DNA of 64,000 bases, taken from NCBI RefSeq assembly GCF_000400935.1, contig NC_021280.1, positions 930,001 through 994,000 on the forward strand, written 5' to 3'. Positions 1 through 64,000 of the stretch are shown here, piece by piece. The notes beneath the pieces were generated by a model that worked only from the letters and a program-made list of their open reading frames with translations, ran no database searches and was not told where the DNA came from. The stretch comes from Spiroplasma chrysopicola DF-1. GTDB taxonomy: Bacteria; Bacillota_I; Bacilli_A; Mycoplasmatales; Mycoplasmataceae. The first letter of the stretch is position 1, and each line of letters opens with the position of its first letter. Position numbers and translations under genes: made by a program.

Positions 1-876
1 AATTAAATATTTGCGAACTTCAAATTTTTTACTTAAGGTTAGGGATCTAAAACCATGACTAACAATTGTGCCAACACTAGACACCATTACTAAAAGCGAT
101 ACCCCTCATGTCGCTAAATTAAAATTACTATATTGACCAATTATTGGAAATGAAATAATTCCAACCACGGCCGCTAAACCAAGCCCATAAAATAAAAAAT
201 AATAATTAAATTTAATCATATATAATGAATAAATTTTTCATCCCAATTGTTGTTTATTATTTGTTTTACTATATAGCGTTTCAAAATAATGAATGTTGTA
301 ATTTGATCCTTGTGATGTCAATTGATAACCCTGACGAATATCAAAAAACAATTCACGTTTAACGCTCCCTGTTGAGACAGCCCGCTCTTTTTGGTAAAAG
401 TCCTCACAACATTTAATAACTTCTTTAACAACTTTGCCATATCTTGGTAAGGCATAATCCCGAACCACCGCTGTTTTTAAATCAGCAACTAAAGATTCAA
501 CAAATTGCGGACGAATAATGTCATTAACATCATAACTTAAAAAATTACGTTTTAAACCATTAACATTATTTGTATTAACATTACGTTCCATCAATCGCAA
601 AATTAGCATTAATTTATCATACTTATATAATAAAAATTGATTTTTATTTTTTTGATATTTGCGCATCAAACTATATGATGCTAAAAAAATTGATTTAAAA
701 GTCGGAATAATCATTGCAAAAATTAATCCTAAAATTACCACTTGGAATGGTGACATAATTTGAACAATCACGGTATTTCCTTGTTGGCGCATCATTCAAT
801 TAATTCATGTTGAAAAAGCAAAATAACTAATTATGATAAATACTAATGTTACAATATTTCGCACAATATTGCGCAT
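1..876 (-). CDS. Multi-pass membrane protein of unknown function, 3' end outside window
   Basis: The gene starts at ATG 876 after an AAGGTG ribosome binding site and continues past the left edge; about 292 residues are visible. Hydrophobic segments lie near residues 5-25, 42-65, 225-245 and 255-275. Between the second and third is a polar domain of about 150 residues, rich in Lys, Arg and Asn. UGA codons serve as Trp. I recognise no family motif. It is separated from the dihydroxyacetone operon by a terminator at 949-972, so it is probably its own transcription unit. Function unknown; membrane location is inferred from hydrophobicity. Confidence 0.75.
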
Positions 877-948
877 TTCATCACCTTATTCTATTTTTCT
901 ATAAATATATTATAACGAAAAAATCTTTTTTAAGAAATTATTTTATAA

Positions 949-972
949 AAAAAGTAACCCCAGTTACTTTTT
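949..972 (-). terminator. Rho-independent terminator of the dha operon
   Basis: A perfect 10-bp stem (AAAAAGTAAC / GTTACTTTTT) with a 4-base loop lies a few bases after the gldA stop and is followed by T's on the minus strand. Confidence 0.85.
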
Positions 973-977
973 CCTTT

Positions 978-2093
978 TTACTTTTTAAAAATTTGATTCT
1001 GATGAAACTTTTTGTATTCACTAGCATAATAATTTGCATGTTTAATAGCATTAAAAACCATCATTGGATTTACCATAAATGGCTCATTATGCATTGTATC
1101 ACCAGGTTGACATGCTTTTTCGGCGACTTTCATTCAAAGGGTTTCATCAAATTCATTAATTCCATAATCAGCTAAACAAATTGGTAATCCAACACTAATG
1201 CAAAATTCTAATACTTCATGTAGTTCGCAAGTTGGCGCTCCCTCCAAAATTAGTTCAATCACGGTTCCAAATGAAACTTTTTCGCCATGATAGAATTTTT
1301 CTAACGCTGGAACAATTGTTGAAGCATTGTAAAAGGCATGAGCACAAGCTAACCCACAAGATTCAAAGCCTAACCCACTTAATAGGGTATTTGCCTCAAC
1401 AATTGCTTCAACATCAGCAGTACAGCTTTTATTTTCAACAGCTATTTTTGCTCGTAAACCATTTTCTAATAAGGTTTGATAACACGTATGGGCCAACACT
1501 AACCCTGATTTAGTACTTTTTGCTTTAAAAAAATTATCCTTATTCGCCTTTGCGACAGCTCGTGCTTCAAAATAAGTTCCTAAAGCATCTCCCATTCCAG
1601 CGACTAACAGACGAACTGGCGCTTTTGAAATAATATGGGTATCAACTAAAACAAAATCAGGATTTTTTTTATAGAATAAATATTCTTCAAATTCCCCATT
1701 ATCTTTATAAATTACTGATAAAGCACTTGTTGGAGCATCACAACTTGCAGCTGATGGACAAATCCCCACTGGACATTTTTCAAAATAGCCAATAGCTTTA
1801 ACAGTATCAATTGTTTTACCACCACCAACAGCGATAACCATTTGTAATTTTTTAGCTTGGTAAATTGCTCGTAAACGATTTATTTCACTATATGATGATT
1901 CCCCTCTAAATTCTTCAAGATGATAATTATGATCTTGTAATGTTTTTGCTAAAATTGGTTGTAAGTCTTTAATAATAATTTTATCAGCCACAATTAAAAA
2001 CGAATCAGCTAATTGGCCAGCATAAGTATTTAACTGATGGATTGCATCATATCCTTGGATATAACGACTTGGTGTTCCTAAAATTTTTATCAT
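978..2093 (-). CDS. gldA: Glycerol dehydrogenase
   Basis: This 371-residue NAD-dependent iron/zinc-type alcohol dehydrogenase oxidises glycerol to dihydroxyacetone in the cytosol. Visible family features are the nucleotide-binding stretch AVGGGKTIDT near residue 88-97, the SAASCDAPTSAL segment, and the metal ligands Asp in GMGDALGTYFEA, His in CAHAFYN and His in FYHGEKVSFGT. The length matches GldA proteins (about 365-370). One UGA-Trp near the C-terminus must be read through to reach the full protein. It is the last gene of dhaK-dhaL-dhaM-gldA, 15 nt after dhaM with a good AAGGAG site, so its product is handed to the kinase encoded beside it. Confidence 0.93.
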
Positions 2094-2108
2094 TTTTTCA
2101 CTTTCTCC

Positions 2109-2504
2109 TTACATTTTTGCCATTCGGCTCATAGTTTCTACTTCATGTTTTAACGTTGCTAGATCAATATCAAGATGATTGCTAGTAATAGCGACAAGAG
2201 TCCCCTCAAAAAAAGGACTATCAGCAATTGCGACGCGTTTTTGTAAAACTGGTGATAAAAAATTAATTGCCATTTCAGTATTCATAATTGAACTACCCAA
2301 ATCACATAACACTAAAACATCATTATCAACCAATAATTCTGTTAATTTGTTTTGAATTAAAATCGGATCAGTCCCATATGCTTGACCTTCATCGATTCCG
2401 CCAATAAATTGGAATGGAAAATTATTTATTTTCATTTCACTGACAAAATCAACAACTGCTTTGGCCAGGGGATAAGAATGACTAACAACTAAAACAGCAA
2501 CCAT
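2109..2504 (-). CDS. dhaM: Dihydroxyacetone kinase phosphotransfer subunit DhaM
   Basis: A 131-residue EIIA-mannose-type domain. His9 in the motif VVSHS is the expected phosphorylated residue, and LCDLGSS and the GGIDEG stretch are typical of the family. It takes phosphate from HPr of the PTS and passes it to ADP held by DhaL. It is the single-domain form seen in Firmicutes, not the multidomain form of E. coli. The start ATG directly abuts the dhaL stop, so the two are translationally coupled. Confidence 0.9.
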   Translation of the reverse strand: MVAVLVVSHSYPLAKAVVDFVSEMKINNFPFQFIGGIDEGQAYGTDPILIQNKLTELLVDNDVLVLCDLGSSIMNTEMAINFLSPVLQKRVAIADSPFFEGTLVAITSNHLDIDLATLKHEVETMSRMAKM

Positions 2505-3104
2505 TTATTGTAAAGCCTCACTAACCGCTTCAAAAATTAGACTAACTGATTTAGCCCCTGGGTCCATGTGATTAACAGAACGCTCTTTTAAATAAGATGC
2601 TCGCCCCTTGGTTTTTAGCGTTGCAATTGTCCCTTCAGCACCCTCTTGCGCGGCTAAAGCCATTTTCGGATAAACATCTTTATTACTTAAATTTAAGTTT
2701 GTTTCCAAGACTTTAATTGCTGGTGCTAAAGCATCTAACATTGTGCCTTCACCAACATCACTTTTCCCAAGGGTTTTAACTGCTTTAATTCCAGCTAAAT
2801 AAGCGTCTAATCATTCTTGTTGAGTTGTACCAGTTTTAATTGTTTTGCTCATGTTTAAAAAGAAGATGCCAAATAATGGTCCTGAACTACCACCAACTTT
2901 TGACATTAAGGTCATTGCCACAAAATTAAATGATGTTTGCCAAGTGCCATTTAATTTTGTTGGATCTTTAATAACTTCACTAAAACCACGGGTCAAGTTT
3001 GTCCCATGATCACCATCACCAATTGCTTGATCTAAATCATTCAATAATTCCTTGTTAGCCATTAGTTTTTCGGCAATCACTTGTCAAATTTTTGCTTGTT
3101 CCAT
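2505..3104 (-). CDS. dhaL: Dihydroxyacetone kinase ADP-binding subunit DhaL
   Basis: A 199-residue protein that keeps ADP permanently bound and uses it as a phosphate relay between DhaM and dihydroxyacetone on DhaK. The signature AIGDGDHG (Asp30, Asp32, His33) coordinates Mg-ADP, and the SKVGGSSGPLFG and KTKGRASYL segments are typical. Two UGA codons are read as Trp. The ATG overlaps the dhaK stop in a TAATG junction, and dhaM begins immediately after its own stop, as expected for equal production of the subunits. Confidence 0.92.
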
Positions 3105-4099
3105 TAAACAACAACCATTCCTACTGTAACTGCTTTTGCTTTTAACAATTCTGTCAATTCTTGATCTAGTTTTAAAATTGAAATTGAAAAGCCAGGCATT
3201 TCAATTGCAGTCATATAATTTCCTACAAAAGTTTTTTCACAAGTAACTTGATCAGCAGCTAATAATTTTAGGGTTTTACGAGCAACAATTGATAATTCCA
3301 TCAAAGGAGTTCCTCCTAACCCATTAATCATTACGCCAACATGATCATTTGCTTTTAGTTTTAAGTGATCTTTAATTTTCTGATATAGCTCTGTAACAAA
3401 TTCATCAACTGGTTTAATTGTTGTTTTGGCAACCCCTGGTTCACCGTGAATTCCTAAGCCAATTTCAACTTCATTATCTGCTAACATGAAACTTTTTTTA
3501 CCATTGGCAGGAACTGTACATGCATCGGCACTAATTCCGTAACTTCCTAAATTAGCAATAACTTTTTCAGCCACGCGTTTAACTTCAGCTAAAGAAGCCC
3601 CCGTTTCGGCTTTTGCTCCAGCAATTTTATGGACAAAAATAGTTCCTGCAATTCCTCGTTTTCCTGTTGTAAAAGTACTATTTTCAAGAGCAAGATCATC
3701 ATTTACAATAACATGGTCACAAGTAAAGCCTTCAGCTTGGGCCATTTCCATTGCCATTTCAAAGTTCATTACATCACCAGTATAGTTTTTAATTATTAGT
3801 AATGTTCCTTGTTCTGTTCCAACAGCATGAATCGCCGAAATAACTTGGTCAGGGGTTGGGGATGTAAAAATTTCACCACAAACAGCAGCATCTAACATCC
3901 CTTCCCCAACATAACCAGCATGTGCAGGTTCATGACCAGAGCCTCCACCACTAATCAGAGCAACTTTATTATTTTTTTTATTCTTACGAATAATAATATT
4001 AAATCCATCAATTCGTTTTAGGGTTGTAGGGTTAGATAATGTGATCCCTTCTAGCATTTCTGGAACAATATCGTTGATATTATTAATAAACTTTTTCAA
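3104..4099 (-). CDS. dhaK: Dihydroxyacetone kinase substrate-binding subunit DhaK
   Basis: A 331-residue subunit that binds dihydroxyacetone covalently through a histidine (motif GLGIHGEPG) and phosphorylates it to DHAP with DhaL-bound ADP/ATP. GGGSGHEPAHAGYVG near the N-terminus is the family hallmark. I chose the TTG start at 4099 because AGAAAGGA lies 8 nt upstream and the protein then begins with the usual short KK-rich N-terminus. A longer frame extends upstream to about 4222 but runs through the preceding terminator. It is first gene of the operon, with a likely operator at 4117-4133. Confidence 0.93.
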   Translation of the reverse strand: MKKFINNINDIVPEMLEGITLSNPTTLKRIDGFNIIIRKNKKNNKVALISGGGSGHEPAHAGYVGEGMLDAAVCGEIFTSPTPDQVISAIHAVGTEQGTLLIIKNYTGDVMNFEMAMEMAQAEGFTCDHVIVNDDLALENSTFTTGKRGIAGTIFVHKIAGAKAETGASLAEVKRVAEKVIANLGSYGISADACTVPANGKKSFMLADNEVEIGLGIHGEPGVAKTTIKPVDEFVTELYQKIKDHLKLKANDHVGVMINGLGGTPLMELSIVARKTLKLLAADQVTCEKTFVGNYMTAIEMPGFSISILKLDQELTELLKAKAVTVGMVVV

Positions 4100-4116
4100 T
4101 ATTATCATCCTTTCTA

Positions 4117-4133
4117 GACATAGACTGTATGTC
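4117..4133. promoter_or_regulatory. Inverted repeat in the dhaK leader (possible operator)
   Basis: GACATA-N5-TATGTC lies just upstream of the dhaK ribosome binding site and about 15-20 nt downstream of a possible minus-strand -10 element (TTAAAAT near 4140). Its position between promoter and start codon suits a repressor operator; the regulator is unknown. Confidence 0.4.
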
Positions 4134-4170
4134 ACCATTATTTTAACTCTAAATATTCTGTTTTGAAAGG

Positions 4171-4206
4171 AAAAAAGTTTTATTATCCAAATAATAAAAC
4201 TTTTTT
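4171..4206 (-). terminator. Terminator after the surface-protein pair
   Basis: A perfect 16-bp stem with loop CCAA, ending in six T's on the minus strand, 30 nt after the stop at 4236. It separates the surface genes from dhaK. Confidence 0.85.
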
Positions 4207-4235
4207 CAAAAATATTTTCCAAAAATTATCAAAAA

Positions 4236-6395
4236 CTAATTGGTTGTTCAATGTTCATATTGATAAATTTTTGTAATAACACTATTAACATCATTATCAT
4301 AAAAGACGAATGGAATGACTTGCCCATTTGTTGCACTATAATTATATAAATATATTGCTTTTTCCAGCGTATTAACACTTGAACTTAATTTCGCATTGGC
4401 TTTTACAGCAGCTAAGGCTAAGTCTTGTGATGGATAATAAATAAATTTTCCACCTTGATTTGGATCTTCAATACGATAAACATTATAACGACCATCAGAA
4501 ATTGTTAAATCTCATGATCTTTTAACATTTGGATCTCATGAACCAATTTCTTTTTTATGAACAAATTTTGAAGTTAATTGAATTTTATTAGTTAACTGAC
4601 GAATTGCATCTTCCGCACTACTACTAGCAATTTCTTGATTACCAAAAGCATCATAAGCAATAAATTGTTTACGAAGGGTTTTATTATTGTTAATAATTTG
4701 TTTTTCTTTTGCTTCTTCTAATGTTGGTGCTAACATTTTTCCTTGACGATCAGAAATATCGGGATCTGGTGAATATGAGTACATTAGTTTACTTTGAAAG
4801 TTACCTTCTAAATATAGAAATTTATCTAATTGTTCTTTTGTGGCTAAAAAGTCATTACGTAATGGATAAACAGTTTTTCCTTCAACTGTTAGAGGATTCT
4901 CTAATAATTTAGCTTTAATTTCAACTCAGTGTAAATAACTTTCAATTAAGGATTGACTATAGCCTTTACTATAATTAATATCATAGGCTTTATCTTTATA
5001 AATAAAACCTTTTGATCCTTCTCCATCAAAGACAACATTTTTAATATAATTACCATCTTTAATGTCATCATAAGTTACTTGGCGATTATCATTAACCCCA
5101 AAGTTTGTAATAACACTATTGAAATATTTATCATATCATTCATTATAAAATTTATTTTTTTCCTCTGTTGTAATATTAGCCGGCGAATAGACCCCTTGTT
5201 TTTCTGGGGTTACATCTAAGAATTGATCATCATGCTTATCTGGACTTGAATATAATTTAATTTTTCCCGTTGATTGGTCGGCATAACTATAATCGTTTAA
5301 ATTTGGAGCTGGAGTTTTACCCCCACCACCGCTTCAGTTTGTTGGAACAAGGTTTATTTTTATTTTTACTTCTTGACCATTTTTGTAACCTTCTAAAGTT
5401 GTTGTTTTATATCTTCAACCAAATCCAGGAGTTCCTTCGGTTCCTTCACCTCATTTGGCATTTTTAAACCCATTGATTACTTCTTGTCCACTATTATACT
5501 TAACATTACGTGGTTCAAAAGTAAATGCACTTCCAGCCCAATAATCAGTTGCTCCACCCATTGAGTTACCATTTTTATCAAAATATTGAACCGTAATTCG
5601 GTTACTTGCTGAGGGAGCAATTGACAATTTATAATGAGTTTCTGACTCGGTAATTTGGTTATAATAATCCCCATTCCAATCCTTTTGGAAATCTTTTTTT
5701 AATAAATCATAAATTAATTTACTATCCCCTTTTTCAATAATCGGCTTTTGTAAGGGGCTATGAGTTAAGGATTCATTAATATTAGCATAATACCCTTCAT
5801 CCATTAAAGATATTAAGGCATTAATGTCTTTATCATTAAAAACATTATAATATTGATTTTGACAAATATAATATAACGACTTATTAATCTTCATATTATA
5901 CTTTTCATTAATTTTTGCCTCTTCGGGGGTATCAAATCAGTAAAAACCATCATAACTATATTGGGCTTTAACATGGCCTTTGTTAACATAAGTATCAAGG
6001 GCCTCTTGGCGACTATATGCGACATTCCCAAAAGCATCCCGATATAGTTGTTTAAAATTATTTAAATCAACATCATAGATTTTTGTTTCATCTAATGTCA
6101 TATGTTCATAATTTTTAATAATTTTATTAGGATTAGAAGAAGTTAACACAGAAGTTACTTTATTGTTTTGTAGCAAATATTCATTTAGGGCTTCATCTGA
6201 ATAAAAAGTTTGCCCATCAAATTCACTGTACTTAACTTGTCCTCCATAAATACTATTTTTAAAAATATCTTCTCGTAAAATTTCAGGATCAATGATTCGT
6301 TGACTATTATTCTCGTTTAGAGCATAATATGTCATTGTTGTCATTGATGGGGTTACTGTTATTAAAGAAGAAGCTAAAGCTATTAATCGTAACAT
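4236..6395 (-). CDS. Large secreted or surface-anchored repeat protein (adhesin-like), second of pair
   Basis: A 719-residue protein whose ATG follows directly on the TAA of the upstream gene, in the same frame, with GGAAAGG about 11 nt before it. The N-terminus (residues 1 to about 22) is a hydrophobic signal-type segment without a lipobox. The body repeats a loose 30-40 residue unit in which an aromatic/Asp-Gly stretch is followed by an S/T-x-x-E-A-x-x-x-L helix, for example FDGQTFYSDEALNEYL, DAFGNVAYSRQEALDTY and DAFGNQEIASSSAEDAI. The same unit fills the upstream gene. Layout suggests spiroplasma adhesin-type proteins; the exact family is not certain. No C-terminal membrane anchor is visible. 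Confidence 0.8.
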
Positions 6396-9194
6396 TTAAT
6401 TCACAACCTTTCCATTTGCCTCTTTTGCACTTACTTGGACTGTATTTAATTCAACTCAGCGCATAAAATCATTTTCTGAAAAGAATTCATGTTTACCAAA
6501 AGCAAAGGTTTTGGCATTTGCATCAAAGTTTAAAGTTTGATAATTAACGTGATTTAAAACGTAATTTCATGCTTGCATTGCGGACATAAAATATTTTTTA
6601 TCACCAAAATAAGTTAATTCATAAACATCAAAGTTTAAACCAATATAGTTTGATAAACTATCATAATTTGATGTGGTAATTAAATCAGAGTTAATAACTG
6701 CTTTACTATCAATAATTTCATTATTAGTTACAAAATCTTGTATTTCATTTAGTGAATCAGCTAGAATACTTTTTCCAGTTTTTGTTGTATATTGATATGA
6801 AACATTAAAATTAGCCTGAGCAACATTTTCTTTTAAACTTGCTAATGCTTCTTGCTGGGTTTCAAAATAATGTCCAAAACCATCTAAGTAAAATTCTTTT
6901 TTATTTGGAACAAAATATTCATCAAACATTTCTTTAACAAATTTATTTTTTTCTTCACTTAATTTTGTATCATAATCAGCTTGGGTAATACAATCATCAT
7001 CATTAGAAGTGCTTCCACAAATATTAGCATCACTAATTTGTGAAGGCAAAGTATAGGGAATATCTTGAGCCATAATACTCATCATTAATTTTTTGTTTGG
7101 TAGATAGCGCTCTGGGTGTAAATAAATTGCTTCAATTAAATCACTTTTAGCATTTTCTTTTGATAAATAATAATGATCATTAAATTCATATAGTTTTTGA
7201 TCTTTTGCTTCTAGATCACTTGGTAACATGTATTTTAAAGCTGATGCTGATAATTCCGTAATTTTAGTTTGAGGCTGTGGTGTTTTTAAATCAATTCCTA
7301 ATACTGGAATTCGGAAGGTTGGGACCATATAATATAATGAATGTTCGTTATCAATTTTAAATTCTAGTGTTTTAATCGAAATAAAACTAAGTGATTTTGA
7401 AATTTCTCAGGCCGCTGCAAAACCTTTTAGAAAAGCTCCCACGAAACGAGGTTCAATCTTTTTATTTTTTTTATCTTTAATATGCATTTTGTCATTAATT
7501 TCATTTGCTTTTTCATTTAAACCTTGTTGAACTTTTTGATTTGTTTTTTGACGTTCTTCTTGAACTTTACTATCACTAGTATTATTATCTGTATAATTTT
7601 TTTTCATACTATCTTTTAAAGCACCCACACCATTGATCATCCCAACAATATTATCAATTGCACTCTCAAGTTTCTGTAAACCATTTAAAACTGCTAACTT
7701 ATCACTACTACTTTCAAAAAAGTCACTTTCATTTAGAAACATATTATATATATCATTGAATTCAATTTCTTTATTTAATAAAAAATCAGCTCCTCGGTTT
7801 TTATCCAAATCATCATTTTCAAATAAAAAAGTCATTGTTTCACGATTATTATTTAAAATTTCAACAATAATTTCTTTAAATAATTGTTCTAATTGTTTAG
7901 CACCGTTTTCTACTGATGATGCATAAACTTTTTGGTAGGTAATCATTCTTTTCATGGCGACTAGTAATTTATGAAAATCAGTAAAAGTTGGATCAGTAAT
8001 ATCTCCTAAACCAATTGTTGAATCCTGAAGTAATTGATCAGATATATTTAAGGTTTTTCTTAATTCGATAAATTTTTTTATTAATTTATTGTTTAACATT
8101 TTTTGATCTGCCAATCAAATAAGAAAGTCTAATAAATTTTCTTTATTTCAATTATTATAATTTTCAACATCTTTTTCATATAAATTAGTAGCTATATTAT
8201 TAAATGTGGAAGTTAAAGTCATAAATAACAGAGCTGATGGCGTATAAGAACTTACCTCTTCAAATTTCGCAGATGTTAATTTTTGACTAGTTTCAACATA
8301 TTTTGGGCCAACAAAATAGCCAGTATTATTTGCAGCTAAATCATGGGAAATCCAATACGAATTTTTATCCGGATTAACTACTTCTTTAACATATTTATTA
8401 ACTGTATAGTCATCAATATTTGCCATTACTGTTTTATATTCTGAATAATTATAGTCTGAAAAATACTGCCCTTGATATTCAAAACCATTTTTAATCCCAT
8501 TCCGTAATCAAGATTTTATTTCTTGCTCTGTTTGACAAATTGCCCCTTGAATATAACACTCTGTTTTACTGTTATCAGTATTTTCTAATTTTTTCTTAAT
8601 TGAATTTTCATATAATTCTCTTGCTTCATATTCATTGTAGCGAAGTTCTCCTTCAATGTTATAAACTTTTTGATAATTTTGAAAAGTACTTAAGGCATCA
8701 GTTTTATTCAAATAAGCGCTTCCATCATTACCACGATATACTGTTACAGGTTGTTCATATGAGGCAGAAATTACATCCCGTGATAATTCACCACTACTAT
8801 TAATAGTATAATTACCCGGGTTTCTAATTGTTTTAACAGTATTAACTGGGAATTTTTGCATTAAATATTTGTTTAAGGTTTCTTTTGTTCCAAAAGTTTG
8901 ACCATCAAACAAATAATTATTTGTATTATAACCAAGTGAACGAGTAGTTGCAGCAGTACGCGCATAATTAGCAACACTTTCTTGCGAACTAAAATATTTA
9001 TCATCAAATTTATAATAAATTCCTTCTTCTTGGGTTCTTGCTGCTAAAATAGCTCCCGTTGTAATTCCTGATCCCCCAATTAAAACTATTGCTGATATAA
9101 AACTAATAAATCTTTTTGATTTTCAAAGCGGTTTTTGACCAGACTTAAAAATACGCTCAATAACTTCGCGAGCACTTAAATTCTTACTTTTCAT
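6396..9194 (-). CDS. Large membrane-anchored repeat protein (adhesin-like), first of pair
   Basis: A 932-residue protein. It has a short basic cytoplasmic N-terminus of about 28 residues, one membrane helix (about 29-50), and a long outside domain. There is no lipobox and no C-terminal anchor, so it is probably type II membrane-bound. The outside domain carries the same aromatic-DG...F.S..EA...L unit as the next gene (FDGQTFGTKETLNKYL, LDGFGHYFETQQEALASL). Residues of about 400-550 are more helical and charged. Many UGA-Trp codons. Its first 96 codons were duplicated to 10643-10933. Binding partner unknown. Confidence 0.8.
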
Positions 9195-9250
9195 TTTTTA
9201 AACCTCTAATTTCTAGTTTTGTATGATTAAGATAAAAGTCAAATTAAATA

Positions 9251-10327
9251 CTATTCATAAACAATCCCAAAAGCTAATTGCTCATCAATTGTTGTTGTCG
9301 CAGAAATATCTTTATATTTTAAAGTTGTTTTAACATTAAGTATTAATAGCCCATCTTCGTAATATTTTGAACCATATATATGTTTTAAATTGTCAGATTG
9401 CTCAATGTCTGATTGTAAAAAAGCTGAATTTAAAGAAATATCTAAATCAATATCATCAAAAATAGTTGGCATATATTTTAATAGAAAATTAATTTGATTA
9501 CGACTAAAAATATCTTTTTTTAGATTATTTAATATTTGTTTTTTATAGTTTTCAAAAAAGATACTATTATCATGTATTTTGTTAATTAAGTCTTTACTTG
9601 GAAAATCCTCTATTGAAAACCCAAATGTCATTGAAAAACTTGGCATCAATAAAAACTTACGATATTGGTTACTATTTGCAACTATTGCACTAGTATCATT
9701 TAACATTTTAGTAAGATAATCTAATCTTTTTTGGTTGTCAGTAATAAAAGAATTAATTTTTAATGAGATCTGATTTTGTGTTTGACTACCAAAAATTTTA
9801 TATTGGCCAAAAGTATTGCCCTTATAAAAAGATACTACACCATTTGTGACTGGAGGATTAACTGGGTTAGCTTCTTGAATTTGTTTTATTGATATATCTT
9901 TTAAATCATTTAAATTATAAGCAACATCATAATTAAACTGATAATTTTTATGATTTAAAATGGCTTCACCCAAATCATCAGCTAAATTTATATCTGCAAT
10001 TTGAGCTGATAAACTAAAATCTGGATATAGCTCTAATAAATTTGGAATATCTTTAATCAATTGTTTCATCACTAAATCAGTAATTAATTTGTTAAAAAAA
10101 GACCAATCGTAAGTTATATTTCTAGCAAGAAAATTTTCAATATTTTCTTCTGATTGATCATAATCAATAATTCAATCATCATCAAATACTATTTGATGTT
10201 GTAAAGACTTTTTAATTTTCTCATGAATAGTTTCTTGACTAACTGGCTTTGCTCCACAACCAATAACTGGTGTAACACTTGTTCCAACTAACGAAATAAC
10301 CCCTAACAATGATAATAACTTTTTCAT
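9251..10327 (-). CDS. Prolipoprotein, copy 1 of a duplicated pair
   Basis: A 358-residue lipoprotein with a signal peptide ending in a VIGC lipobox (Cys24), so it is lipid-anchored on the outer face of the membrane. AAAGGA lies 12 nt before the ATG. The mature part is rich in Asn, Asp and Ile. It is paralogous to 10990-12069: signal peptide and the last 80 or so residues are identical, while the middle differs at many positions. I do not recognise the domain. The long upstream region shared with the second copy presumably holds its promoter. Confidence 0.88.
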
Positions 10328-10642
10328 TAATTTAATATTTCCTTTCTTTATATTTAAACTTTCTTTTATTATTCTTACAAAACACTATTTTCTTAATATT
10401 TTAATCAATATTAAGATCTAAAATTAATTTTTATTTTAATACATCTTGATACTTTGATACTCTTGGTAATTTTTATTACTAAATTTATATATTATTTGAA
10501 AATTTAATAATAACTCTTAGAATAAATTTCATGATGACATAAAATATGTCATTTTTATCTTAACATATTTTAAATAATAATGTATTTAATTCTATATATT
10601 TTTATTTAAAATAAAAAATATTTTGAAAAAATTTACTAAAAA
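10328..10642. other. Non-coding region upstream of lipoprotein 1
   Basis: About 315 nt of very AT-rich sequence with no gene, repeated at 12070-12376. It holds a possible minus-strand promoter (TTAAGAT-type -10 near 10555-10565) and an inverted repeat at 10534-10552, giving a predicted 5' leader of about 200 nt. Confidence 0.6.
10534..10552. promoter_or_regulatory. Inverted repeat in the lipoprotein leader
   Basis: ATGACATAAAATATGTCAT, arms of 8 nt. The copy at 12276-12294 has one changed base in the right arm (TATATCAT). The GACATA/TATGTC half-sites are also found in the dhaK leader. Confidence 0.4.
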
Positions 10643-10933
10643 TTAATACAAATAATTATTTGTATTATAACCAAGTGAACGAGTATTAGCAGCACTACGC
10701 ACATAATTAGCAACACTTTCTTGCGAACTAAAATATCTATCATCGAATTTATAATAAATTTCTTGACCATGATTTCTAGTTGCCAAAATAGCACCTGTTG
10801 TAATCCCTGATCCCCCAATTAAAACTATTGCTGATATAAAACTAATAAATCTTTTTGATTTTCAAAGCGGTTTTTGACCAGACTTAAAAATACGCTCAAT
10901 AATCTCTCGAGCATTTAAATTCTTACTTTTCAT
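10643..10933 (-). pseudogene. Truncated copy of the large surface protein gene
   Basis: An ATG at 10933 opens a 96-codon frame matching the N-terminus of the gene at 6396-9194, including the membrane helix (MKSKNL..., ISAIVLIGGSG). After the shared segment NTNNYL the copy hits the duplication junction and a TAA at 10643-10645. It may still make a short membrane peptide, but it lacks the outside domain. About ten residues differ from the parent, so the duplication is not brand new. Confidence 0.85.
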
Positions 10934-12376
10934 TTTTTAAACCTCTATTTTCTAGTTTTTTATGATTAAGATAAAAATCAAATTAAATACTATTCATAAA
11001 CAATCCCAAAAGCTAATTGCTCATCAATTGTTGTTGTCGCAGAAATATCTTTATATTTTAAAGTTGTTTTAACATTAAGTATTAATAGCCCATCTTCGTA
11101 ATATTTTGAACCATATATATGTTTTAAATTGTCAGATTGCTCAATGTCTGATTGTAAAAAAGCTGAATTTAAAGAAATATCTAAATCAATATCATCAAAA
11201 ATAGTTGGCATATATTTTAATAGAAAATTAATTTGATTACTATTTAAAGCATCTTTTTTAATATTACTTAATATTAATTTTTTATAGTTTTCAAAAAGAC
11301 TATTATCATTATATATAGTTTTAATTAAATCATGATTTGGAAAATCATTTGATGAAAATCCTATTCTCATTGTTCCAGAAGGCATTAACAGTAGTTTATG
11401 ATATGAAGCCTGATTTGCTACTATTGCACTAGTACCATTTAACATTTTAGTAAGATAATTTAATCTTTTTTGATTATCAGCAATAAATGAATTAATTCTT
11501 AATGAGATTTGATTTTGTGATTCACTCCCAAAAATCTTATATTGCCCAAAAGTTGATCCATCATAATTAGTTAAAAACCCATTTATAATTGGTGGATTTG
11601 AGGGATTCGCTTCTTGAATTTGCTTTACCGATATATCTTTTAAATCATCTAAATTATATCCAACATCATAACTAAAATTATAATTTTCATTCTTAAAAAT
11701 AGAATTTCTTAAATCATCAATAATATTAATTCTATTTGCAATTTGAGCTGATAAACTAAAATTTGGATATAGTTCTAATAAATTTGGAATATCTGTTACT
11801 AATTGTTTCATCACCAAATCAGTAATTAATTTATTTAAAAATGATCATTCAAAATTAGATGCTGAAGAAATAAAACTTTTAATATTTTTGTCTGATTGAC
11901 TATAATCAATAATTCAATCATCATCAAATACTATTTGATGTTGTAAAGACTTTTTAATTTTGTCATGAATCGTTTCTTGACTAACTGGCTTTGCTCCACA
12001 ACCAATAACTGGTGTAACACTTGTTCCAACTAACGAAATAACCCCTAACAATGATAATAACTTTTTCATTAATTTAATATTTCCTTTCTTTATATTTAAA
12101 CTTTCTTTTATTATTCTTACAAAACACTATTTTCTTAATATTTTAATTAATATTAAGATCTAAAATTAATTTTCATTTTAATACATCTTGATACTTTGAT
12201 ACTCTTGGGGTTTTTTATTACTAAATTTATATATTATTTTAAAATTTAATAATAACTTCTAGCATAAATTTCATGATGACATAAAATATATCATTTTTAT
12301 CTTAACATATTTTAAATAATAATGTATTTAATTCTATATATTTTTATTTAAAATAAAAAATATTTTGAAAAAATTT
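10648..12376. repeat. Tandem duplication, copy 2
   Basis: Second copy of the 8909-10634 unit. The shared edge is ACAAATAATT on the left and TTTTGAAAAAATTT on the right. Similarity is patchy: the stretch 10990-11239 looks identical to 9251-9500, while about 11240-11760 has many differences. Confidence 0.92.
10990..12069 (-). CDS. Prolipoprotein, copy 2 of a duplicated pair
   Basis: A 359-residue lipoprotein with the same signal peptide and VIGC lipobox (Cys24) as 9251-10327. The C-terminal 80 or so residues (from NQINFLLKYM onward) are identical to copy 1, but the middle region has many replacements. That fits partial gene conversion or diversifying selection on one exposed part. Function unknown. 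It sits downstream of its own copy of the long leader region. Confidence 0.88.
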
Positions 12377-12498
12377 GCCAAGCATTAATATTAAGTAAAC
12401 ATCTTTAAATTATTACTTAGATATTGTATGTGTTGAATAATTATTCTAATTTAAATGAAAAAAATAGTTTTAAAAACTATTTTCTTTTCTAAAATATT
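12070..12498. other. Non-coding region upstream of lipoprotein 2
   Basis: Positions 12070-12376 repeat the leader region of lipoprotein 1, including a slightly damaged inverted repeat at 12276-12294. From 12377 on the sequence is unique and ends in the terminator at 12461-12483. No gene seen. Confidence 0.6.
12461..12483 (-). terminator. Terminator after lipoprotein 3
   Basis: AAAATAGTTTT and AAAACTATTTT form a hairpin just after the stop at 12499, followed by T's on the minus strand. Confidence 0.7.
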
Positions 12499-13059
12499 TT
12501 ATGCTTTACTAGAAGTGACTACTTCTGCATACATATAATAACCTGCTCAATAAAATTCAACATCTTGTTCTGCCTTATCTTTTATTGTAAAACTTGAATT
12601 AGTATATTGAACAGTTTTAACTAGATAACTTAAATTACTATTTTCATCATAAAATTTTTTCCCAACTTGGTCTCTGATTGCTGCAAATGCATCATTATTT
12701 TTAAAATCATTTTTAGAAACAATATCATTTTTATCTAAAGAAAAGAATGGTTCATTAGTTTGACTATTTTTACTACCAAAAATACTAATACCTTCAATAG
12801 CATTACTAGAAATGGTGTTTGCTACATCCATAACATAACTTGCAGCTTGTCTCATATTATATTTCGCATTAGTTTTTGTGTTTATAAACTGAACACCTTC
12901 AGATTCATTAACATACATTAAATCTAATGCTGCACTATTTAATTTATCAACTGCTGTTTGAACAGCTGCGTCATTTTTATTGTTGTTACATGCTACTAGA
13001 GTTGTTGATACTGAAGCAGTTAAACTAACAGCTCCTAAAATTGCTAAAATTTTTTTCAT
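12499..13059 (-). CDS. Prolipoprotein with spiralin-type signal peptide
   Basis: A 186-residue lipoprotein. The signal peptide MKKILAILGAVSLT... ends in LVAC (Cys24), followed by an Asn-rich linker, the usual layout of abundant spiroplasma surface lipoproteins such as spiralin. The mature part has one UGA-Trp near its end and no recognised domain. It is shorter than spiralin (about 240 residues) and I see no convincing similarity beyond the signal peptide, so I do not call it spiralin. It has its own terminator and a roughly 400-nt gene-free region upstream. Confidence 0.82.
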
Positions 13060-13456
13060 ATTTTTTAAACTCTCTTTCTAATGTTACAAACAAAAAACCA
13101 AAATAATTAAATTTTAAACTAAACTTATTCTTTGGCACTATGATCTTGGTAAAATTTTGAAATTATGTTTAATAACTTTTTTTTATGGACTATTCCATAA
13201 CTTAAATATAACAAAATGGAAAAAAATGACAAGACATTTTATTACACTTATAAAAATTTTTTAACTAACCTAATAATACCCATCTCAAAAATAAAATTAT
13301 TGCATTAACTATAAATTGTGCTAAGATAAAAATAAATAGCAACAAAAAGTTTATTTTAATATATTTTACTAATTAATAACAACTTGGTGTGGGTTGGGTG
13401 GGCTTTTAAGAAAATATTACCTTTTAATTTTTCATTACAATTGGAGGAATATCGCG
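13060..13456. other. Intergenic region with divergent promoters and a G-rich tract
   Basis: About 400 nt between the divergent lipoprotein 3 and the His-rich small gene. It contains a striking G-rich stretch at 13386-13402 (four G runs of 2, 3, 3 and 3) 55 nt before the small gene. No other gene seen. Confidence 0.5.
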
Positions 13457-13561
13457 ATGGAACATTGTAAAGACCATAACCATGACCAACATGTAAAAAT
13501 CATGGAAAAACTAACTGCAATTGAAACAAAGTTAGATAATTTTATTAAAAATCATAAGTAA
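13457..13561 (+). CDS. Very small His-rich protein (34 residues)
   Basis: ATG 13457 follows an almost ideal site (TTGGAGGAAT, 7 nt spacing). The protein begins MEHCKDHNHDQH: one Cys and four His in the first twelve residues, which suggests metal binding. The rest is a lysine-rich amphipathic helix. Its terminator arm follows at 13578 and was split by an insertion element. No family recognised. The strong ribosome binding site and the ordered composition make it more than a chance frame, but homologues are needed as proof. Confidence 0.55.
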   Translation: MEHCKDHNHDQHVKIMEKLTAIETKLDNFIKNHK

Positions 13562-13609
13562 ATCTTAATAACTATATAAAAAAAGTTTACCATTATGAAT
13601 ACCTAAAAT

Positions 13610-14856
13610 AAAATAGACACATAAAAAGTTACTTATGTGTCATAATTTTATTGAAAGGTATTCTTTTATTATGGGAACAAAATGATTTACAAAAAACGAA
13701 AAACTTAATATTTTAAAATATTACAAAGAAAATGGTTGAGCAAAAACAATTAAAAAATTTGAAATTTCAACACCAACTTTATCTCGTTGAAAAAAGGCAG
13801 TTAAAATTAGTGGAGAAAAAGCGTTAGAACCAGGAAATGGTCTACAATCTAAAGGAATTCGCCGACCAGGGCGTCCAAAAAATCTTAATTTTGAATTAAT
13901 GACAAAAAAAGAATTAATTGAGTATATTGAAATGATTCAAGATGTAAAAAAGTCCTTGCCCAAATCGAAAAAGAAGAAATTTCAAACGATTTGGTCCTTA
14001 AAGAAAAAATACAAGATTAAATATTTATGCAAAATTTTAAATGTTTCTAGAGCTGGTTATTATAAATGATTTAATGCTGGAATGAAACTTTTTAATAAAT
14101 GGAATAATACAATTGCAAAAAAAGTTAAAACGTTATTTCTAACTTTTAAGAAAATTTATGGATATAATATGTTAACACTAATTATTAATAAACTATATAA
14201 TTGAAATTTAAAACCTCATATTGTCTATAGATATATGAAAAATATGAATTTAAAATCAATTATTAGAATAAAAAAATTAATTATAAATTATCTTCTGGTA
14301 ACAAAAGACATGAAAATATCATGAATCAAGATTTTTCAACCACAGATATTAATCAAAAAATAGGAACAGACATAACATATTTATTAACAAGCGACAAAAC
14401 CTATTTTTTATCAATAGTAAAAGACTTTCATACTAATGAAATTTTGGACTACCAAATCAGTAATAATTTAGAAAAAGAATTTGTCTTTAAAAACATAATT
14501 AATTCTTGAGTAAAAGCTGGAAAGCCATCAACTTGAGTTCTACAATCAGATCAAGGTTTTCATTATACAAATTCTGATTATGAAAAATTATGCAATTATC
14601 TTGGAATTACGATTTCAATGTCCAGACGTGGAAACTCTTATGATAATGCCCATACAGAATCATGATTTGGTACTATGAAAACTGAATTTTTATATCATAT
14701 AAAAAGAAAAAAACGAACAGCCAAATGAATTATTGAAAATCTACCTAAATATATCTATTTTTACAATAATTTTAGACCACAAGCCAAATTAAAAGGAATG
14801 AGTCCTGTTCAATACAGAAAATCATCCCTTCAAGTAACTTTTTAATTGTCTATTTT
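13610..14856 (+). mobile_element. IS3-family insertion sequence, about 1.25 kb
   Basis: Terminal inverted repeats of 25 bp lie at 13610-13634 and 14832-14856 (AAAATAGACA..., 23 of 25 positions matching). They enclose one transposase coding region. No clear target-site duplication is visible. Confidence 0.88.
13671..14845 (+). CDS. IS3-family transposase (frameshift inside catalytic part)
   Basis: The first frame (13671-14363, 230 codons) holds an N-terminal helix-turn-helix (residues 1-60), a linker, and the OrfB-type HTH segment ending near VSRAGYYKW. The DDE catalytic domain continues in the -1 frame to the TAA at 14845 and keeps the acidic residues (GTDITYL, LQSDQG, HTESWFG). The switch coincides with seven A's at 14270-14276, placed exactly as A_AAA_AAA relative to the codons. 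A programmed -1 slip would give about 391 residues, the normal IS3 OrfAB length. A one-base deletion in a formerly intact gene is equally possible, because IS3 frameshifts usually lie nearer the OrfA/OrfB border. Confidence 0.82.
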
Positions 14857-14891
14857 TCTTGACATATTCATTAATTGGTAAACTTTTTTTA

Positions 14892-17621
14892 TTATAGCCA
14901 CCGTTTAAAAAATTTGATATACAACATCTTGATGCTTTGACTCATAATACAATAACCAAGAATCAAGGCAGTAAAGAAAGCAAAATAAATTGCAGGTAGT
15001 TTAACTAAACTTAAATTAATTGCTAGTGGGGTAAATGGCAACGCAATTCCAATCGTAATAACTGAGAACGTTGCCAACAATAATTGTCATGACGCCATTG
15101 ATTGGAAGAATGGTATTTTTCTTGTTCGATACATTTGGACAATTAAGGTTTGTGTTACTAATCCTTCAACAAATCATCCTGTTTGGAATAACATTACTTG
15201 GTCTGAACTAATACTACTTGGATTACTTAAAACTCCAAAGTAATAGCCCATCAAGACAAAGGTTAGAATGTCAAAGATTGAGGAGACTGGTCCGTTGATA
15301 AAGACAAACGGTAAAATATCTTTTGTTGTTCACCGCTGAGGTGTCTTTAAAAATTCCTGGTCAACCTTATCAAAAGCGACCGCTAATTGTGACATATCAT
15401 ATAATAAATTTTGAAATAGTAACTGAATTGGCGCCATTGGTTGAAATGGCAATCAAGCGGAAGCAACTAAAATACTTAAAACATTCCCAAAGTTTGATGC
15501 AATGGTAATTTTAATATATTTTAGAATATTTCCAAAAATTTTCCGCCCTTGAATAATTCCTTTTTCTAATACTAATAATGATTTTTCTAAGAGAATAATA
15601 TCAGAAGCTTCCTTAGCAATATCGGTTGCATTATCAACCGAAATTGAAACATCACTTTGTCGTAAAACTGGAGCATCATTAATCCCATCCCCCATGAATC
15701 CAACTGTATGACCGTTTTGTTTTAGCGCCGTAATAATTTTTGCTTTTTGTAACGGATTTAATTTGACAAAAATATTATTTTTTTCAACAACTTCTCGTAA
15801 TTCAAACTCACTTAATTTTTCAATGTAATCTCCACTAACTAATCCTTTAACATGTAAGTTAACCCGCTCACAAATGGCTCTTGTTACTTGCTCATTATCC
15901 CCAGTTAAAATTTTTAAATCAACCCCATTTTTATGTAATAGTTGAATCATTTTAGTTGCTGAAGGTTTTGGTTTATCTAAAAAAGAAGCAAACCCCATAA
16001 AAATTAAATTACTTTCATCCCCCGTTGAATAGTAACTATCATCGTTATGCCCAGCGCTATAACCTAATCCTAAAACACGTAAGCCTTGGGTGTTTAACTT
16101 ATCAGCACTACTTTCAATCATTCGTAAATGATCATTGGTTAATGGTTGCACTTTCCCTTGGTAATAAATTTGTGTACAGTTTTTAACAACCTCTTCAATC
16201 GCCCCTTTACAAATTAAAGTATGGTCCCCTTCTTCATTAGAAACAACAACAGTTAATTTTCGACGATTAAAATCAAAGGGAATTTCATCAATTTTAGTAT
16301 AATGCTCTTTTAATAAACTAATATGATTTTTTTCAACATACTGAATAATTGCTTTGTCTAAGGGATTCTTTAACCCCGTTTGAAAATAACTATTTAAAAA
16401 TAAGTAATTTAATAATTGTTCATCATTTTTATTATCTAATAAATGATAATCAATTAATTCAATATTATCATTTGTTAATGTTCCTGTTTTATCAGTACAT
16501 AAAATATCAATCGCTCCTAAGTTTTGAATTGATTCCAATTTTTTAACAACAACTTTTGCCTTACTCATTTGGCTAGCTCCCCGCGCTAGGTTTGATGTTA
16601 CAATCATTGGCAACATTTCTGGTGTTAAACCAACAGCAACAGTAATCGCAAATAACAGCGCTGAAATTCAATCATTTTTTGTTACCCCATTAATAGCAAA
16701 AACAATTGGTACCATTACTAACATAAAGCATAATAGTAATCATGTTGTTCGTTTAATCCCTTTGTTAAAACTAGTTGGGGGTTGTTTTTCTGAAATTGTT
16801 TTTGAAATAGTTGCATAATAAGTATCTTTCCCAACCCCAACAACAATTCCAATTGCACTACCAGAAATAACACTAGTACCAGTGTAGCAAATATTTTGTA
16901 GTTCTAACAAGCTTGGTTTAGATGGATTATAATTCGCGTGTTTTTCAACGGGCATTGATTCCCCTGTTAAACTAGCTTGGTTAATAAATAAATCATTACT
17001 TCATAGAATCCGCACATCAGCTGGAACAAGATCCCCACTTGATAAATAAATTAAATCCCCACGAACTAATTCATGAATTTCTAATTCTTTTGCTTCACGA
17101 ATTAATGTTGTATTATTTTTAACAGAAATGTCACTAACTTTTTCATCATCTTCTAACCGAATTACAGTAATTTTACTACTTACTAATTCCGTTAGTTTTT
17201 TTGTAACTAAGAAACTACGAATATCTTGAATATACGAAATTGTTGAACTAATAATAATCATGGTAAAAATAATCCCTGTCGCAATTAATTCAAACTTATC
17301 TCCAGCCATTAAGAAATAACTAAGAAGGTTATAAACAGCAATTGCTGTTAAAACAATATTAAAAGGATTTAATAAAACTTTTAATAGTCGCAAAAATCAA
17401 TGAAACTTAATTTTTTCTTGAGAATTATCCCCAAACTTATTTCCAACTTCTTTTGCGTCTTCATAGTTTAATCCAAACTTGGTAATTTCAAAATGTTCTA
17501 ATATTTCTGGCTGTGAAAATTGTGAAACTGCTTTAATTTCCTCTGTTTTAACAAAGCCAAGATCTTTTTGATGATTTTTTGTTTTTCCTTTAAATTTGAA
17601 TTTCATAACTTTTTTATCCAT
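14892..17621 (-). CDS. mgtA: Mg2+-transporting P-type ATPase (P3B)
   Basis: A 909-residue membrane ATPase that imports Mg2+. Visible motifs are NPFNIVLTAI near the first helices, the actuator motif TGES, TPEMLP in the membrane core, the phosphorylation site CTDKTGTLT (Asp about 377), GDGINDAP, and six C-terminal helices including NLLYDMSQ, which is typical of MgtA. The length matches E. coli MgtA (898). Eleven or more UGA-Trp codons are read through. It is convergent with the small His-rich gene; their shared terminator has been split by an IS. I see no recognisable Mg2+ riboswitch upstream. Confidence 0.95.
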
Positions 17622-17950
17622 TTGAAAGTCTTCTCTCTATTTATCAAATAACAACCCAGTAAAAAAATCACTTTTATTAAACTTTTTTTATTTTAACGAA
17701 AAAAACTAGGGAAAGCAAGAATTTTATTATTAATTATTATTAAAGGAGAAAATTAAGAAATAAAAATTTTTAATAATTTTATTACTTAGACAAAAATATT
17801 TTACTCTAAGATAATTTTTGATAATAACATTTGTTAAAGCATGATGAATAAATGATTTTAAAATCTAATAATTATACTTTAAACTTATTGGATAAAAGTT
17901 AAAATCAAATTTCATATAACTTATAGTCTTACTTATTTTAACACTTTGGC
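17622..17950. other. Intergenic region upstream of mgtA
   Basis: About 330 nt of AT-rich sequence. It contains the mgtA ribosome binding site (AGAGAGAAG) and presumably its promoter. I see no gene, no M-box-like conserved segment and no strong hairpin. Confidence 0.5.
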
Positions 17951-18515
17951 TTATATATTATAACTACGTAAAATTAAATAGATATTTCCAACATTATATT
18001 TTGTTGTAACAAGAGCACTTAAAAAAATTAAAGGAATTCCAAAAAGGAAAATATATAGTCATCTATTTGTAACTTTCTTACTATCTATCAGAAAATATCT
18101 TGAAATCATTACAAATAAAGCCACACCATTATACGTAAAAGTATAAGTAAAAACCTTTTCATGCATTGACAATCCCAAAAAAAAAAAAAAAAGTCATTAA
18201 AATTAATGGCTTGGGCTTTATAAAAATTATTGTCATCAACATGTCCATAGTAGACTTCAACTTTTCATGAATTAATTTCTTTCATTGTGAATGTTTTACT
18301 TAAATTATTAATAACAGTACTACGAATTGATGGCATTAACCCATCATCATATCCCCGTAAACTGTTCAAGGCTCATTTGTTTTTTTCAAAAAGAAATTCT
18401 TCGGTAATTATTTTCGCAACGTCTTTTGATTCATGCCATAAAAAATGGTACCTAAAAATAACAAAATAATTACGATTGGAAACGTTAATGAAACTATTGT
18501 AACTATTTTTTTCAA
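17951..18515 (-). pseudogene. Frameshifted membrane protein gene with a 16-base homopolymer
   Basis: A TTG start at 18515 after GGAGG opens a hydrophobic N-terminus. The frame breaks at a run of six T's after about 25 residues. A second frame then codes a well-formed outside domain (WALNSLRGYDDG, WKVEVYYGHVDD) up to a 16-T run (coding strand), after which a third frame codes two membrane helices (ALFVMISRYFL, FLFGIPLIFLSAL) to TAA at 17951. Protein-like composition persists on both sides of each break, so this is one roughly 190-residue gene disrupted twice. A 14- or 17-T run would repair the second break. Function unknown. Confidence 0.7.
18177..18192. repeat. 16-A homopolymer inside a coding region
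   Basis: Sixteen consecutive A's on the plus strand (T16 in the coding sense). By far the longest homopolymer noticed in the window, at a point where the reading frame of the surrounding gene changes. Confidence 0.9.
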
Positions 18516-18555
18516 ATGGTACCTCCATTTTTCATAAGCGTATTACGAAATAATT

Positions 18556-18852
18556 CTATAAGTTGGTAATAAAATTAATGATTCCCTCAGCATTGTTACT
18601 TACATATAAATCTGATGGTAAAATTTCAATTTTTACATTTTTTTGATCTTTAAAAATTGTGGTAATTTTGTCTTTTAAATAACCAATTTGTGGTGCTAAT
18701 AAAACAACATCATAATGTTCCGAAGTTAATTCGTTAATATTAACAGCCAAAAACTTAATATCATTTTGATGAGTTGTTAAAAATTCATTAATATTTGTAA
18801 CAATCATCTTAGTACTAATTCCTGCTGAGCATACTAAACAGACATTTTTCAT
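18556..18852 (-). CDS. PTS system EIIB component, lactose/cellobiose type
   Basis: A 98-residue cytosolic phosphocarrier. The N-terminal motif VCLVCSAGISTKMIV contains the Cys expected to carry phosphate, followed by the VVLLAPQIGYL segment of the family. GGGGGA lies upstream of the ATG. No IIA or IIC partner lies next to it: downstream is the broken membrane gene at 17951-18515, whose segments do not look like a IIC permease. The sugar is therefore unknown. Confidence 0.85.
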   Translation of the reverse strand: MKNVCLVCSAGISTKMIVTNINEFLTTHQNDIKFLAVNINELTSEHYDVVLLAPQIGYLKDKITTIFKDQKNVKIEILPSDLYVSNNAEGIINFITNL

Positions 18853-18977
18853 CTTTGCTATTCCCCCATTTTAAATTTAAAGTTTACCAAATCATTTTAC
18901 TAATAATTTAAAATAATTACAAGTTAATTTATTATTTAAAAACATCATTAAACCCCTTTAATTTTTATTAGTTAAAA

Positions 18978-18986
18978 TGGTATAAT
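18978..18986 (+). promoter_or_regulatory. Promoter -10 for gene at 19026
   Basis: TGGTATAAT is an extended -10 with a perfect TATAAT, 40 nt before the start codon. The -35 is weak. Confidence 0.65.
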
Positions 18987-19025
18987 TAATAGGTACTTTA
19001 AGGATAGCATAAAGGAGTGAAAAAA

Positions 19026-19358
19026 ATGTTACCAACAAAAATTCAAACTTTTATTGAAGACCATAGACATAAGCCACTTTCAGAGTATATTAAAGAAAAT
19101 CCGAAGTTTATCTTAGAATTTATTAATACCCTAAATTGGGAAGAAAAATTTGAATTATTAAATGATTTTATTGATCCAAGCAGTGAAACTGATAATGCTA
19201 TTCAAACAATCCATAAATCAATTTCGCTTTTTTTAGAAAAAGAAATTAAAGAACGTATTGTTCAAAATATTTCAAAAGAAGACTATTTATTTCATAAAGC
19301 AGTTGTTGAAGCATATGAAAAAAACTTATCACAAAATGATGATAAAAGTAAAAACTAA
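19026..19358 (+). CDS. Hypothetical cytosolic protein, 110 residues
   Basis: ATG 19026 is preferred over a GTG nine bases earlier because AAAGGAG then has an 8-nt spacer. The protein is mostly helical, charged and without membrane segments or Cys. It is a single-gene unit with its own TATAAT promoter and a strong terminator at 19369-19399. No family recognised. Confidence 0.8.
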   Translation: MLPTKIQTFIEDHRHKPLSEYIKENPKFILEFINTLNWEEKFELLNDFIDPSSETDNAIQTIHKSISLFLEKEIKERIVQNISKEDYLFHKAVVEAYEKNLSQNDDKSKN

Positions 19359-19368
19359 CTAACAAATT

Positions 19369-19399
19369 AAAAAGTTATGGCAATTTGCCATAACTTTTT
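19369..19399. terminator. Bidirectional terminator between 19358 and tyrS
   Basis: A perfect 14-bp stem (AAAAAGTTATGGCA / TGCCATAACTTTTT) with a 3-base loop between convergent genes, with T runs on both strands. Confidence 0.92.
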
Positions 19400-19411
19400 A
19401 ATTAAGTTAAA

Positions 19412-20653
<1,242 letters not shown>

Positions 20654-20704
20654 CTGTTATTTCTCCTATTACTTTTATTAATTAAAAAACTCTAAGATTA
20701 GAGT

Positions 20705-21211
20705 TTATTCTTGTTCGATTTTTTTACTTTTTTTTATTTGGGTTGGTTTACCTTCTTCAATAATTCGCTCAGAAATTGAAGCGGAAGTTTTTTTCAAATC
20801 TTCGGTTACTTTAACCCCTTCATCAATGACACTAACAGTAATTTTTGCTAAATCTTTCGCAACTGCCCGCACATTCGGTGATTTAGCCGCAGCTTTAATT
20901 AACCTTACTGCCCCAGCATCAACTTTTTTCAGAGCTTTATAAGCCATTTCTTTTGTTGTTGATGATTCTAAAATATCAACCGCCCCACGAACATTTTTAA
21001 TTTTTAATTCAATGTCGGCTGCTACTTCATCTGATTCAATTCCTTGCGATTTTTCTCAGACGATTTCAATTTTATTTACCATCTCTTTTAACTGTGGATT
21101 ATATTTTTTAATTAAATTAACAAAGTCTTGTCGTAATTCTGATCCTTTTTTTGGGGCAATTAACATCCCAACTACCATAATAACTGCTGTTTTAACTAAC
21201 TTAAAAGCCAT
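20705..21211 (-). CDS. YtxH-like small membrane-associated protein
   Basis: 168 residues. One hydrophobic N-terminal helix ending in GMLIAPKKGSELR matches the start of YtxH-type general stress proteins (G-x-L-x-A-P-x-x-G). The rest is a long charged helical domain and a Lys/Glu tail. It lies downstream of the DUF948-like gene with its ATG 3 nt from that gene's stop, a pairing common in Firmicutes. Role probably in envelope stress; this is inferred from family and neighbour only. Confidence 0.7.
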
Positions 21212-21213
21212 TT

Positions 21214-21570
21214 TTAACTCTTCTCATCAGAATTAGCAAATTCTTTTAATTTATCAACAAGACGATAAGCAATATCTTTATTACGAGCAATTACTTTAAC
21301 TCATGCTTTAACATTTCTTTTTGTGAAAGCTTCAAAAATATCAATATAGTTTGAAATTTTGACAACAGTATCCACTGTTGAATTTAACATTTCTGATTTA
21401 TATGTTAAATCTTCAACAAAATAATCAAATTTTTTCGCAGCAATCGCAACTTTTCGAGCAGCAATAATTCCATAAAAACAAAAAACAATTGCTAAACACA
21501 ATAAAATAATAATTAAAATTGTTTGGGAAATTAACAAATCACCTTCTGATGCTCATAAAATTAAATACAT
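21214..21570 (-). CDS. DUF948-like single-pass membrane protein
   Basis: 118 residues. The ATG at 21570 follows GTAGGTGAA. One membrane helix (about residues 12-34) is followed by a helical coiled-coil-like domain, the layout of DUF948 (YoxC) proteins. It shares a transcript with the YtxH-like gene. A UGA-Trp at residue 6 and another near residue 90 are read through. The family call rests on layout and context, not on a firm motif. Confidence 0.6.
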
Positions 21571-21650
21571 TTCTTCACCTACTGTTTATTTCTACTAGTT
21601 TATTATAACTTATTTTTATAGTTCTTTAAATAAAAACTTTCTAAATCAGT

Positions 21651-22751
21651 TTATCGACTTTTATTTGAATTATTGTCTTTAACTTGGTTTGCTTCTTCAT
21701 GAATTCGTTCTTTACGACTATTGTTTGCTTGTTCAAAATTTTCTTCTTCTAACTTAATCATTCTTTCTAAATATAGATTATTATTAGCATAATATTTGCT
21801 TACTTTACGACTTTCTTCATCAGGGTTTTGGTCACGTAATTTTTGTAACATTTTATGGTAATCTAATGAACTTTGGGAAATTGTTTTTGGGCGACGTAAA
21901 AACTGATCTTGTAAATTATGGTTTTGTAAGTTTTTAATTTTTTGTAGGCGCATTGAGCTCGCATGAATTGAATTACTTTCAATTTTTTTACGACGCTCAC
22001 TTAAGGGCATATCTTCAGAAAAATCATCTTCAACTTGATAAACATTATTAATCGCATCTTGAATTTGGCGATTAATTTCTTTTTGCTCTTCAATTCCCCC
22101 AAACATTGCTGTTTGTTCGTAATTACTACTAAAATTAGAACGCGGGTTTGTATTACGAATTTTTTCCTTAATATTTTCCAATTCTAATGTCAACTCTGCT
22201 GTTCGTTCCCCAAAAATATTTTCCCCATTTTTACGTGGACGGAACAAAAATGATTCAGTTTTTGCCGCTTGTTCAGACAATTTATTAATGCGATAAAATT
22301 TTTCGTCATTATTTTTTCCATCTGGGTTAATATTACTTTGTCGTAAATTTTCTGATAGCTTTGTTTTAACTAAATTATCAACTTGATCATCTAACTGTGC
22401 AGAAGATAGATTAGTTGGTTTGACAAAATTATTTTTCTTTTCATCAATTTGTTGGTCAATAATTTTTTGAATTGAGCTACTTGCTAAATTTATTTCCGTT
22501 TTAGCAATTTGATCATAACCAACAGCATCACGCTGATTCGGTTCTTTTGCTTTTTTTCCGTATAACGGTGAAATAACCTCACTTAAACCTGTAAAAAAAG
22601 TTGGTTTTTTTGGCTCTTGTACTGGTTTTTCTTGCGGCTGCTGTTTAACTTCAACTTTTTGTTCTTTACTTTCTGGTTGATTGGGATGGTCAAAAAAAGT
22701 CCCATCATGATTATAAAAAGATTCAACTTCTTGTTTTTTATCATTACTCAT
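21651..22751 (-). CDS. Hypothetical charged, probably disordered cytosolic protein
   Basis: 366 residues with no UGA, no membrane helix and no Cys. It is very rich in Asn, Gln, Lys and Glu, with helical stretches (about 80-140, 180-260 and 300-350). A short hydrophobic element FFTGLSEVISPLYGKK near residue 53 could be a docking motif. Composition suggests a scaffold or cytoskeleton-associated protein, but nothing identifies it. It stands between pncB and the DUF948/YtxH pair. Confidence 0.75.
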   Translation of the reverse strand: MSNDKKQEVESFYNHDGTFFDHPNQPESKEQKVEVKQQPQEKPVQEPKKPTFFTGLSEVISPLYGKKAKEPNQRDAVGYDQIAKTEINLASSSIQKIIDQQIDEKKNNFVKPTNLSSAQLDDQVDNLVKTKLSENLRQSNINPDGKNNDEKFYRINKLSEQAAKTESFLFRPRKNGENIFGERTAELTLELENIKEKIRNTNPRSNFSSNYEQTAMFGGIEEQKEINRQIQDAINNVYQVEDDFSEDMPLSERRKKIESNSIHASSMRLQKIKNLQNHNLQDQFLRRPKTISQSSLDYHKMLQKLRDQNPDEESRKVSKYYANNNLYLERMIKLEEENFEQANNSRKERIHEEANQVKDNNSNKSR

Positions 22752-22790
22752 TTTAAACCCTCCATTATTACTTTAATTATAAAACATTTT

Positions 22791-23813
22791 TTATCGTTTA
22801 ACTAGTCGTTTTGTTTCAATATTATTACGGCCAAATTTTGCTTGTTTAACGTTATTTAATATCACTAAATCACCGGTAAATCCAACTGATAATTTTGCCA
22901 ATGATTGACCAACCCCATAAATATCAACAGGAACTTGAACAGCTTCAAACATTGCAATTTTTTCGGCAGTAAAACCAGATGAAACAATTATTTTAACCCC
23001 ATTATAGCCATTTTCATCAAGAACTTTACGTAAAGTTTGAATCAATTCCTTACTAACTCCATTAACTGGTGTTGTTAAATATTGCTCCTCTTTACCAAGA
23101 AAATATTTATCAGTTAACGCTTGTGATGTGTCAACACGGACTGCTGCCAATTTTGGAAATGTTTTGGCAACTAATAAGGAATCATTAATAACATCATTAT
23201 TATAATCAACCAAAGCAACTAACTCTTCGGTTGGAAAATGTTTTTGATAAGCTTCTAACGCACTAACTAAATCCCCATTAAAAGCCTGAATTAAGGCATG
23301 GGGAACAGTTCCCATTGGTGTTAGTTTTTCTGGTAATAATGATACTTGCGCTGCTGTAACAAATTTACGAATCCCCCCAATATATGCGGCATACCCATCT
23401 GTTGCTTGATTATAATAATAATCATTACGATCATTCATAAAAATAATTCCTTTAGATGGGGCTGCTTGTAAAACGCGATAACAATTAGTTGCAATACTTG
23501 TTTGTCGTGCTAAAATTCCATCAATTAAGCCTTCTAAATGACCAAAATTACTATAGTGACCAATAATTTTTAAAACAGGTTCATTGGCATTAATCAAATC
23601 ACCATCTGCTAATGACCATACTTCTAATGTTTCAGGATTAAAAGCTTCTTGGCGAATTAAATCAACACATTCATTAATTCCACATAATTTAACATTATCA
23701 CTACGTTGAAAAAACTGCATTGTAACAATATCATTGGGGCGCTCTATCTTTAAAATTTTAGCTGTCTTTTGAAAATAAACTGCGCTATAAAAACCATCCT
23801 TAATTTTGCTCAT
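22791..23813 (-). CDS. pncB: Nicotinate phosphoribosyltransferase
   Basis: A 340-residue enzyme that makes nicotinate mononucleotide from nicotinate and PRPP, the entry step of NAD salvage. Recognisable segments are MQFFQRSD, LIDGILARQTSIATNCYR, GTVPHALIQAF, VDYNND with ALVD, AVRVDTSQAL and IIVSSGFTAEKI with the phosphate-binding GVGQSLA. This compact form is usual in mollicutes. It overlaps the end of ytpR by 14 nt, so the two are coupled. Confidence 0.88.
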   Translation of the reverse strand: MSKIKDGFYSAVYFQKTAKILKIERPNDIVTMQFFQRSDNVKLCGINECVDLIRQEAFNPETLEVWSLADGDLINANEPVLKIIGHYSNFGHLEGLIDGILARQTSIATNCYRVLQAAPSKGIIFMNDRNDYYYNQATDGYAAYIGGIRKFVTAAQVSLLPEKLTPMGTVPHALIQAFNGDLVSALEAYQKHFPTEELVALVDYNNDVINDSLLVAKTFPKLAAVRVDTSQALTDKYFLGKEEQYLTTPVNGVSKELIQTLRKVLDENGYNGVKIIVSSGFTAEKIAMFEAVQVPVDIYGVGQSLAKLSVGFTGDLVILNNVKQAKFGRNNIETKRLVKR

Positions 23814-24429
23814 TATAATATTCCTTTCAAAAACTGTTACCAGTATGATATTGTTGTTGATCTAAAATTAATAGACCCTTAACGAGATTATCACTTGCAA
23901 TCCCTAATTCACGCTCAGAACATAACATTCCATTTGATTGTTCACCACGCAATTCTGAAGGAACAATTTTCATTAAATTTGGCATAATTGCCGCAATTGT
24001 GGCAACAACAACTTTTTGGTCTTGATCACAATTAGGGGCTCCACAAACAATTTGTTCAATTTTTTCCCCCGTGTTTACTTGGCAAATACTTAATTTATCC
24101 GAATTAGGATGGTGAACACAACTATTAATTTCCCCAACTAAAAATTGTGGTTCTTGATTATATTGTTCTCAGAGACCAGATTTTAATTTTAATACTGAAC
24201 CTAATTCAGCAATTAAGGGTACATTATCACTATTAATGCCATTATATAAAAAACTAGTTATTTTTTTGCTGGCATTAAGTAAATTAAAACCAACAAATTC
24301 ATTTTCTTCATCATAAAAAATAATTAAATCCCCATCTTGGGTAAAATTTTTGTGGTCAAAACCTTTAACATAACCAAATAATGTATCAAATCCTAAATTA
24401 TAAAAAAGTCCAATAGTTTTTTTATTCAT
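23800..24429 (-). CDS. ytpR: YtpR-family tRNA-binding protein
   Basis: 209 residues. The C-terminal half is an EMAP-type OB-fold tRNA-binding domain (VGEINSCVHHPNSDKLSICQVN, IVCGAPN, LRGEQSNGMLCSERELG), as at the N-terminus of PheT. The N-terminal half is the YtpR-specific domain. Reading through UGA near the end places the stop inside pncB. It begins 8 nt before the end of the aminopeptidase gene with GGAG upstream. Its exact role is not known. Confidence 0.88.
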
Positions 24430-25525
24430 TTTCCATACTCCTATTAACAAAATTAAAATCCACAATTTTAACCGCATCTAAATCTTTGACAATCGCTGTA
24501 ACCAATTTAATTGTCTCATTAAAATCTTCTAAATCAATAATACCACTAATTGTATGTAAATTACGCGCAATTAAACATGTTTGAATTGTTGGAACTCCAT
24601 AATCATGTAAATGGACTTCCCCGGCATCTGTTCCCCCAGGGGAAATATAAAACTGTGATTTAATTTCTTCTTTTGCCATTAAAGCCATTTGATATTGGAA
24701 TAAATCATAACGGGTAATATAGCCGCGATCCATTCCTCGTAACATTACCCCAGCCCCTAGTTGTCCAAAAGCAGCTGTTGAACTATAATCTTGCCCTGGT
24801 GAAACATCTGTCACAATTGCAAAATCAGGGTTAATTAAACTTGTTGCTGTGCGTGCTCCTCGCGTTCCCACCTCTTCTTGGACCGAAAAACCAACATATA
24901 AATCATAATCTAATCTAAGATCTTTAATTTGTTCTAATACTTCTAACCCTAAAATAACTCCCATTCGATTATCAATCGCCTTTGATAATAAACGTTTTTC
25001 ATTTAAAAAAACAGTTGGTCCCTCACAAATTAAAAAGTTTCCTGGTCGAATCCCTCCAGCAAGGGCCTCAGTTTTTGAACTAAAGCCAAAATCTACTAGC
25101 ATTTCACTAATTGGCGTTGCTTTTTCCCGTGCAGTGGCAGTTAAAAGATGTGGAGAAATTGCCGAAAAAGTTCCAGTCAAAAAGCGCCCATCATCTGTTA
25201 ATAATTTAACACGTTTAGCTAATAATGTTTGCTCTCAAATCCCCCCTAATGGATTAACACTTACTAACCCTTGTTCATTAATTTGACGAACCATAAATCC
25301 AACTTCATCACCATGGGCCATTAACATAACTTTTTTTGGGTTTTTTAACCCTTTTTTATTACGAATAACGGCAAAACAACTCCCTAAATTGTCCTGAATA
25401 ATTTCGGTTGTATATTTTTGGTAGTATTTTTTAACTATTTCTGTAACTTGGAACTCACATCCTGATGGTCCAAAGGCTTGTAGAATTTCTTCATACATTT
25501 TTTTGCTATTATCTAAAAGTTTCAT
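24422..25525 (-). CDS. M42-family glutamyl aminopeptidase
   Basis: A 367-residue di-metal peptidase that trims N-terminal residues from peptides in the cytosol. Metal and catalytic residues are visible: His/Asp in MAHGDEVGF, Asp in KAIDNRMG, Glu-Glu in SVQEEVGTRGA, Asp in TDVSPGQD, and a C-terminal His in ARNLHT. Length and motif order match PepA/YsdC-type M42 enzymes. First gene of the aminopeptidase-ytpR-pncB run. The exact name within the family (pepA, ysdC, frvX) cannot be settled here. Confidence 0.93.
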
Positions 25526-25657
25526 TGATATCTCCCTTTCATTCTTGAAAATATTATATCAAAGTTTATAATTAAAGTATTACTAGTATATTTTAAATGC
25601 AGTAATTTATTTTGAAAGCTAAAAAAATTTAATACTAATAAAGAAATGAGGATACAT

Positions 25658-26497
25658 ATGAAAAAAGTGGCCCTGTTAATCGATTCCTCATCTGGAATTA
25701 AGAAGGAAATGTTGAAACAATATGAGGATACATATTTATTACCTCTCTTGTTAAACTTCCCAGATGGAACAGAAATCGAAGATGATGATGACGTTATTTC
25801 ATACGATGAATTCTATGATATTTTAGAACATCAAGTTATCAAAACTAGCCAAATTCCATTAGGAAAAATGATGACAACATGAAATGAATTATTAAAAACC
25901 TACGAAAAAATTGTTTTTGTTGGTTTATCAAAAGGCTTATCAGGACAACATGACAGTACATACATGCTTTCTCAGCAAGATGAATATAAAGATCGCGTTT
26001 TTGTGATTGATACTGATGGTGTTAGTTTAATCATTCGAAAAATGATTGATGATATCTACCAATGAATTAAAAGTGGAATTAATGTTACGGAAATTCAAGC
26101 AAAAATTGATGAATTAAAACAACATTTTACTGCTTTTATTATTCCAAAAAGTTTAGAAACTTTAAAACGAGGAGGAAGAATTACTCCTGCCGCTGCGGCA
26201 TTAGCAAAGGTTTTAAAAATTACTCCAATTTTACGCTATGATGGTAAAATTGATAAATTTGATAAAACCCGAACATTTAAAAAAGCAGTCGAAACAGCTC
26301 TAACCCAAATTAAGAAAGAACGTAAATCACGAAAAATTGATTTAGTATATTCAAAAATGAATGACGAGCTATTAGAAGAAGTAAAAAACATTACTAAAGA
26401 AAAAGGATTTGAAATTAACCAGTTAGCAAATTTACCAAACGTTATTGCAGCCCATACAGGAGCAAATACAATTGCACTAATTTGTTGAGATAAATAA
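25658..26497 (+). CDS. DegV-family fatty-acid-binding protein (FakB-like), first of two
   Basis: 279 residues. The motif LLIDSSSGI near the N-terminus and KTSQIPLGKM near residue 70 bind the carboxylate of a fatty acid in DegV/FakB proteins. SLETLKRGGRITPAAA is the typical middle helix. The start MKK at 25658 has TGAGGA upstream. In FakAB systems these proteins present fatty acids for phosphorylation by FakA, which is not in this window. Divergent from the aminopeptidase operon. Confidence 0.9.
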
Positions 26498-26523
26498 GTT
26501 TCAAAAAGTAAGGAGAAATAAAT

Positions 26524-27387
26524 ATGAGCAAAAAAATAGCCATCTTGACTGACTCATCAGCAGGATTTACAGATAAAGAAGCTAAAAAATATGGGATCTT
26601 TGTGCTTCCCTTACATATTATTTTAGATAATGAAATTGATATTTATGATACTGACGAAAATCGAGAAAAATTTAATTTTATTGAAACTGTTCGATCTGGA
26701 ATTACAAAAACTAGCCAGGCCTCAAATGGAGAATTAATGCAAAAATATGATGAAATTTTAAAAGATTATGATGAAATTATTCATTATCCAATTGCTGAAA
26801 AACTTTCAAGTCAGTATGCAACAGCATATACAATCAGTCAGGAAGAGGACTACAAAGGAAAAGTACATGTTGTTCGTAATCATACTGCTGCTTTTGCTTT
26901 AAAACAATTAGTTATTTATGCTCAATCATTAGTGGCAGAAAATAAAACTGTTGAGGAAATTATTTCTAAAACAAATGAATTTGAAAAAGAAAGTTATATG
27001 GCAATGATTCCTGGTAGTGTTGATCGATTAGCAAAAGGTGGTCGCGTTGGAAAAATATTAATTTCATTAATTAGTTTACTAAAAATTAAAGTGTTAATTC
27101 AATGAGGAGAAACACCAAAAAAAATTGGGACATCACGAACAATTAATTCATTAATTGAAACTTTAGTGGAAAGTTTTAAAAACTTTGCTAGCAAAGTTAA
27201 AGAAACATACCAAATTTTTGTTTTAAAAACAGCTGAATGCAGCCCGAAAATATGAGATTTAACAGTTCAAAAACTATCTGAATTAAATGTATCCTATAAA
27301 ATTGAAGATATTGCGCCAATTTTTCTTGCCCATGCTGGTCTCGATACTATTGCTGTAATTGCTCTCCCACAAAAATATTTGAAATAA
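26524..27387 (+). CDS. DegV-family fatty-acid-binding protein (FakB-like), second of two
   Basis: 287 residues, 26 nt after the first DegV gene with AAGGAGAAA upstream. Motifs ILTDSSAGF, KTSQASNGEL and SVDRLAKGGRVG are conserved. The paralogues are clearly diverged, so they may bind different fatty acids (for example saturated and unsaturated), as tandem FakB proteins do elsewhere. A strong terminator follows. Confidence 0.9.
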
Positions 27388-27402
27388 CATATCCTATCAA
27401 AC

Positions 27403-27435
27403 AAAAAAATTAGGAAGAACATTCCTAATTTTTTT
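27403..27435 (+). terminator. Terminator after the DegV pair
   Basis: A 14-bp stem (AAAAAAATTAGGAA / TTCCTAATTTTTTT) with loop GAACA, 16 nt after the stop. Confidence 0.9.
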
Positions 27436-27462
27436 TGTTTAAATTTTATCGTTTAAATTAAA

Positions 27463-27555
27463 TGGCGGAAGTAAAGAGATTCGAACTCTTGCGTGAATTT
27501 CTCCACCTAACGGTTTTCGAGACCGCCCCCTTCAACCAGGCTTGGGTATACTTCC
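27463..27555 (-). tRNA. trnS: tRNA-Ser (CGA)
   Basis: 93 nt with a long variable arm as in serine tRNAs, anticodon loop CTCGAAA giving anticodon CGA (codon UCG), T arm GAGTTCGAATCTC, and encoded CCA end. Confidence 0.95.
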
Positions 27556-27571
27556 AATTTAATGTAAATTA

Positions 27572-27646
27572 TGGCAGGGGTGACAGGACTTGAACCCACA
27601 ACCAACGGTTTTGGAGACCGCTGTTCTACCATTGAACTACACCCCT
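27572..27646 (-). tRNA. trnW: tRNA-Trp (CCA)
   Basis: 75 nt with anticodon loop CTCCAAA (anticodon CCA, codon UGG), a GGGTTCAAGTCC T arm and encoded CCA. It is nearly identical to the neighbouring tRNA-Trp(UCA). Confidence 0.96.
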
Positions 27647-27707
27647 ATCTCACAGTAAAATAATACCATAAAATAAAAAAAGTATACTCTACTTTTCATC
27701 ATTAATA

Positions 27708-27783
27708 TGGCAGGGGTGACAGGACTTGAACCCACAACCAACGGATTTGAAGTCCGCTGTTCTACCGATTGAACTACACCCCT
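27708..27783 (-). tRNA. trnW: tRNA-Trp (UCA), decodes UGA
   Basis: 76 nt with anticodon loop CTTCAAA, giving anticodon UCA. This tRNA reads UGA (and UGG) as tryptophan and is the molecular basis for genetic code 4 in this genome. Apart from the anticodon, the next stem base pair and a one-base D-loop insertion, it matches tRNA-Trp(CCA). Confidence 0.97.
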
Positions 27784-27789
27784 ATAAAA

Positions 27790-27838
27790 AAGTGTTATAA
27801 ACACTTACTTATTTTAACAAATAAAAATTAAATAGCAA
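27790..27838 (-). promoter_or_regulatory. tRNA promoter overlapping the fur terminator
   Basis: TTGCTA (27833-27838) and TAAAAT (27811-27816) on the minus strand with 16-nt spacing. The expected start near 27804 falls inside a 7-bp hairpin plus T run at 27790-27806 that would terminate fur transcripts. Confidence 0.55.
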
Positions 27839-27852
27839 TAAATTTTTAATTA

Positions 27853-28326
27853 TTAATCAAGATCATCATCAAAATGATTATGACCTTCGCCACTATTTAA
27901 ACAATTACTGCATAAACCATGGCCTTCAATTTTAAAGTGAATTGGCTCTCATGCCATTTTTTTCATTCCTTCACTTAAGTTTATTAAATCAATTTTTTGC
28001 AATATTTCTGAATCTCTAATATGAACAACATTTTTACAAGCATCACAAATCATATGAACTGAAGGATTCTGGGCCAAATCATATCAAATTTGTTTCCCAT
28101 CAAATGTATTAGTAAAAACAATATGCTCACGTAATAATAAATCAATTGTGTTATAAACTGACATTAAATTAACATTTTTAAATTCTTTTTCTAATTGTTC
28201 AACAATTTCAGCTAAAGTTAAATGTTCATTTGTTGTCAAAATTTTAATAATAGCAAGTCTAATATCCGTTAAGCGATAATTTTTTTCTTTCAGTAAATCA
28301 ACAATTTTTTCATACTTCAAAGCCAT
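27853..28326 (-). CDS. Fur-family metal- or peroxide-responsive repressor
   Basis: A 157-residue DNA-binding protein. The N-terminal winged helix includes NYRLTDIRLAIIKIL and NLMSVYNTIDLLL. The C-terminal dimer domain has two CxxC pairs (CDAC, CSNC) for a structural zinc, and a His-rich tail. A UGA-Trp lies after DGKQI. Fur, PerR and Zur cannot be told apart reliably from this sequence. It is 14 nt downstream of acpP and probably co-transcribed with it. Confidence 0.9.
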
Positions 28327-28340
28327 AAACTAAAAATCTC

Positions 28341-28565
28341 CTATTTTTTTAATTCTTCAATTATTGCAACTAAATCGGAAACTTTATTAATATCCATTAA
28401 TTTATCATCAGGAATTCTAACATTCAACTTCTTTTCAGCAATAATTACTAAATCCATCAAATCTAATGAGTCAATTCCTAAATCTTTAAAAACAGTGTCC
28501 ATTGTAATAGTTTGTTTAATGCCATTTTCTTGGAAAACTTTTTTAATTTCTTCTAAAATATTCAT
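28341..28565 (-). CDS. acpP: Acyl carrier protein
   Basis: A 74-residue acidic helical protein. Ser33 in GIDSLDLMD is the attachment site for 4'-phosphopantetheine. AAAGGAG lies upstream of the ATG. In spiroplasmas, which lack full fatty acid synthesis, ACP probably serves lipid remodelling or acyl transfer. It is not next to other lipid genes here. Confidence 0.93.
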   Translation of the reverse strand: MNILEEIKKVFQENGIKQTITMDTVFKDLGIDSLDLMDLVIIAEKKLNVRIPDDKLMDINKVSDLVAIIEELKK

Positions 28566-28645
28566 ATAATCCGCTCCTTTTATTTATAAGTCTATTATAA
28601 CAAAGTTTAGCGAAAAAGATTATTGAAATTATCTTGGCAAAATAA

Positions 28646-28675
28646 AAACAATTATTTTAGTTTTAATAATTGTTT
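28646..28675 (-). terminator. Terminator after the YwaF-like gene
   Basis: An 11-bp stem (AAACAATTATT / AATAATTGTTT) that overlaps the stop codon at 28652 and is followed by T's on the minus strand. Confidence 0.8.
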
Positions 28676-29731
28676 AATATCATTATCAAAGTAATTTGCT
28701 AATTTTGCTTTAATAATTTCTGCTCTTAATTTTGTTTTACTTCAAAAGAATGATTTAAAAGTGAAGAAAATATAGTCTTTACCCATTTGGCCATAAAAAT
28801 CGTTTTGTTGTGATTTGGGATTATAAACAATTTTCTTTGTTTTTTTATCATACTGCCCATTTTGTTTAATAAAGAAAATTAAAACATGGGCTGGTAAAAT
28901 TAATAAGATTCCTAACATAACCATCCAGAATCAAGCCAATGGTCAGACATATTTAACCCCAGCATAGTTTGTGTTTCATTTCCCAATATTAAAGCCCCCA
29001 ACATTTCAAGGACTACCCCCATTGGGACCAACATATAACATATTAGCACTAAAAATTCCGTCTCAAATCACTGCCACAATTGAAAATAAAAATAATCATA
29101 AAAATTGTCATTTTAATAATAAACCTGTATATGAGCGGCCAACTAAACTATACTTGTATACATAAATATATGAAAAAATAATAATTGTATGTAAAATAAA
29201 ATAATTATAATAAAAGACATTATCTAAACTTCAATAAGCATTAACTGGATTAACAATTGCTAATACAGGTAAAATTAGAGCTGATGGAGCACAAATCTCA
29301 AAAAAACGCTTGCTCGGGAAAATCAACAGAAATCCCGATAAAAGTTGATGAATACTACATAAGTGTAATGGCATGATTTCACTTAATGGTCTCACTCGTG
29401 ACATTCCTGACGGTCCTCAAAATCAGTTTTCTTTTAATACTACTGCTAAATAAGTTGCTCATATTGCATAGCAAATAAAATAAGTAGCAATTTGATATAT
29501 CCCAATTGAAATTCGAAATCACTTTCAGTTTGCTGTTTTAGCATAATATTTTTTGAAAACAAATAGGGATCCAACAATTAGAACAAATATTGCAATTCCA
29601 ACAAGTTGAAAAAGATAACTTTGCCCTTTAAAAGCTGATTGTTCTTGTCATCCTAAACTAGGTTGATAACTCCCTGCCGGGTCAAAAAAACCTCATGGGC
29701 CTTTCCCAGATGGATTAAATTGTATTTTCAT
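28652..29731 (-). CDS. YwaF-like integral membrane protein
   Basis: A 359-residue membrane protein with seven or more helices. It starts at ATG 29731 after GGGAGG. The motifs MPLHLCSIHQLLSG and the NPVNAYW / YNYFILHTIIIF pattern resemble the YwaF (TIGR02206) family of integral membrane proteins, whose function is not established. Internal UGA-Trp codons are numerous, as expected in membrane helices. The family call is moderately sure; function is not. Confidence 0.75.
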
Positions 29732-29811
29732 TCCCTGCCTCCCAATGTTAATTAATATAAAAACAATATTATTGTATCTAATTTTTAAAATTAAATAAAG
29801 TAGTTTTTGTA

Positions 29812-30279
29812 TTAAAGATAAATTTTCCAAATAAGAAAAGGTTGATAATCTAAACTATAATGATAAATTGAAATTGTTTTTGACAATCCTATTGCTTCAT
29901 TACTGAATTTAAAACCTAAAAAACTTTTATTTTGATCAACAATAGGATAAGTTTTAATTCATTGTCCCAAAAAACTTATTTTGAAGGCTTGATTAATAAT
30001 AAAATATTGTTGATTACTATATTTAATTAACGCCTTTTCATTTGGAAACTTTAAATTCAGGTGATATGGATCATAATTGTCATTTGGTTGCTTAGGTTTT
30101 ACAGAAGGTTCTGGTTTTTTAACTATTTTTAAACTTGGTTTATTATTTTCAATCACAATTTTTTGATAAATATAATAACTTAAAGCCCCACCACAAATTA
30201 TAAAAATAAAAACTAAAATCCAAATAACAATTTTTTTACTATTAATTTTTATAATAAAACTCCGCTGAAAAGTCTTCAA
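29812..30279 (-). CDS. Single-pass membrane protein, unknown
   Basis: 155 residues from a TTG start at 30279 (AAGGAAG 4-5 nt upstream), overlapping the end of the upstream gene by 38 nt. There is one membrane helix (about residues 17-40), then a Lys/Pro-rich linker and an outside domain of about 90 residues. No lipobox and no recognised family. The overlap argues for translation coupled to the gene at 30242-31534, so the two products may act together. Confidence 0.6.
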
Positions 30280-31534
30280 AAACTTCCTTTGTGAATTCTT
30301 GATTAAAATACTTTTTTAAATTAAAATTATCTATTAAATAAATTTGATTTAAACTACCTATTAATTTTGTAAGTCGATTAGGAAAATCCTGGTATTGTTC
30401 TGTAATTTTTATTCGCAAATTATCATAATCAGTTTGGGCCACTAAAATTTGGTTTATTATAATATTTCACTGTAAAATTTTTGTTGATAAAGATATTTGC
30501 TCTTTATCTACAAAAGGATTAGTAATGAGTCCCACCATGTTATTGTCAAAACTTGGTCGAAAACCAACTAGTTCTTTTTTAGCATTAAAATAAGGTTTAT
30601 CAATAAAATGATGATAATAAGTTTTTGTTGCAAAATCATATTGTAAATAACCCCGAATTTTTTCACTATCATACTTTGTTTCACTTTCAACAATAGTTGT
30701 TTCTGTTACAAGCGGATTAAAATTATGATTATAGAAATTATTGATTTTATCAATTTTTGACCAAATATCAATTGGAAAACCTTTAAATTGCTCTTTATCA
30801 AAAGCAAGTTCAGTTTTAATGCTAAAAAGCTGGTCAATAAAATTATTTGTCATATGATTAAATGATATTTCAAAATTATTTTCTGCTAAAATACTTTTTT
30901 GATAAAAATCCCCAGTTTCACTATTATATAATTGATACTTAAGAAATGGCGTAATTTTTAACTGTTCCTGGGTAACTTCAACCCTATTTTGCAAATTAAT
31001 CATTGTTTCTAAGTAAGATGTTTTAGCAACAAGATTATTATCTTCTAAACTAGGAATAGTAATAACTGTGCTCAATTTATTAACTTCAGTTGTTGTAAAA
31101 CACCCAACTGGAATAGCAACTTTTGCTCAATGACCAAAAGTTATTATTTTATCTTTGATACTAATAACATAATCATTATTACTTTTAACTAAATTATTAA
31201 ATAAGCAACCTTTTTTGTTATTAACATTAATAACAACTTCTAATTGGCCTATCTTTATATTTAAAGTTGGAAAGTGATGGAATAATCATTGGTACGATTT
31301 AAAATGGCCATAGAGATCTTGGCGATATATATCTGTTGTTTGGCCATGCTCATCAAATCATGGATCAATCATCCCAATTGTTGGACGAAAATAAAACGGG
31401 TATAATTCTTCTCCTTGTCCACCAGGTAATGGTAAAGTTTCAATTGCTACATCTAAACTTAAATTAATTTTATTAACGCCAATAAAATTATGACTATCAT
31501 TATTGTAAATTGTTGATTCATTAACAGCAAACAA
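30242..31534 (-). CDS. Hypothetical protein, 430 residues
   Basis: A TTG start at 31534 is preceded by AGGAGG with 7-nt spacing. The protein has no membrane helix and no signal peptide. It is rich in aromatic residues and Asn (FHHFPTLN, YYHHFIDKPYF) and looks like a beta-rich globular protein. Three UGA-Trp codons are read through. No family recognised. It follows proS, but a terminator-like hairpin containing its own ribosome binding site lies between them. Confidence 0.75.
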
Positions 31535-31540
31535 AATAAA

Positions 31541-31575
31541 AACCTCCTATTTTAGTTTTACCTAAATAAGAGGTT
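31541..31575 (-). promoter_or_regulatory. Hairpin between proS and the next gene that contains its ribosome binding site
   Basis: Minus-strand arms AACCTCTTATTTAG and CTAAAATAGGAGGTT pair with one mismatch and one bulge, followed by TTTATTTT. It lies 10 nt after the proS stop, so it can act as terminator. The 3' arm includes AGGAGG of the next gene. Confidence 0.6.
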
Positions 31576-31585
31576 AAATTCCTTT

Positions 31586-33007
31586 TTAATATGATCTAGC
31601 AAAATATACAATTAATTCTGAATCATTTTGACAGTAAAAACATTTCCCTTTTTCTTTCTCAATGCCAAAGGGGATACAACGAGTTGTCGTTTGCGTCTCG
31701 GCTTTAATTTTTTCCTCACAACTAATTCTGCCACAAAACGGGGCTAAATATAAACCATTTCCAGTGTTAAGAGCAGCTTTATATTCTGCAAAAGTATTTA
31801 ATCTTTTTGTGTTTTTATCACGATTATTTAATGCTCGCTCATATAAATTAGCGCTAATTTCTTTTAAAAGTTTATCAACAATAGTTGAAATATCAGACAA
31901 TAAAACTGGAATTTTTTCAAAATTATCGCGGCGAACAATTGTTACCTTATTTTCAGCTAAATCACGTGGTCCGATTTCAATTCGTAACGGAATCCCTTTA
32001 ATTTCAGTATTTGCAGCTTTAAAACCATAGCTTTTATCAGAAAAGTCAATTTCACAACGATAATCTGATAAAGTTGTCATTACTTCATTACTTACTTTGC
32101 ATAATTGTTCATCATTTTTAATTGGAACAATCATCACTTGAATTGGAGCAATTGCTGGAGGTAACACTAGCCCACTATCATCACTGTGGCTCATAATAAT
32201 TCCCCCAATTAAACGCGTTGATACTCCCCATGATGTTGAGTAAGCATATTCTAATTGGTTTTCTTTATTTGAAAATTTAATCTCAAATGGTTTAGTAAAA
32301 TTTTGACCAAAATAGTGGCTTGTTCCGCATTGTAAAGCTTGACCATCATACATTAATGCCTCAATTGTATATGTTTTATCTGCTCCAGCAAATTTTTCAA
32401 ATTCAGTTTTTTGGCCCTTAATAACTGGTAATAATAATGTTTCTTCGGCAAATTTGGCATATAAATTTAAAATTTTTAAAGTAAAATCTTCGGCTTCTTG
32501 TGCACTACTATGGACAGTATGCCCTTCTTGTCATAAAAATTCACTTGTTCGTAAAAATGGGCGAGTTGTTTTTTCTCATCGCAGAACATTCACTCATTGA
32601 TTATATAATAATGGTAAATCACGATAACCTTGAATTTCTTTGCTAAAGAAAGTCCCAAATAAAACTTCTGAAGTCGGGCGAATATATAATTCTTCATCCA
32701 AAACTTTATCACCAACTTTTGTGACTGTCGCAACTTCGGGAGCAAAACCTTCAATATGGTCTTTTTCTTTATTAAATAATGATTTTGGGATTAATAGTGG
32801 AAAATAAACATTTTTAACTTTCAACTTTTTAAACTCAGCATCTAGAATTTGTTGGATATTTTCTCAAATCGCATAACCATAAGGTTTAAAAATAATTGTG
32901 CCCTTAACTGGTCCATAACTAATCAAATCGGCGTTTAAAACAATATCGGTGTATCATTGGGGAAAATCAACACTACGAGGTGTTATCTTATCTAATTTCT
33001 TACTCAT
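31586..33007 (-). CDS. proS: Prolyl-tRNA synthetase, archaeal/eukaryotic type
   Basis: A 473-residue class II synthetase. [31 protein letters not shown] (given in part) and [17 protein letters not shown] are the type-specific motifs. An anticodon-binding domain follows and then a C-terminal zinc-binding type domain ending in Tyr (IVYFARSY). The short form without the bacterial editing insertion is usual in mollicutes. The start at 33007 lies 3 nt downstream of the stop of the upstream gene, so they share a transcript. Confidence 0.95.
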
Positions 33008-33010
33008 AAT

Positions 33011-33691
33011 TTACTTCTTTCTACTTTTAACTGTTAAGTTTTCAATATTTCCTTTTTCCCCTTTAAATAATTTAATTTTTAAATTATTTTGGCTCATTAA
33101 GTATTGTTCAATCCGTTTAACATATTCTGGATTTTTAACTAAAATTCATGAAATTACTTCTGGTTTAATATTTTCAAAGATTTTAATGCGACGAGTAACT
33201 TCATCATATTCTCAATCCGCTTTTGTATGTTCATATAATTTTTTAATATCTAGTGCCACTATAGCAATTTGATTTGGATCAACTTTTTGCTCCGCAATTC
33301 ATTCTCAAAAAAAGTGTCGTGTTGAATTATCTAACTCAAATTCTAAATGGTCTTTTTTTTCTAAATAGGTTCAAACAGTATATTCATCATTCTTACCTAA
33401 ATGAATATTATTAACCGGTTGTAGACCAAACTCTAATTGTCGTAAAATATTTTTTACATCAGTATAAAAGAGTAGCACTTTCACTTTTTGGCTATTAATT
33501 TCTTTAATAATTTTTTGTGTTTTTCGACGGCGAAAACTAAAACCGGTTTTAACATCTCCAACTGGTTGTTCTTCAAATAATTCTGCTACCGCTGCTTTAT
33601 CTTTATCTTCTTGCAATAAGTTTTTAACTTTTTTCCCTTTTTGCTCTGATTCATGTTGTTCACCTGATTTTTTTAATTTATTAAATAACAT
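33011..33691 (-). CDS. Hypothetical cytosolic protein, 226 residues
   Basis: Very basic and acidic mixed-charge N-terminus (about 60 residues, likely disordered, with an RRRK cluster), then a compact alpha/beta part with several Trp, some encoded by UGA. No membrane helix or recognised motif. Its stop is 3 nt before the proS start, so it leads the proS transcript. Confidence 0.7.
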
Positions 33692-33749
33692 TAGCCCACT
33701 TCCTTCTACTTTTACTTACTAAATAATTATACTTTATTTTTATTTTAAC

Positions 33750-35288
33750 TTATAAAATTGGTGCAAAAAGTTTTAGACAAACTAGTAAAAAACGATATTT
33801 TAATGGCTTATATTTAATTGGCCATTCTTGTCACATAATAGCGTGTTGGAAGTCTCATTCTCAGCGAGGTAAAAAAGTTTCCACAACAGCTTGATCATAA
33901 ATAATTGCACTTGTTTGATGATCAGCAAAGAAACTACGATAATCTAAATTACAAGACCCAATGATTGTCACATCATTATCAAAAATGGCAATTTTATTAT
34001 GGTTAAAAATACCATTCATTTCAAAAATTTTCACTCCCGCTTCAATTAATTCGCGACAATAAGTTTTAGTAATATCAAGAACAAAAATCTTATCCGTTAA
34101 TCCTGGAATTATTAAACGGACATCAATTCCTGATCGAGCCGCTAATTTTAGCGCTTCAATTAATTCAACAGGAGGAATAAAGTAAGGAGTTGATAGTCAA
34201 ATTCGTTTTTGGGCACTATTAATTAATGACAGATAAACATCTTTCGTAACTGATTGGTCAATACTTGGCCCATGACTAACAATTTGGACGATTGCTGTTC
34301 CTTGACTATTATAGTTTTTTGTTTGCAAAATCGCAGGAACTAATTCCGTTAACTTTTCTTGATGTTTTGTTGCAAAATATCAATCATCAACAAAAGTAAC
34401 TTCTAATCCTCGGACTGCTTTCCCCACAATTCGAACTTGCACATCATGAAATAACCCAAATTTTGCTGATTGATTAGCATAAACATCGGCCAAGTTAATT
34501 CCGCCGGTATAACCAACTAAACCATCAATTACAACATCTTTTCGGTGGTTACGATAATTTGCATTGCCATTTATAAAAGGAGTAATAATTGGTAAAAACT
34601 TTTGCACAATAACCCCTATTTTTCGTAATTTGCGAATACTTTTTTTACTAATTTTAAAATAACTACCAACATGATCATAAATCATAAAAACTTGTACCCC
34701 TGCCGCAATGCGGTCTCGTAAAACAGCACAAACAATTTCAAATAATTCGCCATCGGCAATGATAAAATAATTTAATAAAATATACGATTTAGCATTATCT
34801 AAGTCATCTAGCATTCGTTGAAAACATTTTGCCCCATTTTCCATAATTTCAATCGCATTATTTTGATATAACGGTTTTTCGGCAATTTCATTAATTAAAT
34901 CAACTGTTTTAACAAAATGTTGAGGAATCAAACCAACAGTTTTTTTAACTTTATCATTTGTTAATAAATTATTTTGATATTCATTTTTATTAATTTTTTC
35001 ATAAAATAATGTTTTTTGATTTGAATAATGGTATTTCCGTCCAAACATCAAATATGAACAAAGCCCTATTATTGGGAAAAAATTAATAAAAATAATTCAC
35101 GAAAATTTAACTTCATAACGGCGTTTTGAGAAAAAAATCACAAAAGAAAACAGAAAATCAATTAAAATAAAACCAAGAAAAATAAAAGTATATTGAATAT
35201 TAAAAACAACTGCTACTGCGACAATTGCTAATACTACTAATCCAAATAAGAAAATCATTGATAAAATAATTTTTAATCAATTTTTCAT
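33750..35288 (-). CDS. cls: Cardiolipin synthase (phospholipase D superfamily)
   Basis: 512 residues. Two or three N-terminal membrane helices, then two HKD-type motifs: YRNHRKDVVIDG (first) and FNHNKIAIFDND (second). It joins two phosphatidylglycerol molecules into cardiolipin at the membrane. The start ATG 35288 gives a normal length for bacterial Cls (about 480-510). Single-gene unit between tRNA-Ser(GCU) and the gene at 33011. Confidence 0.93.
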
Positions 35289-35383
35289 AACTTAACCCCA
35301 CATTATCTTCATACTTATATTTTATCAATTAAAATAAAAAAGTTATAATAAAATATAACTTCATAAATAATCTTTAAATTTAA

Positions 35384-35474
35384 TGGCGGAACAAGAGAGA
35401 CTCGAACTCTCGCGCCGGTTACCCGACCTAACACCTTAGCAGGGTGCCCTCTTCACCAACTTGAGTATTGTTCC
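35384..35474 (-). tRNA. trnS: tRNA-Ser (GCU)
   Basis: 91 nt with a long variable arm, anticodon loop CTGCTAA (anticodon GCU, codons AGU/AGC), and encoded CCA. Confidence 0.95.
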
Positions 35475-35583
35475 AAATTGATTACAATTATTATTATACA
35501 AAACTTAAATTATTTAACAAGTAAAACAACTATTTTTTTGGAAATCTTTATCCGAATCTTTTTAAAACAATAAATAATTCTTC

Positions 35584-35611
35584 TTGACATCTACCTATTT
35601 TCGGTTATATT
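35584..35611 (+). promoter_or_regulatory. Strong sigma-A promoter for the GDSL esterase
   Basis: A perfect -35 TTGACA (35584-35589), 16-nt spacer and -10 TATATT (35606-35611), 47 nt before the chosen start. Confidence 0.8.
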
Positions 35612-35657
35612 TAGTATAAGTTATTTTTACAACAAGGCAATGGAGATGATATTTCAT

Positions 35658-36650
35658 ATGTTATTTAATAACACAAAAAATAGTAATAAAACAAGAAAAC
35701 CAGATAGTCAAAAACTTACCAATTTTTTTATTTTGGGAGATAGCCTAAGTGATTCAAATGGCCTCGCAACAGCTGGGGCTGTGCTTTTAAATGCCGGAAA
35801 AATCGAAACAGTTGAAACAATTATGATGCCTAGTCCATTTGTGAATAATTCTTTTACTAATGGAGACGTTAGTGTTAAAGTTTTAGCCGAAAAAATGGGT
35901 TGACCTTTAACAGCAGGATGAAGTTTCATTTATAAAGATGAAAAATATAGTAAATATGGTAATAATTATGCTATTGCGGGAGCAACAACAGGTCCAATGG
36001 ATAACCTTTTATCACGGTTATTTTTTAACCATTTTAATCTTGCTAACCAAGCCGCCGCTTTATTAGAACAACATAACGTTAAAGCAACTGATTTAATTAT
36101 TGTCCAAATTGGTGGTAATGATTTAATTAACATTTTAACTGAAAATACAGCGCGACCAGTTAAACAAGAACAACTAAATAAGACCTTGATTAATCTTGAA
36201 CAAACTCTTAATACGTTAATTGAGCAAGGCGTTCAAAATTTATTGTTAATTAATAGTGTTGATTTGGGCAGTATCCCCTATTTTCAGAATAATGAACAGC
36301 GAAAACTAGCCACAGAATTCACAAAAAATTATAATGCTGGAATTGTTAAAATAATGACCAAAATATCTGACCAAAAAAACAAAATAATTATTAAACAATA
36401 TGATTTATTTACTCGTTCAAATGAATTTCTCCTTGCTTTTCAAGAACTTGATCATCATCATAATATCACTGACCCTTGTGTTAACTTTGATTTTAAAGAA
36501 CTTCGTACCGGAAAAATTGTTCCAAAATATTATGATAATACTAGCCCTAAACATTTAAGTAAACACTTCTTTTTTGATAACTTTCACCCAACAACATGAG
36601 CCCATCAAAAAGTTGCTGAAGATTTATACCAAATTATTGAAGCTTGATAA
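35658..36650 (+). CDS. GDSL-family lipase/esterase
   Basis: A 330-residue hydrolase. Block I FILGDSLSD carries the catalytic Ser, IGGND is block III, and FDNFHPT near the C-terminus carries the Asp/His pair. No signal peptide is evident, so it is either cytosolic or exported by an unusual route. I chose ATG 35658 (GGAG 12 nt upstream); an ATG at 35640 is too close to its AAGG. Likely substrates are lysophospholipids or other esters. It is convergent with ktrB, with only 8 nt between stops and no clear terminator. Confidence 0.88.
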
Positions 36651-36658
36651 AAACTTTT

Positions 36659-38227
36659 TTAACCAATAACAATGTTTTCTTCAACATAACTATATTCTTT
36701 TTTCCCTGTTCCACGCACTGATACTAATAGCGTTGATGAAACTCCTAATTGTCCAATAAACATTAAGAGAATTAAAACTAGCGTACTAAAAACTCCTAGA
36801 CCATACATCTCGGTAAAGGAAAAGGCACTTAGTCCTACTGTCCCAAAGGCACTACAGATTGTAAATAAAACATTTAAAAAGTTTAAATGCGGATTTTCAG
36901 CACAAATAATTGTAACTGCTAAACCAACAAGGATTCCGGAAATTACCGTAACAACTAATGCCCGTTTCACCGTTTCATTTGGAATTTTCCGTTTAAAGGC
37001 ATTAACACTATCATTATTCCGGATAACCGATCAAATTGCTAAAATAATAATAGCAAAGGTTGTTGTCCGGATTCCTCCAGCGGTTGAACTGGGAGCTGAT
37101 CCTATAAACATCATCATTGACATAATTGCCCGCGATCCTGGTAAGAATTTTGTCATATCAACAGTTGAAAAACCGGCATTCCGCGTTGACATTGTATTAA
37201 AAAAGACATTCATAAAACCATTCCAGTTTGATGACGCTTGCGCTAAAATTGATTCTCCTGGGGCATTAATATTAACAAATTCAATTAATCAAACTCCAAA
37301 AACCCCAACAAAGGAAATTAATACATACGTAATAAAATTAATTTTGGTAAATAAACTGAATTTAACATTTTCCTTGTTTTTTCATGCAATAATTTTACGT
37401 TTTAAATCATAAAAAGTCGGGAAGCCTAAACCACCAATAACAAATTCAAATAAAAAGATAAATTGCATAAAATAGTTATCATTATATGGCATTAAAGACG
37501 AATTCCCAATAATATCAAACCCAGCATTATTAATTGCTGATACGGAGTGAAAAACCCCACTTCATAAACTATTTCAAAAATCATGATAAGTAACATTATC
37601 AATCATATGTTCACCAGCCGTTGACCCTGAGGAAAAATAAAAATTAAAAAATAGTAAAACTGCTGCAATAAACTCAATAATAACTAAAAAGATAAAACTA
37701 TTTTTAATTAAATCCATTGTTTGGCCAAAGTTACTACTTCCTCGTTCTCCCTGCACTAACTGACGATCTTTAATTGAAATACGGCGCCCTAATAAGACAA
37801 GCAACATTACCTTAAAAGTTAAAACTCCAAAGCCACCAATTTGGATTAAAACAATAATTATAAATTGACCAAAAAAACTATAATCAGCAGCGGCATTAGC
37901 AATTGATAGTCCTGTATCAGAAAAAGCACTTGAAGCAGTAAATAATCCTACTAAGAAATTTCACTGAAAATTATATTCACCAATAATTTCTCCTCAAGGA
38001 TCATATACTATTCGATTGCCAACAACAATCCCAGGCACAGATAATAGAAAACCGGTAATAAAAACGACTAAAACATAGATCAAAAATAGTTTTCCAGCAA
38101 CTTTTGAAAATGGTAAAAAATGAAAGCGTGAACGGGTGATTGGAGCAGCATTATCATCACCTTTGCCTTTACTTGGTTCATGCTTTCTTTTAAAAATATT
38201 TTTAAAAAATTGCTGATAAATCTGCAT
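36659..38227 (-). CDS. ktrB: Potassium uptake membrane subunit (KtrB/TrkH family)
   Basis: 522 residues with four M1-P-M2 repeats. The four selectivity-filter regions are visible as FSDTGLS, NNAGFDI, RNAGFST and GTVGLSA. It starts at ATG 38227 after GTAAGGGG. The partner regulatory subunit KtrA is encoded nearby on the opposite strand. Potassium uptake sustains turgor and pH in wall-less cells. Five UGA-Trp codons are read through. Confidence 0.93.
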
Positions 38228-38329
38228 TAATTTATACCCCTTACCATCTCTATTTATTAATAACATTATACTACAAGGTCTCAATAATATTCGTATTAGT
38301 TAAAAAATAGCAATAAATCCTCTTTTAGG

Positions 38330-38367
38330 AAAAATCCTCAATAAAGTTCTTCTTTATTGAGGATTTT
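38330..38367 (-). terminator. Terminator after the Cys-rich small gene
   Basis: A 16-bp stem (AAAATCCTCAATAAAG / CTTTATTGAGGATTTT) with loop TTCTT, 6 nt after the stop at 38374. Confidence 0.88.
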
Positions 38368-38373
38368 CTTAGA

Positions 38374-38583
38374 TTATTTTTCATAGTATTTAAATCAGAA
38401 TTTTTCCGGGCCAATGCGCTGATAATCTTCAATCATTTTTGGCGTTAAATCATACATACAAGTTGAACAACAACTTTGATGCTCCTCGGTTGGTTCGCCA
38501 CATAATACACAAGGAAAAATATCTTGTGAATTAAATTGACGGCGAAAATGGGCTAAAATTTTTTCTTTATCATTTCTGGTCAT
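38374..38583 (-). CDS. Small zinc-ribbon-like protein, 69 residues
   Basis: Four or five Cys in the pattern CVLC...CCSTC suggest a zinc knuckle. The rest is charged and ends with a Tyr/Phe-rich tail after a UGA-Trp. AAAGGAT precedes the ATG and its own terminator follows. It lies between the divergent ktrB and ktrA. No family recognised; the zinc site is inferred from the Cys spacing. Confidence 0.75.
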
Positions 38584-38689
38584 AAAATTAATCCTTTCTT
38601 ATCTCAAAAGTTATTACGAATTAATATTACTATTATTATTTTACCGCGTTTTTAAGAAAATGTTAAGGGGGCTAATATTTGTGATATTT

Positions 38690-38718
38690 TTGCCTAAAAA
38701 AATAAAAAATAGTATAAT
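38690..38718 (+). promoter_or_regulatory. Promoter of ktrA
   Basis: TTGCCT (38690-38695), 17-nt spacer, TATAAT (38713-38718) in an extended TAGTATAAT context, 30 nt before the ATG. Confidence 0.75.
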
Positions 38719-38747
38719 ATTTATACTAGGAATTGAGGAGATAACAA

Positions 38748-39443
38748 ATGGCACGAAAAAAAAGTTTTGCAATTATCGGGATTAATAATTTTGGACAAGC
38801 AATTGTAGATACATTAATTCAGAAAAAACAACATATTATGGTTTTTGATATTGATCAAGCAAAAATTAATAATATGGTAGCAAGTTATGAGCAAGTCGAT
38901 GGTGTAGCTTTAGATACAACTATTAAAGCTAATTTAATTGAGCAAGGAATGGAACAATATGATACCGTGATTGTTACAATGGCAACAAATATTGAGGCAA
39001 GTATTCTAACAATCATTAGTTTACAAGATATTGGTGTTGTTAATATTATTGCGAAAGCAAAAGATTCTCGTCATACAAGAATCTTAAAAGCATTAGGAAT
39101 CACTAATATTGTTCAACCAGATGTAATGGCTGGGCATATGACCGCCTCAAAAGCCTTATTTGATGTTGATATTGAAATCCAAACAGTTGATGAAAACTAT
39201 GCATCAGTTTCAATTATTGTTACTGAGCCTTCAATCGAAGGACAATCATTACTTGACTTACGTTTAATCAATAACAAAGACTATAACATTGTCCATGTTA
39301 AAAGAAAAGGACGAATTATTTTGCCAGCTGATGTTGATACATTAAAATTAGGAGATGAATTATTAGTTATTTCAAAAATTAACGCAATTAATGATTTAGT
39401 AATTAAATTACAAACAACTGACAATGAAAAAGATGGAAAGTAA
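38748..39443 (+). CDS. ktrA: Potassium uptake regulatory subunit (KtrA/TrkA family)
   Basis: 231 residues. An N-terminal Rossmann RCK_N domain has the nucleotide-binding FAIIGINNFGQAI motif and acidic VFDID at the second strand. A C-terminal RCK_C domain follows (about 140-225). It forms a cytosolic ring that gates KtrB in response to ATP/ADP. No UGA codon. TTGAGGAG precedes the ATG. It is separated from ktrB by the Cys-rich small gene and transcribed the other way. Confidence 0.94.
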   Translation: MARKKSFAIIGINNFGQAIVDTLIQKKQHIMVFDIDQAKINNMVASYEQVDGVALDTTIKANLIEQGMEQYDTVIVTMATNIEASILTIISLQDIGVVNIIAKAKDSRHTRILKALGITNIVQPDVMAGHMTASKALFDVDIEIQTVDENYASVSIIVTEPSIEGQSLLDLRLINNKDYNIVHVKRKGRIILPADVDTLKLGDELLVISKINAINDLVIKLQTTDNEKDGK

Positions 39444-39460
39444 TTTCCATCTATTTTTTT
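39431..39460 (+). terminator. Terminator of ktrA
   Basis: A 9-bp stem (AGATGGAAA / TTTCCATCT) with loop GTAA followed by eight T's. It overlaps the ktrA stop and reaches the gatB stop on the other strand. Confidence 0.85.
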
Positions 39461-40893
39461 TGATTTTTAAAAATTAATTCTTCAACAACTTTTTGTCCAA
39501 TTTCTGGTGCTACTTGCCCTTTTGTTAACTTCATTAATTCTCCCATAAAGAATTTAATTACTCGTTCAGGGCGATCAACATATTGAGATAGCATTTCTAC
39601 ATTAGTAATAATAATTGGTTCAATAATTGTCGCAATTTCAGTTGAATCAGTAATTTGTTTTAGTCCTAATTTATCAACTAGATTTTTTGGACTAATATTT
39701 TCTTTTAATAACATTGGTAAGATTGTTTTAGCGTGCTTAGTTGAAATAATATTATCAGAAATTAAATTTAGCATTTCTGCTAATTGTTCTGGTAACAAAG
39801 TAATTTCAGCCCAAGTTAAACCATTTTGATTTAAATAACCTTGAATATCACCAATTAAATAATTCGCTAACATTGAATAATTTGTTGTTTGACGAGCAGT
39901 TACTTCAAAAAAACGCATTAAATCATAATCTTGTAGAATAACTTCAATTTCTGTTTCTTTTAACTGAAAGTCTTTTTGATAGCGAAGCCTTTTTGCTGCT
40001 GGCAATTCTGGTATCTGGCTAATAACATCATTAATTCATTCTGGGGGCAACTTAATTGGAAAAATATTAGGTTCTGAAAAATATTTGTAATCTGTTGCAT
40101 CAGTTTTTTTACGCATTAAAACCGTTGATTTTGTTTTTTCATCAAAACGACGAGTTTCTTGTTCAACAGTTCCCCCTGTTAATAGAATTTGTGATTGACG
40201 TTTAATTTCATAATCAATTGCTTTTTCAACATTTGCTAAAGAATTTAAGTTTTTTAATTCAACTTTATTACCATATTTTTCACTACCAAATGGGCGCAAA
40301 GAGATATTAACATCACAACGTAGTGATCCTTCATTCATTTTAGCATCACTAATATTTGAATATAATAAAATTTCGCGTAATTGTTCTAAGTATTTGCGGA
40401 CTTGATAACTTGTCCGTAAAACTGGTTCAGTAACAATTTCAATCAGACCAATTCCAGCCCGATTATAATCTAATAATGTTTTATCCTCATGATGTAATTG
40501 TTTTGCTGTATCTTCTTCAATATGTAAGCGTTCAATTTTAACAACAACAGGAGTATTATCCTCATCAATAATTGTTAAATAACCTCTTTTACCAATTGGA
40601 TAGTACTGTTGAGTAATTTGAAATCCCTTTGATAAGTCCGGATAGTAATAATTTTTTCGGTCAAACTGCACAATTGGGTCAATTTCAAGGTGCAAGGCAT
40701 GACAAGCAATTAAAGCTAATTCCACCCCTTTTTTATTAACTGTTGGCATCACTCCTGGGTAGCCAACATCCATAATATTAACTTTAGTATTTGGTGTTGC
40801 CCCATAACTAACTGGTCCAGGAGAAAACATTTTTGTCGTTGTTTTTAATTCAACATGATTTTCAATTCCAATAACAACTTCAAAATTATTCAT
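39451..40893 (-). CDS. gatB: Asp/Glu-tRNA amidotransferase subunit B
   Basis: 480 residues. GatB activates Glu-tRNA-Gln (and Asp-tRNA-Asn) for amidation with ammonia from GatA. VVIGIENHVEL at the start, YPDLSKGFQITQQ (FDRKNYYYPD), GSLRCDVNIS and the C-terminal YqeY-like tail domain are diagnostic. The start MNNFEV at 40893 overlaps the gatA end by 8 nt and has GGAGGAG upstream. Confidence 0.96.
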
Positions 40894-42358
40894 TTTCTTC
40901 TCCTCCTGGGGCCACAAGATTTTTTAACCCCGTAATTTCTTCTATTAACAAACTAGCATTTAAAACAATTTGATCTGCAAACGGCTTGGCATTAATATTA
41001 ACCCCAATTGGTAATCCATCAATCAAAGTTAACGGAACAGTTATTGATGGATTACCCATCATATTTGCTAAAACTAACAAGTCGTCAAAATAAAATTCTA
41101 AGTCTGATTCGGTTAAAGTATGTGCTTTAACACCTGTGATTTTTGGAGCCACTGTTGTTGCTGATGGTAACAATAAAATATCATAATTAGCAAAAATTTT
41201 CGTTAATTCATCAACAATTAAACGACGAACTCGTTTTGCTTTTAAAAATAATAGGGTCTGATTATCTTTTGATAAGGCATACGACCCAATTGCATAACGA
41301 CGTTTAACAACCCTTCCAAAACCACTAACACGTGAATTAATCATTACATCTTCATATGTTTCACCAGAAACACGGAGACCAAAGTTAATTCCGTCTAACG
41401 CTGAATGGGTACTAATTGCTTCAGCATAAGAAATAATCATATAAACCGGTAATAATGCTTTTAATAATTCTTCTGGAAATGTTGCTTCACAAATTTCAAC
41501 CCCGTGTTCTTGCAATTTTGTAAATAATTTATTAAAAGTTGTTTTTAATTCTGCAGATAATTGGTTATGAGCAAACGGAAAATAGGCAAATTTTTTCCCT
41601 TTTAAATCAGTTGTTATATTTTGATAATAATCTTTTTCTAGGCTAGTTAATGATGTCGCATCTTGGTGATCATTTTTTGCTAAATAATCTAAGATGATCG
41701 CACTATCAACAACTGAACGGGTAAAATAACCAACCGTATCTAATGATGGCGCATAAGGGATAACCCCAAATCGTGAAATTAAACCATAACTAGGTTTAAA
41801 TCCAACAATTCCACAATAACTAGCTGGTTTACGAATTGAATCACCAGTGTCTGTTCCAAGCGCAAATGGAACAACTCCACTTGCTACTAAAGCGGCTGAA
41901 CCAGATGATGAACCCCCTGTAATTCTTGTTAAATCTCACGGATTTAAAACATCACCAGTATAGGAATAAAGTCCATGCCCTCCCATTCCCAATTCATCTA
42001 AAGCACTTTTTGCGACTAAAATAGCATGTTGTTTTTTTAATAGTTCAGTGACTGTTGATTCATAAGTTGGGACAAAATTGCTTAAAATTTTTGAACTAGC
42101 TGTTGTTAAAATTCCTTTTGTCGCAAAATTATCTTTCGCCACATAAGGAATCCCCGCTAGAAAATCAGATGGTAAAATTGGGACATTATCTAATTGTGCT
42201 GCTAAATTTGTGGCAAATGTTTCTAATTCTGTTACAGTTGCATTTAAAATTTGATATTTTTTTAATTTGGCAATACTATCTTTAATTATTGCTGAAGGGG
42301 TAATTTCTTTTGCCACTAATTTTTCATGTAATTCTTTTACTGTATAATTCTTCATCAT
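40886..42358 (-). CDS. gatA: Asp/Glu-tRNA amidotransferase subunit A
   Basis: A 490-residue amidase-signature enzyme that frees ammonia from glutamine. The Ser-cisSer-Lys triad is visible: Lys75 in YVAKDN, GGSSSGSAA, and the nucleophile in TGDSIRKPA. The usual TGGSIR is TGDSIR here, a Gly-to-Asp change next to the nucleophile. The first ATG overlaps the gatC stop (TAATG). Confidence 0.95.
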
Positions 42359-42648
42359 TATTTTACTACCTTATTAATTACAATATAATCCCCTTCTGCA
42401 ACTGGTGCTAATGCTAAAATATTTTTTTGTTGTTCAGCGATTGGTCCAACATCTTCACGTAAATAATCAACTGTTAAATTATAAGGAAAATGCATTGAAC
42501 GGACATTTGTTGTATCAATTTTTTGAACTAAATCCATTTGTTTTAAAATCACATCAAATTCATTTTTTAATTTTTCTAATTCTTCCGGTCCAAAATCTAA
42601 CATAATATCATTTGCTAATTTTTTTAACTGTTCTGTGGTTACTTTCAT
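42358..42648 (-). CDS. gatC: Asp/Glu-tRNA amidotransferase subunit C
   Basis: A 96-residue helical subunit that wraps around GatA and GatB. LANDIMLDFGPEELEKLKNEF and the VRSMHFP / LREDV segment are typical. It begins 6 nt after the ligA stop and overlaps gatA by one base, giving the order ligA-gatC-gatA-gatB. Confidence 0.93.
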   Translation of the reverse strand: MKVTTEQLKKLANDIMLDFGPEELEKLKNEFDVILKQMDLVQKIDTTNVRSMHFPYNLTVDYLREDVGPIAEQQKNILALAPVAEGDYIVINKVVK

Positions 42649-42654
42649 TTTTTC

Positions 42655-44658
<2,004 letters not shown>

Positions 44659-44685
44659 TGTTTTTCCTCCACTGTAGTTTAATAG

Positions 44686-46302
44686 TTATTTTTGTTTGTA
44701 ATTAATCTGATTTTGTTGTTTTTGTTGGGGTTTTCAAGTAATTTTTTTAAATTGTTTAATTTTAACGGCATAAACAGAAGTATTAATGGCAACTAAAATC
44801 GCAACAATAAAGACTGTCGCATTATTTAATAAAGCCCGATCATTAAAGATTCAAATTAAGAAACGCCCAACCAATGGGTTAAAAAAAGTAACCGTTAAAA
44901 TTGCCAACATATTAATTGATGTTTTGGCCGAAAAATTGGGAATTCGTTCCATAAAGAAAATTCATAATAATCCAAACCCTAGGAAAATAAAGGAAATAAT
45001 TAAGAAAATGCTGTTAGCTAAGTCCTTAATTTTTGCTAATTCTAATTGGGTATAAATTGAGGAAGCAATTGCTTCAAGATTTCAAAAATCAAGCTTAATT
45101 TTCCCTGAAGCTAATAAAATCAAAACTGAAGCAATTGTAAATAAACTAGGGATAACAAAAATTAAGGCACGATTATGACTATAAATTGCCTTCTCAATTT
45201 CAAAAATCCGTGCATAATTACGATATAGTAAAAAGGATAAAATAATCATAATTAACATTAATCCTAAAAAAACAAAAATTAATCAAATTGTTCCATATCA
45301 AATATTATAGAAAATAAAACAAATTGTTGGAAAAACCGTAAACTTTACTAAATCCTTTAAAAAATTAACTTGATACTTTAACATTGTAATTCAACCACTA
45401 ACATAGACTAAAAAAAGAATAATATAAGTGGCATCTCAGTCAAAGGTGATATAACTAGTAAAAATAATCCCAATGATTCATGGCATATTACGATTACGAT
45501 ACTCAGCATTAGTATAGATACTTAGAATAATAAAAATGACAAAAAATAAGTTTGTTATCATATTTTCGGGGTGTCATGCATCATAGCCAAAATAATAAAT
45601 TAGTAATTTTGATCCCGTTAAAATTAGGAGCGAAAAAAAGCCAATGACTAAATTGTTATTATTTTTGCGAGAAAAATTATTTAGTAACGTAACAAATAGC
45701 GCTGCGAAAACCATCGCATCTAATATATCTAATAAATTCAAGATAATTTCATTAGGGTCTAGGTTGGTAATTGTAAACCACATTGAGACATTGGTGAATC
45801 AACCTAGGGATGCTAATGCTCTTGTATTACCAATAATGACACTAGGATCTAAAACAAATTTAGTTAGGTCTTTTTCATCCCGAGTAAAAAAAGTTAAAAT
45901 ATAACTAGTATTTAAATTTTGTCCAGCGGGGGAAATAAAATAGTTTTTAAAATAATAAACTAAAATAAAAATGGCCATTGCAAACAAAAAAATTGCATGA
46001 TTTTTATCTAATAAACGAATATTAAATCAAAACCGAATTAAAATTAACAGGACTAATGAATAAAGAACATTGACAGCACCTAGTAAATAAACTAGAAAAA
46101 TGTAACGTAAATCAGGAATTAATTGAAACGGCATTAAAAAGAGCGAAACAGCAGCAAAATAAAAGAAAAAACCAATAATCATCCCAAAATAAATATTTTT
46201 TGTTCGTAATTTTAGCATTTCTGTTAAAACAGCCCCTGTTGAAGAAAAAATCCAATAATAATATATTGAAAAAGCAATCGCAATAAAGATTAGTTTGACC
46301 AT
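44686..46302 (-). CDS. Polytopic membrane protein, unknown
   Basis: 538 residues with about 12 to 14 hydrophobic helices and very short loops. ATG 46302 is chosen because AAAGGA lies upstream and a TATAAT promoter 27 nt before it. A Lys/Gln-rich C-terminal tail (KPQQKQQNQ) is cytoplasmic. No transporter motif recognised. It is transcribed ahead of ligA with a short gap, so it may lead the ligA-gatCAB transcript. Confidence 0.75.
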
Positions 46303-46328
46303 TGAATTAATTTCCTTTCTTTTTAACA

Positions 46329-46334
46329 ATTATA
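46329..46334 (-). promoter_or_regulatory. -10 element upstream of the 44686-46302 gene
   Basis: Extended TGCTATAAT on the minus strand, 27 nt before the ATG and just after the crr terminator. The -35 is weak. Confidence 0.65.
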
Positions 46335-46372
46335 GCAAAAAGTGTCGTAAAAAGGATAATTGCCAAAAAATA

Positions 46373-46398
46373 AAAAAATCTTATTAATAAGATTTTTT
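46373..46398 (-). terminator. Terminator of crr
   Basis: A self-complementary AAAAAATCTTATTAATAAGA-type hairpin ending in seven T's, 8 nt after the crr stop. Confidence 0.85.
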
Positions 46399-46405
46399 TA
46401 TTTGG

Positions 46406-46885
46406 TTATTCAACAATAGCAATTACTTCACCTTGTTTAACTTTTCCAGTTTTTAAAAGTTTAATTGTATGATTACCAATTGCATCTGGTGTGAAAACAA
46501 TTGGAGTGTCTAAACTTGGCACTTTATCTTTAATCTGGTTTAAATTAACTTCACACAATAAGTCTCCTTGTTTAACATTATCATCTTGTTTAACTTTAAT
46601 GTCGAAACCTTCACCATTTAATGAAACTGTATCCATTCCAATGTGTAATAATAACTCAACTCCACTTGCATGTTTAATTCCATAAGCATGACCTGTTGGA
46701 AAAACTGTCATTAGTCTTCCCGTCATTGGGGCTAAAAAGTTTCCGGCACTTGGTTTAATTCCAAAACCATCTCCTAGCATTTTTTGTGAAAATACTTCAT
46801 CATTAACATCGTCTAATTTAATTATTTCACCATCAACTGGGGCAATAATCTCAATCTCTTTACTTTTTTTTGTAAACAATCCCAT
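46406..46885 (-). CDS. crr: PTS glucose-type EIIA component
   Basis: A 159-residue cytosolic phosphocarrier. His81 in LLLHIGMDTV is phosphorylated by HPr and His66 in PTGHAYGI helps transfer. PVDGE and APMTG are family hallmarks. As a separate protein it can serve several IIBC permeases and regulate other systems. No UGA codons. Its neighbour ptsI belongs to the same phosphorelay. Confidence 0.95.
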   Translation of the reverse strand: MGLFTKKSKEIEIIAPVDGEIIKLDDVNDEVFSQKMLGDGFGIKPSAGNFLAPMTGRLMTVFPTGHAYGIKHASGVELLLHIGMDTVSLNGEGFDIKVKQDDNVKQGDLLCEVNLNQIKDKVPSLDTPIVFTPDAIGNHTIKLLKTGKVKQGEVIAIVE

Positions 46886-46988
46886 TTTGAATTATCCCTT
46901 TCTAAATTCTTGAAATATACTCTAAGTATACTATAATTTTTAAAATTGCGGGGACAAATTTTCAAATAACTTTGTTGCTTATTTTTCT

Positions 46989-47267
46989 CTAACTACCATA
47001 AACACTAGGACTCATAATAACGAGACCTTCAATCATAACAACAACAGATGCTAATAGACATAACGAAAAAATTAGTAATATAATTAAGGCTTTATTTTTA
47101 ACTAACAGTTTTTTTACAATAATTTTTTGTTTTGTATCAATTATAACCCCCGTTGGTGACTGCTTGATTTTTTGCCGACGTTCTCAACAATATCATAATC
47201 CACTAGCTAAAGTTAAAACACCAAAAGTAGCCACTAAAATAAGGGCAATTAATAAGGTTGAATTCAT
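46989..47267 (-). CDS. Small membrane protein with two helices, unknown
   Basis: 92 residues, ATG 47267 after AGGAG. An N-terminal helix (about 4-26) is followed by a basic loop (WERRQKIK) with two UGA-Trp codons, and then a second helix (about 62-85). No family recognised. It lies between ptsI and crr but has a terminator upstream, so it is likely a separate unit. Confidence 0.65.
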
Positions 47268-47292
47268 TGGATTTACATCTCCTAACTTAAAA

Positions 47293-47320
47293 ATAAAAAA
47301 ACACTACTTTAATATAGTGT
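47293..47320 (-). terminator. Terminator of ptsI
   Basis: Stem ACACTA / TAGTGT with an 8-base loop followed by seven T's on the minus strand, 22 nt after the ptsI stop. Confidence 0.8.
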
Positions 47321-47341
47321 AATTTTAACGAAATTATTAAA

Positions 47342-49072
47342 TTATTGCAATGCTTCTTTTGTTGCGGCTTCAACTAGGACTAAAACTTCATCATTTGTTT
47401 CACACATAATTGCTTGCTCGACTAACTTTTCCATTGCTGATACTTCTAATTTACTAATAATACGACGAGCATTTAAAATACTTGTTGCTGACATTGAGAA
47501 GTAATCTAACTTCATTCCCATTAATAATGGGATTGCAGCGGGATCTCCAGCCATTTCTCCACACATTCCAACTCATTTACCAGCTTGGTGAGCCCCATCA
47601 ATAATTGATTTAATTAATCGTAAAATTGATGGATTATATGGTTGGTATAAGTATGAAACAAATTGACTCATGCGGTCAGCAGCCATTGTATATTGAATTA
47701 AATCATTTGTTCCAATTGAGAAGAAATCAGCATATTTTGCAAATTGATCAGCAATTACTGCTGCTGCTGGAATTTCCATCATCATTCCGATTTCAACATC
47801 ATCAGCAACTTTTTGCCCTTCTTGAATTAATTTTGCTTTTTCTTCTAAAACAATAGCTTTAGCTGCTTTAAATTCATCAACTGTTGCAATCATTGGAAAC
47901 ATAATTCCTAAATGGCCATAAACACTTGCTCGTAATAATGCTCTTAACTGTGTTCGGAACACTTCTTCTTTATCTAAACATAAACGAATTGCCCGATATC
48001 CTAAAAATGGGTTCATTTCATGTGGAAATTGAAAGTAAGATAATGTTTTATCGCCCCCAATGTCTAATGTTCGAATAATAACAGCTTTTCCGGACATATT
48101 TTCTAATACTTCTTTATACGCAACAAATTGCTCTTCTTCGGTTGGAAAGTGATCATTATCCATGTATAAAAATTCACTACGGAATAATCCAACTCCTTCG
48201 CCCCCGTTTTCTAATACCCCATGGATATCTTTCGGTGAACCTATATTTCCTTCTAAAACAAATTTAGTGTAACCATCTTTTGAAACAGTTGCTTTATCTT
48301 TAAAAGTTAATAGTTCTTTTTGTTGCTCAACAAATTTATTACAAGCAGTTCTTCATTCTGACATTTCTTTATCACTTGGGTTTAAAATAACAATCCCAGT
48401 TTCACCATTAATCATAATATTTTGATGGTGTTTAGTTTCCTTTGTAATTGTTTTTAATCCTAAAACTGCTGGGATTTCTAAGCTACGAGCCATAATTGCG
48501 GCATGACTTGTTCTTCCTCCCATATCACAGGCAAATCCTTTTGCAAATTTTGGATCTAATTGTGCTGTTTGTGATGGGGTTAAATCATCAGCCACAATAA
48601 TAACTTCTTCATTAATTGTTGCTAAATCCAACACTGGTACATTTAATAAATATTTAATTAATCGATCAGTAACATCTTTGATATCAGCTGCTCGTTCTTT
48701 AAAATATGGATCATCCATTGCACTAAACATTTCAATAAATTTTTGAGCAACAGTATGAATTGCAAAAGCGGCATTATTTTTATCATTATTAATCATTGTT
48801 TTTGCATCATCAATCATTGCTGGGTCATTTAAAATTTGCCCATGAGCTTCAAAAATAGCGGCTTTTTCTGGCCCTAATTTTTCTAATGTAATTTCTTGTA
48901 ATCTAATAATATCAGCACTAGCTTTTGTCATTGCTGCTTCTAATTTTTCAATTTCAGCTGTAACATCAATAACGTTTTGTTCAGGAATAACATATTTTGG
49001 TTCTTCTAATTTAAAAACTTTGGCGATGGCAATCCCTTGACTAGCCCCAATTCCTTGCATTTTATTTGACAT
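47342..49072 (-). CDS. ptsI: PTS enzyme I (PEP-protein phosphotransferase)
   Basis: A 576-residue cytosolic enzyme that takes phosphate from PEP onto His190 ([13 protein letters not shown]) and passes it to HPr. The C-terminal PEP-binding domain has [31 protein letters not shown] and MCGEMAGD. It drives sugar uptake and, through HPr and DhaM, dihydroxyacetone phosphorylation encoded at the left of this window. HPr itself is not in the window. Its -10 TATAAT lies at 49115-49120. Confidence 0.97.
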
Positions 49073-49114
49073 ATTTTTTCTCCTCTTTTATTTAAAAATT
49101 TTCACTTCATTTTT

Positions 49115-49120
49115 ATTATA
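49115..49120 (-). promoter_or_regulatory. -10 element of ptsI
   Basis: TATAAT on the minus strand 42 nt before the ptsI start; the -35 is not well conserved. Confidence 0.55.
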
Positions 49121-49275
49121 AACGAAAAAACAAAAGTTGAATAATTTTATTTTATTTCTTATCCCCTTTTAAAATTTTATAAAATACCTTACAATATAAA
49201 CAAATAAGAATCAAATTACCACCTTTTTTACCAATAACAATTAAAAATTGAAGATTACGTAAGGAGGAGTCCTTA

Positions 49276-49596
49276 ATGGAAACAGAAATTTATCAAAAAG
49301 TTATTACCTGTTTAGAAAATATTCGGATGCATTTAAAAATTAGTCAGCTTGAATTTGCTGCTTTTTTGTCGCTAACGCGCGAAGGCTATCGCCTTGCCAT
49401 CGCCAAAGATACTAATCGCCATAAGCAATACATTAAACTTGACCTTATTCATATTTTTAGTGCAATTCTTTTTAATCTCGAAAATTATCAATTATGACGG
49501 GAAAATTTAGTAATAATCCAACAAGAAATCAACAGTTGCTTTACCAATTATTACCTACAATTATTAGCGATTTTACCCGTTGCTAAGAATTCTTAG
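49276..49596 (+). CDS. Small HTH-like protein ahead of the glp operon
   Basis: A 106-residue protein, ATG 49276 after AAGGAGGAG. The segment IRMHLKISQLEFAAFLSLTREGY has the spacing of an XRE-type helix-turn-helix (IS-Q-x-E-F-A-x-x-L-x-L-T). The rest is hydrophobic and helical (LDLIHIFSAILFNL) and could be a dimer interface. It stands immediately upstream of glpF, so a role in glycerol regulation is likely but unproven. A 20-bp palindrome overlaps its stop codon. Confidence 0.7.
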
Positions 49597-49599
49597 CAA
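49580..49599. promoter_or_regulatory. 20-bp perfect palindrome upstream of glpF
   Basis: TTGCTAAGAATTCTTAGCAA, 89 nt before the glpF start and across the stop of the HTH-like gene. There is no T run after it, so an operator is more likely than a terminator. Confidence 0.55.
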
Positions 49600-49687
49600 A
49601 ATTAATCTCTACAAAATGTTATAAAAAAGTTAGAAAGGAGAATCTAAATTTTTATTGCAAATAAATCTGAAAGGAGAATAAATAATA

Positions 49688-50437
49688 ATGGAAGAAATGA
49701 AAATATTTCTACAACATTTTGGCCTAGAGTTTTTTGGGACAATGTTGTTAATTATTTTAGGAAATGGGGTTGTTGCTAATACAATCTTAAAAAAAACAAA
49801 AGGAAATGGGCAAGGTTTTTTTGCCATTACTGCTGGATGAGGTTTCGCTGTTTTAGTAGGAGCGATGATTTCTAGTGCCCTAAAGGGTGTTGCTCACTTA
49901 AATCCAGCTGTAACCTTTGCCATGGTTGTTCAACAAACTTGGTTTAATGCCAATGGTTGATATCTATTACCTGCGCTCTTACTTGGACAATTAGTTGGAG
50001 CTGTTATTGGTCAAATTATAGTTGATATCTTTTACTGAAAACACATTAAAGATACTGTAACAGAACAACCAGATTTTATCTTAGCAATCCACTCAACAGG
50101 TCCAACACATAAAAATAATTTTTTTAATTTCTTTGCCGAATTTATTGGGACATTTGTCTTAATTAGTGCAATTTTAGCAATTGGGAAATACAATACCTTT
50201 AGTTTAGGGGCTTGAGGACCACTATTTGTCGGATTAACGGTCTTTGGAATAGGATTATCATTAGGAGGGACAACTGGTTATGCAATTAACCCAATTCGGG
50301 ATTTAGCGCCACGGTTAGTTCACTTTGTCCTACCACTTAAAAATAAAGGTAGTTCAAACTGAAGTTACAGTTGAGTGCCAGTTATTGCCCCTAGTGCAGC
50401 AGGTTTTGTCTGTGGAGCAATATTTTTACTATTTTAA
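49688..50437 (+). CDS. glpF: Glycerol uptake facilitator (aquaglyceroporin)
   Basis: A 249-residue channel with six helices. The first channel motif is HLNPAVTFA; the second, normally NPA-R-D, is [10 protein letters not shown] with Ile for Ala. It lets glycerol enter for GlpK. The start ATG 49688 has GAAAGGAG upstream. First gene of glpF-glpO-glpK. Many UGA-Trp codons. Confidence 0.94.
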
Positions 50438-50461
50438 CCAATAAAGTGAGGATAACTGATA

Positions 50462-51637
50462 ATGACTAACGAAGAAATTTATGATATTTGCATTATTGGG
50501 GCTGGTGTAATTGGCGGAGCCATAAGCCGTGAATTAAGCCGCTATCATTTAAAAGTAATCGTCCTAGAAAAAAATAAAAAAGTGGCAATGGAAACTTCCG
50601 AAGGAAACTCCGGGGTTATCCATGGTGGATTTGACCCAACTCCTGGTAAATGAACAGCTAAATTTAACATAACCGGAAACTATTTATATCAAACACTCTT
50701 TCAAGAATTAAATTTCCCCCATCAGCAAGTAAATTCATTAGTAATTGCCTTTAATAAAGATGAACAAGAGCAATTAGAATTACTATACCAAAGGGGGTTA
50801 ACAAACCAAGTTAAACCAGAACACTTAAAATTACTTGATCAAAAAACCGTTCATCTCCTTGAACCAAATCTTAACCCAGATGTAATTGGCGGGCTATTAT
50901 GCACTTCCTCTTATGTTGTTGATCCAGTTATTTTAACAAAGAGTTTCTTTTCCAATAGTATTAAAAATGGCGTTAATCTTTGCTTAGACCATATGGTGTC
51001 TAATATTACTTATCAAAATAATTATTTTACAATTAGCGTTAATACTCAAAATACTGTTAAAACTTATTATGCAAAATACATTATTAATGCGGCAGGCCAT
51101 TATTGTGATGAAATTGCCGCAAAAGCTGGGTATCCTGATTTTCAATTAACCACCTTACGCGGTGAATACTGTGTCTTAGAAAAAAGTGAAGGACACTTAG
51201 TTAATAATATTGTTTTTATGGTTCCCACAATTCATGGTAAAGGAGTTATTGTTGCACCAATGTTAGATGGTCACTTATTAGTTGGTCCAACTGCCCAAGA
51301 AGATGTTCCAAAAGATGAAACTCGGTTAGTTACACCAGCAATGGAACCCCAAATTAGGGCAATTGGTCAACATATTATTCCTAGTATTAAAATGGCCAAA
51401 ACTTGTTATCGTTTTGCTGGTTCACGACCAATAGAGCCAACAACAAAAGATTTTTATTTAGCCCCTGCTCATGATAATTCAAAATTTATTAATGTGGCAG
51501 GAACAAAATCACCAGGACTAAGTTCGGCACCAGCAATTGCAAAATATATCATAACCCTTTTAGAACAAGCTGGATTAACATTATTACCTAATCCAACCTT
51601 TGATCCTATACAAACCGAAATTATTCCGACAATTTAA
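50462..51637 (+). CDS. glpO: Glycerol-3-phosphate oxidase/dehydrogenase (FAD), GlpO type
   Basis: 391 residues with an N-terminal FAD site (IIGAGVIGGAISREL) and the DAO-family core (ETSEGNSGVIHGG, NAAGHYCDEIA, GTKSPGLSSAPAIA). The length and position between glpF and glpK match the mollicute enzyme that oxidises glycerol-3-phosphate to DHAP with O2 and releases H2O2, an important damage factor in pathogenic mycoplasmas. Annotated in some genomes as glpD. It lies 24 nt after glpF and 16 nt before glpK. Whether it produces peroxide here is inferred from the family. Confidence 0.9.
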
Positions 51638-51653
51638 GAAAGGAGAAATATTA

Positions 51654-53165
<1,512 letters not shown>

Positions 53166-53190
53166 AAAATAGCCTATTATGGCTATTTTT
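53166..53190 (+). terminator. Terminator of the glp operon
   Basis: Stem AAAAATAGCC / GGCTATTTTT with a 5-6 base loop and T run, directly after the glpK stop. Confidence 0.9.
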
Positions 53191-53212
53191 TTACTTATTA
53201 TATTAAAAATAT

Positions 53213-53683
53213 TTAAGATTGTGTTAATTTTAATGGCGCTGGTAAAATAGTTAGCCTTGTTTTTAAATTGCTACCACTAAAATCCAATGTGTTATTTATT
53301 CAAAAAGAAAAATTGCAACTAGTCTCTGATTGAATTGATGCTTCCCTTTTAGAATCTCTAACTATTGTAAAATGATAAATCCGTTTATCATATTTATCTT
53401 GTACTGGTAACTCTTCTTTAATTTTTAAATAAGAAATGGAATTACCACTATTATCTTTAAAGGAACTTATAAAACTTGTTATATCGGTGTTTTTATAGTA
53501 TAAATTCCCTAAAATTAAAGTTGCATAAATACAGTCTTCATCCAATTGAAAATTATATTTATTAAAAACAACTTTATTTTTTTTTAATACATATAGGTTT
53601 CGATCTGTACTACAAGAAACTGCTAATGACGAGGTAGTTGTTATCATAGAAACAGCAGTAAACATTACTACTAATTTTTTCAT
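53213..53683 (-). CDS. Prolipoprotein, 156 residues
   Basis: A signal peptide ending in AVSC (Cys24) and a mature part of about 130 residues with two additional Cys that could form a disulfide outside the cell. It is one gene with its own upstream region. It is not closely related to the lipoproteins at 9-13 kb beyond the signal peptide. No family recognised. Confidence 0.8.
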
Positions 53684-53965
53684 ATCATTTCTCCTGATCT
53701 AACCCAAACATTTTAATAGTTCTTCATAATTATTATAAATCTTATATTAAAAAATACAACATTACTTTTTAAAACGATGGAATAAATTATGTGGTTGTTG
53801 AGACATATTTTTAAATGCTTATTTTTGCATTATAAGCATTTAGAAGATGAAAAATCTTATTTACTTATATTTATTAAACCACCTTTCTTGAAAATTACAA
53901 TACAAAAGAGCACTAATTTTATAAATTAGCTAATAATTTTTTTATTAAAGCTTTGAATAAATATA
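53684..53965. other. Intergenic region with an 11-bp inverted repeat
   Basis: About 280 nt between the lipoprotein start and the transposase stop. TAAATGCTTAT (53812-53822) pairs perfectly with ATAAGCATTTA (53832-53842). There is no T run on either side, so it is not a typical terminator; it could be an operator or a remnant of a mobile-element end. Confidence 0.45.
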
Positions 53966-55471
53966 TTAGTTTTTAGTACTTAAAATACCTCGAACTGCTC
54001 TGACTAAACCCTTAGTTTTTGACCTCAGAATCGGTACCGTACCTTGTTTGGGTTCATAACGCTGAACAACATCATATTCATTTTTTACTCAAATATTTTG
54101 GAAAAAGTAATTTTTTCTAGCTTTAAGTTCATCATTATAGTCATTTGTTATAATTTCAATTGGATCTCATCCATTTACTTTGGCCATCCGCATACTTAGC
54201 ATATTTGAAAACGTTAATTTACTATATGCCTTAGCGCCGTAGGATTTTAACGACTTAACATTATGTGAAATTTGTGCTTCCGTTTGTGATCCAATATAGT
54301 ATTCTTTACTATAATTGCTAATCCCCTCTTTATTACCTTTCACATATTTTAAAAGCTCTTTAATTTGAGGTTTTTTATGATTTAAAAAATCAAATTTCTT
54401 TTGATAAGTTGGAGTTAACAAATCATGGATATATTTAATTAAGTTTTGTACATCACCATTTTTAATAAAAGCCGATAAATCATAATAAATTGCTTTCTTT
54501 TGCTTTTCTAGTGAATTTAAATATCCTTCTTTTTTTCTGTTAAATCGCCGAAAATTGAAACATTTATGCAAATACTTTTTTAAATGAAATTCATCTAAAA
54601 CAATATCACCATGAAGTTGCGATGCCGTTGTTTTAATTCATGTCGCCCCATCTCCAAGAATAACAACTTTTTTATCTTTTAACTCATAGTTTTCATTTAA
54701 AAACTTATACAATTTTTGATGATAATTATTTAAATTCTGTTCTCAATTATCTTTTAAAATCATAAACAGCTTTTTATTTTTTAATACTCTACGATTATTA
54801 ATTGACTTTTCTTTATCAAAACCGGTATGGGCATACGCCATTCGGATTGTACTTTTACTAATTTCTTTCTTTCGTGATTTTTTGTTGTAATTAAAAATAT
54901 TGGTGTACGTATCATCAACTCCTACATACAAATATTTTCCTTTAAACTTAATTTTTTTCTTATCAAAATTAGCGCAAAAATTATTATACTCTTGCAAATT
55001 AATACTTCGATTAATGTTTGAAATTGTCATTAATGAAATTTCTGAATACTTATATTTGTCTAAAATATCCCGGTAGCGCTTACCACTATCTAATTCTTTC
55101 AATATTTTAACATATAAGTCAAAGTGTAGTCGCTGATAAGGTTTACGGCCAATTTCAACGTCTAACAAAAAAACATATTTATGTTTATACAATTTTCGAT
55201 CATAGTAACGGAATCTTGTTCTTTCATAAGTAACTTGCCCTCACTCAGTAATTAAAGTAGCGGGACGTTTACCATAAAGAATATAACCTTTATTGTTATT
55301 TGAATATTTTTGTCGCAAACGTAAATCCAATTCTTCATAGTGTTCTTGAATAGCTTTTCTAGTTTTATTTTTAACTTCTTCTTCAATATCTTCAAACATT
55401 TTAATTTGTTTAAAAATATTTTGGGTATAGTCATTTTGATACAAAGAAAAATTAATACTATTTTGGTACAT
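53966..55471 (-). CDS. ISLre2-type transposase (UPF0236 family), apparently intact
   Basis: 501 residues. The N-terminal region (EEVKNKTRKAIQEHYEELD), the GYILYGKRPATLIT...GQVTYERTRFRYYD segment, the YVGVDDTYTN and VILGDGATWIK acidic motifs, and the His-rich LDEFHLKKYLHK segment match the UPF0236/ISLre2 transposases common in Firmicutes and spiroplasmas. Three UGA-Trp codons are read through and no frame break is seen. I could not find clear terminal repeats, so the element ends are not defined. Confidence 0.85.
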
Positions 55472-55660
55472 AATATTTTTTACCCCTATTCTGATCTGAT
55501 TGAATCCTAATATGTTATTTTCTTTTGATGATACTTTTTAATTAATAGTTTAATATGTTTTAAAATTAAGATTATGTTATGATTATATCATAAAAAACCC
55601 TGATTTTATTGAGTATTCAGGATTACAAAATATTTATATGAATAGAGAGGAATATGATTG
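55472..55660. other. Intergenic region between transposase and alpha-CTD-like gene
   Basis: About 190 nt, AT-rich, containing the likely right end of the ISLre2 element and a promoter for the gene at 55661. A weak inverted repeat CCTGA / TCAGG lies near 55602-55621. Confidence 0.35.
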
Positions 55661-56089
55661 ATGAAACATCAATATTTTAGTAATGAACTGATTGATTTAT
55701 TTAATTCCCCAGCTCAAACTTTAGAATTACCAGCCCGAGTTCTTAATGTTCTTAAAACTAAATTTAAACACAATTCTATTTCTTTATTTGATTTTAATAC
55801 AATCCAAGTAAGACACTTAATTCAATGTTTATATATTTTTACTAATGATGTTCGTAATGTTGGAAATAAAACTAAATTAGAACTTATTAAAATTTTGGAA
55901 CAGCAAAATTTAAGAATTTTTACGTATCAAGAAATTTTGGAAATTTATAATTATGAATATACAAATAACAAATGATTTTTATTCAACAATAAAGAAGATA
56001 TCAAATATTTTGAGCCATATAAAAACTGGCGACAACTGATTTTCTCTCCTAAAACACTAGAAAAAATAGGCCAAAATAAAAAAAATTAA
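55661..56089 (+). CDS. Small protein with an RNA polymerase alpha-CTD-like domain
   Basis: A 142-residue protein. Residues about 20-85 (LELPARVLNVLK ... DVRNVGNKTKLELIKILEQ) follow the pattern of the alpha C-terminal domain and related helix-hairpin-helix folds: a leading helix, then RN-x-G-x-K-x-x-x-E-I-x-x-x-L. The remaining sequence is aromatic and unrelated to RpoA. A TTG (55658) or ATG (55661) start both fit AGAGAGG. It stands alone, next to a transposase and opposite the adhesin-like gene; the terminator is shared with that gene. It may modulate transcription of a mobile element. Confidence 0.6.
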
Positions 56090-56116
56090 GTAGATTAAAC
56101 ATTACTTAATTTTTTT
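56079..56116. terminator. Bidirectional terminator between 56089 and the adhesin-like gene
   Basis: AAAAAAATTAAGTA and TACTTAATTTTTTT pair perfectly around a 10-base loop. Both convergent stop codons lie inside the stem. Confidence 0.88.
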
Positions 56117-58963
56117 ACGTAGGCGAATAATAAACCATGTCATAAATATTCCCAAACCTAGAATTGGCAATAAAATTATTGGTAATAACCATGATAAATA
56201 TTTATGTTGGGAATTAACATCAGGCTTATTTGGGTCTGGTGGAGTTGGAGGCTCTGGCGGAACAATTTCAGACTCAGGATCATTTATCAATTTATATTCT
56301 GAATAACCAGTTGTTTTATCACTAGTTGAAGAAGAATAAACAAATAATTTTAATGTTTTAACTTCATTTTGTGAACTTAAAAAATCATTTAAAATACTGT
56401 CAGATAAATCTCCTGGAGTATTTTCATGAGTTTCCGGATCAGCATTAGGAATTTGATTTGCTGAAATTCCGTAGTCTTGGTTTAAGAAAATATCATTATA
56501 CCCATAACTTATCAAATAATTTTCAACATCTTTGTAAATCCAATTTCTTAAATCTTCCGCATTAAATTCAGAAAAATCATATTTATAGTCTTTAAATTTA
56601 ATTTTACTTAAATCATAACTAGTTTCCGGATTATAAGTTGATGAATTTCTTACTTGCAAAGTTGCATTTCCAATTAAAATTGTGGATGTAACCAATGTAT
56701 TAACTGATAAATTTAAATATTGTGCTTCACTTTGATTATTTAACAACGGTTCTAAGCCTGATGCATCAACTGTAATATCTTTACCATCAGGAGTTTTGAT
56801 TTGATAATCAATCCCAAGAACAGCTTTATTACTAAATTTAGCAATATATTTTTTAACTTTATCTACAATTGCATCGCGAATTGGATTAACCTCTTCTTCA
56901 TTTAATTTTAAAACATCTATATTCCCACTAATATCTTGGTAATTTTCAGGAGTTGGATTTGGTGGAATTTTTTGTGCAATTATATCACTTGTATAATCTT
57001 TTCAATAAGCTGCAACTTGTTCATAATTCAATTGCACAATCCCGGTAGAATCTAAATTTTTATAAGTTGCTAAGTAGTTTTTTAAATGAACACCATGAAT
57101 TGTTGTTCAAAATTTGACTGCTTGATTATTTTCAACAATATCTAAAAAACGGGGATATTGATTTTGATATTCAGGGCCAATAATAGCATATTTTTGGGCC
57201 GTAGTTTTGTCAGACATTTCAACTGTATAATGCCAAATTCCACTGTCTGATCAATACTGTGTTGCTGTATTTGAAGTTATTTTTTGGTTTCTTTGCCTAT
57301 CATCTGGATTTTCAAAAGACTTAAATGATTTTTCATCAATTCCTTCCCGATAAACATTTTTTATTGCCTCACTTGAAAAAGTCTGGTTTACCCCTTTTCC
57401 AACAACCGAACCTTCGGCAATAAAACCTAAATCATATTCCTCTGGATTCTTTTCTGGGTTTATAACTTCGCCATTTTTATTTAAAGGGTCTAACGGAAAA
57501 GGCACAGTTGATTTTTGTTTAATTCAAATAATTTGTGTTTTTGTCCCGGTATCCGGATTGATTTCTTTATCATATTTAGGATTAGGTTGACCATTTTCCA
57601 AATTCGGCGTAATTAGTTCTTTTTGTTTTGGATTGTGTTCTGGATCCCAAGCATGCCATTTTAGCTTTAAATTTGGCACTAATGTTTCAATAACAATATC
57701 AATAGTATACGTAATATCATATTTGCTATCTTTATGACGAATTACAATAGAATAATCATTTTTATTTTCTCCTTTAATACGATTATCTTCTAGTGTAGCA
57801 ATAAATTTATTATCTAAAACATCGATTTTAACGCCATTTATTTCAACTCATTCGGGATTAATTGTGCCATCTTCTGCTTGCTCTAAAGCATCAAATTCTA
57901 ATCCAACTGTTGTGTGATAACGTCATTTACCCCAATAATTCTTTGAAGTATCAGGTGGGACAAGTTGCTCGGGGTCATCTGTTACCATTCCTTTTGTTGA
58001 ATCATCTGGATTAACTACTTTACCAGGTAAAATATGCAATCTTTCATTTAACTCATTACTTCAATAGTCTTTTGATAACGTAATCTTGATTGGGGTTTCA
58101 AAGGTTCAGACTTCTTGTTGATTGGTAGTAGGATTTTTAAATTTAATCGTTGTTGTAGCTTTTCGTGTCAAATCACTAAATGCAAACGGTTGAATATACT
58201 GTTTTCAATTATTATATTCATCACCCAATACATTTGAAATTTTAGCATTTAATAATGATGTCAAATCATTATTTTTCCCGGTTGGATCATGAATATTACG
58301 TTGATCAATTAAACTTCCTGAATAATTCGAAACAAAGGTAATTTCATTATTTAAAGCTGTTTTTAAATTATTTTTAATTGTGGTTAAATTTTGATTAGAA
58401 TTTAAAGTTATTTTAGAAACTTGTAGTTTACTAGTAGTATCTGTTCACTGTGAATTTCCACCCTGGTACATCCAACAATTTACTTTAAAATTAAAATATA
58501 ATTTATTATTTAATCATGTCATATCAACTCATGCTTTATTTGATGCCTGATTCTGTTTTCCCTTTTGTGATCAAGTAAAAAAAGTATGATTACTATTATT
58601 TGTTGATAAATTTACTGTAACAGGATCATTATAGTTTTGATTACGACCAAACCCTGATGAACCAGATAAGGCGGTAAACTGAAAAGTGACCGATTTATAA
58701 TATTTTAAAAAAGTGGTCTTATCTTTGGCATAATCTAAATAATTAAAAATATACTCCTTATTATCTTCATCTTGCAAAGTTTGTCATCATGAATTTGTTC
58801 CTTTGTATACTTCTAGATTTACATTTGGATTAACATTTATATTCGGATAAAAAGGTGCCCCACGTAAACTACTATATAAACTGATTAAATTATTTGTTGA
58901 TAAGGGCAAGATTGGTGTTGTTAATAAAGTAGTTGTTGTTAAAATTGATAATAATATTTTCAA
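56102..58963 (-). CDS. Large surface protein with C-terminal membrane anchor (adhesin-like, plasmid-type)
   Basis: 953 residues from a TTG start after GGGGGAG. A signal peptide (about 1-22, no lipobox), an outside domain of about 880 residues rich in Asn, Asp and Trp, a proline-rich stalk (PPEPPTPPDPNKPDV) and one C-terminal helix (about 923-947) with a basic tail. The layout matches the adhesion-related proteins of S. citri plasmids, also encoded next to mobilisation genes, but I see no clear internal repeats and cannot confirm homology. It follows the relaxase gene by 3 nt, so it travels in the same transcript as plasmid-type genes. Confidence 0.78.
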
Positions 58964-58966
58964 AAT

Positions 58967-60286
58967 TTACTCCCCCTTTGCTTTCATATCATAACTATTA
59001 ACGTTATGAATTTCATTCTGTAATTGTCTAAAATTATTCATGGCATTTTGCATTGCACCACCAAATTGCTGAGATAATTCATAAGTCAATTTTGATAATG
59101 AATTATATTTTCAATTAAAAGGTTTGTTCATTCCCTCATATAACCCTGGTGGATATTTTGATTTTCTTTTTCGCTTTGGTTTGAAATACAAAGTATTTAA
59201 GAAGGCGTTAGCTAGTCTCCGATACAATCCATCGCCATAAATTTCTTTTCAATATCATTTAGTTGCTTTATCGAATGCTGTTTTATTATTTTCACTGTCC
59301 TTAATTAATTGATCACGGTGAGTTTGCAAACTTATTACATAGTCATCAAACTGAAATTTAAGATCATCATTATTTTGAATAACATAATCAACAATATTGC
59401 GAAGTTGTAGTTGTTTTTCGGGAGCAGCTTTATATAGCTCTCCATATTTAAAATGCTTACCATTTTTATGCGCTGGTAAATCTGTTAAATAAGTTTTAAC
59501 TAAATTAGTTAATTCATCGGAATTATTTTTAATATCATTATGAACTTGCATCCGAAATTTTGGCGTTATTTCATCTCGTTTTGTTCGCAATTCTTTAAAA
59601 AATTCTCTCCTGTTTTCAACGTATTGTTGAGTCTGAAAGCGAAAGTATTCATTAGCTTCTTCTGATATTTTACCCATTTCACGATACTTAAATTCTTTAC
59701 CCCCTTTTGCCAATGATTTTGGCTCTTTTTCCATAAAACCAATATGTGCATGAATATTTTCAGTATTATCATGAACAACAAATCAATAGTCTAAATTGTT
59801 TGGATCTAACCCAGCTTTACGAAAATACTTTTTAATATTAGAATCAATTACTTCAGCAATTTGTTCACGATTATGCAAATTGTATTCTTTTTCAAAATCA
59901 TTTGAAAAACTTAATACACAATCCCACAGTAATTGATTTTCCTCTAAATTTTTTATTTTGCTATTTATTTCATCTGCTTCTGTTGAAGTTAGTTTTTTAC
60001 CATTAGCATAAATCCCGGTATCTTTTTTATCTTCATTTTTAGCAATTTCATTAATTTTTTTAGTATAGTCTTTTGCTGATTCAGCATTTTTTAAGTTTTT
60101 TAGCTTATCATTATTTAAACAGCATTTACATAACGCTTCCGACCTAGTGATATATTTTCAGTAATCCCCACTTTTGTAATATTTTCGTTTGGACTGAAAT
60201 TTCTCACTGTTTTTTGAAAACCGAATTATCTTTCAAATTACCGGGACACTTTGATCAGCATGACTATAACTACTATGCTTATCCAA
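58967..60286 (-). CDS. Plasmid-type relaxase (MobL/Mob family)
   Basis: 439 residues. Three His residues in the pattern H-x6-H-x-H (His172, His179, His181, ending HAHIGFMEKEPK) form the metal site of relaxases that nick DNA at a transfer origin. The N-terminal half contains SSYSHADQS and the C-terminal half is helical. The TTG start at 60286 overlaps the primase gene by 8 nt with GAGG upstream. Such proteins are encoded on spiroplasma plasmids and integrative elements. No transfer origin is recognised nearby. Confidence 0.78.
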
Positions 60287-61316
60287 GTTCAAATTCCGCC
60301 TCATTTTTGTATAATTCTTTTAATAAATCAAAATTTTTACTTTGGCAAATTTCATCGGCATCTTTATACTGACTATTATTGTCAATAGTTTTTATAGTTA
60401 TTCCTGTATTTACCAATAAGCTATTTATTTTCTCACTAGCTAATCTTCCAGGCTTATCATTATCTAGAAAAATATTAACTTTATCAAAACGTTTTGATAA
60501 TAACGAAATCTGATTTTTTGATAAATTAGTTCCCATTAATGCAACTGCTGGAATTGCGTTTTGGGCCAATGAAATAGCATCCATATAACCTTCAACAATC
60601 GTAACTTCTTTTTGAAATTCCGGAATTTTATTTAAATTAAATAGCACATTACTTTTAATAAAGACATCTGTTTCTGCTGAATTTAAGTATTTTATTTGAC
60701 TTGTATTTGATAAATCTCTGCCAGAAAAACCAACAACTTGATTGTTTTCATTTTTAATCGGAATCATAACACGGTCTTTAAAAACACTGCACAATTCATC
60801 TTTATAGTTTAATCTAGCTAAATTAGCTTTAATTAATTCTTCTTGACTATATCCTTTTTTTAGTAAAAAGTTGATTAGATCATCACTATTTGAATATCCT
60901 AAATCAAATTCATCAATTATTTGTTCAGAATATCCCCTATTATGTAAATATTCTTTTGCTGTTGTGCCAATTATTGTATTTAGACTATTTTTAAAATACA
61001 ACATGGTCAAATTGTTCAATTGATATAATTTATCTTTTTCACTTTGAGGGACTACTTTTGGTTGTGAAATTGTTTGTTGCTGATCTAAATTGTATTTAGC
61101 TGAAATTAATTGCTTAGCTTCATTAATTGAAAGATTTTCTATTTTAGCAACAAAATATTCAACTGATCCACCAACATTGCAAACAAAACAACGTCAAACT
61201 TGTTTTTCTACCGATACTGATAAACTAGGATGCGAATCACTATGAAAAGGACAAATTGCAACATAATTTCGCCCTCTTTTAGATAATTTTAAATAATCGC
61301 GAAATACCTCTAACAT
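60279..61316 (-). CDS. DnaG-type primase, mobile-element form
   Basis: 345 residues. The CHC2 zinc finger (Cys22, His25, Cys43, Cys46) is followed by the primase core with a TOPRIM segment (VEGYMDAISLAQ, IFLDNDKPG). It lacks the C-terminal helicase-binding domain of chromosomal DnaG (about 600 residues), as in plasmid and phage primases. It starts the primase-relaxase-adhesin transcript; AAAGG precedes ATG 61316. Confidence 0.88.
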
Positions 61317-61360
61317 ATTTATTTACCTTTATTAATTTTTGTTCTTTACCAAATAAAAAA

Positions 61361-61393
61361 ACACATGCATACGATAAAAATCGTAGCATGTGT
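61361..61393 (-). terminator. Terminator or hairpin upstream of the primase
   Basis: Stem ACACATGC + TACGAT / ATCGTA + GCATGTGT with one bulged A and a loop of four A's, followed by seven T's on the minus strand. It would end transcription from 61532-62233. A wider CCAAAT / ATTTGG pair flanks it. Confidence 0.8.
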
Positions 61394-61531
61394 CATTTGG
61401 TCATCTACACAAATATTATATAACAAATTTTTATATACTTGTTTCTAATTTTTTAAATAAATCACTTCTTATTTAATTTGTTTTTATAATTAAGCAGAAT
61501 ACATTTATATACTTAAATGAATTTTTACTTA

Positions 61532-62233
61532 TTATTTTAATGCATATGTCTTTAAGTATCAAAGAAATAAAAATAAAGTTAAATATATATTAATGTAATA
61601 ATTATCAGCTATGTTATGAATTTCATTTGGATTTATAATTTGTGCAACTTGTGGTCAGTGCATATCCCAATTTCTTTTAATATTTATTCCATATAATCAT
61701 AATGTGCTTTTTTGTAAAGCTTCTAAATGAATATTATAGTTTTTATTAGTAAAAGAGATTTTTTTGAAAAATTTTAAAGTTTTTTCGGCATCTTCTTGAT
61801 TTTTTACTTCTGAAATTTTTTTAATTAACTCAGAATTATTTTGGTTTTTATCTAAATAATTTAATAATACTATTTTATCTAACAATGAATACAAAAACAA
61901 AAAAAATCCTTTCATTTTATAGTTATCAAATTCATATCAAAAAATTGCTCTGTCCATTATAGTTTCATTATTTTTAATAAAAAAATTAATATATTTAATA
62001 TCATAAATAAATTCTTGAAAATTAGAATTAAAATTTTCAAAAAAATATTCTTCTAATCATTTCATAATGTGATTATATTGTTTTTTTAGATTATTTACTA
62101 ATTTTTCAAGTCCAGAAATTTTTAAATAATTTTGAAATTCTTCATTTGAAACATTAACTCTATTGATTGAGCAATTAAATTCTTGAAAATTAACAAAAAA
62201 AGAATCTACTATATTAATAAAATATTCTTTCAT
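61532..62233 (-). CDS. Hypothetical protein, 233 residues
   Basis: A helical cytosolic-type protein rich in Asn, Phe, Ile and Lys, with a more hydrophobic stretch in the middle (MKGFFLFLYSLLDKIVLL) and a His/Trp-containing C-terminus (NWDMHWPQVAQIINPNEIHN). Codon use is more AT-biased than in the housekeeping genes. It lies directly downstream of the ATPase-TOPRIM gene and could be its partner. The helical layout recalls some phage-defence accessory proteins, but nothing specific is recognised. The ATG has no clear ribosome binding site. Confidence 0.65.
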
Positions 62234-62369
62234 ATTAACTATTTCCTAACTTTCTATATACTTGATGTAAAGCATTTTATACAGTTTGGTTTTTCAAACT
62301 TAAATTCTCCAACTATAGCCAAAGATATTTCATGTACTATAGTTTGATTATAAAAATAATGTTTTCACC

Positions 62370-64000
62370 TTACTTATTAAAAAAATCTAAATTATATTTT
62401 TTTAAAATACGTTTTTTAATGTTATTAGAATCTTTCTGAATTATATTTATAACTTTTTTCTCATAATTTTTTATAAGCATTATCTTAGGATTATTAATAA
62501 TTTCGTTTTTTAAATTGCAAATTTTTAATAACTCTTGTTTATTTTCATTTTCAACAAATGTTGTAATCTCTTTTAATTTTCATTCTTCTAATCTATTCAT
62601 TTCATTAATAATAATTTCTTTTAGCTTTTCACTTGAACAATTAATTGTTTCCTGTGTAGATAAATCAAAATCAAAAGTTTTTTTTAATCTTTGTACTTTA
62701 TTTTCTTTATAAGAATTTATTATCTTATTTAAATTTTTATTTATATAATTAAAGAAATTTTTATTTATTTCCTTTATTTTATTTTTTATATCATTCTTTT
62801 TCCACAAAGGATACAAATCTTTATATACTTCTTCAATAAATAAATCATCAAATAATAACATTTCAATTTCATTACAATCTAAAATTTTTATATTTTCTTC
62901 AAAAGTATCTTTATTTTCATCTCTGTCTACTATTCCATATGCTTCCAAATTATATAATTTCTGGTCATTCAGTAATTTTACCTTATTAACTACCTCTTTT
63001 TTTCCACCAGATGGAATAACTTGATATTCTGAAAATAATTCATCAAATATTATTTTGTCGGTTTTTCCCTCACAAAATAAAATTTTTTCCTTAGAACCAT
63101 ATATTTTCATTCAATAATCAGCATCTAATTCTTCTACTGTAACTTTTTTTATATCTCAAAAGGATGGAAAACTGAATGAATTAACTCTAAAAAAAACTGC
63201 ATTTTTCTTAAAAATGTTAACCATTTCAGGACTATGGGATATAAAAATAAATTTTGAATCCACTTTAATTTTAAATATCTCTTTTCAAATTTTTTTATAT
63301 AAAGCTGGATTTAAATGAGTTTCTGGTTCATCAATAAAAATTCAACTATTTGGTTCAGCAATTAAAATATTAGCAATCATTCATAGCGTTTTCTTTTCTC
63401 CATCGCTTAATTCATTTCAACCATATTCAGCTGAGTCATTTTTTGAAAAATTTAACTTTCTTTTTATCATATCTTTTTTTACTTTAATATCGCCAAATAT
63501 TGATTCAAATAATTTAATTATTTTATAGAGTAAAATAGTATCTTTATTTTTTTCCATATCATTTGCTTCATTTGCATCATTTATTAGTGCAGACAAAATT
63601 TTTGATACATCATATACTATTTGACTATAATGTTGTTCATAATTTTTGTCATACATTTTTTTATTATTAATTGTTTCAATTTTTTCATATGTTTCTACTG
63701 CTGATGATAACTGGACATAATTTAAAAAAACATTAGATTGCAGTACTTTAATTTTAATATCAGAAAAAATATTATCTACTAAAAATTTGATTAGTTTAGT
63801 TTTACCAACACCATTTGGGCCAAGAATAAATGCAAGTTGATCATTTTCTTCAAATTCATTAAAAGATATCAAAAAATTAATTAAAAATAACAAATTTTTA
63901 ATTTCTACATATTTTTTATTATAAATTAAATCAGCTAAATATGAAGATTTAAAATTTTTACTATATGTTTTCTTAAAAAAATCTATAACTTCTGATCTTT
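62370..64000 (-). CDS. AAA ATPase fused to a DUF4435-like TOPRIM domain (PARIS-like or OLD-like), 5' end outside window
   Basis: About 540 visible residues, continuing past the right edge. The ATPase half has Walker A (LGPNGVGKT, near 63800-63822), an ABC-type signature (LSDGEKK, near 63400), Walker B (FIDEPETHLNP) and a switch His (FISHS). It is followed, without a stop, by a TOPRIM-type half: FCEGKTDKIIFDEL, IPSGGKKEVV, YGIVDRDEN and CNEIEMLLFDD. That motif series fits DUF4435, the AriB part of the PARIS anti-phage system, with AriA-type ATPase in front. OLD-family nucleases have the same broad layout and are the main alternative. AT-rich codon use and mobile neighbours suggest transfer. 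Confidence 0.78.

Follow-up and report, generated by a model that had tools for sequence, protein, structure and literature searches.

Two lipoprotein genes lie head to tail on the chromosome of Spiroplasma chrysopicola DF-1, and they agree closely at both ends and diverge in between. This raises the question of whether the pair is a device for varying the cell surface or the product of a more ordinary history. We examined the locus within a 64,000-nucleotide stretch of DNA (the window), taken from a chromosome that is a single contig of 1,123,322 bp (G000), and read the genes with code 4 (TGA = Trp). The genome of a sister species (G013; 1,107,344 bp) served as the yardstick, with one genome per species being compared. 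The reading that we favor, at a probability of roughly 85%, is that a tandem duplication would have followed the split of the two species, that the copies then diverged at a normal pace and that one conversion of about 263 bp came later.

A tandem duplication with a clean junction

All genes of the locus are encoded on the minus strand, in the order 186-aa lipoprotein, lipoprotein 2, 96-aa remnant, lipoprotein 1, 932-aa protein and 719-aa protein. Their coordinates, and those of the two duplicated units, are as follows:

12499-13059, minus strand: 186-aa lipoprotein gene, an open frame under code 4
10648..12389, minus strand: copy 2 of the duplicated unit, 1742 bp, first in transcription order (upstream region, lipoprotein 2 and the truncated start of the membrane-protein gene)
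10990..12069, minus strand: lipoprotein 2 gene, 359 aa, with lipobox VIGC and a match to the lipoprotein signal model NF038029, code 4
10643..10933, minus strand: remnant of the 932-aa gene in copy 2, 96 aa, retaining the membrane-anchor start, its stop made at the duplication junction
8909..10647, minus strand: copy 1 of the duplicated unit, 1739 bp, running on into the intact 932-aa gene
9251..10327, minus strand: lipoprotein 1 gene, 358 aa, with lipobox VIGC and a match to NF038029, code 4
6396..9194, minus strand: intact gene of the 932-aa protein, with an N-terminal hydrophobic segment, the ancestral downstream partner of the lipoprotein
4236..6395, minus strand: 719-aa protein gene, with an N-terminal hydrophobic segment, the third cassette gene

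A first-pass annotation had described a tandem duplication extending from 8909 to 12376. The head-to-tail arrangement was confirmed, with units at 8909-10647 and 10648-12389. The offset between copies is 1739 in the 3' part and 1742 in the 5' part, a difference caused by one additional codon in copy 2, and the repeat lies far above chance expectation. In each unit, about 320 nt of upstream sequence precede a lipoprotein gene, and the 932-aa gene contributes its first ~95 codons. This last gene is whole downstream of copy 1 only; the version in copy 2 is cut at the junction, and its remnant frame ends immediately past the join. No bases are left over at the join, which lies exactly between 10648 and 10647, and the shared sequence there amounts to at most 1 bp; the duplication therefore probably arose by illegitimate recombination or by replication slippage.

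An assembly artefact at 10634-10648 would be a trivial explanation for such an arrangement, and the sequence was judged from the assembly. However, a false duplication should yield identical copies, whereas about 190 sites distinguish these two, among them an inserted in-frame codon, and both reading frames are open; we regard an artefact as having a negligible chance of being correct.

A single copy in the sister species

In the sister genome a single lipoprotein gene occupies the syntenic position, in the same gene order as the window. Between the two genomes the lipoprotein is 62% identical and the 932-aa protein 85%, and the 719-aa gene is also present. For the middle segment of the lipoprotein gene, the two copies group together and the approximately unbiased (AU) test rejects a grouping of either copy with the sister (p<0.005); the duplication, or else the last conversion of the middle, therefore postdates the species split. 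For the 5' end of the downstream gene, the tree leaves the branching order unsettled by the same test, and at several sites the remnant in copy 2 has the state of the sister and not that of the full 932-aa gene. An older duplication, or an imported allele, may account for the start of this gene, which is the one loose end.

Related cassettes were found in three other genomes (G009, G010 and G004) and pieces of one in G008. G010 has three cassette loci: in one the 932-aa gene is interrupted, and in another the lipoprotein is reduced to roughly its final 87 residues, so duplication and decay of the cassette happened more than once.

Several other features were observed in the two genomes. The sister has a second, divergent lipoprotein/membrane-protein cassette (G013:C1:885000-893000), of which a search of the window's genome found no counterpart. 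Within the window, an IS3-like element in two frames (13635-14845, with an rve integrase domain) lies between the 186-aa lipoprotein and P-type ATPase genes, and its gene is absent at the corresponding place in the sister. A mobile-element-like block at 53966-61316 encodes a UPF0236 protein and a 953-aa protein with a signal and a membrane anchor at its C terminus, along with a DnaG-type primase and a relaxase that weakly matches the MobA type.

Two identical ends with apparently different causes

Overall, the copies are 88.6% identical over 1743 aligned columns, and identity ranges from 100% down to ~63% in a 100-nt block within the lipoprotein. This bears out the uneven pattern noted in the first-pass annotation and rules out uniform divergence. 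The identical ends it had reported were likewise found, as the two lipoproteins match over their last ~83 codons and in the signal peptide. Identity is complete over 176 bp (10230-10405, equal to 11972-12147) and over the following 263-bp tract:

9239..9501, minus strand: gene-conversion tract in copy 1, 263 bp
10978..11240, minus strand: gene-conversion tract in copy 2, identical to 9239-9501

To place these stretches on a common scale, we divided the copy-copy distance in each segment by the mean distance of the copies to the sister. The upstream region gave a ratio of 0.55 and codons 1-57 one of 0.66; the middle, divided into three parts, gave 0.68, 0.62 and 0.64. The intergenic stretch together with the beginning of the next gene gave 0.79, and the intervals of all six segments overlap. 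In the C-terminal 251 nt (9251-9501) the ratio was 0, although each copy departs from the sister at 32.7% of sites there; by arithmetic from the ratios, ~60 copy-copy differences would be expected, and 0 were observed. The copies agree over an unbroken run of up to 84 polymorphic sites, compared with a maximum of 30 in 100,000 permutations.

Synonymous sites give the same picture. Over the 53 synonymous sites of the tract dS is 0 between the copies, compared with 0.73 to the sister and 0.29-0.61 in the middle, an identity beyond what purifying selection on the protein could produce. Gene conversion between paralogues accounts for a tract that lacks synonymous differences while the outgroup and the flanks diverge. 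The earlier suggestion of gene conversion is thus supported for the 3' end and is not needed for the signal-peptide end, which is near-identical not only between the copies but also to the sister (3% different); slow evolution suffices there, precisely because the sister is near-identical as well. On this comparison the two identical ends appear to have different causes, the 3' end being converted and the signal-peptide end slow-evolving.

The same ratios bear on an alternative order of events, in which a recent, near-identical duplication was followed by replacement of one middle with a divergent imported allele, the identical tail being the unreplaced remainder. Import would fit the rise of dS in the middle together with amino-acid divergence, and species divergence there exceeds that of neighboring genes, which suggests that divergent alleles circulate. 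A recent duplication, however, predicts ratios near zero outside the import, whereas the values in the middle (0.62-0.68) are close to those of the upstream region and of the start of the next gene. We therefore consider import of the middle unlikely, and favor duplication followed by ordinary divergence and a conversion confined to the 3' end.

Divergence of the mature lipoprotein

The first-pass annotation had also proposed diversifying selection on an exposed middle domain. The substitution rates do not support this proposal: in the middle, dS between the copies is raised as well (0.46, with dN 0.21 and a pairwise dN/dS of 0.44). Moreover, the middle varies at least as much between species as between copies, and the C-terminal part is also fast between species (dN 0.36 to the sister). 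For these reasons there is probably no special exposed middle domain; the mature lipoprotein beyond about codon 57 evolves fast throughout, with one end reset.

A bolder reading is that the two genes form a two-copy surface-variation system, in which ongoing recombination creates mosaics under diversifying selection, as in the adhesin and VlhA systems of mycoplasmas. It draws on the lipoprotein signals, on homologous recombination between the copies and on the presence of RecA, as well as on codons ~221-290, which are the most variable part here and again between two dispersed paralogues in G010. These paralogues, however, lack an identical tail, and at the window locus the middle has a dN/dS below 1 (0.44, pairwise) and there is one tract only. 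A whole-genome search found zero partial donor copies elsewhere, and each copy has its own upstream element rather than sharing a single expression site. Taken together, a variation system of this kind is very improbable, and the post-split duplication with a single later conversion remains our preferred account.

Upstream elements and expression

Both copies carry the same short element in the upstream region:

10436..10459, minus strand: 24-nt upstream element TATCAAAGTATCAAGATGTATTAA of copy 1, ~110 nt upstream of the lipoprotein
12178..12201, minus strand: 24-nt upstream element TATCAAAGTATCAAGATGTATTAA of copy 2, the same element as in copy 1

The pattern TATCAAAnTATCAA...TGTAYYAA is conserved upstream of the lipoprotein in several species, in surroundings that are not conserved. 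Across 14 genomes, a relaxed form of the 24-nt element is confined to the region upstream of this lipoprotein cassette, and control matches numbered zero. The element is a possible operator of an unnamed regulator, and its retention in both copies suggests that both lipoprotein genes are probably transcribed and co-regulated. Matches to sigma-70 promoters were at chance level only, and Rfam gave no match.

A 17-bp dyad, TGACATAAAATATGTCA, was also seen upstream of both copies (10535-10551 and 12277-12293, with one mismatch in copy 2). It occurs in the sister and is absent from more distant relatives, and all further sites in the genome carry 2 mismatches. The sole other genomic TATCAAANTATCAA site (G000:C1:1058828) falls within the upstream part of another lipoprotein-like frame or close to it, probably by chance.

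An uncharacterized lipoprotein and its partners

Both duplicated proteins match the NF038029 signal model over residues 1-24 (34 bits, cut-off 24), with the cysteine at position 24. Neither matches the MOLPALP lipoprotein family (TIGR04547), to which the neighboring 186-aa lipoprotein is similar in its signal part alone and below the cut-off. Similarity to spiralin (NF038030) is confined to the signal peptide, at ~15 bits against a cut-off of 140 bits. Beyond the signal peptide, Pfam and PHROGs contain no family for the duplicated lipoproteins, and NCBIfam offers the signal-peptide model only. A profile search for relatives of solved structure returned antibody matches only, at chance level, which we rejected, and AlphaFold run on the two window sequences gave an unusable model (mean pLDDT 31).

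The lipoprotein most likely serves as a lipid-anchored surface partner of the 932-aa protein, which comes next in the cassettes of related genomes. In the 932-aa protein, comparison with the sister shows a hypervariable block at codons ~250-600, where dN reaches 0.37 and dS 1.4, between conserved ends. By eye, the 932-aa and 719-aa proteins (4236-9194) seem to share a short repeated motif, approximately Y-x-F-D-G-x-x-F-x-S-x-x-x-A-L, and in a genome search one segment of the 719-aa gene was weakly matched by the 932-aa protein. It is conceivable, if decidedly speculative, that the lipoprotein and the variable block of the 932-aa protein interact and co-diversify; duplication would then have freed one lipoprotein, and conversion between the twins would hold the C-terminal part in common and let the rest vary.

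Proposed history and known systems

We propose that, after the split from the sister species, an illegitimate tandem duplication with 0-1 bp of microhomology doubled a segment that runs from the upstream region through the lipoprotein gene to about codon 95 of the gene that follows. The paralogues would then have diverged at the normal pace of their family, slowly in the upstream region and signal peptide and fast in the mature protein. A conversion of ~263 bp, comprising the last ~83 codons and 12 bp downstream, would have run much later from one copy to the other, in either direction. Conversion presumably depends on RecA, for which the window's genome has a full-length match, unlike one Spiroplasma strain in which recA is truncated (PMC8208695). 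Since both genes look intact and have the same upstream element, the cell probably makes two related lipoproteins, together with a short membrane-anchored peptide. The duplication and its junction, the sister's single copy, the conversion tract and the open frames are seen directly, whereas RecA dependence, expression and surface exposure are inferred.

Mycoplasmas are well known for segmental recombination between related surface genes (PMC4534519, PMC2169797). The locus resembles MgPa (mgpB/mgpC) of Mycoplasma genitalium and VlhA-type systems (PMC4534519, PMC2169797) in showing segmental homologous recombination between related surface-protein sequences. Those systems, however, combine an expression site with many partial or silent donors, whereas here there are two complete genes with their own upstream regions and no donors were found. 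Beyond signal-peptide matches, these are the only two copies genome-wide, both complete and with the same element; in the one genome of this species we saw no silent donors and no phase switch. A further parallel is provided by tandem lipoprotein paralogues of Mollicutes that undergo partial conversion (concerted evolution), with which the locus shares the head-to-tail arrangement, intact signals, a tract bounded by divergence, and RecA. It differs from them in having only two copies, one tract and one truncated start of the downstream gene, and in matching no Pfam family and, in NCBIfam, the signal-peptide model only.

By far the best explanation is thus a clear but ordinary duplication and gene conversion in an uncharacterized family, which is not evidence of a special surface-variation system. 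The locus, from an insect-associated genus without cell walls, shows in a worked example how slow evolution and gene conversion can be told apart with an outgroup. It also defines an uncharacterized three-gene cassette (lipoprotein, 932-aa protein and 719-aa protein) that has its own conserved upstream element and has been repeatedly duplicated and broken within Spiroplasma.

Follow-up and report, generated by a model that had tools for sequence, protein, structure and literature searches.

The closest described systems include the vlp genes of Mycoplasma hyorhinis and sabA of Helicobacter pylori, in which the tract lies outside the -35/-10 spacer. Homopolymer switching is known in mycoplasmas, and according to PMC10502178 the vlp tract is a homopolymeric A tract in the promoter. 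The locus analysed here differs from vlp in that it has no such promoter, its run being located inside a coding remnant. With gene decay by deletion, as it occurs in mollicutes and other host-associated bacteria, it shares a truncated gene, a frameshift, intact syntenic neighbours and an intact copy of the gene in the closest relative; it differs from ordinary decay by deletion in that the join is placed within a homopolymer whose length class (15-18) is otherwise intergenic in this genome. Our literature search on homopolymer phase variation in Spiroplasma revealed no apparent study of such tracts, judging from the listings, and the accessible part of PMC9666726, on S. mirum, contains nothing on homopolymer phase variation.

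The window, i.e. the whole 64,000-nucleotide stretch of DNA analysed, contains a breakpoint within a run of 16 T (T16), unrelated pieces downstream of it, a gene (hereafter referred to as X) the remainder of which is missing, and a second break. We consider it very likely that this locus is a gene-decay scar, generated by deletion or rearrangement in a surface-protein cluster and composed of fragments from two or, more probably, three different genes.

The T16 run and the remnant of gene X

The 16-base homopolymer reported in the initial annotation is present on the minus strand (A16 on the plus strand; Table 1), and it is flanked, as also reported, by coding-like sequence in different frames, corresponding to the minus-strand ORFs 18109-18528 and 17951-18178 (translation table 4). 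The frame arithmetic proposed there (14 or 17 T's) agrees with the frames of these ORFs. The numbers of A/T runs in the window drop steeply with length: 117 of 7 bases, 17 of 8 and a single one of 9, followed by a gap from 10 to 15 and the one run of 16. With T16 left out, Markov models of the window predict 0.12-0.5 runs of at least 14 per 64 kb, and against this expectation the T16 run is an outlier that is not due to chance; the same models also predict many runs of 9-13, which are absent from the window. The run was also considered as the promoter tract of a 71-codon ORF starting 10 bases past it, a possibility rejected for lack of a ribosome-binding site and of a -10 box in place.

Table 1. 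Features of the locus and its neighbours, in window coordinates.
Feature	Position	Strand	Evidence
Downstream neighbour, P-type cation ATPase, intact, syntenic	14892..17621	-	ORF; 862/887 residues same in G008; dN/dS 0.04
443-base island in place of the ~5.6 kb that G008 has here (remainder of X, then genes for two lipoproteins, the first of GH123 type, and a membrane protein)	17734..18176		Alignment and G008 gene content
3'-end piece resembling the GH123-like gene G000:798344-800476	17871..17957	-	58.6% over 29 aa, E 3e-8, z 14 vs shuffles
Piece similar to the interior of an acyltransferase-3 (PF01757)-like membrane protein, within the 75-codon ORF 17951-18178	17993..18148	-	30.8% over 52 aa, gapless, to G000:424586-425629 of the same genome
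T16 run, join of the X remnant with unrelated sequence	18177..18192	-	G008 similarity ends inside the run
Remaining 5' part of X, coding for a putative exported or surface protein (roughly the first third of its 389 codons; one-base break near the start)	18193..18528	-	88% DNA identity to intact G008 X up to the T run
T6 run (A6 on the plus strand), frame break in the X remnant	18440..18445	-	One-base length difference vs G008 in the alignment
Upstream neighbour, PTS lactose/cellobiose IIB-like, intact, syntenic	18556..18852	-	PF02302, 31.5 bits vs cut-off 23.6

The 112-residue piece upstream of the run matched its own genome (G000), in which the remnant is the sole match to X, and 8 of 39 relatives, all from the same genus; X was assigned to no Pfam family, and yielded no credible NCBIfam match and no solved relative (best E 0.44). 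Its closest relative was found in genome G008 (84% protein identity), where X is an intact gene of 389 codons. Three genes come after it there, encoding a GH123-type lipoprotein (PF13320), another lipoprotein and a membrane protein, and this cluster is located between the same PTS-IIB and P-type ATPase neighbours as in the window (the ATPase family was named from its sequence, on the basis of the KTGTLT motif). The window aligns with G008 across PTS-IIB and X as far as 18187, a position within the A run at which G008 has A6, and the alignment picks up again at 17733, on the ATPase side, such that about 5.6 kb of G008, comprising the rest of X and three genes, corresponds to about 0.45 kb in the window. 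An IS3-type transposase (named from its sequence) adjoins the ATPase gene and is split over two overlapping frames (13635-14845), a state that looks like ordinary frameshift or decay.

The X of the window carries several disabling lesions: truncation at the T run, the one-base difference at T6, and a C-terminus that is absent from the genome. The break at T6 noted in the initial annotation is thus a real difference from G008. The last 272 residues of G008 X gave no match in the window's own genome, a single contig with 99.9% completeness, even at E values up to 1, whereas the same query, as a positive control, matched all four relatives searched (97% identity in G008, 41% in G005 and in G010, 37% in G004). 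The membrane protein of the G008 cluster also gave no match in this genome, in a search run without a positive control.

These observations bear on the translational phase variation initially proposed, in which slippage at T16 would switch the frame of one membrane gene, with a second switch at T6. The length of the run, far beyond expectation, flanking frames that fit some tract lengths, and the precedent of homopolymer switching in mycoplasmas mentioned above are all in favour of such a switch. However, the piece upstream of the run matches the first third of X, and that downstream is unrelated to it (z -0.18), so the two sides belong to different gene families and do not form the single membrane gene that had been proposed. 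Furthermore, the downstream ORF is an internal protein piece without a start region or C-terminus of its own, and the X orthologs have no long run at the corresponding place: G008 has A6, and the X loci of seven other relatives contain no run of at least 8 (a truncated second copy of X in G011 lacks the place equivalent to T16). As the halves come from different genes and the remaining 272 residues are absent from the genome, no tract length could give X back or switch it on again. Phase variation at the T16 site is therefore unsupported, and we regard it as very unlikely. The initial wording, "phase-variable or decaying", can be retained in its second part, given the truncation, the T6 break and the absence of the rest of X, but not in its first, the two sides being from different genes.

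The degree of selection on the remnant fits less readily. Over 81 codons, comparison with G008 yielded a dN of 0.044 and a dN/dS of 0.11, within the range of the neighbouring genes (PTS-IIB 0.20, P-type ATPase 0.04, TyrRS 0.08), and this value shows no sign of relaxed selection, a feature expected of old pseudogenes but not obligatory in them; as far as decay is concerned, it is compatible with a recent inactivation only. Since the ratio resembles that of a living gene, selection would have acted on X during most of the period after its divergence from G008, and X would have died recently. Taken at face value, however, the low ratio, which also counts in favour of the frame-switching reading, could mean that the remnant still acts somehow. 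Among our results, this is the chief one that, taken alone, does not argue for decay.

The island downstream of the run and its possible origin

The 75-residue piece downstream of T16 scored at the level of shuffled sequences against X, and gave z values between -1.2 and 0.6 against X and the three other proteins of the G008 cluster, so we rejected the possibilities that it represents the terminal part of X or the membrane protein of that cluster. By contrast with these shuffle-level scores, z values of 8.4-10 (0/500 shuffles) were obtained with three acyltransferase-3-like proteins, from the same genome, G008 and G010; those of the same genome and of G008 match PF01757 above the cut-off. The piece itself was not recognized above the cut-off in the Pfam search, BLASTP against the G008 acyltransferase-like protein gave a weak match (34% over 35 residues, E 8e-4 in a single comparison), and the assignment is based on 31% identity over 52 residues. 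HisKA_7TM was not accepted as the family of this piece (E 0.0056; 17 bits against a cut-off of 28.6).

Directly after the acyltransferase-like piece come 29 residues that match the C-terminal portion of a 711-codon protein of the same genome, with a DNA match at 17842-17948 (76% identity over 107 bases); this protein resembles GH123 proteins (z 20-23), though it is unrecognized by Pfam. The island therefore appears, from these similarities, to consist of pieces of two genes other than X, one acyltransferase-like and the other GH123-like. A genus-wide DNA search with the island gave one good partial match, at the GH123-like gene of its own genome. When an intact source of the downstream piece was sought in 298 genomes of the order, matches were obtained in five, its own included, and these were weak except for the piece itself; plasmid records contained no match. 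Elsewhere in the genome, at G000:419556-425629 (L069), there is a cluster encoding a GH123 protein, a large membrane protein and an acyltransferase-3-like protein, gene types whose pieces also lie in the island.

A mis-join at the homopolymer, the true sequence containing an intact X, would also produce such a junction. Long homopolymers are classic weak points for joins, and a single assembly was analysed. However, the 272 missing residues are nowhere in the one-contig genome, the 443-base island has no more than short, partial matches in G008 and the other members of the genus, and the T6 break is independent of the join. We therefore consider an assembly or sequencing artefact to be decidedly improbable. 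It could alternatively be envisaged that the T run is a recombination site at which segments are reversibly exchanged, and that the off state was sequenced, as a second tract (G000:535417, L043) also lies where similarity to G008 ends, and the island is made of pieces of surface and membrane genes. However, these pieces are themselves truncated, no recombinase was found among the ORFs listed between the PTS-IIB and ATPase neighbours, and, with the rest of X absent from the genome, a rearrangement would have nothing to bring back; we regard a switch of this type as extremely unlikely.

For the decay scar, we infer the following order of events. X would have lost its last two thirds in its own lineage, where the next three genes of the G008-type cluster are absent as well, and its remainder would have been joined, inside the T run, to leftovers of acyltransferase-like and GH123-like genes. 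The codons flanking the join are rich in T on either side and probably acted as microhomology, and the run may have grown by slippage to 15-18, the length of nearly all long A/T runs in this genome, unless one of the join partners already had a long run. What is left of X is broken near its start by the one-base difference at T6. The locus would then be dead, recently so, and would not switch. Besides the low dN/dS, the points against this scar are the small size of the GH123-like piece (29 residues), the weak acyltransferase assignment, and the analysis of a single strain of the species, which leaves a small probability of an assembly error.

Long A/T runs in the genome and upstream of X orthologs

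A search of both strands of the genome gave 94 matches to A14 and 202 to A10. There are 26 A/T runs of 15-18 (one of 15, ten of 16, thirteen of 17 and two of 18), which explain 198 of the 202 A10 matches and thus leave at most four runs of 10-13. These runs are spread from G000:345669 to G000:1090185 (L033-L057), and in G008 there are 15 that measure 14-17, with no run of 10-13. From a reading of the flanks, 25 of the 26 are intergenic, the T16 of the window being the only one in a coding remnant. Sixteen runs lie upstream of lipoprotein genes or of one paralogous family: nine precede MKKLL...C lipoprotein genes (two of them before the same gene; the one protein tested passes LP_plasma) and seven precede a paralogous family starting with MENKVQ or similar. 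Six of the latter seven runs (T15-17) are followed by TATAAT at a distance of exactly 12 bases, outside the spacer, an arrangement which, as a comparison of sequences, resembles that of sabA, although H. pylori belongs to a different phylum. The remaining runs are found, for example, after a terminator-like hairpin and before alaS-like and ffh-like genes (named from their sequences).

When the 26 runs were compared with G008, with part of its sequence covered, an answer was obtained for 15. G008 has a run of 16 or 17 at or beside the matching place for nine; for four (L038, L039, L048 and the second of L052) both flanks align and the A/T run of G008 is of 7 or less; and for two (L043 and the T16 of the window) the similarity to G008 ends at the run. 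The L043 run is a T17 after a terminator-like hairpin. This comparison suggests that the runs are either short or close to 16-17, even where they are not shared.

Upstream of X itself, a TTGA/TTG hexamer and TATAAT enclose a T run in G010, G011 and G005 (L027, L028, L025 and L032), with predicted -35/-10 spacers of 17, 15 and 9. The second, truncated copy of X in G011 shows identical printed flanks, with a predicted spacer of 6, such that the two copies of this genome differ in tract length, and the homopolymer in the spacer concerns four copies of X in three species. This layout was not found in the other 6 of the 10 sequences searched, including G008 and the window; in G004, a T16 also precedes X, without the exact arrangement of hexamer and TATAAT. 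The layout in the three species is similar to that of the vlp genes and would be that of a slippage-controlled promoter, as a candidate architecture recognized here from sequence alone. The frame around the conserved motif of the X ortholog is short in G009 (L030, 105 codons) and G003 (L031, 136 codons), and X seems to be broken in these species too.

Homopolymer slippage as a switch, suggested initially for the window, thus finds no support at that site, but it fits the other tracts of the genome and those of the X orthologs as a candidate architecture. Homopolymer phase variation elsewhere in the genus appears plausible from the placement of these tracts. A broader generalization, which we put forward tentatively and consider possible but rather doubtful, is that the Spiroplasma genomes of this group contain discrete A/T runs at a species set-point (16-17 here and in G008, with almost none of 9-14) that act genome-wide as slippage-tuned promoters of lipoprotein and paralogous membrane-protein genes. 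The presence of T16 in a dead gene would be accounted for by a mutational set-point, and also by inheritance from one of the join partners.

Implications for homopolymer phase variation in Spiroplasma

The locus itself carries little weight: a false candidate for phase variation is removed, and it illustrates how two dead genes can be mistaken for a single one when they are read through a homopolymer. The window site is an ordinary case of gene decay and not an on/off switch, although long T runs elsewhere in the genome occupy positions at which switches could lie. It is this genome-wide class of long A/T runs that deserves further study, and it may outweigh the locus in importance, as the bimodal distribution of run lengths, together with the placement of runs in promoters of relatives, renders homopolymer phase variation in Spiroplasma testable. 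If the proposed generalization were true, a T16 of the same length in the dead, unselected X would imply that the set-point comes from the replication and repair machinery and is exploited by promoters.
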